From a virus, in the IMG/VR virus record IMGVR_UViG_3300022723_000051, positions 1 through 34,360 of that record: a stretch of 34,360 bases of DNA; one strand, written 5' to 3'. The notes beneath the pieces are model-generated. The model did not search any database. It saw only the letters and a program-made list of their open reading frames with translations, and was not told the origin of the DNA. Positions 1 through 34,360 of the stretch are shown here, piece after piece. The first letter of the stretch is position 1. The number at the start of each line of letters is the position of its first letter. The position numbers and the translations under genes were made by a program.

Positions 1-232
1 CCGAATCAATGATCGGCGTTACCGCCGTAATCACCGGCGCGTTAGGCGGCCCGATCGCCTGGGTCGGCAACGTGGGAGGTCCGCCCGGCACATCACTACC
101 ACCACCAGCGCCCATCCAGAACGCCACCGCTCCAAACATCAGAGCGGCGGAGGTAGAGGCGATCGCCGGTACGTAGGACCGTCTCTCCGTCATCTCACCT
201 GTACGAGGATCCCATCGCTCGATCGGGCTCAT
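1..232 (-). CDS. Membrane-anchored virion protein, N-terminal part (continues at 34360)
   Basis: This is the first 77 codons of a leftward gene that is still open at base 1. The ATG at 232 overlaps the TGA of the upstream gene (ATGA). After a charged N-terminus (MSPIERWDPRTGEM...) there is one hydrophobic segment around residues 22-43 (IASTSAALMFGAVAFWM), then a Gly/Pro-rich linker, so a single-pass or signal-anchor protein is likely. Joined to base 34360, the frame runs on without a stop through the sequence down to 34011, giving 193 residues in total. The neighbours are the adaptor block on one side and fibre-like proteins on the other, so a minor virion or tail role is inferred. No family was recognised. 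Confidence 0.75.
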   Translation of the reverse strand, partial: MSPIERWDPRTGEMTERRSYVPAIASTSAALMFGAVAFWMGAGGGSDVPGGPPTLPTQAIGPPNAPVITAVTPIIDS

Positions 233-420
233 TCGGACGCCTCGCGATGACGCTTGGATCGCTTCTCGGCCATTACGTCTCGGACATGGTCCGGAAACGC
301 TTTCGCCGCGGCGGAAGCAGCGGCTTTCAGGCGGTCACGGTGCTCGCGTGTGACGTTCCACGCCTCCAAGGCGAGTGTCGGCGCTGTGAGCGCTGCCAGG
401 CGCTTCAGGGTGGCCTTCAC
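229..420 (-). CDS. Small basic helical protein in the late operon
   Basis: This 63-residue protein is rich in Lys, Arg and Ala and is predicted helical by eye. The GTG at 420 was chosen because it overlaps the TGA of the adaptor gene (GTGA), the coupling used through most of this operon. A GTG nine bases upstream is the alternative. The stop overlaps the ATG of the next gene. I recognise no family. Its place between the adaptor and a membrane-anchored protein suggests a minor structural or assembly role, which is inference only. Confidence 0.6.
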   Translation of the reverse strand: MKATLKRLAALTAPTLALEAWNVTREHRDRLKAAASAAAKAFPDHVRDVMAEKRSKRHREASE

Positions 421-1133
421 ACGATCCACCGATCGCCGAGGATCGGACGAACCCGAATCTTCTTCGACGTGCGTGTCGGTCGCTGGCGCGTGAACGCCTG
501 ACGCTTGAGATGCTCCATGTTAGCGACAAGCTCGACCTTGTCCTCAGGCGTGCCGCTGAACCACGGCTGACGCATCGCGCGTACGGCGGCGAACGCGACG
601 ATCAGCTGACGGTCCTCGGCGGGGAAATCGACCGTCGTTGAGTCCGCGAGCGCGGGCACGCGGTAAATGTAATCAGCGACCAGGTTAGCCGTCGGTGCGG
701 CACCGTCGGTTAGATGCAGCCGCCACTCGCCTTCTAAGCCCGATGCCGCTTCGTTGCCGCGCAGGTAGAAGCCGTTGCCGATATACTCGAAGCGTTTCCG
801 GTAGGGCACCTCCCGACCCCAGCTAATCTTGCCGGCCCTGAGACCTGTCCGGTACTCATCACCGTCGAGCCTGAGGAAATCCGACGGCATCGCGACGTAA
901 CGATCCGGGAACGTGCCGGTGAAACTGAGCGCGGTCGTCGTTTTCGCCCACCGCTCGGTGACACCGACCTCGATCAGGTAATCCTGAGCATCGGAGTAGC
1001 CACTCTGCAGCAGTTGGTAGTAGCTGTCACCTGTCGTCGTGTCGTGCTCGATCAGATCGGCGTCAGACGCTGAAGCGTCGACGAGCCGGAAGAACTCGTC
1101 AAGCAGACTCGCGCGGTCGGTCAGTACGCTCAT
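417..1133 (-). CDS. Putative head-tail adaptor (connector) protein
   Basis: This 238-residue protein resembles phage adaptor proteins that dock below the portal ring. It opens with a helical segment (LTDRASLLDEFFRLVDAS). It has the typical central pattern in which a residue near DRYVAMPSDFLRLDGDEY precedes an aromatic-rich beta region (RFEYIGNGFYLRG), then a 'YIYRVPALAD' stretch and a C-terminal helical part ending in a basic tail. Length and position at the end of the head genes fit the P22 gp4-like or Gp10-like adaptor role. The assignment rests on overall pattern and context rather than on a catalytic motif. The start at 1133 is an ATG, and a stable hairpin lies in the short gap upstream. 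Confidence 0.6.
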   Translation of the reverse strand: MSVLTDRASLLDEFFRLVDASASDADLIEHDTTTGDSYYQLLQSGYSDAQDYLIEVGVTERWAKTTTALSFTGTFPDRYVAMPSDFLRLDGDEYRTGLRAGKISWGREVPYRKRFEYIGNGFYLRGNEAASGLEGEWRLHLTDGAAPTANLVADYIYRVPALADSTTVDFPAEDRQLIVAFAAVRAMRQPWFSGTPEDKVELVANMEHLKRQAFTRQRPTRTSKKIRVRPILGDRWIV

Positions 1134-1151
1134 CTCTGGTTCACCCGGTCA

Positions 1152-1178
1152 GGGGACGAGAGCACGGCCCTCGCCCCC
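1152..1178 (-). terminator. Intergenic hairpin in the late transcript
   Basis: On the minus strand a 9-pair stem (GGGGGCGAG with CTCGTCCCC, one G-U pair) encloses a 9-base loop. It lies in the 56-base gap between the gene ending at 1190 and the adaptor start at 1133. There is no T-run after it, so it is not a standard intrinsic terminator. It could be an attenuator or a transcript-stabilising element. Confidence 0.35.
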
Positions 1179-1189
1179 TACCCCGGTCG

Positions 1190-1864
1190 CTACGCGGCCT
1201 TCACGAGATTCGGCGTCGGCGCCTCGAGCCACACGTACTCACCGAAGCCTTGCGGGCCGTCCGTCGTGGCCACGATGTGGGCCTGGAGCGTCGCAGGACC
1301 GACGAGTACGGGGATCGCCGCCGCTTCGCGGATGTTCCACGCGTAGCGCGGACGCGGGGCGGTCGATGCCGCCGCGAACGGATCAACGAACCGGGCGAAC
1401 TCGATCAGACCCGTCGCGGCCGTCGCGTTGGCCGTGTACAAACTCCTGGCTGTGCACTGGCTCTGGTGCGGCTGATCCGTACGCATCGGCGTGACGGTCA
1501 GACCCGTCGACGTGCCGTTGCCGATGTCGTTGGTCGCCGTGCTCCACACGATGTGGTTGTCCGTGCCCGCCTGATCCTGCATGGTGACGATCAGGGACAG
1601 AGGGATCACGGTCACACCCGTCGGCACCCGAAGCGCGAATTGCGGCTGGTCCTCGTCGTAGGCCGTCTCGACGAAATCGACGAGCGTCGCCGCGTCGCCC
1701 TGTTGGGCGTGGAAGGTACGACCGCGTAGCGTGGCCTCGCCGATGAGGTCGCTGACGACCAACGCACCACCACGACCTAGCGCCGGCGACATGAAGTTGC
1801 CGTCATCGAGGTAGCGGTCCAAGAACCCGGTCCGGCCCTGAATCTTTCTGTCTTCGTAGCCCAT
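1190..1864 (-). CDS. Virion structural protein, beta-rich
   Basis: This 224-residue protein of the late block has many short beta-type segments and Thr/Ala-rich turns, with no transmembrane segment or catalytic motif. The start at 1864 is well supported by an AAAGGAG Shine-Dalgarno sequence seven to eight bases upstream. It sits between a 247-residue zinc-tail protein and the adaptor, which suggests a capsid-associated or head-completion protein. Its strong independent ribosome binding site hints at high expression, unlike the overlapped neighbours. I do not recognise the family; a decoration protein is one possibility. Confidence 0.6.
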   Translation of the reverse strand: MGYEDRKIQGRTGFLDRYLDDGNFMSPALGRGGALVVSDLIGEATLRGRTFHAQQGDAATLVDFVETAYDEDQPQFALRVPTGVTVIPLSLIVTMQDQAGTDNHIVWSTATNDIGNGTSTGLTVTPMRTDQPHQSQCTARSLYTANATAATGLIEFARFVDPFAAASTAPRPRYAWNIREAAAIPVLVGPATLQAHIVATTDGPQGFGEYVWLEAPTPNLVKAA

Positions 1865-1962
1865 CTGTCACTCCTTTGGTGGTGGTATGTCTCCTGCTCC
1901 TGCTCCTGCCCTGCCCACTTCCGGGGTCCCACAACTGCAACTTCAGAGGTCGATAGTCTTGA

Positions 1963-2706
1963 TCACTCCTTGTGCACGCCGCACAGCGTCGTGTCACCAA
2001 CAACGTCACGCTTGCAGCGCTCGCCCGAGTTGGTCGTGGCCGTGCAGCGACCTTCGTCGGCGCTGGCTACGTCCTTCGCCTCGTTGAACGCATCGGCGTC
2101 GAACGCCGGATCCGCTTCGACGGTCAGGTCGCCGACAGGAGCGTCGTCGAACTCGGGTTCGTCGTCGAACAGAGCGTCCGGATCAGCCACGAGTGAGTCA
2201 GCTGCGGCTACTGTCTCGGCGAGATCGCCGTCCGCCGCGCCACCGAGTAGCGCGGTCATCATGTCGGCGGCGTTGTCGAAGCCCCTACGGATCGCTTCAC
2301 GGGCGAGGTCCGCGCTGAACGCTTCCACGCGCTCGTTCTCCTCACGCCTGGCCGTCTTCTCCTCGTTCGGCCGGAACCGCTCGAGCATCTTGACTTGACC
2401 GCTCTTGTACGCGCGCAGAACGAACCGCTTCTTGCGCTTGATCGGCTTCGGCAGCCTGAGGATCGGCACGATCGGCTGACCCGCGTTGTTGCGCCGGTAC
2501 AGCGGTGCGCCCGTAGCCGGATCCTTGATGTGCTTCTTCGCTTTCTTCATCGCGTCGAAGTCGATGACCTCCATCTCGTAGATGATCGCTCCGGTCACTG
2601 ACCCGTCATCGTACACGCCTACCGGCTTCGCGCCACGAGGTGGGATCAGCTTCGGCTCGACTTTGTTCGGTGTCTGCTTGAGTACAGCAGCCTGTGATCC
2701 TGGCAT
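1963..2706 (-). CDS. Late-operon protein with C-terminal DUF5763-like zinc knuckle
   Basis: This 247-residue protein has a basic N-terminal half (KKAKKHIKDP, PKPIKRKKRF) and a highly acidic region around residues 150-215. It ends in a compact Cys/His module, GRCTATTNSGERCKRDVVGD followed by TTLCGVHKE (C-x8-9-C, then C-x2-H), resembling the DUF5763 family of small zinc-binding domains found in phage and bacterial proteins. The function is unknown. The place in the head-gene block implies a virion or assembly protein, with the acidic stretch and zinc module as a possible DNA- or protein-contact arm. A related Cys/His module is inserted in the RecE-like nuclease at 27258-28265. The ATG at 2706 is close to its upstream neighbour. 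Confidence 0.65.
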   Translation of the reverse strand: MPGSQAAVLKQTPNKVEPKLIPPRGAKPVGVYDDGSVTGAIIYEMEVIDFDAMKKAKKHIKDPATGAPLYRRNNAGQPIVPILRLPKPIKRKKRFVLRAYKSGQVKMLERFRPNEEKTARREENERVEAFSADLAREAIRRGFDNAADMMTALLGGAADGDLAETVAAADSLVADPDALFDDEPEFDDAPVGDLTVEADPAFDADAFNEAKDVASADEGRCTATTNSGERCKRDVVGDTTLCGVHKE

Positions 2707-2710
2707 GGTG

Positions 2711-3310
2711 TTACGTGTCCTTGCTGGAGGTGCTCGAGTTGTCCGGGGACCTGAATTCTATGCCCACCCCGATCAATGGGATCTTCAGGAACTTCCTGCG
2801 ATCGAATTTCGCACGGTGCTCCGACTCATCGCGTGCCGCTCTTCGACGTCTGTGCTTGGCAGTGCGGAACGTCTCGACCGACTGCCTGCCAGCCTCGGCC
2901 GCACTACGGAACTCGCCACGACCTGACTGTAGGTCGCCGCGATCGAGGATCTCGATTATGCCGCTCAGGCCGAGCTCGTCGAGCTCGAACGCCTTATATG
3001 CGCCCATGATCCGGTTCGTCCGGTGATGCCGACGTGCACCTCGTGGATCATGCTCGGCCCACCAGCCGGCGCTACGCCATTCGTGCAAAAATACCGGCTC
3101 AGCTGACTCACCCTGCGCCAGCCGAGGATCGCCGGCCCTGAACCCAAGCACGACCGCCCAACAGTTCATGGGCGCGCCGTACCACTTCACGTCGGCCGCA
3201 CGTCCGTGCTTTCGTGCCCACAGCTCGACGCCGTCACGCATATCCACCGGCGCCGTACGCCGCGTGTCGCGACCGACACGGAACCGAGGACGGACGCCGG
3301 CACTCAGCAT
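2711..3310 (-). CDS. Late-operon protein of unknown function, basic
   Basis: This 199-residue protein is rich in Arg, Trp and His in its first half (WARKHGRAADVKWYGAPMNC) and has a basic segment HRRRRAARDE near residue 153. No membrane segment, signal peptide or enzyme motif is visible. It lies directly after the 81-residue gene, one base from its stop, and four bases before the 247-residue gene, so it is translated as part of the head-tail block. A head-completion or tail role is plausible from position alone. Confidence 0.55.
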   Translation of the reverse strand: MLSAGVRPRFRVGRDTRRTAPVDMRDGVELWARKHGRAADVKWYGAPMNCWAVVLGFRAGDPRLAQGESAEPVFLHEWRSAGWWAEHDPRGARRHHRTNRIMGAYKAFELDELGLSGIIEILDRGDLQSGRGEFRSAAEAGRQSVETFRTAKHRRRRAARDESEHRAKFDRRKFLKIPLIGVGIEFRSPDNSSTSSKDT

Positions 3311-3311
3311 G

Positions 3312-3557
3312 TCATCTGAGGTTGAGTCCTTCCGGCTCCGAGTCCAAGACCCAAAGATGATAGACGTTCTTGCCGTCGACGAATGAGTCTGCCGGCGGGA
3401 AGACCTGGAGCGCCCACCGACCCGGATAGGCGTCGGTGAACGCGCGCCAGACCTCGCAGAAACCGAGCACAGGGTGGCCGGGCGCCCACACCTTGAGCTG
3501 AAGAACTCGCCCGACGCATGAATCAGAGTACCCGCGCTCGGTGACGATGACGCTCAA
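3312..3557 (-). CDS. Small late-operon protein with TTG start
   Basis: This 81-residue protein reads MSVIVTERGYSDSC at the N-terminus and is probably beta-rich, with Trp and Pro residues throughout. The only upstream start in frame is TTG at 3557, which overlaps the TGA of the beta-helix gene (TTGA). This copies the ATGA/GTGA coupling used by the neighbours but with a rarer initiator, so translation may be weak. No family was recognised. Context suggests a small virion or assembly protein. Confidence 0.55.
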   Translation of the reverse strand: MSVIVTERGYSDSCVGRVLQLKVWAPGHPVLGFCEVWRAFTDAYPGRWALQVFPPADSFVDGKNVYHLWVLDSEPEGLNLR

Positions 3558-4486
3558 TCATCAACGCTCTCAGTGAAGATGAGCGTACCGGCTTCGCCGC
3601 CGACTTCGACATACTTGCAATCGAACGCGGCCATCCCGTCGGCCACGATCGCCGCGTCGATGGTCGCGAGATCGCTGAAGATCCTGACATCCTCGATGAT
3701 GCCGGTCGTGCCGGTCAGCAGCTCAATGCCCGGCTCGGCATCCGACGCGATCCGACCGTCGCGAATCGTCAGCCTGGTCGACAGCGTCGTGTCGCCGTTG
3801 ATGCCGGCAACCGCAGCCGCGCCCGTGATCCAGATGTCAAAATCCTCGACCGTGCAGTCGTCCGACGCACCCGTGAACTTCACAGCCGAGGCCGCTCCGT
3901 TCGCTGACGCGTGATGCCGGTACCTGAGACCCCGGATGCGCGTGCGCGAGCAACCGGCCTTGACGTCGATCCCGAGCACGAACTCATCGGTCCCGTCACC
4001 CGCCTCACCCGGCAGAAACTCGATGTCCTCAAGCAGCGTATCGGTCACCGCCGCCTCAACGTCGATTCCGATGGCGACCACTGCCACCGAAGGCAGTAGC
4101 GTCACATTGCTCAGCCGGACACCGTTCGCGCCGATGCTGATCAGGTCGGTCGTCGCGTCGTAGTCGAACCGCGGCCTGTCAACTCCGTTGCCCAGCCCGA
4201 TCACGCTGATACCTGCCACGTCGAGATCGATCGCCGTCGCGACCTCGTTGTGGCCCGGCATGACGTAGATCACGTCGCCTTTGTTGGCCGTGCACTTAGC
4301 GATCGCAACGTTCAGCGTCGCGACAGCAGACTGCGGGCTCAGGCCCGTATCGTCGTCGTCACCGGTGACCGAGTCGACGTAGAACACCGACCCGGTCGTG
4401 GGAACCAACCAGCCGAGCAGCTCGTCGGTGAGCGATGCGCTCTTCAGCGCCAACTTCAGCCTGTCCCTGAGTACCCTGCGTGCCAT
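3554..4486 (-). CDS. Right-handed beta-helix virion protein
   Basis: This 310-residue protein has a short helical head (LRDRLKLALKSASLTDELLG) followed by the sequence pattern of a pectin-lyase-like right-handed beta-helix. It reads FYVDSVTGDDDDTGLSPQSA, then a Val/Ile/Asp ladder such as GVRLSNVTLLP, TLLEDIEFLPG, DCTVEDFDIWI and GIIEDVRIFSD. 'YVDS..G.D..GLSP..A.ATL..A' is a common opening of phage beta-helix spike or capsid-surface proteins. No lyase active site is evident. The gene follows the coat gene and the inserted homing endonuclease and has its own GGAGACAGTGAG ribosome site. A capsid-surface or adhesin-like role is inferred. Confidence 0.75.
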   Translation of the reverse strand: MARRVLRDRLKLALKSASLTDELLGWLVPTTGSVFYVDSVTGDDDDTGLSPQSAVATLNVAIAKCTANKGDVIYVMPGHNEVATAIDLDVAGISVIGLGNGVDRPRFDYDATTDLISIGANGVRLSNVTLLPSVAVVAIGIDVEAAVTDTLLEDIEFLPGEAGDGTDEFVLGIDVKAGCSRTRIRGLRYRHHASANGAASAVKFTGASDDCTVEDFDIWITGAAAVAGINGDTTLSTRLTIRDGRIASDAEPGIELLTGTTGIIEDVRIFSDLATIDAAIVADGMAAFDCKYVEVGGEAGTLIFTESVDD

Positions 4487-4580
4487 CTCACTGTCTCCGT
4501 TCGGGTGTCTGGATCCGCCTCATGCAGACCCACCCAGCTAGGTCGATTCCCGGCTATTGCCGCCCCGAGGCTTCCCCCGG

Positions 4581-5177
4581 TTACTCGACGTGGCGCTTAG
4601 GTATGAGCTTGCGCTGCCAGCGAACCCGGCCACCTGCATCGAGCCCGTAGGCGTCGACCAACTCAAACTCATCGGCCAGCTCCCGCGCCCAGTACTCGCC
4701 ACGCACGATCTTGGAAATCATGCTCTGGTTGACTGGGTACTCCTTGGCGAGCGCCGTCTGGCTCTCCCCCGCAGCGTGGCGCCGCACGATTTCCTTCACA
4801 TGCTCCAACGTCAGCTTGGCACGGCCAGCGGCCTCGCCAGAGAGCTGTAGGCCGGTGTCGTAGGCGTGCAGTTGGTTCTCCGAACGCGTGACCCACTCGA
4901 GGTTCTCGGCTCGGTTGTCGGTCTTGTCGCCATTCTTGTGGTTGACGAATGGCGCGCCGCGCCGCCGTGGCACGAACGCTTCTGCGACCAGCCGTGCCAC
5001 CAGGAACTTGCGTGGCGTCCCGTCCCTGCTGAGATGCACCCGCATATACCCGGTGTTGCTCTTGCTCGTCTTCAGCACGAGGCCGGGGCGGGTGCCCGAA
5101 GCTGGTTCGCTCCGGCGCACCCGCCCCATGTCGCTCACTTCGTACGGCCATTGATCCACGGGGAACCACCGCTCCAT
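4581..5177 (-). CDS. HNH homing endonuclease (NUMOD4-HNH-HTH)
   Basis: This 198-residue protein starts with a NUMOD4-like module (residues 3-20, W-x2-V-x7-YEVSDMGRVRR). It has the HNH core FVNHKNGDKTDNRAENLEWV at about 77-96, and then a C-terminal helix-turn-helix (about 122-163, ending MISKIVRGEYW) for site recognition. This is the standard architecture of free-standing phage homing endonucleases, which nick or cut an intronless or geneless allele so that the gene is copied in. It sits between the coat and beta-helix genes, breaking the otherwise continuous structural order. A strong GGAGG lies 6-7 bases before the ATG, and a 10-base inverted repeat lies immediately upstream, overlapping the ribosome site. 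Confidence 0.92.
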   Translation of the reverse strand: MERWFPVDQWPYEVSDMGRVRRSEPASGTRPGLVLKTSKSNTGYMRVHLSRDGTPRKFLVARLVAEAFVPRRRGAPFVNHKNGDKTDNRAENLEWVTRSENQLHAYDTGLQLSGEAAGRAKLTLEHVKEIVRRHAAGESQTALAKEYPVNQSMISKIVRGEYWARELADEFELVDAYGLDAGGRVRWQRKLIPKRHVE

Positions 5178-5187
5178 GACACACCTC

Positions 5188-5217
5188 CATTATGGGAATC
5201 CACGTAATCCCATAATG
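5188..5217 (-). repeat. Perfect 10-bp inverted repeat upstream of the homing endonuclease
   Basis: The arms CATTATGGGA (5188-5197) and TCCCATAATG (5208-5217) are perfectly complementary, around a 10-base loop. On the minus strand the last base of the 3' arm runs into the GGAGG that serves the HNH gene. The hairpin could end coat transcription, dampen endonuclease translation, or mark the insertion site. It is markedly AT-rich for this genome. Confidence 0.7.
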
Positions 5218-5255
5218 TACAACGAGATGAGCCGCAGTAGTAGTCCCCATGTGAC

Positions 5256-6557
5256 TCAATAATCAGGCGTTGGAGAGTAGTCGTCAGGGTTGACGTTCGG
5301 AGTGCTGATTCCCGTCAACGCTCCCATGCGGTTACGCACAGGCGAGAACGAATTGCAGTAGTCACGAACGAACCAGGACTTCCCGTCAAAATCACTGATA
5401 CGATCGTACATGGAGCCGTCTTCGTCGAAATATCCGGCTTCGACGAGGCTGACCGTGTAGAGGTCCTCGGTGCAGTAGCAGCTCATGACGTCGTGCAGCT
5501 GGTAGTCGTCGACCACGATATCGTGATTCGCGATCCTAACCGACTGATAGCCGCCTTCGAAGGACTTACCGAGCTGCATCTGCTGCTGGAATCCTTCGAG
5601 GCTCCGTGCGAGTTCGGCGTACACGCCACCGCTCACGACTGCCGTGTGGCTATCGGGTGTGACCGAATACGTGCTCTTCGCTGCGAGCTGCTGCATGAAC
5701 TCGGTGATCTCGATGTGATCGAACGTGCCGCTCGCCTTCCTGTACGGCTTCCAACGCGCGAAAGTCCCTTCGGCGACGTTGAAGACCGTCGTCAGGTTGC
5801 CGTCCGGATCGATGATGTCGGCCTGGCCGTTCTTCGCGAGGTTGTTCTCGCTGATGAAGTAGTCGGCCGTCTCGTCCGTCGTGGTCGCTGCACACACGAT
5901 GTCGTTGGCCGCGATCTGGGCCGTCTGCTCCCAGTTGCCTCCGCTCACCATGTTCACCGTGTTGGACGAATACGTGATCGTGTCGACCGCGGCCGCGCCC
6001 TCCGCTGCTCCACCGTCCGTTGAGTGGTGCGTGAGCACCATGCCCTCATCGATCAGCATGAGCGGGCTCGTGCCCGTGTGGTTGTAGCCGTCCTTCGCGA
6101 CCCACGTATCGGCGTCCGTCCGCGAGCTGCACAGACAGAGGATGCCGTCACTTCCACCGATCGCGTGACGGATCTCCATGAGCCGGAACGCGCCCCACAT
6201 CTGATCGAACAGACGGGTGGACAGATCCGCGAACGAACCGGGACCGCGTACTGCAGCCGATTCGACGAAGTTGTCGACGGCACGTCTCACGTACCGCCGG
6301 ATCGGGGTCGTCTGCCAATTGGCCGCATCGGTGTGCGCGGCGTCGGGCAGCTTACCGTCCGATGCGACCGCGCCGTGCGGACGCAGTAGATCGGTCGCGC
6401 CGTTCAAGCTTTCACCGTCGTAACGGTAATCGCCCTCTTGCGCGTTCATGTACATCTGAGCCGTCGGTGACTCCCACCTGCCCACGAAAATCTCGTGTAC
6501 GAGGCCCGTGATATCAGTCAGGCCATCGACGTTCGATGCCTGTGATCCCAAAGCCAT
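5256..6557 (-). CDS. Major capsid protein
   Basis: This 433-residue protein is called from size, gene order and texture. It follows a portal and an acidic scaffold in the canonical order, has a strong AGGAGTG ribosome site, and is close to the length of P22-type coat proteins. It has no Cys cluster or enzyme motif. Recognisable stretches include TGLVHEIFVGRWESPTAQMY at the N-terminus and a C-terminal domain with FVRDYCNSFSPVRNRMGALT. HK97-fold coat proteins vary too much in sequence for a motif-level call. No N-terminal cleavage segment is obvious, and the separate scaffold fits a P22-like assembly route. Confidence 0.8.
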   Translation of the reverse strand: MALGSQASNVDGLTDITGLVHEIFVGRWESPTAQMYMNAQEGDYRYDGESLNGATDLLRPHGAVASDGKLPDAAHTDAANWQTTPIRRYVRRAVDNFVESAAVRGPGSFADLSTRLFDQMWGAFRLMEIRHAIGGSDGILCLCSSRTDADTWVAKDGYNHTGTSPLMLIDEGMVLTHHSTDGGAAEGAAAVDTITYSSNTVNMVSGGNWEQTAQIAANDIVCAATTTDETADYFISENNLAKNGQADIIDPDGNLTTVFNVAEGTFARWKPYRKASGTFDHIEITEFMQQLAAKSTYSVTPDSHTAVVSGGVYAELARSLEGFQQQMQLGKSFEGGYQSVRIANHDIVVDDYQLHDVMSCYCTEDLYTVSLVEAGYFDEDGSMYDRISDFDGKSWFVRDYCNSFSPVRNRMGALTGISTPNVNPDDYSPTPDY

Positions 6558-6578
6558 GATTGTTCACTCCTGTAGTCG

Positions 6579-7889
6579 TTAGCGCCCGGCGTAGCGTTCT
6601 CTGATCGCTCGCCTGCGCTCTGATCTCGTTTTCGGGTCGCGCGCCTCGGCGGCCTCTACTTGGTCCGATACCTTCCCAGAGCTTGCGACGCCCGATGTAG
6701 CGGGCGGTAGCGTGTTATGACGCTCGGCCGCCTCGGCCAGCTTCTTCCTCTCGGCCGCTTCAAGGCTTGAGCGCTCTTCGGCCCGGATCTTCTCCCGTTC
6801 CGCTTCGCGCTCGCTCTGCTGACGCGCCTGCATTGTGCTGACCACGCCTGGATCGGCGACATACTTCTGAGACGCCCAACGGAAGAACTCGGCTTGGTCG
6901 AGACCCATCGGCCTATGACCTTGCTGAGCCCGCTTGGCGTTCTCGGCGTCGACGATGCGGCCCCACTGACGTATCGCGGAGTCCATATAGCGAGTCAGCA
7001 CACCTCTCGATGCCCACTCCGGGAACCGCTGCGCGGCCTCCGAATGCACACCCGTGTAGAACTCTTCGCCCTGCCTGCGTTCGATGACCTGCTGGCGAGC
7101 CTGCATTTCGGCAGAGGTCAGCGTGCGTTCGTTCAGGCTATCGAGACCGCGCTTGATCAACTCGGCCTCTTCCGGACTGTAGTTCTGCTCGATGTCGCTG
7201 AGCAGGTGTTCTAGGCGCGGGGTCGGCTTGTACGGCAGATCGGACTCCGATGCCTTGAGTCTGGCCTGGAGCACGGCTGCCTGTTCACGTTCGCGCTCAA
7301 GCTGTTGGCGCAACTGGTGACGCTCGGCCACGGCGTTGAGCATCCCGCGGACTTCCGTCTCGCGCTCTTTCGGGGCTTCCCATTCGGTGATGCCACGTGC
7401 GCGGTAGGGGTGGTCCTCGGGTAAAGGGATGCGGACGGTGTCGGTACCAGACGGAGGCTCGGGCGCCCCGGTCTCGGAATCTTCTTGGGCCGAGGCTTCC
7501 GCTGGCGGCTCATCACCAGCAGCGGCTTCGGGTTCGGGCTCAGGCTCAGCGATCGCCTCGGACTTGGCTGAGCCTTCTGCGTCTTCTGTGTCCGCCTTGA
7601 AGCGACCGCCGGCTGAGGCGCCCTCATCGGTCGTGGTGCCCGGCTCCTCGCGGGGCTGCTCCATGGCACGTTTGCGGGCGGCTTCGGCCTTCTCGCTGAT
7701 CGATGCCGCCCGTTCGAGCGTCTTACGGCGCTGCTTGGTACGCGGGCTGACCCGCGGACCGTCTTCCGCCGTGCTCGGGGCCTCGGTCGCTCCACTCGGT
7801 TGTGCTGGGTCCTCGGAGGGCTCAGCGCTTGGAGGTTGCTCGGTAGGTGCAGCTTCCGTTGCCGCTACCGCACTGTCGTTGTCACTCAC
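6579..7889 (-). CDS. Scaffolding protein
   Basis: This 436-residue protein has a long disordered N-terminal half rich in Glu, Ala, Pro, Ser and Thr. A helical, coiled-coil-prone middle follows (QLRQQLEREREQAAVLQARL at about 193-212), and the protein ends in a strongly basic tail (TRSERRRAIRERYAGR). A disordered, acidic, helical chain with a basic C-terminus that binds the coat is typical of podovirus scaffolds such as P22 gp8. It lies between portal and coat, as expected, and its GTG start at 7889 overlaps the portal stop (GTGA). It should be in procapsids but absent or cleaved in mature virions. Confidence 0.85.
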   Translation of the reverse strand: MSDNDSAVAATEAAPTEQPPSAEPSEDPAQPSGATEAPSTAEDGPRVSPRTKQRRKTLERAASISEKAEAARKRAMEQPREEPGTTTDEGASAGGRFKADTEDAEGSAKSEAIAEPEPEPEAAAGDEPPAEASAQEDSETGAPEPPSGTDTVRIPLPEDHPYRARGITEWEAPKERETEVRGMLNAVAERHQLRQQLEREREQAAVLQARLKASESDLPYKPTPRLEHLLSDIEQNYSPEEAELIKRGLDSLNERTLTSAEMQARQQVIERRQGEEFYTGVHSEAAQRFPEWASRGVLTRYMDSAIRQWGRIVDAENAKRAQQGHRPMGLDQAEFFRWASQKYVADPGVVSTMQARQQSEREAEREKIRAEERSSLEAAERKKLAEAAERHNTLPPATSGVASSGKVSDQVEAAEARDPKTRSERRRAIRERYAGR

Positions 7890-10159
7890 GCGATCTGCTC
7901 CTCGAAGTTACGATCGGCTTGGATCATAGAGGCCGCACTCGCCGTACCCGGTTGGGCTGGGTCGAACGCCGCGGTGGTCGAAGGCGCACCGGACCGGGAG
8001 CGAGATTCGCCACCGTTCTCGGTGTCCTCTGGAGGTCGGGACCGGGCGGCCTGCTGCTCGGCGAGCCATTGCCAGTATTGGCCCTGTCTGACCATCGCCG
8101 CCCGGCGAGCGACCGGATCCTCGGTCGGTTCCTGCGTGATAATCGATAGTGTCTCGATATTGGCGAGCAAGTCGTCGTCCATCATCGACGGCTCCATCGA
8201 ATCGATGACCATCGCGACATATTCGCCCATCATCGCAGTATGGCGATCCGCCATCGATGGTTGCCACTGCTGGTAGTTCTGGCGGAACTGCTCAGTGACC
8301 TTCTTGGCCTCTTGACGGATCAACTCATTGACGACCGTCGGTCGACGCTCGCGCACCTCCTGGGGATCGTCGGAATCGACGAACAGCGAATTGTCCGGCC
8401 AGAGCTTCCTAAGCTCCCTGGTACCGATCAGTTGCTCGCCCTTCGCGTCGACCATGCCGTACATGTTGAGTAGCTGCTGGGCCTTGGCTTCGGTTGATGT
8501 ACCGAACGCAGAGACGAGCGTAAATACCGGCGGCCGCTCGCTCATCATCGTACGATCGACGTAGCCAGCGGCGTGATGCGCGAGCTCGGCGCCGACGTTG
8601 TCGAGCACCATCGGCACGTCCATGTAGTCCTTGCGCAGTCGCCACACGAGATCGCAGTACGCTTCGACCTCTTCGCGAGTGCGTTGCGTGATCGGACCGA
8701 AAATCGAATCGTCGGCCTGCTGCAGCGCGATGATCGCTTTACCGCTCTCGCCTGCCGTCTCGCCACGCGAACTAGCCTGCCAGCCTGCCTTGCGATACAT
8801 CCCGTCAGCTACACGCTCGATCTTGTTCGCCAGGAATTGCATGTGACGAGCAGGATATTCCAGATACCGAAGCTCGACTTGGCCACCGTGCAGCGAGGGG
8901 GTCGTCTCGAGGATCGTGTCACCCATGTAGCCGGCCGTCTCGACGTTGACGCCGCCCGAACTCGCGAGCGGCGGACGCGTCGCGCGCCGTACGAAATCGT
9001 CGAACAGGCTTTCGAGTTGATTGAGTTCGATCTGGTCGTCGTCGATATCGGCCACGTACGGCTTGCCGTGGATATCATCGAAGCGGTGGTGACTGTAGAC
9101 GTTGACGAAACTGAACCGCTTGCCTGGTAGCGGACCCTCCCACAGTAGGATCGGCTCGCCGAGCCCGCCACGCGCGTCCTCTCGCTGGGTGGCAGCGAGA
9201 CCGTTCAGACAGATGATCCGGAGCATCCCGTCTGGATAGTCCGGATGCGTGCCCGGTAGGACCTCATCGTAGATGAGCCCGATCAACTCTTCGTGACCCC
9301 AACCGAGGCTCATGCCGCCCGTGCCGTGCACGAACCCGCCGACGAATGCCCAGCGCTGTACGATCCGCTGATACGTCGAAGCCGATGGCAGCCGGTCATT
9401 GCCGTACACGTCTTCGCGACCGAACGTGCGCCTCACCAGATCAGCGGGCAGCACCCGGCCGTAGGTCGCACGATGCAGTGAGTTGAGTCGTGCGCCCGAA
9501 TTGAAAAACGTATCGAATGGGTTGCCGACCCAACCGTCGATCGTGATCGGTCCCGGGCCGCCTTGCTGAGGTTGCTGCCCAGCAGGATGCTGGGCCTGAT
9601 CAGGATGCTGAGCGAGGACGCCCTCGTACGGGTGCGTACGCTCTTGCCGGCACATGGCGTGCACGGGACAGAAGCCCGCGCAGGCTGCCATGTATTTCGC
9701 CTCGGCCCACAACGCGTTCCAGTTCATGCGCCTGACGTCGGCGTTGATGATCGCCTGGTCGACGATCGCGGACGTCTTCGCTTTACGGTCGAGCTTCGGC
9801 TCGACCACGAACTGAAATGGTTGCGTCGTCAGATGCGCGACGAAGTTGTCCAAGATCGGACGCATCTGGTTGTTCTGAGTCCGCGGTACACCGCTCAGGT
9901 TCGGGCTGACCCTCAGCTTGGTGCCACGGAAGACGTCAAGCCACTGGCTGAAGCCTTCGCCGTCGACATGCAGCAAGTACTTCTCTGCCGTCAGATCACG
10001 GTGCCGTCTCGACCTCAGGCCGCGCCAATGCAGGTCACGGGTCTCGGCCGCCAGACGCGCCTGTTCGGCTACCGACGCGCGCGCTTCGCGTCGACTGTCG
10101 GCTGGATCCGGTAAACCGACAACGGTCGAATCGTCACGGAGAGGGATGATGTCTGGCAC
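7886..10159 (-). CDS. Portal protein
   Basis: This 757-residue protein forms the dodecameric DNA entry ring at one capsid vertex. The size and position just ahead of the scaffold match P22-like portals of about 700-750 residues. The N-terminal region has the typical pattern around GEGFSQWLDVFRGTKLRVSPN (first 20 residues noted) and MRPILDNFVAHLTTQPFQF. The central part has an FDDFVRRATRPPL stem-like segment. Two Cys near 'FCPVHAMCRQE' might bind metal. The C-terminal 100 residues are Ser/Glu/Arg-rich and may be disordered. The GTG at 10159 follows TTAGGGCC. No frameshift is seen over 2.2 kb. Confidence 0.88.
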   Translation of the reverse strand: MPDIIPLRDDSTVVGLPDPADSRREARASVAEQARLAAETRDLHWRGLRSRRHRDLTAEKYLLHVDGEGFSQWLDVFRGTKLRVSPNLSGVPRTQNNQMRPILDNFVAHLTTQPFQFVVEPKLDRKAKTSAIVDQAIINADVRRMNWNALWAEAKYMAACAGFCPVHAMCRQERTHPYEGVLAQHPDQAQHPAGQQPQQGGPGPITIDGWVGNPFDTFFNSGARLNSLHRATYGRVLPADLVRRTFGREDVYGNDRLPSASTYQRIVQRWAFVGGFVHGTGGMSLGWGHEELIGLIYDEVLPGTHPDYPDGMLRIICLNGLAATQREDARGGLGEPILLWEGPLPGKRFSFVNVYSHHRFDDIHGKPYVADIDDDQIELNQLESLFDDFVRRATRPPLASSGGVNVETAGYMGDTILETTPSLHGGQVELRYLEYPARHMQFLANKIERVADGMYRKAGWQASSRGETAGESGKAIIALQQADDSIFGPITQRTREEVEAYCDLVWRLRKDYMDVPMVLDNVGAELAHHAAGYVDRTMMSERPPVFTLVSAFGTSTEAKAQQLLNMYGMVDAKGEQLIGTRELRKLWPDNSLFVDSDDPQEVRERRPTVVNELIRQEAKKVTEQFRQNYQQWQPSMADRHTAMMGEYVAMVIDSMEPSMMDDDLLANIETLSIITQEPTEDPVARRAAMVRQGQYWQWLAEQQAARSRPPEDTENGGESRSRSGAPSTTAAFDPAQPGTASAASMIQADRNFEEQIA

Positions 10160-10195
10160 GGCCCTAAATATGGGCGACCGACGCGGCTGTGTCCA

Positions 10196-10540
10196 TCACA
10201 CTACCTGCTCCTCAGACTCGACCGGCCCAAGCTGGCGCTTGAGTTCACGCCGTAGATTGTCCCATGTCTCCCGAGGATCGCTCATCCTCGTCCTCAGCTG
10301 CTCCCTTAGCCCGACCCGTACGGCCTCGCTCTCGAAGTAGCCGATCATCTCCTCCATGTCGTCAGGGATCTGAGGCGCCTGCTCGGGGGCCGGTATGGGC
10401 TTAGGCGTCTCGGGCATGTCCAGTTGACGCCTAGATAAGCGCACGCTGTTGTCGATCAACTCATCGACCTGCGCCCGGAGGCGATCGCGCTCGTCGACGA
10501 CATGTGAGTACGCCAACCGGCTGACCCACGGCCACACCAT
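10196..10540 (-). CDS. Small coiled-coil protein upstream of the portal gene
   Basis: This 114-residue protein begins MVWPWVSRLAYSHVVDERDR. It has a helical heptad-like segment (DRLRAQVDELIDNSVRLSRR), a Pro-rich linker and an acidic and basic helical C-terminus ending EEQVV. The ATG at 10540 shares a base with the TGA of the upstream gene (TGATG); the frame is open further upstream, but that part is a shadow of the neighbour. The family is unknown. Position between terminase and portal genes suggests a packaging or head role. Confidence 0.6.
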   Translation of the reverse strand: MVWPWVSRLAYSHVVDERDRLRAQVDELIDNSVRLSRRQLDMPETPKPIPAPEQAPQIPDDMEEMIGYFESEAVRVGLREQLRTRMSDPRETWDNLRRELKRQLGPVESEEQVV

Positions 10541-10818
10541 CAGTCGCCTGCGGCCGCTTTTCTGGCCCCGTGCTCGCTCGACTCGGCGTCCAGCGCGTCG
10601 GCGATCATCTCGGCCATCAGGATCTTGCCGAATGTGCCCATCTCGAAGTGGATCACCGACACGAGCCGGTGCTCGTCTGAGCCTACACCCGCCTCGCTCA
10701 TGCGCACCTCGCACTTTGCCCGCACGCCGTGATCGCTGAGCCGTCGTGCCGCTTCCTCACCGCGTGTGAACCAGTAGCCGATGACCATGCCGGTCACGAC
10801 GTGCCGCTCGTCCGTCAC
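10540..10818 (-). CDS. Small protein of the packaging block, unknown
   Basis: This 92-residue protein starts with GTG at 10818, overlapping the TGA of the upstream gene (GTGA), which fixes the start well inside a longer open frame. It reads VTDERHVVTGMVIGYWFTRG and has two Glu/Ala-rich helices near its end (KILMAEMIADALDAESSEHG). No motif was recognised. It is part of a run of four small genes between TerL and portal. Confidence 0.6.
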   Translation of the reverse strand: MTDERHVVTGMVIGYWFTRGEEAARRLSDHGVRAKCEVRMSEAGVGSDEHRLVSVIHFEMGTFGKILMAEMIADALDAESSEHGARKAAAGD

Positions 10819-11141
10819 ACGCCCAACGCCTCGTTGAGCAGGTCTTCGGCCGCGTCCTTGCCCTTGGCCCGACCGACCTTTTCCGAGGCGACATACACGT
10901 CGTACCATCCCCCGCCGGTGTGCTCGAGATAGTCCGACACCAACGTCGTGTCAGCTGCTGCTGGCCCGCCGCTCCACGTCGGAGCCGGCAGACCCGTCAG
11001 GTTCGCCGCCACCTTCCGGTACCCGATCCCCCTCAGCTTGGCCTCGAAGTTCGCGATCAGCCTCTCCAGGTGCCTCAGCCGAACCTCGGCGTGCTCGCAC
11101 GTGATCGTGTACTCCACCGTCTTCTCCACCGTCTTCTCCAT
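10815..11141 (-). CDS. Small protein overlapping the upstream gene by 191 bases
   Basis: This 108-residue protein reads MEKTVEKTVEYTITCEHAEV, then a helical segment and an 'ASEKVGRAKGKDAAEDLLNE' tail. The ATG at 11141 has GAGG six bases upstream, which supports initiation here, inside the 3' part of the gene that ends at 10951. The two frames are offset by +1. The protein texture in this frame (aromatic, Leu and Ile residues at normal spacing) looks more genuine than the competing frame over 10951-11141. The N-terminus is encoded by a 12-base repeat (CTTCTCCACCGT on the plus strand, about 11112-11140). The function is unknown. Confidence 0.6.
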   Translation of the reverse strand: MEKTVEKTVEYTITCEHAEVRLRHLERLIANFEAKLRGIGYRKVAANLTGLPAPTWSGGPAAADTTLVSDYLEHTGGGWYDVYVASEKVGRAKGKDAAEDLLNEALGV

Positions 11142-11574
11142 CGTCTGCCTCTTGGGCCTTGCGCCCCTTGAGCTGGACGAAGCGTACGCCCCGAGCTTCC
11201 AGCCACATGATAAGTGCACTCGCTGCCCGGCTCGCGATAGTCCGCGCGCTCAGCCACCAGCGCCTGTAGAACGGCAACGACAAGAACTCCACGACCGCCG
11301 TCACCTCGTCGAGATTGGCGGCTATCGACATCAGCTTCGTCTCGGTGTAGACGCCAAAATAGCCGGCCAACTCGCGCTTCGTGACGAAGCTCTCACCCGC
11401 GTGGAGTTTGCGCTCGTCGATCTGCGTGAGCTTGCGCTTCAGCAGCTTGCGCTCGCGGATGCTCATGCGCTCCCAAAGCTCTTCGCGGATCGGTTTGTCC
11501 ATCGAGTCCCAGCGCAACGCGAGCGCGTCCATCTCCGTGCCGCTGTAGCCCATACCAGATCCGTAGTTGCTCAC
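10951..11574 (-). CDS. HTH-containing packaging-block protein, C-terminus uncertain
   Basis: The frame encodes 207 residues from a GTG at 11574 that overlaps the TerL stop (GTGA). Residues 1-145 look real: a charged helical region (RERKLLKRKLTQIDERKL), then KRELAGYFGVYTETKLMSIA, which resembles a helix-turn-helix, then a Trp/Arg-rich helix. The last 60 or so residues (after DGEDGGEDGG) are low-complexity Gly/Glu/Arg sequence read through the next gene's coding frame and look like a shadow. The natural stop may have been lost by an indel in the 12-base repeat at about 11112-11140. A small-terminase-like DNA-binding role is possible but unproven. Confidence 0.55.
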   Translation of the reverse strand: MSNYGSGMGYSGTEMDALALRWDSMDKPIREELWERMSIRERKLLKRKLTQIDERKLHAGESFVTKRELAGYFGVYTETKLMSIAANLDEVTAVVEFLSLPFYRRWWLSARTIASRAASALIMWLEARGVRFVQLKGRKAQEADDGEDGGEDGGVHDHVRARRGSAEAPGEADRELRGQAEGDRVPEGGGEPDGSAGSDVERRASSS

Positions 11575-13271
11575 AGACCGTGCACCGCATGCAACTGCTT
11601 CACCTTCTCGGCCATATCCTCGTACCCGTAATCGACGTTCCGTGACTTCTCCGGCTCGGGCTTAGTATACTCCGCGCCCTTGAGTTCCGACATGATGGCA
11701 TAGCGTAGGGCGGCTACCGCATCCCCTCCGTCCGCTGTGTCATCATCCGGGTCACTGCCTTGGGCTCGACCCGCCAACGGATCGGAATACATCCAGTTGT
11801 CCACCTCCCATAGTAGCCGGCTACCGCGTTGTGGCTCACCGGAACTCGCCGCGTTCATCCCGAGCATCCACTGCATCTTACCTCCGAGCCCACGCCTGAC
11901 GAGCAACGCACGACGACGTAGCATATCGTTGATCCTGTCCGGTCCGGTCCTACGTGAGCCCTTATCCTTGACCGCGGCCGTCGCACGCCACGTCGGGTTG
12001 CGCTCGCCCCAACCACGCTCTAGCGCGCGGTTGAGCTCAGCGGCGTCCGTCGGGTTCGCCGGGTCGCCGTAAACGTGGAGCGCATCAATGCCGTACCGCT
12101 GCAGGATAGCATCGATGAGCTGAGCACGCACGCTCAGGTCCTCACGCTGGCTGAATACCTCGTCGAGTACGTGGATCCTGCCCGCTCGATCTGCGGCGAG
12201 CAGCAGGAAGCTGAACCGCCAGTACCCGTAGTCTATGCCACCGAACGGTCGAAGCTTGCCAGCCGCCAACGCCAACCGGATCTCATCGTCCGTCCATTCC
12301 TGTAGGTTCTCCGCCGACCGGAATTGGATCACTAGGCCCTCGGTCAGCTCTCTCACCCGGTGCTGGCACTCGCGCAGGAACGCGGTAATGCCGATGCGCC
12401 AGATCAGACGTTGGCACGCGTCGATGTCCTGGCCTGTCCATGTCGCTTCGCCCGCCATGATCACCGGCCGACGTATGTCATCGGACTCGGCGCGCCACTC
12501 CCACTCCAGCCCACGGATCGCCGGATGCGGGCCGCTCACTATCCGGTCAGCCAGCCAGTCGGCTCGACCATCGACCAAGCGTGTGAACACCCCGTCCTTG
12601 ATGACGAGATTCTGTATCCCGATCACCGCGCAGTCCATGCTGCCGGCGGGCAAGATCGACTGTGTGATCGTCTGTACTTTCCTGGCTGTCGTGGCCAGCG
12701 TGTCATGGCGACCGTCGATATCATCGAGGATGATTAGGTCAGGTCGCTGCTCCTCGACCTTGAGCCCGCGCTGAGCGGTGTCCAGCCCAATCGCGTCGAC
12801 GGTGAAGCCGCCCGAGGTCATGAGCCGTTCCGACGTCCAGCCCTTCGAATGACCATACTTGGTCAGTCGCCGATCAGCGTGCGCTGGGTAGTGGCGCTCG
12901 ACCGCCGCGCTCTCCAGCAGAGCACCGAGGTTACGGATGTTGTTGTTCGCTTTTTTTTGCGTCTCGGTCACGTACCACGCGTAGCGTCGGCGCTCGGTGA
13001 TACCGAGCATGGCGGTCGCCAGCTCGACACTCGTCGTTTTCCCGCCGTCTCTGGACCACACAGCGACGAGCGGTCTCGGATGGCTCGTCGCGTCCAGGCT
13101 CCACGCCCATTCCCACAGCTCCTCGTGATGCGCAGCGAACTCGAGCGTGACGTGCTTGGGAAAGAGTGTGCGAACCCACTCCTCCCACTCCTCCGGCGCC
13201 GGCTCGCCTACTCGGCGACCGGATGCCCCAGAGTCCACGTAGGCCTGGATCGCCTCGTTAAAGTCGATCAC
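11571..13271 (-). CDS. terL: Terminase large subunit
   Basis: This 566-residue packaging motor ATPase and nuclease cuts and pumps DNA into the procapsid. The ATPase domain has a Walker A-like WSRDGGKTT at about 72-80, the Walker B PDLIILDDID at 177-186 and a coupling segment. The RNase H-like nuclease domain has FGGIDYGYWRFS with Asp347, HVYGDPANP with Asp403, and the late DGGDAVAALRYA motif that holds the third acidic residue. All key residues are present. The GTG at 13271 has no clear Shine-Dalgarno sequence, so translation may depend on the upstream gene ending at 13285. Circular permutation of the assembled sequence would fit headful packaging. Confidence 0.93.
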   Translation of the reverse strand: MIDFNEAIQAYVDSGASGRRVGEPAPEEWEEWVRTLFPKHVTLEFAAHHEELWEWAWSLDATSHPRPLVAVWSRDGGKTTSVELATAMLGITERRRYAWYVTETQKKANNNIRNLGALLESAAVERHYPAHADRRLTKYGHSKGWTSERLMTSGGFTVDAIGLDTAQRGLKVEEQRPDLIILDDIDGRHDTLATTARKVQTITQSILPAGSMDCAVIGIQNLVIKDGVFTRLVDGRADWLADRIVSGPHPAIRGLEWEWRAESDDIRRPVIMAGEATWTGQDIDACQRLIWRIGITAFLRECQHRVRELTEGLVIQFRSAENLQEWTDDEIRLALAAGKLRPFGGIDYGYWRFSFLLLAADRAGRIHVLDEVFSQREDLSVRAQLIDAILQRYGIDALHVYGDPANPTDAAELNRALERGWGERNPTWRATAAVKDKGSRRTGPDRINDMLRRRALLVRRGLGGKMQWMLGMNAASSGEPQRGSRLLWEVDNWMYSDPLAGRAQGSDPDDDTADGGDAVAALRYAIMSELKGAEYTKPEPEKSRNVDYGYEDMAEKVKQLHAVHGL

Positions 13272-13284
13272 AAACGCTCGGTGC

Positions 13285-13770
13285 TCATGTCAGCACCGCT
13301 TCCGCCAACCTACGCCCGATGACACGATTAATCTCGGCTTTCAGCGGCGCCCTGGAATCGTCTGGCACATGAGCCTCGATCGCGGCCCACACCTCATCGA
13401 CGAGCGACTTGTCTACGGCTTCATCGAGCCCGTGCTTCATCAGCATGTCCCACACCCGGGTTTGGTCGGAACCCTTCGGTGGGCCGACGAACTCGAACTC
13501 GACCTTGGCGCTGACGGCGTGCTCGCATTTGGGGCAGGTAAGCGTGACCTCGCGCTCCTCGGTCTGGCGCACCAGACCGAGCGCGAACTCTCGTATCTTC
13601 GGCAAACTCTCTGCGGCGATGTTGCGGAGCGCCTTCTTGACCTCCGAAGGTCGACGCCCGGCGTTGCTCCCATCGTGACCCGGCACGCCACCAGACAGTA
13701 GAGCACCGCCGTGCGGCTGAGGGATCAAGTAGGGCTCGCTATTACGGCCGCTATTACCGTTCTCGCTCAT
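13285..13770 (-). CDS. Putative terminase small subunit or TerL partner
   Basis: This 161-residue protein lies directly upstream of terL, the usual place of the small terminase. After a disordered Gly/Ser N-terminus it has RRPSEVKKALRNIAAESLPK, a helical segment, then LTCPKCEHAV, a CxxC motif that is half of a zinc ribbon. A helical C-terminal half follows. The start was placed at the ATG at 13770 with GAGGTGTG ahead of it. The pattern 'PSEV+.ALR.' followed by a CPKC element is common in phage proteins encoded beside terminases, but I cannot name the family. It is the first gene after repeat array A. Confidence 0.5.
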   Translation of the reverse strand: MSENGNSGRNSEPYLIPQPHGGALLSGGVPGHDGSNAGRRPSEVKKALRNIAAESLPKIREFALGLVRQTEEREVTLTCPKCEHAVSAKVEFEFVGPPKGSDQTRVWDMLMKHGLDEAVDKSLVDEVWAAIEAHVPDDSRAPLKAEINRVIGRRLAEAVLT

Positions 13771-13815
13771 CACACCTCACGGTACTATGTCAGGACGCTT
13801 GCGGTCAACGTAGGG

Positions 13816-13967
13816 CCGCCCCGCCACGGCGTCCTTGCCTTGCCTTGCCGCGCCTTGCCGCGCCTTGCCTCGCCCCGCCAGGCCAGGCCCTGTCGTCCTT
13901 GCCTCGCCTTGCCTCGCCCCGCCTTGCCAGGCCTCGCCAGGCCCCGGCGTCCTTGCCCAGCCCCGCC
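13816..13967. repeat. Pentamer repeat array A (NNGCC units with GTCC spacers)
   Basis: Between the ParB-like gene and the small-terminase gene lies a run of pentamers NNGCC (TTGCC, TCGCC, GCGCC, CCGCC, AGGCC and others). It is interrupted at 13831, 13895 and 13949 by GTCCTTGCC. The blocks contain 11 and 9 pentamers between the markers, giving spacings of 64 and 54 bases, always 5n+4. The leftward transcript would carry it as GGCNN repeats. No gene reads through it. It is not a CRISPR array, since no unique spacers are present. Confidence 0.9.
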
Positions 13968-13980
13968 ACGTGTGCGGCCT

Positions 13981-14652
13981 TCAGGCCGCCGTCATCACGT
14001 CGATGGTCTCTAGCAGACCCGCTAGCTGGGCGAGACGTTCCATGAGCCCCTCGTTCTCGGTGTCGAGCAGGTCGTGCTCGATGAGATGGATGAGCTGATT
14101 GACGAACCACATTTGGTGCTTGCCGCCGAAGCTGCCGATTCCGGCGGCTTGCCGCTTCGTGATGCGCCTGCCCGCCAGGTGCCCGAGCCCTTGCTTGATC
14201 GGGACCATGCCGTGCTTGTCTTTCGCTGTTCGGGTGGCGCGCAGCTTCTGCACTTCGTCTGGTCTCGATCGCAGCGCGGCGGCGACCTGTTCGGGGGTGA
14301 TGCGGTACTCTTCGGCGAGCTGGATGCACCTCACGCGGTCATAGCGGGAGAGGTTGTGCCCGTGTCCGCTGTTCATGTGGATCGCGTCGAGCAGCATCTC
14401 GGCCTCGCCGTCGTATTCGCGCCATTCGACCTTGATCTCGGCGTCGTCACCGAACTCCTTGAGGTGGCCCGTGATGCGGTGGAACCCGTCGGTGACTTTC
14501 TTGCTTTTGCGGTCGGCCACGACGGGCGGCAGGTCTTCGCCAGCCCGCAAAGCGGATCTGATGTGCGCCACATGGGTCGCGTCGACCTTGTGGCGTGGGT
14601 ACAGGTTCTCGTCCAACAGCAGGCTCGCCGCCGGTACTTTCGCGGTGCTCAT
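13981..14652 (-). CDS. ParB/Srx-fold domain protein with HTH
   Basis: This 223-residue protein has an N-terminal ParB/Spo0J-like nuclease or CTPase-fold domain. It shows NLYPRHKVDATHVAHIRSAL, then LPPVVADRKSKKVTDGFHR, where the G-x-HR box is the family signature. A HTH-like region follows (LAEEYRITPEQVAAALRSRP), then ITKRQAAGIGSFGGKHQM. Phage proteins of this type are DNA-binding proteins of uncertain role and need not be partition proteins; no ParA is seen. The ATG at 14652 has a strong GGAGG site. It is flanked on both sides by pentamer repeat arrays, which might be its binding sites. Confidence 0.8.
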   Translation of the reverse strand: MSTAKVPAASLLLDENLYPRHKVDATHVAHIRSALRAGEDLPPVVADRKSKKVTDGFHRITGHLKEFGDDAEIKVEWREYDGEAEMLLDAIHMNSGHGHNLSRYDRVRCIQLAEEYRITPEQVAAALRSRPDEVQKLRATRTAKDKHGMVPIKQGLGHLAGRRITKRQAAGIGSFGGKHQMWFVNQLIHLIEHDLLDTENEGLMERLAQLAGLLETIDVMTAA

Positions 14653-14700
14653 GTCGTTTCCTCCGTGCTTGTGTGCTTGTTCGGTCTACCTGGTCCTGGC

Positions 14701-14892
14701 GTCCTTGCCTTGCCTCGCCTCGCCCAGCCTCGCCTTGCCTCGCCATGCCGCGCCATGGCGTCCTTGCCTCGCCTTGCCGCGCCTGGCCAGGCCTCGCCTT
14801 GCCCAGCCAAGCCCGGCCTCGGCGTCCTTGCCTCGCCTTGCCACGCCTTGCCGCGCCTCGCCTCGCCATGCCACGCCTTGCCGCGCCAGGCC
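14701..14892. repeat. Pentamer repeat array B (NNGCC units with GTCC spacers)
   Basis: This is a second array of the same design, in the gap between the 188-residue gene and the ParB-like gene. GTCCTTGCC markers lie at 14701, 14760 and 14824 (spacings 59 and 64, again 5n+4). They are followed by 10, 11 and 12 pentamers of the NNGCC form, with the last unit before each marker ending GGC. The two arrays share design but not exact order of units, so they were not made by one recent duplication. Confidence 0.9.
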
Positions 14893-14905
14893 GCGGAATG
14901 TGTCT

Positions 14906-15472
14906 CTAGCTGGTGCTGTCGACGCTGACGCTGTCGACGCGGAATCGACCGAACCAGCCGCCTTTTTCCACACGGTAGTCACCGACCCCAACCCGTGTGC
15001 CTGCCGTGTCAAGGACATCGGCGATGATCTCGGGGTCGAGCACGTCGTCGTCGTAGTCGAGCGTGACACCGGCCGCCCACGTATCGAGACGCGGACGCGC
15101 TCGCATCACGCGGGCCTTGCCGACCACCACGGCGCGCTCGTCGATCTCGTACTCGGTCAGGACCTCGCCCGTGCCAGGATCGACCAACAGCGCGCGACGG
15201 TCCGGGTCGATCAGCGCGCCACGTAGGAGCGTGGTCGCGAAATGCTTGCCGATCTTGCGGCCCTTGCCCGCGCTGACCGCCGCCTGGCGGAAGAAGATGC
15301 ACGGTACGAACAGGTGCCCATCATCGTCGCGGTAGGCGGCGAGCTCGGCTTCTTCCTTCGCGTCAGGCACCTTCTTTGCCTTCATCTTCGCGCTTCCGGC
15401 TCGCGTCATGCCCTTGGTCGAGTGCATGAGCAGGGGCGACTCACCCACGACGTGCAGTGTGATCGTTTTCAT
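14906..15472 (-). CDS. Conserved phage protein of unknown function
   Basis: This 188-residue protein begins MKTITLHVVGESPLLMHSTK. It has RDDDGHLFVPCIFFRQAAVS, then AGKGRKIGKHFATTLL, VVVGKARVMRARPRLDTW and the C-terminal RVGVGDYRVEKGGWFGRFRV. From memory, this 'PLLMH ... R.RPR..W ... GDYR...GRF' pattern recurs in phage replication regions, but I know no assigned function. The PLL, DG-x-x-x-P and Gly-rich C-terminal loop layout is loosely like RAMP-fold (Cas7/Cas5) proteins, which is speculation. The ATG at 15472 has GAGG nine bases upstream. It follows the helicase and zinc-ribbon genes in the replication block. Confidence 0.7.
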   Translation of the reverse strand: MKTITLHVVGESPLLMHSTKGMTRAGSAKMKAKKVPDAKEEAELAAYRDDDGHLFVPCIFFRQAAVSAGKGRKIGKHFATTLLRGALIDPDRRALLVDPGTGEVLTEYEIDERAVVVGKARVMRARPRLDTWAAGVTLDYDDDVLDPEIIADVLDTAGTRVGVGDYRVEKGGWFGRFRVDSVSVDSTS

Positions 15473-15560
15473 CGGATTTGTCCTCACTTCTGTCGGATGG
15501 ATGCTCGCTAGGCCGACACGGCCTATGAGCGGGGTTGTACGGTCCTGCGTGCTCTCTATC

Positions 15561-15755
15561 TCATTCGCGGCCCTCCCCTCCGATGGCGGACGTCAAGCCC
15601 GATTCGATCGCGAGATCGTCGGTCACGATCTCGTACGTCGTGCCGCAAGCGCACCGGTGCGTGATCCTGATCGCCGGATCGCCTGTCGTAGCGCGACGTA
15701 TCGGTGGCGCCTTGCCGCATTTCGGGCACCGTGGCGCGCGCTTCATGGCGCTCAT
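15561..15755 (-). CDS. Small zinc-ribbon protein
   Basis: This is a protein of about 64 residues with RCPKCGKAPPIRRATTGD followed by THRCACGTTYEIVTDD. The CxxC ... CxC spacing is that of a zinc ribbon. The ATG at 15755 was chosen; a GTG at 15767 or an ATG at 15746 are alternatives, and the longer open frame upstream is the shadow of the helicase end. The product could bind nucleic acid or a protein partner in the replication block. The roughly 85 bases that follow, to 15473, hold nothing I can name. Confidence 0.6.
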   Translation of the reverse strand: MSAMKRAPRCPKCGKAPPIRRATTGDPAIRITHRCACGTTYEIVTDDLAIESGLTSAIGGEGRE

Positions 15756-15774
15756 GATGTGCTCGACCTGCGCG

Positions 15775-16686
15775 TTACGTCGGCCACAGTCCCTCTTCGT
15801 CTGGCTCGGCTTCACGCCACACTCCGGTCCGGAAGTTGGCTTCGACGGGGATCTCTATCCGGTTCGGGCCTTCGCGGTTCTTGTCGAGGTAGAGCCATGT
15901 GCGAAGTATGTGGCGTTCGTTGGCGTTGCGGCTCTGTTTGCTGTGGTCTAGTAGGATCACCTGATTGGCGTTGCTCTCGATCGCCGTACCGCCCCATAGG
16001 TCGTGCATCGTCGGGCGCCTGTCCCGCTCCCGGCTGGCATAGCGGTTGAGTTGGGACAGCGCGACAATCAGAATCTTGTTGCCGTGGGCGAACCAACGCA
16101 GGGCCTCGCTGATCTCGGTCGCCCTGTCGCTGATCTGATCGGCGGGCGCTTTGATGAGCTGGAGGTGGTCGAGAAAGATCACGGCGCTGCCTTCGTCCCT
16201 AAGCCGCTCACAGGCGGCCATGATGTCATCGAGGTCAGGTGGGCGTTCGTGCTCGTGCACCAACATGCTCCGCATCCCGCCGCCGTTCTGGCTGTACCTT
16301 TCGAGCTCGCCCTTGAGCAGCTTGGTCTTCGCCACGGGATCCCCGTCTAGCCACCTGTGGGGCAGGAAATCGTAGTACCCGAAAGAGGTGACGTTCGCGT
16401 ACACACGACGCTGTAGGCCACGCTTGGGCACCTCCATAGTGACCACGCCGGGCCGTAAATCGTGCTCGGCAGCTCGGCGGGCAAGGTGAAGCATCACCTG
16501 CGTCTTTCCGGCGTTGCTCGCTCCACCAACTACCACGTACCACCAATGGCCGAGCCCGATGCCGCCTGTCTCGTCACACGCTTCGTCCCACGCCGCAAGT
16601 CCGGTGGGTAGGTAGGTCGTGATCGGTTCCATGAGCGAGGAGCCGTAGTCGATGGCCTCGCCGGACCGAAGGATGTCGGAGATCAC
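15775..16686 (-). CDS. DnaB/RecA-fold replicative helicase
   Basis: This is a 303-residue (GTG start) RecA-fold ATPase. Walker A is GGASNAGKT at about 54-62, in the typical DnaB/RepA form, and Walker B is AVIFLDHLQLIKA. They are followed by the sensor segment ILIVALSQLNR, a 'TMHDLWGGTAIESNANQVIL' stretch typical of DnaB C-terminal domains, and RTWLYLDKNREGPNRIEIPV near the end. There is no DnaB N-terminal domain, so this is the motor core only. The GTG at 16686 overlaps the initiator stop (GTGA); an ATG at 16698 is the alternative. It pairs with the adjacent initiator, as loaders and helicases do in other phages. Confidence 0.85.
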   Translation of the reverse strand: MISDILRSGEAIDYGSSLMEPITTYLPTGLAAWDEACDETGGIGLGHWWYVVVGGASNAGKTQVMLHLARRAAEHDLRPGVVTMEVPKRGLQRRVYANVTSFGYYDFLPHRWLDGDPVAKTKLLKGELERYSQNGGGMRSMLVHEHERPPDLDDIMAACERLRDEGSAVIFLDHLQLIKAPADQISDRATEISEALRWFAHGNKILIVALSQLNRYASRERDRRPTMHDLWGGTAIESNANQVILLDHSKQSRNANERHILRTWLYLDKNREGPNRIEIPVEANFRTGVWREAEPDEEGLWPT

Positions 16687-17402
16687 AAGCGGACCCATCC
16701 CTCGGGGGTCTGGCCCTTGCTGCGTCCGTTCTCGCTCTGCTCTTCGACGACCTTGGTGAGGATCGTACGAAACCAATTGGCTCGGTACTCACCCTCCTCG
16801 CTCTCAAGCCGTGCGATTGCTATCGACAGACACCGGTCGCGGTCGCCGGGGTCGGTGAAGGCTTGGACGAGTACGGGGTCGGTGCCTTCTGATCCGTCCC
16901 ATCCGTAGAGCCCTCGGATCTTGGCGACAGTGAAATCGTCAAGGTCCTCGCGCGGTGTGTGTGGTGATGCAAAGGATGTTAACTGTTGTTCTTTGTGCCC
17001 CTCCTGTGCCCCTCCTGTGCCCCTCTCTTGCCCCTCACTGTGCCCCGACCTGTGCCCCGGATTGGCGTAAGTGTCATACTTAGCAATGCGATAGACCGTG
17101 CCCTTAGACGTGCCCCTCACTGTCTCCAACTTCGCTATTGAGGGATGTTGGAGTATGTCCAGGAAGATGCGGACCTTCTTTGTGGGCCACCGCCAGCGAT
17201 CGGCCAGATAGCGGATGGACGCGACGACCTCGCCGCGCTTCAGGTCGATGACCGTAGACCCTAAAATCCGGGTATAGTCACGCCACGCGGCCATGTGACA
17301 GAGATCAAGCCACGCCCAACGACGGCAGGCGGCGCCATCGGCCAGGTGGTGATCTGGCTGAAAAAGTTGGTCGTATGCCGGGGTCCACCGCGGTGAACTC
17401 AT
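16683..17402 (-). CDS. Phage replication initiator (winged-helix, O-like)
   Basis: This 239-residue protein has an N-terminal DNA-binding part. It reads VIDLKRGEVVASIRYLADRW, then WPTKKVRIFLDILQ and GTSKGTVYRIAKYDTY, the usual layout of phage initiators with winged-helix domains. A low-complexity linker follows (GHRSGHSEGQERGTGGAQEG), encoded by a run of 11-12-base repeats, and then a C-terminal helical part ending GQTPEGWVRL, likely for helicase contact. The order DNA-binding domain, iteron-coded linker, partner domain parallels lambda O, where the origin lies inside the gene. The ATG at 17402 overlaps the HNH stop (ATGA). Confidence 0.8.
   Translation of the reverse strand: MSSPRWTPAYDQLFQPDHHLADGAACRRWAWLDLCHMAAWRDYTRILGSTVIDLKRGEVVASIRYLADRWRWPTKKVRIFLDILQHPSIAKLETVRGTSKGTVYRIAKYDTYANPGHRSGHSEGQERGTGGAQEGHKEQQLTSFASPHTPREDLDDFTVAKIRGLYGWDGSEGTDPVLVQAFTDPGDRDRCLSIAIARLESEEGEYRANWFRTILTKVVEEQSENGRSKGQTPEGWVRL
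16994..17058. repeat. Iteron-like repeats inside the initiator gene; candidate origin
   Basis: TGTGCCCC recurs at 16994, 17005, 17016, 17039 and 17051, with a variant CTTGCCCC at 17027. The steps are 11, 11, 11, 12 and 12 bases, close to one helical turn, so all copies face one side of the DNA. A further partial copy (GTGCCCCTCACTGT) lies near 17111. Position inside the initiator gene matches the arrangement of the lambda origin. The function is inferred. Confidence 0.6.
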
Positions 17403-17689
17403 GCGTTGGACTTCGTGCGATTGCAGCGACAGCAGAGTGCACGGAGATTCCCTGGCTGCGTGCGCCCGCCTCGTGACCTGGGGATGATGTGGTCAATCTC
17501 TGCGACGGCGGGGTGCCCTGCGTATGGACCAAACAGCTTAAGGGGGCGGTCGCACTCGCGACACCTGCCCCCGTCACGCTTATATACGTCGGCCCGCATC
17601 TTTGGCGACACGGGTTTGGACTTCGGGAGAGCCGGCCCATTGCGTGGAGCAAAGAAGCGGGCCGCCCGCGTGCCGTTGTACTTAGCCAT
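17399..17689 (-). CDS. HNH endonuclease
   Basis: This 96-residue protein is a compact HNH nuclease with the core GGRCRECDRPLKLFG, then VAEIDHIIPRSRGGRTQPGN and LRALCCRCNRTKSNA. Two CxxC pairs bind the structural zinc, and the DH-x4-S-x-GG element carries the catalytic His. It has no specificity domain, unlike the larger homing endonuclease at 4581. Small HNH proteins in phages often act with terminase or in DNA processing; this one lies between a 36-residue gene and the replication initiator. The ATG at 17689 overlaps the previous gene by eight bases. Confidence 0.88.
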   Translation of the reverse strand: MAKYNGTRAARFFAPRNGPALPKSKPVSPKMRADVYKRDGGRCRECDRPLKLFGPYAGHPAVAEIDHIIPRSRGGRTQPGNLRALCCRCNRTKSNA

Positions 17690-17792
17690 TATGCGGCACC
17701 CGGGTGGCTCTCTTGATCGCCTTGCGGACATCGTCGGGTAGATCCGACGTGTCAGACGCGAGCTCGGCCAGGACTTCGGAGATCCGTTTCAT
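17682..17792 (-). CDS. 36-residue protein with a strong ribosome site
   Basis: This is a short helical protein, MKRISEVLAELASDTSDLPD then a basic end (VRKAIKRATRVPHNG). An ideal AAGGAGGGTAAC precedes the ATG at 17792, which makes translation convincing despite its length. It overlaps the start of the HNH gene by eight bases and is likely co-translated. The function is unknown; a small accessory or inhibitor protein is possible. Confidence 0.65.
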   Translation of the reverse strand: MKRISEVLAELASDTSDLPDDVRKAIKRATRVPHNG

Positions 17793-17803
17793 GTTACCCT
17801 CCT

Positions 17804-17917
17804 TCATAGGGCGAGAAAGAGGTGGCAGGCGGGGAGGGCGACGATGAAGGCGCCTTCCTCGACTCGCGGAACGCGGCCCGTGTGGATCAGACACAACCCG
17901 CCTCCACCTCCACTCAT
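17804..17917 (-). CDS. Possible 37-residue protein
   Basis: The frame begins with ATG at 17917 and reads MSGGGGGLCLIHTGRVPRVE, followed by a hydrophobic end (AFIVALPACHLFLAL). The start overlaps the stop of a 22-codon frame (17914-17982, GTG start inside the end of the Gly-Tyr gene) as ATGA, and its own stop is followed at once by AGGAGG for the 36-residue gene. The coupling pattern supports it; the sequence alone is weak. Confidence 0.35.
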   Translation of the reverse strand: MSGGGGGLCLIHTGRVPRVEEGAFIVALPACHLFLAL

Positions 17918-17982
17918 TCTACGCTCTTCGTGCGTGGTGCGCTAGTCCGCTCTCCAGCATCGCTCCAGTGCTCAAGGCTCAC
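17914..17982 (-). CDS. Possible 22-residue coupled micro-gene
   Basis: A GTG at 17982, within the last codons of the Gly-Tyr gene, opens a 22-codon frame that ends at 17914 in an ATGA with the 37-residue frame. Only the overlap geometry supports it. It may simply be chance in GC-rich DNA. Confidence 0.2.
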   Translation of the reverse strand: MSLEHWSDAGERTSAPRTKSVE

Positions 17983-18517
17983 CTCCCCAAAGCGTCAGCC
18001 TTAGTCGATCGTCGTAGCCGTAGCCGAAGCCGTCGCCGTAGCCGTAGCCGTAGCCGTAGCCGTAGCCGTCGCCGTAGCCGTAGCCGTAGCCGTAGCCGTA
18101 GCCGTCGCCGGAGCCGTAGCCGTAGCCGTCGCCGGAGCCGTAGCCGGAGCCGTAGCCGAAGCCGTCGCCGTAGCCGTAGCCGTAGCCGTAGCCGTAGCCG
18201 TCGCCGGAGCCGTAGCCGTAGCCGTAGCCGGAGCCGTAGCCGGAGCCGTAGCCGTAGCCGTAGCCGTCGCCGGAGCCGTAGCCGTAGCCGTAGCCGTAGC
18301 CGAAGCCGTCGCCGTAGCCGGAAGCCAAGTCCAAGGGCAATCCGGCCGGAGCCACATCCGCACGCTCGCCGGGTGTCAGGAGATCGTGATCCTCCACCCA
18401 CCGCAGGTAGATAGGCGGTAGTCGCATCAAATCGTCACCGACGGACACTTCGGTGAGCGCATCTAGGCATGCGCCCTTGATCGCCGCCCGGTGAATCAGC
18501 TCGCGCGTCAGCTCCAT
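17972..18517 (-). CDS. Gly-Tyr repeat low-complexity protein
   Basis: This 181-residue protein has a normal N-terminal domain of about 65 residues (MELTRELIHRAAIKGACLDA ... LPPIYLRWVEDHDLL). About 100 residues then follow in which every second residue is Gly, alternating with Tyr, Ser, Asp or rare Phe (GYGYGSGDGYG...), and a short end DDRLRLTLWGGEP. The tail is coded by hexamer repeats. Similar Gly-X tails occur after HTH-like or 'ACxxxL' domains in other phage proteins, from memory; the function is unknown. Such Tyr-Gly tracts can drive self-association. The ATG at 18517 overlaps the previous gene by ten bases. Confidence 0.75.
   Translation of the reverse strand: MELTRELIHRAAIKGACLDALTEVSVGDDLMRLPPIYLRWVEDHDLLTPGERADVAPAGLPLDLASGYGDGFGYGYGYGYGSGDGYGYGYGSGYGSGYGYGYGSGDGYGYGYGYGYGDGFGYGSGYGSGDGYGYGSGDGYGYGYGYGYGDGYGYGYGYGYGDGFGYGYDDRLRLTLWGGEP
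18004..18330. repeat. Hexamer repeat tract coding the Gly-Tyr tail
   Basis: GCCGTA units alternate with GCCGTC, GCCGGA and GCCGAA for over 300 bases. On the minus strand they read Gly-Tyr, Gly-Asp, Gly-Ser and Gly-Phe pairs. The only variable bases are in the second codon of each pair, while the Gly codon is almost always GGC, so the tract can expand by slippage in units of two residues. All frames are open over most of the tract. Confidence 0.9.
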
Positions 18518-18813
18518 GGCCCGCGTTCCCACGCCGCCGCCGCCTCCGCCGTACACGCGGTGACTGACGTGATGTCGTAGAGCGTGGTCACGTCACCCAA
18601 TGCTCGCGTCACGCGGCAGGTGTTGCTCGGGCCGTGTGACGCTAGGCCTAGGACTCCGCGAACATCCGTGCTCCACATGACGCACATCCTCGCACGGTCC
18701 AGCCGGACCGTGCGTGGGGCGTCGTCCTCGACCATGTATCCGAAAAAGACCCCCCGGTGGGCCGTGGTGACCATGACGGCGCCCTTGTTGACTCCCTTCA
18801 CATCGTCAGACAT
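18508..18813 (-). CDS. DUF6948-like protein
   Basis: This 101-residue protein reads MSDDVKGVNKGAVMVTTAHR then GVFFGYM and MCVMWSTDVRGVLGLASHGP, with an Ala-rich C-terminal end (TACTAEAAAAWERGPWS). From memory this matches the small phage DUF6948 domain ('RGVF.GY ... MCV.WS.DVRGV.GLA..GP'). The start at 18813 has AGGAGG five bases upstream. An ATG at 18900 overlapping the HTH stop (ATGA) would add 29 residues and cannot be excluded. The function is unknown. It sits between an AraC-like gene and the Gly-Tyr gene. Confidence 0.7.
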   Translation of the reverse strand: MSDDVKGVNKGAVMVTTAHRGVFFGYMVEDDAPRTVRLDRARMCVMWSTDVRGVLGLASHGPSNTCRVTRALGDVTTLYDITSVTACTAEAAAAWERGPWS

Positions 18814-18896
18814 TGCTACCTCCTGTGGTTGGTTGGTGTCGGCGCTCATGCCAGTAGCTCTCCGCTTATTCCTCGTCTCCATCGCGATTACCGTCG

Positions 18897-19304
18897 TCAT
18901 GATTGCCACTGTTCGATCAGGGCCTGAGCGAGTTGTGGCAGGTCCCCAGACCATTCGGTCGGCCACATGCCGGAGGCCCTGCGCACGCAACTCGATATCG
19001 TGGGCGCGTCGCGCCATCCTTTGGCGCTCGCCGTCTCTTCCAGCGTCGCGCCCGCCCGCCAGTGCGCCATAGCAGCGAGCACGCGGCCCCAACGCAGGAG
19101 CATGGTCGGGCTCGGTAAGCGCCGTCGCTTGAACCGGCTCTTGAGCGCCTCCCGGCTGCTGCCTACTCGCCTCGCGACATCATCGAGCGTAGCGTCGGGG
19201 CGAGCTGCGCCGAGTCGGACAGCGATCTCCACCTCCTGGCCCACGTCGGTCAATGGATCGAGTCCGAGGGCACGTACGAGATAGAGCACGATGGCGTCGC
19301 TCAT
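18897..19304 (-). CDS. AraC-type HTH regulator
   Basis: This is a 135-residue protein of which the second half is a double helix-turn-helix of AraC type: LDDVARRVGSSREALKSRFK, then LRWGRVLAAMAHWRAGATLE, then SAKGWRDAPTISSCVRRASG. No ligand-binding domain is present, so it is closer to small stand-alone AraC HTH proteins. The ATG at 19304 was taken because everything upstream is the shadow of the cysH end; the Shine-Dalgarno sequence is poor. It is the gene directly after the csf-cysH set and might regulate it or other early genes. The binding sites are unknown. Confidence 0.75.
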   Translation of the reverse strand: MSDAIVLYLVRALGLDPLTDVGQEVEIAVRLGAARPDATLDDVARRVGSSREALKSRFKRRRLPSPTMLLRWGRVLAAMAHWRAGATLEETASAKGWRDAPTISSCVRRASGMWPTEWSGDLPQLAQALIEQWQS

Positions 19305-19320
19305 CGATTCGGGGTCGGGC

Positions 19321-20046
19321 TCATGGCATTTCACCCGCCGCCCGCAACACATCTGCGTAGTACGTGCGCTCCCAATCGCGCCGGCCCATGCCGGTGCCGC
19401 GCTGCCCGCCAAGCGACGAGACGCGTATGCGGTCCCTATTGAGCGCGCCGCCCATGGACATCGCGTAGGCCGGATGTATCGGCAGCTCGTGGCCGGCGAG
19501 ATACGCCCAAATGTCGGCTGCCGACCACTCGATGAGCGGGGAAAGTGCTTTGTCCGTGCCCGACCCGTGCGCCCTTCGTCCACGCTCGCGACCCGCCGAT
19601 TCGGCGCCGCGGACGCCCGTCATGCGTCGGTCGCCGTGCCGACGCGCAGCCTCACGGAACCCACGCTCCAATGTCCCGGTCGCGTGCGCGCCATCCGCAT
19701 AGACCCGGCAGCGGACCGTGATCTCGTCGTAGCTCGCGTCCGGGTAGAGCGCGAGGAAGCGGTCCCGGACCGCTACGCAGTCAGGGTTAGCGATCGGCTC
19801 GACCCTGACCCACACCAACGGCACATGCGGGGCCACACGCGCCACCAAGTCAGCGAGCACCGTTGAGTCCTTGCCCCACGAAATCGACGCATAGCAGGGC
19901 TCGCGGCCAAAGCGCACAATCTCCAACTCGGCCGCCTCGACGCGCTCGCGGAACCGTGCGAGGCTCGCCCATGCAAGGTCCGATGCCGACACGCGCCGCC
20001 AAGCCTCAATGTCGCCCGGTCGATGCCTGGGGGACTCAATCAGCAT
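19321..20046 (-). CDS. CysH-like PAPS-reductase-fold protein (type IV-B associated)
   Basis: This 241-residue protein belongs to the adenine nucleotide alpha-hydrolase fold. The PP-loop reads YASISWGKDSTVLADLVARV (SWGKDS in place of SGGKDS). Further blocks are VRVEPIANPDCVAVRDRF, RRMTGVRGAESAGRER and LSPLIEWSAADIWAYLAGHE. Phage relatives are often called PAPS reductases, but the catalytic role is not shown. From the published literature I recall that cysH-like genes are a regular companion of type IV-B CRISPR-Cas loci. The ATG at 20046 overlaps csf3 by seven bases, so both are translated together, which supports membership of the same system. Confidence 0.85.
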   Translation of the reverse strand: MLIESPRHRPGDIEAWRRVSASDLAWASLARFRERVEAAELEIVRFGREPCYASISWGKDSTVLADLVARVAPHVPLVWVRVEPIANPDCVAVRDRFLALYPDASYDEITVRCRVYADGAHATGTLERGFREAARRHGDRRMTGVRGAESAGRERGRRAHGSGTDKALSPLIEWSAADIWAYLAGHELPIHPAYAMSMGGALNRDRIRVSSLGGQRGTGMGRRDWERTYYADVLRAAGEMP

Positions 20047-20735
20047 AGGCCCGCCATCTTGCCGCGCACGTCGTCGGTAATGTCGGTGTGGCGCCCGGCG
20101 AGCACTCCGTCGACTACAGTGCTGGGGTGCCAATACGGCGGTGAGACGGGCACACGCTCGACGAGCTCCGGCATGGTGCACCACGCCGTCGGGAGGTTGC
20201 GCCTCGCCCTGCCGCAGGTGACTAACACGCCTATCGGGTCCGTGCCGTCCATGCGCTCGAACGCCCACTCGCGTACAGCGCCGTAGCCGTGGCGCCGAAG
20301 CGCGCCGACGTGCGTCGTGCGGCGCTCCACGAGCTTGCGGACGCCTCTGCGATCACCTACCGCCCACCACTCTACGTACGGCGTCAGCCAGACCGAGACG
20401 GGCAGCATCACATCGCGTCCTGGTCCGCTGCGCGTGTCGACCGGCGCGCTCAGGTAGTCGAGATCCGTGCCGTCCCTGCGCCTCGTCAGATGCTCCCGCG
20501 ACCGTTGCGCGTCGGGCGCGACCTCGGCCGCCGAGCACACGTAAACCTCATGGCCCGCGCACGTCACGGACGCGATCGGCAACCGGGGGCGCACAATGTC
20601 GGCCGCATCACATGTGCGCGTGAGCCTCTGGCCGCGCACGCCCGGCGCACACGACGCTGCGATCGCGTCGAGGTGCAGCGGCTCGGAGAGCGCGACCGGA
20701 GCAGACAAGTACGCGCGCACCCTCAGCACCGACAT
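20040..20735 (-). CDS. csf3: Csf3, Cas5-family subunit of a type IV-B complex
   Basis: This 231-residue protein has the marks of Cas5-family Csf3. The first strand and loop read RVRAYLSAPVALSEPLHLDA, where PLHLD is typical. A YVEWWAVGDRRGVRKLVERR segment leads into the Gly-rich RAMP loop THVGALRRHGYGAVREWAFE. A C-terminal part follows with RARRNLPTAWCTMPELV and VPVSPPYWHPS. In type IV complexes Cas5 caps the 5' end of the guide RNA. The start at 20735 lies four bases before the end of csf2, with GGAG ten bases upstream. I see no nuclease motif. The assignment was made from pattern and gene order. Confidence 0.8.
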   Translation of the reverse strand: MSVLRVRAYLSAPVALSEPLHLDAIAASCAPGVRGQRLTRTCDAADIVRPRLPIASVTCAGHEVYVCSAAEVAPDAQRSREHLTRRRDGTDLDYLSAPVDTRSGPGRDVMLPVSVWLTPYVEWWAVGDRRGVRKLVERRTTHVGALRRHGYGAVREWAFERMDGTDPIGVLVTCGRARRNLPTAWCTMPELVERVPVSPPYWHPSTVVDGVLAGRHTDITDDVRGKMAGLC

Positions 20736-20736
20736 A

Positions 20737-21546
20737 TTACCATGTCTCCGGCAGCGCGAGAATCGCCGCACGGGCAGCAGATCGCGCCGACTCGTCCGCG
20801 AGCCACGCGCGGTACGGCTCGGGGTCGGCGTCTGCGAGTTCGAGCCGGAACGATCCCAACCCGTGCGCGCCCTTGCCGCCGATCGAAGTGAGCAGGGTCA
20901 GACCGTGCGCGACCGCGCTCCGCTCGACCTCGGGCGCGTGCGGCGCGAACGTGATACGGCTCTCGACGACGGTGCCCGTCGTGATGACCTCGATCGAGGT
21001 CGGCATCTCACCGACGCCCGTCAACTGCGGGTCCTGGTGCTCACGATCGGGCAGTCGCGACTCGGTGTACTCTCCCTCAATCTCGGCGGCCGGCGGCGCG
21101 TCGTCTCGTGGCTCGACGAGTCCGGCCGCTACCGTCTCGGCGCACACCGGCCAACCGATCCCGATCGAGCAGTGCCCGGCGAGCAGCCACGTGTACAGCG
21201 CCGAGCCGAGCACCGACAGCGGAGGCAGCGCTTCGCGCACCAAGCGCACACGCTCGGGGTCTAGCTTTTTCTCGGCCGCCCGGATCGTGCCACCGTTGGC
21301 GAGCGCAGCGTAGATCGCATCCCATTCGAGCGACGACGTGCGGTCGATGTCGAGCGCGCCGAATAATTCGCGCATCAGAGCACGCCGGATGCCGCCGTTG
21401 CGGATCGCGTTGCCGCTCACGACCGGCAGGGTCGGATAACCGGGCAGGCTGACGATCGGCATACGCCGCAGGGGCAGCGCGTTGCCGGCATCGGCGCCGA
21501 ACGCGGAGTGCGACAGCGGAGCGGTCAGGTGGAATCGGGCGATCAT
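20737..21546 (-). CDS. csf2: Csf2, Cas7-family backbone subunit of a type IV-B complex
   Basis: This 269-residue protein is a RAMP-fold protein. It begins MIARFHLTAPLSHSAFGADA, and the key segment is YPTLPVVSGNAIRNGGIRRA, the 'P-x-x-SGN-x-x-R-x-x-x-R' box of Cas7/Csf2. The C-terminal Gly-rich loop is SIGGKGAHGLGSFRLEL. Csf2 polymerises along guide RNA to form the backbone filament. It is somewhat shorter than many Csf2 proteins of plasmids. The ATG at 21546 overlaps the csf1 stop (ATGA); the longer open frame upstream is a shadow of csf1. Confidence 0.85.
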   Translation of the reverse strand: MIARFHLTAPLSHSAFGADAGNALPLRRMPIVSLPGYPTLPVVSGNAIRNGGIRRALMRELFGALDIDRTSSLEWDAIYAALANGGTIRAAEKKLDPERVRLVREALPPLSVLGSALYTWLLAGHCSIGIGWPVCAETVAAGLVEPRDDAPPAAEIEGEYTESRLPDREHQDPQLTGVGEMPTSIEVITTGTVVESRITFAPHAPEVERSAVAHGLTLLTSIGGKGAHGLGSFRLELADADPEPYRAWLADESARSAARAAILALPETW

Positions 21547-21893
21547 GATGTCGGCTCTTGGGGTCGGCGTGCCGCGCGATACTCGGCCATCCGAGCGAAC
21601 GCCAGCGCGTGGATGAGGTCGGTGCGGTCGCGCAGCGCGCGCTCGGTCTCGGTTACCTGGTCGGCGTCCATCTCTCCTAGCAGCGAGACAGCCGAACTCG
21701 CCGCGCCCGCGCTGACCCGGCAGTCGGCGATCAGTCGCGAGACACACGTCGCGAGCGGAAGGCGCCGGAAGCGCCGAAGCCGGCGCAGCAGATAGCCGGA
21801 CCAAAATACCTTACCGTCGTTGGCTCGCATCTCCGAGCCCCACACTAGCGTCGCGATGAGCTCGGCGGCCCTCGCGTCTAAGGGATCGATCAT
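21543..21893 (-). CDS. cas11: Cas11-like small subunit, internal start within csf1
   Basis: An ATG at 21893, in the same frame as csf1, is preceded by AGGAG with a 6-base spacing (minus strand 21904-21900), one of the best ribosome sites in the window. It would give a 116-residue, all-helical, Arg-rich protein (FWSGYLLRRLRRFRRLPLAT, then VSLLGEMDADQVTETERALR). Size and texture fit Cas11. Internal translation of the small subunit from the large-subunit gene is known for type I-B, I-C and I-D systems. Here it is inferred from sequence only. Confidence 0.6.
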   Translation of the reverse strand: MIDPLDARAAELIATLVWGSEMRANDGKVFWSGYLLRRLRRFRRLPLATCVSRLIADCRVSAGAASSAVSLLGEMDADQVTETERALRDRTDLIHALAFARMAEYRAARRPQEPTS

Positions 21894-22568
21894 CTCACTC
21901 TCCTCTGCGGGTCGTTGGTCGCTGCGGTCTATGGTCGGCGCCGCCCACACGATCAGGTCGACGATCGGGTGGCCGCGTAGCGGCTCGATCTCGGCCTCGG
22001 CGCGCTCGATGGTCGGCAGGTGCTCGGACGTCAGGCGCACCGGGTAGTGGCCGGACAGGATCGCGCCCTTCGTGGCCCCGATCTCACGTAGCGCGAGCAC
22101 GGCTGCGGGAACGGACGGGTCGGGCACCCACACAATCGTGCCGTCGTCCGATCCGACCGCCCAACGCCTTGGTGTCGAAATGCCCGCGCGGAGCCAGTGG
22201 TGACGCTTGCGCGATGTAGCCCACGATAGGACCTCCCCCGATGCGGCCACCTCGTCGTCGCCCACCAACATGGCCCACCACGCCTCACGATCGAGCACGC
22301 GCAGCCTGGCGTCAGGGCCAACGCGCACCGATACCGTCCGGAGCGGGGGTGGGTCGTCGCCCGGACGGCCTGCCATGAGGCGCACACACCCCGCACATAC
22401 TTCTGCCGCGCCTGCGTCGGCGAGCTGGTCGTAGTCGGTGAAGTTCGTCCCGAGCGCTCGCCGAGTAGACCCAGCCCCGTCGAAGTGGGAGGGCCCGCAC
22501 ACCGCACATCGGCAGCCACCGCCCTCGCGCACACCGAGCGCCCTCGCCAGCACACACAGAGCGCTCAT
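21543..22568 (-). CDS. csf1: Csf1, Cas8-like large subunit with C-terminal Cas11-like part
   Basis: This 341-residue protein has a four-Cys zinc finger, Cys21-x2-Cys24 and Cys58-x2-Cys61 (GGCRCAVCGPS ... EVCAGCVRLMAG), the feature that marks Csf1 proteins. Residues 65-220 are mixed alpha/beta with many Trp and Arg. From residue 226 (MIDPLDARAAELIATLVWGS) the rest is wholly helical and resembles a Cas11 small subunit. An internal ATG with a strong ribosome site opens that part. The ATG at 22568 has GGAGG and shares a base with the rusA stop (TGATG). No HD or nuclease motif is seen, which argues against type IV-C. Confidence 0.75.
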   Translation of the reverse strand: MSALCVLARALGVREGGGCRCAVCGPSHFDGAGSTRRALGTNFTDYDQLADAGAAEVCAGCVRLMAGRPGDDPPPLRTVSVRVGPDARLRVLDREAWWAMLVGDDEVAASGEVLSWATSRKRHHWLRAGISTPRRWAVGSDDGTIVWVPDPSVPAAVLALREIGATKGAILSGHYPVRLTSEHLPTIERAEAEIEPLRGHPIVDLIVWAAPTIDRSDQRPAEESEMIDPLDARAAELIATLVWGSEMRANDGKVFWSGYLLRRLRRFRRLPLATCVSRLIADCRVSAGAASSAVSLLGEMDADQVTETERALRDRTDLIHALAFARMAEYRAARRPQEPTS

Positions 22569-22948
22569 CACGCCCCCTCCCCGAGCACGCCGAACGTCTC
22601 CAGCGTGATCTCGACGCGGGGATTGGTCGCGTCTGCCCACCGACGGCGTACGGTGACGTGGCTCACCTGGTAGTCGTCGGTGTAGGCCACGCCCTCGATG
22701 CCGTCCATCGTGACCTTGAGCATATTCAGCACGTCGCGCTTGCGGTTGTCCGGCGGGTAGAAGTCGAGCCAAGCGCGCACCGACCCCTCGGCAAACGCTG
22801 GCCGCTCGCCACGGTACTGATCCAGCGCGTGCAGTTCGATGGCGTGCAGCGCCTCCTTGTATGCCCACGCATGGCCCCTACCGCCCTTGCGCTTGTTGCG
22901 GAGGTTGGACGATGCCAGGTGCTCCCAAGGGATCGTGAGGCGGATCAC
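22568..22948 (-). CDS. rusA: RusA-family Holliday junction resolvase
   Basis: This 126-residue protein matches RusA in size and pattern: LTIPWEHLASSNLRNKRKGG at the N-terminus, a central RAWLDFYPPDNRKRDVLNML, and DGIEGVAYTDDYQVSHVTVR, where the D-x2-N-x3 and D-D pairs supply the metal-binding acids. It would resolve branched DNA made during recombination-dependent replication. The GTG at 22948 overlaps the stop of a 21-codon gene (GTGA), and its stop overlaps the csf1 start. Confidence 0.88.
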   Translation of the reverse strand: MIRLTIPWEHLASSNLRNKRKGGRGHAWAYKEALHAIELHALDQYRGERPAFAEGSVRAWLDFYPPDNRKRDVLNMLKVTMDGIEGVAYTDDYQVSHVTVRRRWADATNPRVEITLETFGVLGEGA

Positions 22949-23010
22949 ATGAACCCCTCGAAAAGCATCCGCGTCGTTTCGTGCGGGTCCGGGAGGTCGT
23001 GGCGGTTCAT
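22945..23010 (-). CDS. 21-residue micro-gene coupled at both ends
   Basis: The frame MNRHDLPDPHETTRMLFEGF-M begins at 23010 in an ATGA with the methyltransferase stop and ends at 22945 in a GTGA with rusA. Its only support is this exact coupling, which may exist just to hand ribosomes from one gene to the next, or it may encode a small peptide. Confidence 0.4.
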   Translation of the reverse strand: MNRHDLPDPHETTRMLFEGFM

Positions 23011-25109
23011 GGGGCGGCCGTCAGAGCACCTACGATCTGAGCCGCCCACGTCGGCGGCACGGCGTTGCCCACCTGCCGAAACCGGCTCGTCTTCGATCCC
23101 TGGAACGGATAGTCGGGGCGGAAGCCTTGCAACACGGCGGCCTCGGCGAGCGTGACCTTGACGCTGTCCGTCTCGTACGTGCTTGTGTCGTGGTGCCCGG
23201 GTGGTGCGATCTTGCCTTGCCCGCATGATCTCACGACCGTCGTGGCGGGGCGGGTGCGGGTCCATCGGATGTCGTTCTTCGCGTCGCCCGTAAAGATTGT
23301 GGCCGCGGGTTCATCGAGACCGCGGATGGTCGCACGCTCTTGATTGTTATGCCGCAGCCGCCACAGGTCCACGCCGCGCACCAATTTCTCGCTGCATATC
23401 GTGCGCGAGGGTTCGGTGTCGGGCACCACGCGCGCCTTAGCTCTCTCGCTCTGGCGCGGATCCATCGCTCGCGAGCCGGGCGTCCACCCGAGCGCCTCAG
23501 CCATGCTCACCCACGGCAGCCGCTCGCCGAACAGGCACGGCTCGGGACACTCCGCGTGCGTCGGTTCGGCGACCCTGACCCCGCCCCGGTGCGCCAGCAG
23601 GAACGCACGAAGCCGTGTCTGGGGCACACCGTAATCGGCAGAGCACAGTTTCAGCGCGATCGCGTCATAGCCCCACGACCGGAGCACGTCGGCCATGTGC
23701 TCCCAAATCGGCAGACACGGCGGCACCTGCTCGCACGCGATCCAAGTCGGGCGACAATGATGTGCCCAACGCAGCGGCTCCAAGATCAACGGCGTGCGAA
23801 CGTCGTACCACGGCCCGTTCCGCAGCTCGTCGCACCAGCCGTCTCGTGCGCTGGCGATCGCCGAGTGCAGGCGGGGCAGGTCCTCGTCGCCCTCGCGTTT
23901 GCCGGCCATGCTGAATGGCTGACAGTTATGCACGACAATGCCGTCCGCGACAAAGGAGTGGTCCTCCTCCACCTCTAAGTCGTAGACCGTGGCGTCCCCG
24001 GCATCCTCCACGCTTCGGACGAGCATCCAGGCGTGTCCGTCACGCCGATGCACATAGCGCCTTCTGGGATTCGGCCCCCGGATTGTGATTGCGTACCATG
24101 GCCGCTGGTTTACAACGCGACCGTCGTACATCTCCTTGGTCGGGGGCGGGTCGTTGCGTACCTCGCTAACATCACGGCCCAGGGAGTTGGCGAGCAACCG
24201 CACCCCACAAGCCAACAGCCTGCTAACGGTCACCGCCTTGTGGGCCGATGGCCCGATCCGGTGCGCGTCACCCGCCAGATATCCATCAAGGAGTGCGCTG
24301 CGGGTAGCCTCATCGGCACCGAGCGCCCACGCCGGCATGGTCTTGTCTGCGGCCCCACACCCAAACCCATTAATCAACCACCGGGCTATCTCCGAGACTC
24401 CGTAGAGCGTGTACCTGGCGCACCCATCCTGCTCTGAGGCAATCGCCCCCGAGCAGCGCGACTCGAACTCCTGGCGCTTGTCGTCGCCAATGGCCCAGCA
24501 CACCTCCCCGCGATCCGAGTCGGCCCATCCGTCAGCCAACCACCTCCCAACGAGCCAAGGGTCCACCGGCCACTCCACTGTATCGCTTGGCACCGCAGTG
24601 GGCATCGCCCACCGCCTGCCTGCGGAGCGTTGGGCGGGGGCCCACTCGGGTTCCGTCCACATTTCCTTCCAAATGCGGCCACCGCCACGCCACCTCTTGT
24701 AGTCCCGAGTCCAGATGGGGTGGTCAGGTGTGGCAACCAACTCTGCGGTCCCTTGTCCCTTGATGGAGACTACGGGAGCCACCTTGCTCCCGGTCCGCAC
24801 CACTCTACGCCAGCGCCCTCGGTGGGTCAGCGCCAGGTCCCCTGCCCGTACGTCCGCGATGGGGACCACCCCACGGCGCGTCAGCACGGGCGTATCCCCC
24901 CGGAAGCAGGGCGGGCTGGCGACGAGTCCGCCCAACTCGCCCACCGCGTCCGCCGGGTATGCAGCGACGTCGGTCCGCACCGTCATGTGTCCAGCGGCTA
25001 CCCGAGTGCGGCAGGCGTCGGCGTCTAGCTCCAGGCCCACGGCCCGCAAGCCGAGTGACGCCATCCCCTCCGACCACCCTCCGGGGCCAGCGAACAGGTC
25101 GAGCAACAT
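23007..25109 (-). CDS. C5 cytosine DNA methyltransferase interrupted by an intein
   Basis: This 700-residue precursor has methyltransferase parts at residues 1-67 and 396-700. Motif I is LLDLFAGPGGWSEGMASLGL. Motif IV, SPP-CQPFSMAGK, is split by an intein just before the catalytic Cys. An ACEQVPPC segment stands in for motif VI, QTRLRAFLLAHR is motif VIII, and FRQVGNAVPPTWAAQIVGAL is motif X. The spliced enzyme would be about 372 residues, normal for the family, and would methylate phage DNA at cytosine, probably against restriction. The ATG at 25109 shares a base with the upstream stop. Confidence 0.93.
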   Translation of the reverse strand: MLLDLFAGPGGWSEGMASLGLRAVGLELDADACRTRVAAGHMTVRTDVAAYPADAVGELGGLVASPPCFRGDTPVLTRRGVVPIADVRAGDLALTHRGRWRRVVRTGSKVAPVVSIKGQGTAELVATPDHPIWTRDYKRWRGGGRIWKEMWTEPEWAPAQRSAGRRWAMPTAVPSDTVEWPVDPWLVGRWLADGWADSDRGEVCWAIGDDKRQEFESRCSGAIASEQDGCARYTLYGVSEIARWLINGFGCGAADKTMPAWALGADEATRSALLDGYLAGDAHRIGPSAHKAVTVSRLLACGVRLLANSLGRDVSEVRNDPPPTKEMYDGRVVNQRPWYAITIRGPNPRRRYVHRRDGHAWMLVRSVEDAGDATVYDLEVEEDHSFVADGIVVHNCQPFSMAGKREGDEDLPRLHSAIASARDGWCDELRNGPWYDVRTPLILEPLRWAHHCRPTWIACEQVPPCLPIWEHMADVLRSWGYDAIALKLCSADYGVPQTRLRAFLLAHRGGVRVAEPTHAECPEPCLFGERLPWVSMAEALGWTPGSRAMDPRQSERAKARVVPDTEPSRTICSEKLVRGVDLWRLRHNNQERATIRGLDEPAATIFTGDAKNDIRWTRTRPATTVVRSCGQGKIAPPGHHDTSTYETDSVKVTLAEAAVLQGFRPDYPFQGSKTSRFRQVGNAVPPTWAAQIVGALTAAP
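23925..24908 (-). mobile_element. Intein with LAGLIDADG endonuclease domain
   Basis: This 328-residue intein lies at residues 68-395 of the methyltransferase precursor. It starts with Cys68 (CFRGDTPVLTRRGVVPIADV) and has block B at ELVATPDHPIW with the TxxH-like pair. Two LAGLIDADG-type motifs (WLVGRWLADGWA and RSALLDGYLAGDA) and blocks F and G (ATVYDLEVEEDHSFVADGIV then VVHN) follow. The next extein residue is Cys396, the methyltransferase catalytic Cys. All splice-site residues are present, so it should be active in splicing, and the endonuclease motifs keep acidic residues. Confidence 0.92.
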
Positions 25110-25435
25110 CACAGGCGGATCCGCCTGTGATCCGTGAACACGGAGAAGATTGCACCCATGGTGCCCGTCCCCTCCTGCAAAGCCAGCTCGCACGCGAGCC
25201 GCTCCGTCAGCGGCTCCAGCGCCATGATCCACCGCTCGGCATCCTCGTGGTCCAGGGTCATGACGATCTCGTCGCGGATGCGCTCCATCGATTGCAGCTG
25301 GAAGCGGAGCGTCCTGCGGCGGCGCTGGTTGTCGAAATCGTAGCCCTCGACCTGGCGAAGTACGTCCTCAAGGCCACGCGCGTCGAACTCGGGCCGGATC
25401 GCCCCGCAGCGGCGGCATTCAGCGATGCTCTTCAC
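25109..25435 (-). CDS. Small protein with CxxC motif
   Basis: This 108-residue protein begins VKSIAECRRCGAIRPEFDAR, with one CxxC pair. It is then mainly helical and charged (RRRRTLRFQLQSMERIRDEI) and ends with FSVFTDHRRIRL. The GTG at 25435 overlaps the stop of the upstream gene (GTGA) and was chosen over an upstream in-frame start. It precedes the methyltransferase. No family was recognised. A regulatory or partner protein of the recombination block is possible. Confidence 0.6.
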   Translation of the reverse strand: MKSIAECRRCGAIRPEFDARGLEDVLRQVEGYDFDNQRRRRTLRFQLQSMERIRDEIVMTLDHEDAERWIMALEPLTERLACELALQEGTGTMGAIFSVFTDHRRIRL

Positions 25436-25761
25436 GGTCCGTCCTCCGCGACGACGCATCGCCTCGGCGCGAAGTACGGGACCGCCTGCAGCCGATCTAG
25501 CAGGGCCGAGTCGGTCTGCGCGACGACATGCAGCGCGTACTCACCCGCCACGAGCAGGCGCTGCGTCATGTCGCGGTGAGCGCGCGCGGTGTCGTATGCA
25601 TCGAGCGCGAGCTGAGCCTCACGAGCCCGGCCCGCGTCATAGATCCACCACGCGGCGATCACGAGCCCGGTGACGATCAGCACACGCCGCGCGACGCGAT
25701 CGAGACTCACCGGCCGATGATCCAGGCTCGCGAGCCGGCTCGGATCCCACCGGCCGATCAT
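25432..25761 (-). CDS. Single-pass membrane protein
   Basis: This 109-residue protein has one hydrophobic segment (VLIVTGLVIAAWWIYDAG at about 28-45), preceded by Arg residues. An Ala-rich helical part follows (AREAQLALDAYDTARAHRDM). The ATG at 25761 overlaps the stop of the next membrane-protein gene (ATGA). Two membrane proteins in tandem might be a lysis or spanin-like pair, but the place in the recombination operon and the absence of a lipobox argue for caution. Confidence 0.65.
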   Translation of the reverse strand: MIGRWDPSRLASLDHRPVSLDRVARRVLIVTGLVIAAWWIYDAGRAREAQLALDAYDTARAHRDMTQRLLVAGEYALHVVAQTDSALLDRLQAVPYFAPRRCVVAEDGP

Positions 25762-26048
25762 GGCGCGCCTCCCTTCCATGGCTCGTCGTCATCGACCGCT
25801 CTCTGGCGCTCCAACCACAGCCGGTGCGACTCGATCATGCCACCGCGTTGCGCCTCGATGTAGCGCATGTTCATCTCGTGCGCCGCCTCGTTCGATTCGG
25901 CCAGCGCCTGCACGCGCTGCCGATCTGTCTCACGCTCGAGCATCGACCGCAGCCGGTCGCGCCGCACGCGCAGGCCGTGATCGTAGGTCGCGACGAGCGC
26001 GACACCGACCAATCCGACACCGAGCAACAACCAGGACTCAGGCGTCAT
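25758..26048 (-). CDS. Membrane-anchored coiled-coil protein
   Basis: This 96-residue protein has an N-terminal membrane helix (ESWLLLGVGLVGVALVATYD, residues 4-23) and then a long charged helix with heptad texture (RRDRLRSMLERETDRQRVQA, then LAESNEAAHEMNMRYIEAQR). This is the form of inner-membrane spanins but also of many unknown phage membrane proteins. The ATG at 26048 overlaps the stop of the preceding gene (ATGA). The function is not assigned. Confidence 0.65.
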   Translation of the reverse strand: MTPESWLLLGVGLVGVALVATYDHGLRVRRDRLRSMLERETDRQRVQALAESNEAAHEMNMRYIEAQRGGMIESHRLWLERQRAVDDDEPWKGGAP

Positions 26049-26356
26049 AGCGCGCTCTCCTGGCGGTACCGGCCACCGTCAGCCTCGACGATCACCAGTT
26101 CGCCGGACTCGGCGTCGATGATCTCGTACGCGCCGAAATAGCGACTGACGATATGGGCGACGACGTCGAAGTTGTCGGCCGCGATCCACCATGCCGTCGT
26201 CGGATCAGGTAGCCACACGCGGTCACCGTGGCGCAACCGACTCTTCAGATCGTCGACGAAGCCGGGGTGATAGGTGGTGTGCAGCAGCCAGCCGTCGCGC
26301 CCGTCGCCGTCCGGCCGGTAGGGATCGAGTACGTAGGGCTCGAAGCGGGCGGTCAT
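26045..26356 (-). CDS. Small protein next to recT, HARP-like pattern
   Basis: This 103-residue protein is encoded directly after recT (start shares a base, TGATG). Its middle reads TYHPGFVDDLKSRLRHGDRV then WLPDPTTAWWIAADNFDVVA. The layout 'F...L...+...R.W.P....W.....' resembles the HARP-like or SNF2-associated module that binds DNA forks. That similarity is by eye and weak. A recombination accessory role follows from position. Confidence 0.55.
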   Translation of the reverse strand: MTARFEPYVLDPYRPDGDGRDGWLLHTTYHPGFVDDLKSRLRHGDRVWLPDPTTAWWIAADNFDVVAHIVSRYFGAYEIIDAESGELVIVEADGGRYRQESAL

Positions 26357-27261
26357 CAGGCATCCACCTCGGCTTGATGGGCCAACAGCGCCTTGCTGAG
26401 TCTCTGCTTCGCGGCGACCACATCCGACGTTGTCGCCGTCTCCAGCGCGGCCTGGACCGACTCCTCCAGCTCCACCGTCATGACGTCGGCCTCGCGGGCC
26501 TTGGCCATGAGCTCGCCGAGGGAATCGAGGAGCGAGTCGGAGGCGGGCTCGTTAGCGCCATCGGCGTCTACGACCTTCGCCTGCTGGACGACACCGGCGA
26601 GCGCATCGCCGAGCTTGTCGGCCTGAGCGGACGGGCGGGAGCGAGCGTCGGTGTCTTCGATCTCGTCGGCGGTGTGCATCCCCATGGACAGCTCGGGGGC
26701 GAAGACGCGCGTCCAGAACGTCGCGGCTCGGTAGCGGAGCATGAGGCCGGGCAGCGTCTTCCACTTCGAGCCGTTCTTCGTGGCCCAGCCCTCGGCCTTG
26801 GCCATCTCCATGGTCACGAGCGGGCCGACGCACTCCTCACCGCTCTCTCGATCCTTCGCGACGGCGCGGCAACCCCAATCCGTCGAGCCCTCCTCGCCCT
26901 GGAAGTCGTAGCGGAGCGGCGTGAACCGGCCCGAGCTGTTGACCGTGGCGATCAAGAATTGACTCCGCCACGACGGGCGCCCGTGAATGATGTCCAGGTT
27001 CTGCATGACCATGAACACGCTGGCGCCGACGCGGCTGGCGAGCTCCATGGCGATGAGCGTGTTCGGCAGATTGCCCTGATAGTCTTTGGGCACCAACGAG
27101 GACGATGACAGTGCCTTGGCCATCCTCTGCGCGGCCTCGAAGTTGCCCTGCGAGCTGAACGCGGCGATTGAGCGGTCTGCGTCATTCGCGTTGCGCACAG
27201 CTACGGCGGTGCCGCCTCCGTTGGCCGTCGACTCGTCTATTGCTGCGGTCTGCGTGCTCAT
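26356..27261 (-). CDS. recT: RecT-family single-strand annealing protein
   Basis: This 301-residue protein has the RecT core pattern: AAQRMAKALSSSSLVPKDYQ near residue 43, then NLPNTLIAMELASRVGASVF, VMQNLDIIHGRPSWRSQFLI and WKTLPGLMLRYRAATFWTRV. The C-terminal third is acidic and helical with low complexity, typical of the variable tail. It anneals single strands after resection by the RecE-like nuclease encoded just upstream (ATGA-type overlap). This is a recET-type pair. The ATG at 27261 begins MSTQTAAIDE. Confidence 0.92.
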   Translation of the reverse strand: MSTQTAAIDESTANGGGTAVAVRNANDADRSIAAFSSQGNFEAAQRMAKALSSSSLVPKDYQGNLPNTLIAMELASRVGASVFMVMQNLDIIHGRPSWRSQFLIATVNSSGRFTPLRYDFQGEEGSTDWGCRAVAKDRESGEECVGPLVTMEMAKAEGWATKNGSKWKTLPGLMLRYRAATFWTRVFAPELSMGMHTADEIEDTDARSRPSAQADKLGDALAGVVQQAKVVDADGANEPASDSLLDSLGELMAKAREADVMTVELEESVQAALETATTSDVVAAKQRLSKALLAHQAEVDA

Positions 27262-28265
27262 GCGGCTTGCTCCTCATCGTCGGTGTGTAGGTGCTCTTCG
27301 AGCCGGCGTGTCTGGATGTCCATATCGGACCACTGCCAGTCGTCCAGCGTCAGGTCGTGCGGCCGCTCAGGGTAGCCGGGCCAAGTGTCCGTCTCGCGGC
27401 ATCGCGCGTAGATGCGCAGCAGCGCGCGCACGTGACGCAGCGTGTGAAATGCGGGCTCGCCCGGCTCGGGCAGGTGCCCGATCGCGTCCTCGGTGATCCG
27501 GTGGATCATGAGTGCGTAGGGCGGCGTCTTCTCAACCGCGACAATCGCGTAGTGGTCGATCCTCAAGCCAAGCGTCTTCGCGGCCGAGAGATACATCGCC
27601 GCCTGCCGGAAATACCCGTACCTGTAGGCGTCGCGCGCGAATTGGCGCACGCCCGCGTCGCGGGCGCCCTTGACGTCCATGACCGTGCCGAGCGAGCTGC
27701 TATACAGATCCCAACGGCCTTTGCACCGGACGTACGCGCCGGGCGCGACCTCCTCGTCCCAGACGACGCTAACCTCGGTCTCGGCATCGTCGACGAGCAG
27801 AAAGCCCGCCGCCGTCGGATGGCCGAGGATCGCGTCCCGGCAGGCTGTGACCATCGCGTACTCGGACCCGGTCATCGTGACCACGTCCTCGTCGATGCCG
27901 GGGTCCTGACCCGCGCGCTCAGCCGCTTGGAGGTGCGTCGTGCAGAGCCACGCGCTCCGCTTGGTCGGCCAGTTGCCTGGCTTGCTGCAGCGGTCGCCCT
28001 TCGATGTCTGTGCGCCGCACTGCTGAGCAGTGCGGAAGTCGCGGCGGAAGACCTCGGGCTCCAAGACGGCGGCGTGCAGCGACCGGCCCTCCTTGAGCGC
28101 CTTCGTGGGCTTCGGGGGCTCGTCGAGGTACGCCTTGAGGTGCGCGGGCGTGTGGGTGGCGAGTATGCCGAGCTGTGAGTTCGAGGCCGCATCCCAACGC
28201 AGATACTCGCCAAAGTCCACGCCCCTATACACGCCCGGCTCCGGGCACTCCAGGTGCTTACTCAC
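27258..28265 (-). CDS. RecE-like PD-(D/E)XK exonuclease with inserted zinc knuckle
   Basis: This 335-residue protein begins SKHLECPEPGVYRGVDFGEY. It has the G-x3-H-x2-VLEP segment (KEGRSLHAAVLEP), then an inserted Cys/His module at residues about 83-111 (QCGAQTSKGDRCSKPGNW ... WLCTTH). The core of the nuclease fold follows, with Asp186 in KGRWDLY, Asp197-Val-Lys199 in VMDVKGARD and Gln221 in YFRQAAMYLS, the order expected of DUF3799/RecE C-terminal domains. It would resect double-strand ends for RecT. The GTG at 28265 overlaps the stop before it (GTGA); a GTG six bases earlier is possible. Confidence 0.88.
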   Translation of the reverse strand: MSKHLECPEPGVYRGVDFGEYLRWDAASNSQLGILATHTPAHLKAYLDEPPKPTKALKEGRSLHAAVLEPEVFRRDFRTAQQCGAQTSKGDRCSKPGNWPTKRSAWLCTTHLQAAERAGQDPGIDEDVVTMTGSEYAMVTACRDAILGHPTAAGFLLVDDAETEVSVVWDEEVAPGAYVRCKGRWDLYSSSLGTVMDVKGARDAGVRQFARDAYRYGYFRQAAMYLSAAKTLGLRIDHYAIVAVEKTPPYALMIHRITEDAIGHLPEPGEPAFHTLRHVRALLRIYARCRETDTWPGYPERPHDLTLDDWQWSDMDIQTRRLEEHLHTDDEEQAA

Positions 28266-28855
28266 AGCCACTCCTCCAGCAGCTCAAGCTCATCGTCCGT
28301 GAGCCCGCAATCGTCCATGTCCGCACGGTCGGAGTTGCCGAACGACAGGGCTCGGTGAGGTGGCGGGTGCATCGTGCGGACCACCTCGATGTCGGCGAGC
28401 AGCTCGGCGAACGTCGGGTACGTGTACTCGGCGACCACGCCGCCGGGGCTGCCGACATGGATGACGTACGGCTCGCCTCTGGACGCGGACCGCGCTGCGG
28501 GGCCGTCGTGTGAGCGGGCCATACGCTCGACTGCCCACTCCAGGCGCTCGACGCTGCGGCGGTACTCGGCGAACAGGCTCGCTTCGTCACGACCTACCAC
28601 TCGCTCGCACGAGCCGCGTACTCTCTGGTAGCGGCCCCACGCGAACGCGGTCAGGCGCGACAGACGCAGCACCATCTCGGGCGTGACGGGCTCCTCGACC
28701 AACCTCGTGCACTCGCGATTGGCGCACAGGCCGTGGCTTGTCGGCGAGTCCGGCAGCCCGGCGACCATCACGTGGCGGCACACCATGCATACAGTGCGCA
28801 GCGTCGTGCGCCCGTCCGTGGCGTGGCCGTAGCACAGCGTCGTCCTGGCGCTCAT
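28262..28855 (-). CDS. Early-operon protein with zinc-binding Cys pairs
   Basis: This 197-residue protein starts MSARTTLCYGHATDGRTTLR and continues VCMVCRHVMVAGLPDSPTSH and GLCANRECTRLVEEP. Together these give CxxC and CxxxxC pairs of a zinc-binding domain. The rest is helical, ending DELELLEEWL. The ATG at 28855 overlaps the stop of the leader gene (ATGA). It lies before the RecE-like gene, so it is expressed early. I recognise no family; a DNA-binding or adaptor role is possible. Confidence 0.6.
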   Translation of the reverse strand: MSARTTLCYGHATDGRTTLRTVCMVCRHVMVAGLPDSPTSHGLCANRECTRLVEEPVTPEMVLRLSRLTAFAWGRYQRVRGSCERVVGRDEASLFAEYRRSVERLEWAVERMARSHDGPAARSASRGEPYVIHVGSPGGVVAEYTYPTFAELLADIEVVRTMHPPPHRALSFGNSDRADMDDCGLTDDELELLEEWL

Positions 28856-29175
28856 GTCCGTACCGCCTCGACCTTCAGCGGCCGCAGGTTGCGGTCGTAG
28901 CCGAGCACGCGTCCGAGCCCTGCGCACGAGTCGCAGATCAGCATCCGGTACTCGTGCGGGCGCATCATCCGGTCGCCTTGGCCGCCGCAGTCGGTGCATT
29001 CGGTCAGCTCGGACCAAGAGACGGGGCCGACGTCGGGCCGGTCGGGGCAGCGGTACAGCGTCGTCGGAACCGCGCGGGCAGCGATCTCGTCGAGCACGTC
29101 CATGCAGGTGCAGCCGGGCACGCCGTGGATGCAGCGCGGGTTGCGGCTCAATGAGGACCTCGGGTTGGCGATCAT
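28852..29175 (-). CDS. First gene of the leftward operon; DnaJ-like zinc motif
   Basis: This 107-residue protein has NPRCIHGVPGCTCMDVLDEI, then ECTDCGGQGDRM and ICDSCAGLGRVLGYD. Two CxxCxGxG repeats are the signature of the DnaJ-type zinc finger, here on a short protein with no J domain. The ATG at 29175 was chosen because CAGGACA precedes it and the frame upstream is in the control region. As the first gene of the long leftward operon, it is likely made early. Confidence 0.65.
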   Translation of the reverse strand: MIANPRSSLSRNPRCIHGVPGCTCMDVLDEIAARAVPTTLYRCPDRPDVGPVSWSELTECTDCGGQGDRMMRPHEYRMLICDSCAGLGRVLGYDRNLRPLKVEAVRT

Positions 29176-29251
29176 GTATCGTTGTCCTGTTGCGAGTCTA
29201 TCGAGTGTCCGATGGAATGATGGCATCGGTGACCCGATAGGCGCAAGAGCC
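29176..29251 (-). promoter_or_regulatory. Control region before the leftward operon
   Basis: The 76 bases between the XRE gene and the first leftward gene hold TATCG at 29177-29181 and 29199-29203 (22 bases apart) and its complement CGATA at 29235-29239. The same half-site occurs in the palindromes upstream of the XRE gene. I infer an operator-promoter region, but a clear -10/-35 pair cannot be assigned. Confidence 0.4.
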
Positions 29252-29497
29252 TTACCCCACCTCCACCGACTCGGCGAACGCCGGAAACGCCGTGTCGATG
29301 TCGGTGCCGTACAGCACGGCCAGCGTAACCAAGTCGCGTCGGCGGATCCGCCCGACGCCCGACTCCATCTCGGCGTATGTCGGCTGCGCTACCCCGAGTG
29401 CCTCAGCGCACTCGACCTGGGTTTTACCGTGCTCGGCCCGAAGGCATGCCATGCGTCGGCCGATCGAGATTCGGCTCTCCTTGCTACTCAGGTCCAC
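29252..29497 (-). CDS. XRE-family repressor-like protein
   Basis: This 81-residue protein has a Cro/CI-type HTH: ISIGRRMACLRAEHGKTQVE, then CAEALGVAQPTYAEMESGVG, followed by a helical end. The GTG at 29497 has AAGGTGGGG just ahead. It is encoded beside the divergent control region and is the natural candidate for the switch regulator of both the leftward operon and the rightward cluster. A second XRE protein is at 31233. Confidence 0.85.
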   Translation of the reverse strand: MDLSSKESRISIGRRMACLRAEHGKTQVECAEALGVAQPTYAEMESGVGRIRRRDLVTLAVLYGTDIDTAFPAFAESVEVG

Positions 29498-29509
29498 GGT
29501 CCCCACCTT

Positions 29510-29527
29510 TTATCGAAGTGACGATAA
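29510..29527. promoter_or_regulatory. Palindrome TTATCG-N6-CGATAA, likely operator
   Basis: This is a perfect 6-base inverted repeat with a 6-base spacer just upstream of the XRE start. The half-site TATCG recurs at 29546-29561 and in the region 29177-29239. An XRE dimer would fit an 18-base site of this form. Confidence 0.55.
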
Positions 29528-29545
29528 CTGCACTGGTTGGCCCAC

Positions 29546-29561
29546 CGATAGGATAGTATCG
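29546..29561. promoter_or_regulatory. Palindrome CGATA-N6-TATCG, likely operator
   Basis: This is a perfect 5-base inverted repeat with 6-base spacing, in opposite half-site order to the 29510 site. It overlaps a possible leftward -10 (TATCCT, plus-strand 29550-29555) with TTGCCA 18 bases upstream (29574-29579), so binding would block transcription of the XRE gene. Confidence 0.45.
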
Positions 29562-29602
29562 CGCGTCCGATGATGGCAAGTCGTACCCTACGACATTACC
29601 AC

Positions 29603-29630
29603 TTGACGCAGTACCCGAATGTGTTATATT
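29603..29630 (+). promoter_or_regulatory. Rightward sigma70-like promoter
   Basis: TTGACG at 29603 and TATATT at 29625 are separated by 16 bases and lie in the most AT-rich stretch nearby. A start near 29637 would leave a leader of about 55 bases before the gene at 29692. This is the best promoter match I see in the window. Confidence 0.6.
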
Positions 29631-29679
29631 TATTGTACGGGACGATGGAGCCCGAGGGATGCGCGGCCCGACTCGCGCG

Positions 29680-29698
29680 GAGACTCAGACGATGACCA
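29680..29698 (+). repeat. 19-base leader repeat, copy 1 (start of 29692 gene)
   Basis: The sequence GAGACTCAGACGATGACCA covers the ribosome site, the ATG and the second codon of the gene at 29692. The identical 19 bases recur at 29975-29993 at the start of the next gene. Confidence 0.85.
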
Positions 29699-29928
29699 AG
29701 GTGCACGAGATCAGAGAGCGGATCGAGGGCGAGCTCGCCGAGTTGGAGCAGATGACGGCAGCGGCCCCTGAGGACCACCCGGCGCGTGTGGCGCTGCGGA
29801 CCCTACGGACACGGATCGAGGACGGCCTGCACGCTCAGTGGTACCTCGGCGTTGAGCGGGACCGGCTGACCGCCCGCAAGATGGCCAACATGATCGCGAG
29901 CGGTGACGGCGACGCGGTGTTCATTTGA
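29692..29928 (+). CDS. Small helical protein, first gene of the rightward cluster
   Basis: This 78-residue protein reads MTKVHEIRERIEGELAELEQ with a coiled-coil-like helix, then Arg-rich RTLRTRIEDGLHAQWYLGVE and a short end GDGDAVFI. The start at 29692 was chosen because GGAG lies nine bases upstream and the same start context recurs at the next gene. The frame is open 11 codons upstream but without a better site. It is driven by the promoter at 29603. The function is unknown. Confidence 0.65.
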   Translation: MTKVHEIRERIEGELAELEQMTAAAPEDHPARVALRTLRTRIEDGLHAQWYLGVERDRLTARKMANMIASGDGDAVFI

Positions 29929-29974
29929 CGAGGTACTTGTGACACCCCGAGTATCCACCCACACATCCAGGATC

Positions 29975-29993
29975 GAGACTCAGACGATGACCA
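29975..29993 (+). repeat. 19-base leader repeat, copy 2 (start of 29987 gene)
   Basis: This is an exact copy of the 29680-29698 sequence, placed the same way over the start of the 259-residue gene. Both starts thus share ribosome site, spacing and first codons, which would give like translation rates or a common control. Confidence 0.85.
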
Positions 29994-30766
29994 CCGACAC
30001 CACCGACGCCCAGATCCTCAGCGCCGTGTCCGACGCGATCGACGAGTACGATGCGCGGGTCCGTCGCGACCCCAAGGCCTCGAACCCTAACTGGCCGGTA
30101 ATGGTCTACGGCACACTCGCCGGCATGGGCGTGGAGATGGGCGACGTACCTGACGGATCCGATCCGCACCACATCGCCACGCTCGCCGACGGGCGCGAGA
30201 TCCACGAGTACGACGCATCCGCCAACGGCGCGGCCCGGTACCGGATCGAAGCAACCGAACCCGTCTCTCGCATCGAGATCTGCGAAGACAACGCCGGTGG
30301 TCTCTGGCTGGTGCCGATCGGCGAGGGGATCATGATCGAGATGCCGGAGACCGGCGACGCGCTCACCGACTGCCGGACCTACGGTGACGATTGGGACCGC
30401 ACGACGTCACCGCCGAGCGTATGGCCGCTCAACGACGACGAGCTCGACGACATGGTGCTCGTCGCCACGTACGACACCCGGTCCAGGGACTGGACGCACG
30501 ACCTCGACCCGGAGAGCATGGGCCGCGCGGCTCGTACCTACTTCGGCATCGATCTGGAGCCGCTCGCTGACCGCTACGTGGACGAGCTCGCCGACATGGG
30601 CGTCACCGTGCTCCACGCCGAGCGCGGCGAGGTTGTCTGCGACGACCAAGGTCCGGGCTTTCGGGCCACCGCCGAGTCGATCATCCGTGCGCTCGACGCC
30701 ATCCGTGGCCAGGAGGGCGACACGGCGGCCGTCTACGAGGCGTTCCACGCCGCGCTCGCCGGATGA
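29987..30766 (+). CDS. Acidic protein of the rightward cluster
   Basis: This 259-residue protein, MTTDTTDAQILSAVSDAIDE, has many Asp and Glu residues throughout. It has beta segments such as RYRIEATEPVSRIEICEDNA and GGLWLVPIGEGIMIEM, and an Ala-rich helical end. No enzyme or DNA-binding motif is seen. Acidic proteins in such accessory clusters may mimic DNA or counter host defence, which is speculation. The last codons overlap the next gene (ATGA). Confidence 0.65.
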   Translation: MTTDTTDAQILSAVSDAIDEYDARVRRDPKASNPNWPVMVYGTLAGMGVEMGDVPDGSDPHHIATLADGREIHEYDASANGAARYRIEATEPVSRIEICEDNAGGLWLVPIGEGIMIEMPETGDALTDCRTYGDDWDRTTSPPSVWPLNDDELDDMVLVATYDTRSRDWTHDLDPESMGRAARTYFGIDLEPLADRYVDELADMGVTVLHAERGEVVCDDQGPGFRATAESIIRALDAIRGQEGDTAAVYEAFHAALAG

Positions 30767-31236
30767 GAGATCTGCTGCACGTCACGCTCAAGACGGGCCA
30801 CGAGCGCATAAGTCCGAGGAGCGAAGTAGGGGCCGGCGTCATCGAGACGTTGGCCCCTCTGCTTGCGCGCGCGATAGACGGCGAGCACGTCGGACTGCGC
30901 CAGGTGCCCGGATACACGTGGACCGCGGCGGACGCCGGACGGTGCTGCACTTTCACGCTGTGGGCACAGCATACCGAGGGCGGGCGTCCCGAGCCGGTGC
31001 CGGTGCTCACCGTCGGCATCGCCGATCACTCGCGCTGCGGCGCGACGCTGTGGCGGTTGCTCCACGAGCGCTCCGATCCTCGCTACGCGACGGACCCGTC
31101 ACGGCAACCACCGACACCGTGGTGCGCGGACCGGATAGAGATCGGTATGGCGCTCTATCCAGAGACCGCGGAGTGGTCCGGCGACTGGAGCCGCTGCGTC
31201 GCCCACACGTGGCTCGCGACGCGGGGGCTACGGTGA
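30763..31236 (+). CDS. Rightward-cluster protein, unknown
   Basis: This 157-residue protein starts in an ATGA with the previous gene and reads MRDLLHVTLKTGHERISPRS, then VPVLTVGIADHSRCGATLWR and CADRIEIGMALYPETAEW. Mixed alpha/beta with several Cys and Trp; no motif could be named. From memory, short phage proteins with 'VLTVGIA.....SR..W..L' occur in accessory regions without known role. The stop overlaps the XRE start (GTGA). Confidence 0.65.
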   Translation: MRDLLHVTLKTGHERISPRSEVGAGVIETLAPLLARAIDGEHVGLRQVPGYTWTAADAGRCCTFTLWAQHTEGGRPEPVPVLTVGIADHSRCGATLWRLLHERSDPRYATDPSRQPPTPWCADRIEIGMALYPETAEWSGDWSRCVAHTWLATRGLR

Positions 31237-31433
31237 GCGCCGTGCTCGGTGCTCGCATCCGCGAGGCGCGTCTCGCCGCCGGACTGACCCAAGTCGAGCT
31301 CGGCGAGCGCATCGGCCGCACGCAGGCAGTCGTCTCAGCGTGGGAGCGCGGCGAACGTCGACCGAGCGTCGATGCGCTCGTCGCTCTCGCCCACGCGCTC
31401 GGGCGGTCTACCGACTGGCTGTTGGGACTCTAA
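31233..31433 (+). CDS. Second XRE-family HTH protein
   Basis: This 66-residue protein consists of one Cro/CI-type HTH: LGARIREARLAAGLTQVELG, then ERIGRTQAVVSAWERGERRP and ALAHALGRSTDWLLGL. The GTG at 31233 overlaps the stop of the previous gene (GTGA). The longer open frame upstream in this phase is a shadow of the two previous genes. With the leftward XRE gene at 29252 it could form a two-repressor switch. Confidence 0.9.
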   Translation: MSAVLGARIREARLAAGLTQVELGERIGRTQAVVSAWERGERRPSVDALVALAHALGRSTDWLLGL

Positions 31434-31448
31434 TCCAAAGGAGATACG

Positions 31449-31664
31449 ATGCCGCTAATCAGATGCGACGATTGCGAGCGCGAAGTGTCGGACCAAGCCT
31501 CGGCCTGCCCGCAGTGTGGTCGGCCGATCACGATAACGACCCGTGGAGAGCGTGTACGAACCGCAGAAGACAACGCGCTGACGCGTAACCGCGGCTGCGC
31601 CGACATGATCCTATGGCCATTCATGGTCGTCGTGATCCTTGCGCTGTTGTGGCTGGCGGCGTGA
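31449..31664 (+). CDS. Zinc-ribbon membrane protein
   Basis: This 71-residue protein has MPLIRCDDCEREVSDQASAC-PQCG, a CxxC...CxxC zinc ribbon of the kind found at the N-terminus of small membrane proteins. A polar linker follows, then a C-terminal hydrophobic helix (DMILWPFMVVVILALLWLAA). The AAAGGAG site before the ATG is strong. It is the last gene of the rightward cluster, ending ten bases before the convergent late gene. The function is unknown; superinfection or membrane effects are possible. Confidence 0.7.
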   Translation: MPLIRCDDCEREVSDQASACPQCGRPITITTRGERVRTAEDNALTRNRGCADMILWPFMVVVILALLWLAA

Positions 31665-31673
31665 GAGCAGTCA

Positions 31674-33002
31674 TCACGTCAATATCAGCCGTCCGGTCGT
31701 AACGACGAAGCGGCCGACTGAATAGTCGACTTGGCTGTCCGCGGGTCTCGACGCTCCGACCCTGATGTCACTGATCCTGTGGTCGGCACTGGCCGGTGTA
31801 CCGCTGATCGCGCCCTCAGCGATCAGCACGCCGTCGACGAACCAAGCCCATTCGTCGGCCGCCTGATCCCAGCGTACCTCGATGAGATAAAACGTTTCGA
31901 TGCTGATCGGTGCGTTGAAGCCGATAAGCCCGCTAGGCTGAATGTTAAGGTTTACGGTCAGCTCGCTCGTAAAGAAATCCCGTGCGACGAATACCTCAGC
32001 GACCGTCGCCCCTGTGGCCGCCACGCCATGCGCGACGGAGACGGCGTCACCGTCGGCGAGTGACTCCGATGTGACGTAGAGACCGAGGGTCATCCATGAT
32101 CTGGCGAGCGGATCGCTGAGAGCGGCGTGGCGCACGAACGCCTGTTCGCCTGCCGAGACCTGTACACGCAGCGCCTGACTGCCCCACCACGTCGGGGCGC
32201 CCATTGGGACCGCCGCGTCCTCGTCGAGCACCGCCGCGCCCGTCACGGTCTCGCCCAGATCCCACGTCTCGACGTAGCCCGTGCCCTCGAACGTCTCATC
32301 CCATTCGTAACCCGCGACCTGCACGATCGCGGGGGGCTGGCAGCTGAAATCGAACGTCTCGCCCGGATCGGCGATCACGGGCGCCGTCACGCGCACATCG
32401 ACACCGCTAGGTACGGTCGGTGCCGAGCCAGACCCCGCCGTAGACCCGACGAGTTGCGTCAGCACATGCGAGCTGTCGCCGAAGAACGGCCCGATATCGA
32501 GCTCCGCGCCCGCCGACGCGACGACCGCGAACAACGCGCAGCCGCTCGTACGCAGGAACCTGATCTCCACGCTCTCGGAGGAGTCGTTACGGACGTGGAA
32601 CAGCCGTGGATACGTGTCCCAATACCAGACATCATCGGTCGGGTCCGCTGGATCTGGTATCGAGCGACCGAGACGTGCCTCGATCGCCGCTTGCGACGCT
32701 AACCCGCCGTGCGTCCGAGCCGGTACGGCGTGCGCGTTGAAGCGGAACAATCCACGGGGCTCGCCCGCCCATACCGGCACGTCCTCATCACGACTGTAGC
32801 AGTCTGCCGCAGGGTAATGGTCGAAATCGGCAGCGACCCAGCCGAATGTGGTGAGCACGACGGTCGGGCGGCCTTGACACCCAGGATCGGTAGGCGACGC
32901 GACCACCTGAGCCGAGCCGCCCTGTAGCAGTGGCAGCACCGGCTGGTCCCACAGCGGGCGCGTGTCCTGACTACGCCGTCTCCCGAGCGTGGGGATAAAC
33001 AT
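31674..33002 (-). CDS. Virion fibre-like protein with concanavalin/LamG-type domain
   Basis: This 442-residue protein has an N-terminal region with GWVAADFDHYPAADCYSRDE and beta-rich stretches. Its C-terminal part resembles a LamG or concanavalin-like jelly roll: YEWDETFEGTGYVETWDLGE, GSQALRVQVSAGEQAFVRHA, and WDQAADEWAWFVDGVLIAEG. Such domains bind sugars or proteins, so it may take part in host recognition. It is the last gene of the late block and converges on the zinc-ribbon gene. No clear terminator is seen in the nine-base gap. Confidence 0.75.
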   Translation of the reverse strand: MFIPTLGRRRSQDTRPLWDQPVLPLLQGGSAQVVASPTDPGCQGRPTVVLTTFGWVAADFDHYPAADCYSRDEDVPVWAGEPRGLFRFNAHAVPARTHGGLASQAAIEARLGRSIPDPADPTDDVWYWDTYPRLFHVRNDSSESVEIRFLRTSGCALFAVVASAGAELDIGPFFGDSSHVLTQLVGSTAGSGSAPTVPSGVDVRVTAPVIADPGETFDFSCQPPAIVQVAGYEWDETFEGTGYVETWDLGETVTGAAVLDEDAAVPMGAPTWWGSQALRVQVSAGEQAFVRHAALSDPLARSWMTLGLYVTSESLADGDAVSVAHGVAATGATVAEVFVARDFFTSELTVNLNIQPSGLIGFNAPISIETFYLIEVRWDQAADEWAWFVDGVLIAEGAISGTPASADHRISDIRVGASRPADSQVDYSVGRFVVTTGRLILT

Positions 33003-33006
33003 TCGG

Positions 33007-34014
33007 CTAGACTCCGCCGTCGGTGATGATCAGGATCTCGGTCGGCGCCGCGCCGGGCGCGGTGAACCGCAGGACCACGCGGTTCGCGTTTATGTCGGCG
33101 GCGGTGGCGGCCATCTCGTACCAGCCGCTACCGATCTCGCTGACGACACCGGCGGCTGCACCGAACACCGACCCGTCCTGCGACATTTGGGCGGTCACGG
33201 TCAGGCCCGTTTCCGCCGTGACGAAATCAGTCGCGTCGACCATCTTGAACGGCACTGTCAGGGCGCTGTTCTTCGCCGGTATAGAGCGCTGCGTCTTGAG
33301 CGTAGCCGTGTCAGTCAGCAAAGTCGACGTGTTGTCCCCGATCGAGTCCACGCTGTCCTGAGACGCGAGCGCCTGGAGTGATGCGCCCTTGGCGGTGTAC
33401 TGGCCGACACGCCATACGTGGTCACCTGACGTAACGGCGGCAGCAAGCGGCGATCCCGTCAGAGTCTCGACCGTCGCCATGGGCCACGTCAAGGCGGTGA
33501 CACGCGCGAAACTCAGGACATCGTTGCTCGCCTTGTGGAGCGCGAGTATTTCACCGGCCAACTCGGTGGTCTGCGCATCAGCGATGTCCGTCATGTTAAG
33601 CGCGGTCGTCGTGTTGTTCGTGGTCGTCGAGATCGTCGCGCCATTCGCGTAGAGGAACTGACGGAAGAGCCTCGCGGCTTGCTCGTCGATGCTCTCGATA
33701 CGGAACCGTCCGAGCACACCAGCCACGAGCTTGCCATCGAGAGTCTCGTCGTTCGGAGCGACGAACACCCAATAGACGGACCCTTGCGTGAAGTCAGCGT
33801 CGTTGGTTGGGTCGATTGAGACCTTCTGGACTCCCGTCACGACGTTGGTCACCGTGATCGTGCCGGCATCCAGAGTCATGGCTGAGCCGTCTTTGTGGAC
33901 TACGACATCCGCCTGTTCGAGTGTCGCCGAGAAGTCAGCTTTCGTGCCGTCCGCTAGGGATGTATGCCAATAGAACTCAGCGAGTTCGTCGGCTCGTAGT
34001 GTACCTAGGTTCAT
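33007..34014 (-). CDS. Tail or fibre structural protein
   Basis: This 335-residue protein begins MNLGTLRADELAEFYWHTSL then DGTKADFSATLEQADVVVHK, a beta-sandwich-like opening. A Thr-rich helix (NGATISTTTNNTTTALNM) and a second beta domain ending FTAPGAAPTEILIITDGGV follow. From memory, beta proteins with 'DGS...T...V....G....v' and a late 'FTAPGA.P...l.i.t.' occur in phage fibres and base plates. The ATG at 34014 overlaps the stop of the junction-spanning gene (ATGA). Confidence 0.65.
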   Translation of the reverse strand: MNLGTLRADELAEFYWHTSLADGTKADFSATLEQADVVVHKDGSAMTLDAGTITVTNVVTGVQKVSIDPTNDADFTQGSVYWVFVAPNDETLDGKLVAGVLGRFRIESIDEQAARLFRQFLYANGATISTTTNNTTTALNMTDIADAQTTELAGEILALHKASNDVLSFARVTALTWPMATVETLTGSPLAAAVTSGDHVWRVGQYTAKGASLQALASQDSVDSIGDNTSTLLTDTATLKTQRSIPAKNSALTVPFKMVDATDFVTAETGLTVTAQMSQDGSVFGAAAGVVSEIGSGWYEMAATAADINANRVVLRFTAPGAAPTEILIITDGGV

Positions 34015-34360
34015 CCGATGAGACCTCCGTTGATGAGGCCGTTATTGATGAGACCTCCGTTGATGAGATTCCCCGTACCTCCGCTCGCTACCGGGTCGAA
34101 TCCCTGGACGATGGCCTGCATCCTGGCGTTCACAGGCGCGGGGTTCACGACGACTTCAGTGTCACTCGTCAGCCGATACATGATCTGGTGTGAGCCGCCG
34201 AATTGTGCTGGCCCCTCATGCTCATCGAGCAACTCGGTCCATCCGGCGTCCGTCGCCCATGATGTGATGCTATCTTGGTGAGTGTGGGCGTAGCACAAGT
34301 ACCGCGTCTTCGCGCCACTCAGGCTCACGGTCATTGTGTCGACGAAGCTTGAGCCTGAGT
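34011..34360 (-). CDS. Membrane-anchored virion protein, C-terminal part (continues from base 1)
   Basis: This is the downstream part of the gene that starts at 232. Read from base 34360, in frame with base 1, it gives DSGSSFVDTMTVSLSGAKTR, then a beta domain (YAHTHQDSITSWATDAGW) and ends with the repeat LINGGLINNGLINGGLIG, coded by a 21-base direct repeat (34017-34037 and 34047-34067). The ATG at 34334 could start a 107-residue protein if the sequence were not circular. The uninterrupted frame across the junction makes the longer 193-residue product more likely. Confidence 0.75.
   Translation of the reverse strand, partial: SGSSFVDTMTVSLSGAKTRYLCYAHTHQDSITSWATDAGWTELLDEHEGPAQFGGSHQIMYRLTSDTEVVVNPAPVNARMQAIVQGFDPVASGGTGNLINGGLINNGLINGGLIG

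What the first reader, a model, noticed from the sequence alone, without database searches (positions are those of the whole stretch)
13816..14892. Two interrupted pentamer arrays flanking a ParB-like gene
Both intergenic gaps next to the ParB-like gene are filled with NNGCC pentamers punctuated by GTCCTTGCC. All four measured marker spacings (64, 54, 59, 64) equal 5n+4, so the rule is kept while unit order and number differ between arrays. Two pentamers equal about one helical turn. They may be binding sites for the ParB-like protein, an origin or partition element, or structured RNA leaders.
Basis: seen in the sequence. Interest (0 to 1): 0.75.

Follow-up and report, generated by a model that had tools for sequence, protein, structure and literature searches.

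The report
Phage guide-RNA arrays beside CRISPR-like protein
The odd five-letter repeats are almost certainly a phage's guide-RNA genes: arrays of GGC-NN units next to a small CRISPR-backbone-like protein, as in the recently described 'VIPR' system that phages use to find and silence DNA of rival phages.

Summary
In detail: both gaps hold runs of 9-13 NNGCC pentamers, with GTCCTTGCC spaced 64, 54, 59 and 64. Surrogate windows never exceed a run of 5. The interpretation needs replacing. Read on the gene strand the arrays are GGC-NN repeats, which are the vrRNA guides of VIPR, described in a 2026 preprint (PMC13142463). It is a homologue of the SUSP1 phage protein at the locus the preprint describes (BLASTP 9e-15, same PHROG). 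It is predicted to have a Csm3/Cas7-type RAMP fold (all 50 listed PDB matches are CRISPR RAMP structures). In phages found by array DNA alone, 46 of 50 records carried this family, and 388 of 394 arrays lay on its strand. The ParB-like gene is a real partner: 24 of 31 homologues found by protein search had the RAMP gene and/or arrays beside them. It is best read as the accessory protein, not the reason for the arrays. The 5n+4 rule is general: 138 of 191 register-changing gaps between arrays are 5n+4. Near relatives keep the ParB-like gene but carry different guides. Targets were not established. New member of a very recently described kind.

The parts
14906..15487 (-). Vipr-like RAMP protein, 193 aa (GTG start; frame open up to 15592)
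   Evidence: phrog_4652 E=1.8e-25; BLASTP to the SUSP1 vipr-locus protein 9e-15; AlphaFold2 pLDDT 91.6; Foldseek PDB: top 50 all CRISPR RAMP structures, best E 5e-6
14824..14892 (-). Array 2 guide unit 1: 13 GGCNN repeats + GGAC; NN = CT GC AA GT AT GA GA GC AA GT AA GA AA
14760..14823 (-). Array 2 guide unit 2: GCCGA + 11 GGCNN + GGAC; NN = GA CG TT TG AA GA CT CA GC AA GA AA
   Evidence: a variant copy is in relative L060 with the first 8 NN identical
14701..14759 (-). Array 2 guide unit 3: GCCAT + 10 GGCNN + GGAC; NN = AT GC AT GA AA GA TG GA GA AA AA
13981..14652 (-). ParB-like protein, 223 aa; proposed VIPR accessory (Vap)
   Evidence: phrog_1033 E=1.4e-11; predicted fold matches Noc/ParB/KorB, best E 3e-6; 24 of 31 homologues sit beside vipr and/or arrays
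13949..13967 (-). Array 1 leading partial unit: 3 GGCNN repeats + GGAC, preceded by CACACGT; same in relatives
13895..13948 (-). Array 1 guide unit 2: GCCGG + 9 GGCNN + GGAC; NN = GG CT GA CT AA GG GA AA GA AA
13831..13894 (-). Array 1 guide unit 3: GACAG + 11 GGCNN + GGAC; NN = AG CT CT GG GA AA GC AA GC AA AA AA

Best explanation
The arrays are the guide-RNA (vrRNA) genes of a phage-encoded VIPR-type system. On the minus strand the order is vipr (14906-15487), array 2, ParB-like accessory gene, array 1. Each unit of 10-13 repeats ending in GGCAAGGAC would be one guide. Several small RAMP subunits coat the RNA, each holding one GGC; the NN pairs are displayed and read DNA with one skipped base between pairs. 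Bound target DNA is silenced; the ParB-like DNA-binding protein would assist. The likely targets are genes of rival phages or mobile elements. Shown here: array structure, RAMP homology and predicted fold, linkage, strand bias, guide turnover in relatives. Inferred from the preprint on SUSP1: RNA production, coating, the 1-nt skip code and repression. Unknown: this phage's host and targets.
For: GGCNN repeats match the GGY/NN vrRNA repeat of PMC13142463, and each complete unit has 10-13 NNs, within the stated 9-16. The SUSP1 locus used there shows GGYNN runs in the two gaps around its vipr locus, and the window protein is homologous to that gene (same PHROG). Predicted fold is a CRISPR RAMP. 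IMG/VR records picked by array DNA alone: 46 of 50 carry phrog_4652, 0 of 14 control genomes; of 14 loci without a long array, 1 carries it (L040, which has a broken array). 388 arrays on the strand of the nearest vipr, 6 opposite; 93% within 1 kb. Relatives L060/L014 and L036 share the ParB-like gene (96-98% DNA identity over the shared stretch) but have other guides; one unit shared with L060 keeps its first eight NNs while the scaffold Y changes C to T. NN usage fits codon positions 1-2 on the sense strand best (+0.23 bits per NN; the other five phases are negative), as expected if the skipped base is the wobble base. Twenty-four of 31 ParB-family loci are VIPR loci.
Against: No RNA data. 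No convincing target: two guides have 23 of 24 NN letters matched over 12 repeats somewhere (L190, L195), but in unrelated genes after scanning very large collections, so chance is not excluded. A 373-guide search of held sequence showed no clear excess for the 1-nt skip over shuffled guides. Units lack the structured 3' tail described for SUSP1. 45 of 165 array loci show no vipr on the held stretch, and the 22 of these whose full records were searched (plus four already negative) had none; some are contig ends or simple repeats, others unexplained.
Confidence: 0.92

Rival explanations
1. The arrays are DNA sites: a centromere (parS-like) or operator array bound by the ParB-like protein, used for plasmid-like partition or autoregulation.
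For: The gene between the arrays has a ParB-like predicted fold; arrays flank it in kin.
Against: Arrays are far more widely shared with the RAMP gene than with ParB. Every second dinucleotide is free to vary and guides are swapped between near relatives. 388:6 strand bias relative to vipr is odd for a DNA site. No ParA was seen among the window genes tested against PHROGs, but not every ORF was tested.
Confidence: 0.04
2. The arrays are structured RNA leaders or cis-regulators of the downstream genes.
For: They lie upstream of the ParB-like gene and of 13285-13773; one unit folds better than shuffles (z -4.8).
Against: Folding is not shared: z of the five units -4.8, +0.3, -2.2, -3.0, -1.4. 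No Rfam match. Number and content of units change between relatives.
Confidence: 0.02
3. Neutral expansion of a GC-rich microsatellite by replication slippage.
For: Pentamer period; a few loci in the same search are plain repeats of one unit (L110, L115, L152).
Against: Slippage makes identical units; here NN varies and GGC is fixed, arrays co-occur with one protein family and one strand.
Confidence: 0.01

Closest known systems
VIPR systems (Viral Interference Programmable Repeat), Escherichia phage SUSP1 / Pseudomonas fulva prophage, PMC13142463
   Same: Phage-encoded ~20 kDa RAMP protein, accessory gene next to it, intergenic tandem GGY/NN guides on the same strand; direct sequence homology of the RAMP protein.
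   Different: Scaffold is almost pure GGC (SUSP1 mostly GGT); guides run head to tail with only GGAC+GCCNN between them, no evident structured tail; the accessory is ParB-like, whereas the gene next to the SUSP1 vipr is phrog_5926.
Class 1 CRISPR-Cas backbone RAMPs (Csm3/Cas7)
   Same: Predicted fold: the 50 listed PDB matches are CRISPR RAMP structures, E from 5e-6.
   Different: TM mostly about 0.5-0.6 and 9-16% identity; guides are pentamer arrays, not repeat-spacer arrays; no cas gene identified among the window genes tested.
ParB / Noc / KorB DNA-binding proteins
   Same: Predicted fold of 13981-14652 matches Noc, ParB and KorB (E from 3e-6); phrog_1033.
   Different: Sequence relation is weak (PDB profile E 0.004; no Pfam match for the window protein); genomic context is VIPR.

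Membership tests
VIPR | RAMP-type Vipr protein of about 20 kDa, homologous to known Viprs | tested here: met
   BLASTP 9e-15 to SUSP1, phrog_4652, RAMP fold
VIPR | Intergenic array of about 9-16 YNNGG repeats, GGY fixed and NN variable, beside vipr and on its strand | tested here: met
   complete units carry 10-13 NNs, the leading unit of array 1 only three
VIPR | Accessory vap gene at the locus | tested here: met
   ParB-like gene; adjacency in 24 of 31 homologue loci; its function is untested
VIPR | Conserved structured 3' tail after the repeats (as in SUSP1) | tested here: inconclusive
   Only GGCAAGGAC is constant; no shared fold. The preprint reports variable array architectures across types, so this may not define the whole family
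VIPR | NN read with a 1-nt skip on DNA targets in rival elements | tested here: inconclusive
   Codon-phase bias agrees; target searches gave no convincing target
VIPR | vrRNAs expressed and bound by Vipr | not testable with these tools
   Needs sRNA sequencing and pull-down
Class 1 CRISPR-Cas | CRISPR repeat-spacer array and cas operon | tested here: not met
   No repeat-spacer structure at the locus; repeats are 5-nt units; no cas gene identified among the genes tested
ParB/parS partition | ParA partner and conserved palindromic parS sites | tested here: not met
   No ParA among the genes tested; the only inverted repeat found in 13700-15000 has arms 678 nt apart; arrays follow the RAMP gene rather than ParB

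The most novel reading that the evidence does not exclude
A ParB-associated VIPR clade in which guides are packed head to tail without structured tails, and a single four-nucleotide unit (a -1 step in register) marks where one guide ends and the next begins. The ParB-like clamp would load at or spread from the RNA-bound target to strengthen silencing. The -1 step as a boundary signal is seen across many loci (138 of 191 register-changing gaps) and could be a general rule for how the RAMP filament is terminated.
Probability: 0.25. Interest if true: 0.75.

Novelty: new member of a known kind. Interest (0 to 1): 0.6.

Why it matters
VIPR rests so far on one preprint. This window, found blind from raw sequence, is independent support for the system: the arrays alone predict the RAMP gene in unrelated phages. 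It adds a ParB-like accessory supported by unbiased linkage, close relatives with swapped guides, and a register rule (5n+4) for guide boundaries. These give concrete handles for how guides are delimited and how a DNA-binding partner might reinforce RNA-guided silencing.

Tried and rejected
Decoding targets: three 9-NN patterns in viral contigs gave 1, 3 and 0 hits, and one pattern in genome contigs gave 15. The L189 hit lies in an endolysin-like ORF (identified by eye, not by a profile search) but does not extend past nine NNs; L190 and L195 reach 23 of 24 letters in unrelated genes. All judged compatible with chance. A 373-guide search over held loci was uninformative. Host assignment failed: terminase, portal and RecT searches gave mixed or no relatives. 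No sigma-70-like promoter or terminator-like site in 13200-15800, no tRNA, no Rfam match, no PADLOC match. The GTCCTTGCC search also returned chance matches without arrays; these served as controls. Conserved 3' AA units were considered as a fixed tail: only mildly enriched overall.

Full report
What is there. The window is a 34,360-base viral record. Surrogate windows never exceed a run of five units against thirteen here. All neighbouring genes run on the minus strand, so the RNA sense is GGCNN, and each unit ends in GGCAAGGAC. The order on the minus strand is 14906-15487, array 2, ParB-like gene 13981-14652, array 1, then 13285-13773.

Lead and independent tests. A full-text search brought up PMC13142463, a 2026 preprint on VIPR: phage RAMP proteins that use RNAs of alternating GGY/NN motifs to recognise DNA, reading the NN pairs with one skipped base. 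I tested the fit. The window's 193-aa protein matches the SUSP1 phage protein at the corresponding locus (26% identity, E=9e-15) and the same PHROG. SUSP1 itself shows GGYNN runs in the two gaps around that locus. An AlphaFold2 model from 98 relatives (pLDDT 91.6) has CRISPR RAMP structures, mainly Csm complex and type VII subunits, as all of its 50 listed PDB matches.

Linkage without using the protein. IMG/VR records were collected by array DNA alone. Of 50 such records, chosen mostly for multiple matches or length, 46 encode phrog_4652, and 0 of 14 control genomes do. Of 14 loci caught by a marker match without a long array, one does (L040, which has a broken array). Over all held loci 388 arrays are on the strand of the nearest vipr and 6 are opposite, 93% within 1 kb. 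Not every array locus has a vipr: 120 of 165 do on the held stretch, a count that includes a few loci fetched by vipr similarity. Vipr-less array records that were then checked in full had none, but these had been picked for lacking it. Some of the remainder are contig ends or plain single-unit repeats.

The ParB-like gene. Its predicted fold matches Noc, ParB and KorB. Thirty-one viral relatives were found by protein similarity only; 21 have a vipr hit and 18 have arrays within the fetched flanks, 24 have at least one, all on the same strand. Several repeat the window's layout of vipr, array, ParB, array. Some ParB-VIPR loci (L211, L213, L225) use a different five-base scaffold.

Guide turnover. 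Contigs L060/L014 and L036 carry a nearly identical ParB-like gene (96-98% DNA identity over the shared stretch; predicted protein 100% identical in the tblastn match) but other guide units, and different sequence follows array 1. One unit shared with L060 keeps its first eight NNs while its scaffold changes C to T, the pattern expected if NN carries the information. NN usage in this clade fits codon positions one and two on the sense strand better than any other phase; significance was not computed and AA/GA richness contributes.

The 5n+4 rule. Between consecutive GGYNN runs in other loci, 138 of 191 register-changing gaps are 5n+4, and in 48 of the 67 loci with such gaps this is the commonest residue. 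The window's GGAC is one form of a four-base boundary unit; GGCA is another, seen in 36 loci.

What is not shown. There is no RNA evidence, no established target and no host. Target searches gave only matches compatible with chance.

Noticed in passing
L211, L213, L225 (beside ParB-like and vipr genes): VIPR-like loci whose intergenic repeats keep a five-base period but with a GC-NNN-like scaffold instead of GGY-NN.
   Followed up: partly
L069, L077, L105, L106, L111, L116, L132, L138 and others: Viral contigs with varied GGYNN arrays but no detectable phrog_4652 gene in the record; either divergent Viprs, fragments, or guides carried without the protein.
   Followed up: partly
window 13831-13835 versus L060, L036, L029: Array 1 is a boundary of relatedness: near relatives share the ParB-like gene up to the array and differ after it, suggesting recombination at the array.
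   Followed up: no
window 18013-18320: About 51 copies of the hexamer CGTAGC (88% match); a similar stretch occurs in L038.
   Followed up: no
window 23007-25232: C5-cytosine DNA methylase that appears to be interrupted by an intein (Hint/intein-splicing matches).
   Followed up: no
window 19321-20268: PAPS-reductase-like gene, reported by PHROGs as an auxiliary or takeover gene.
   Followed up: no
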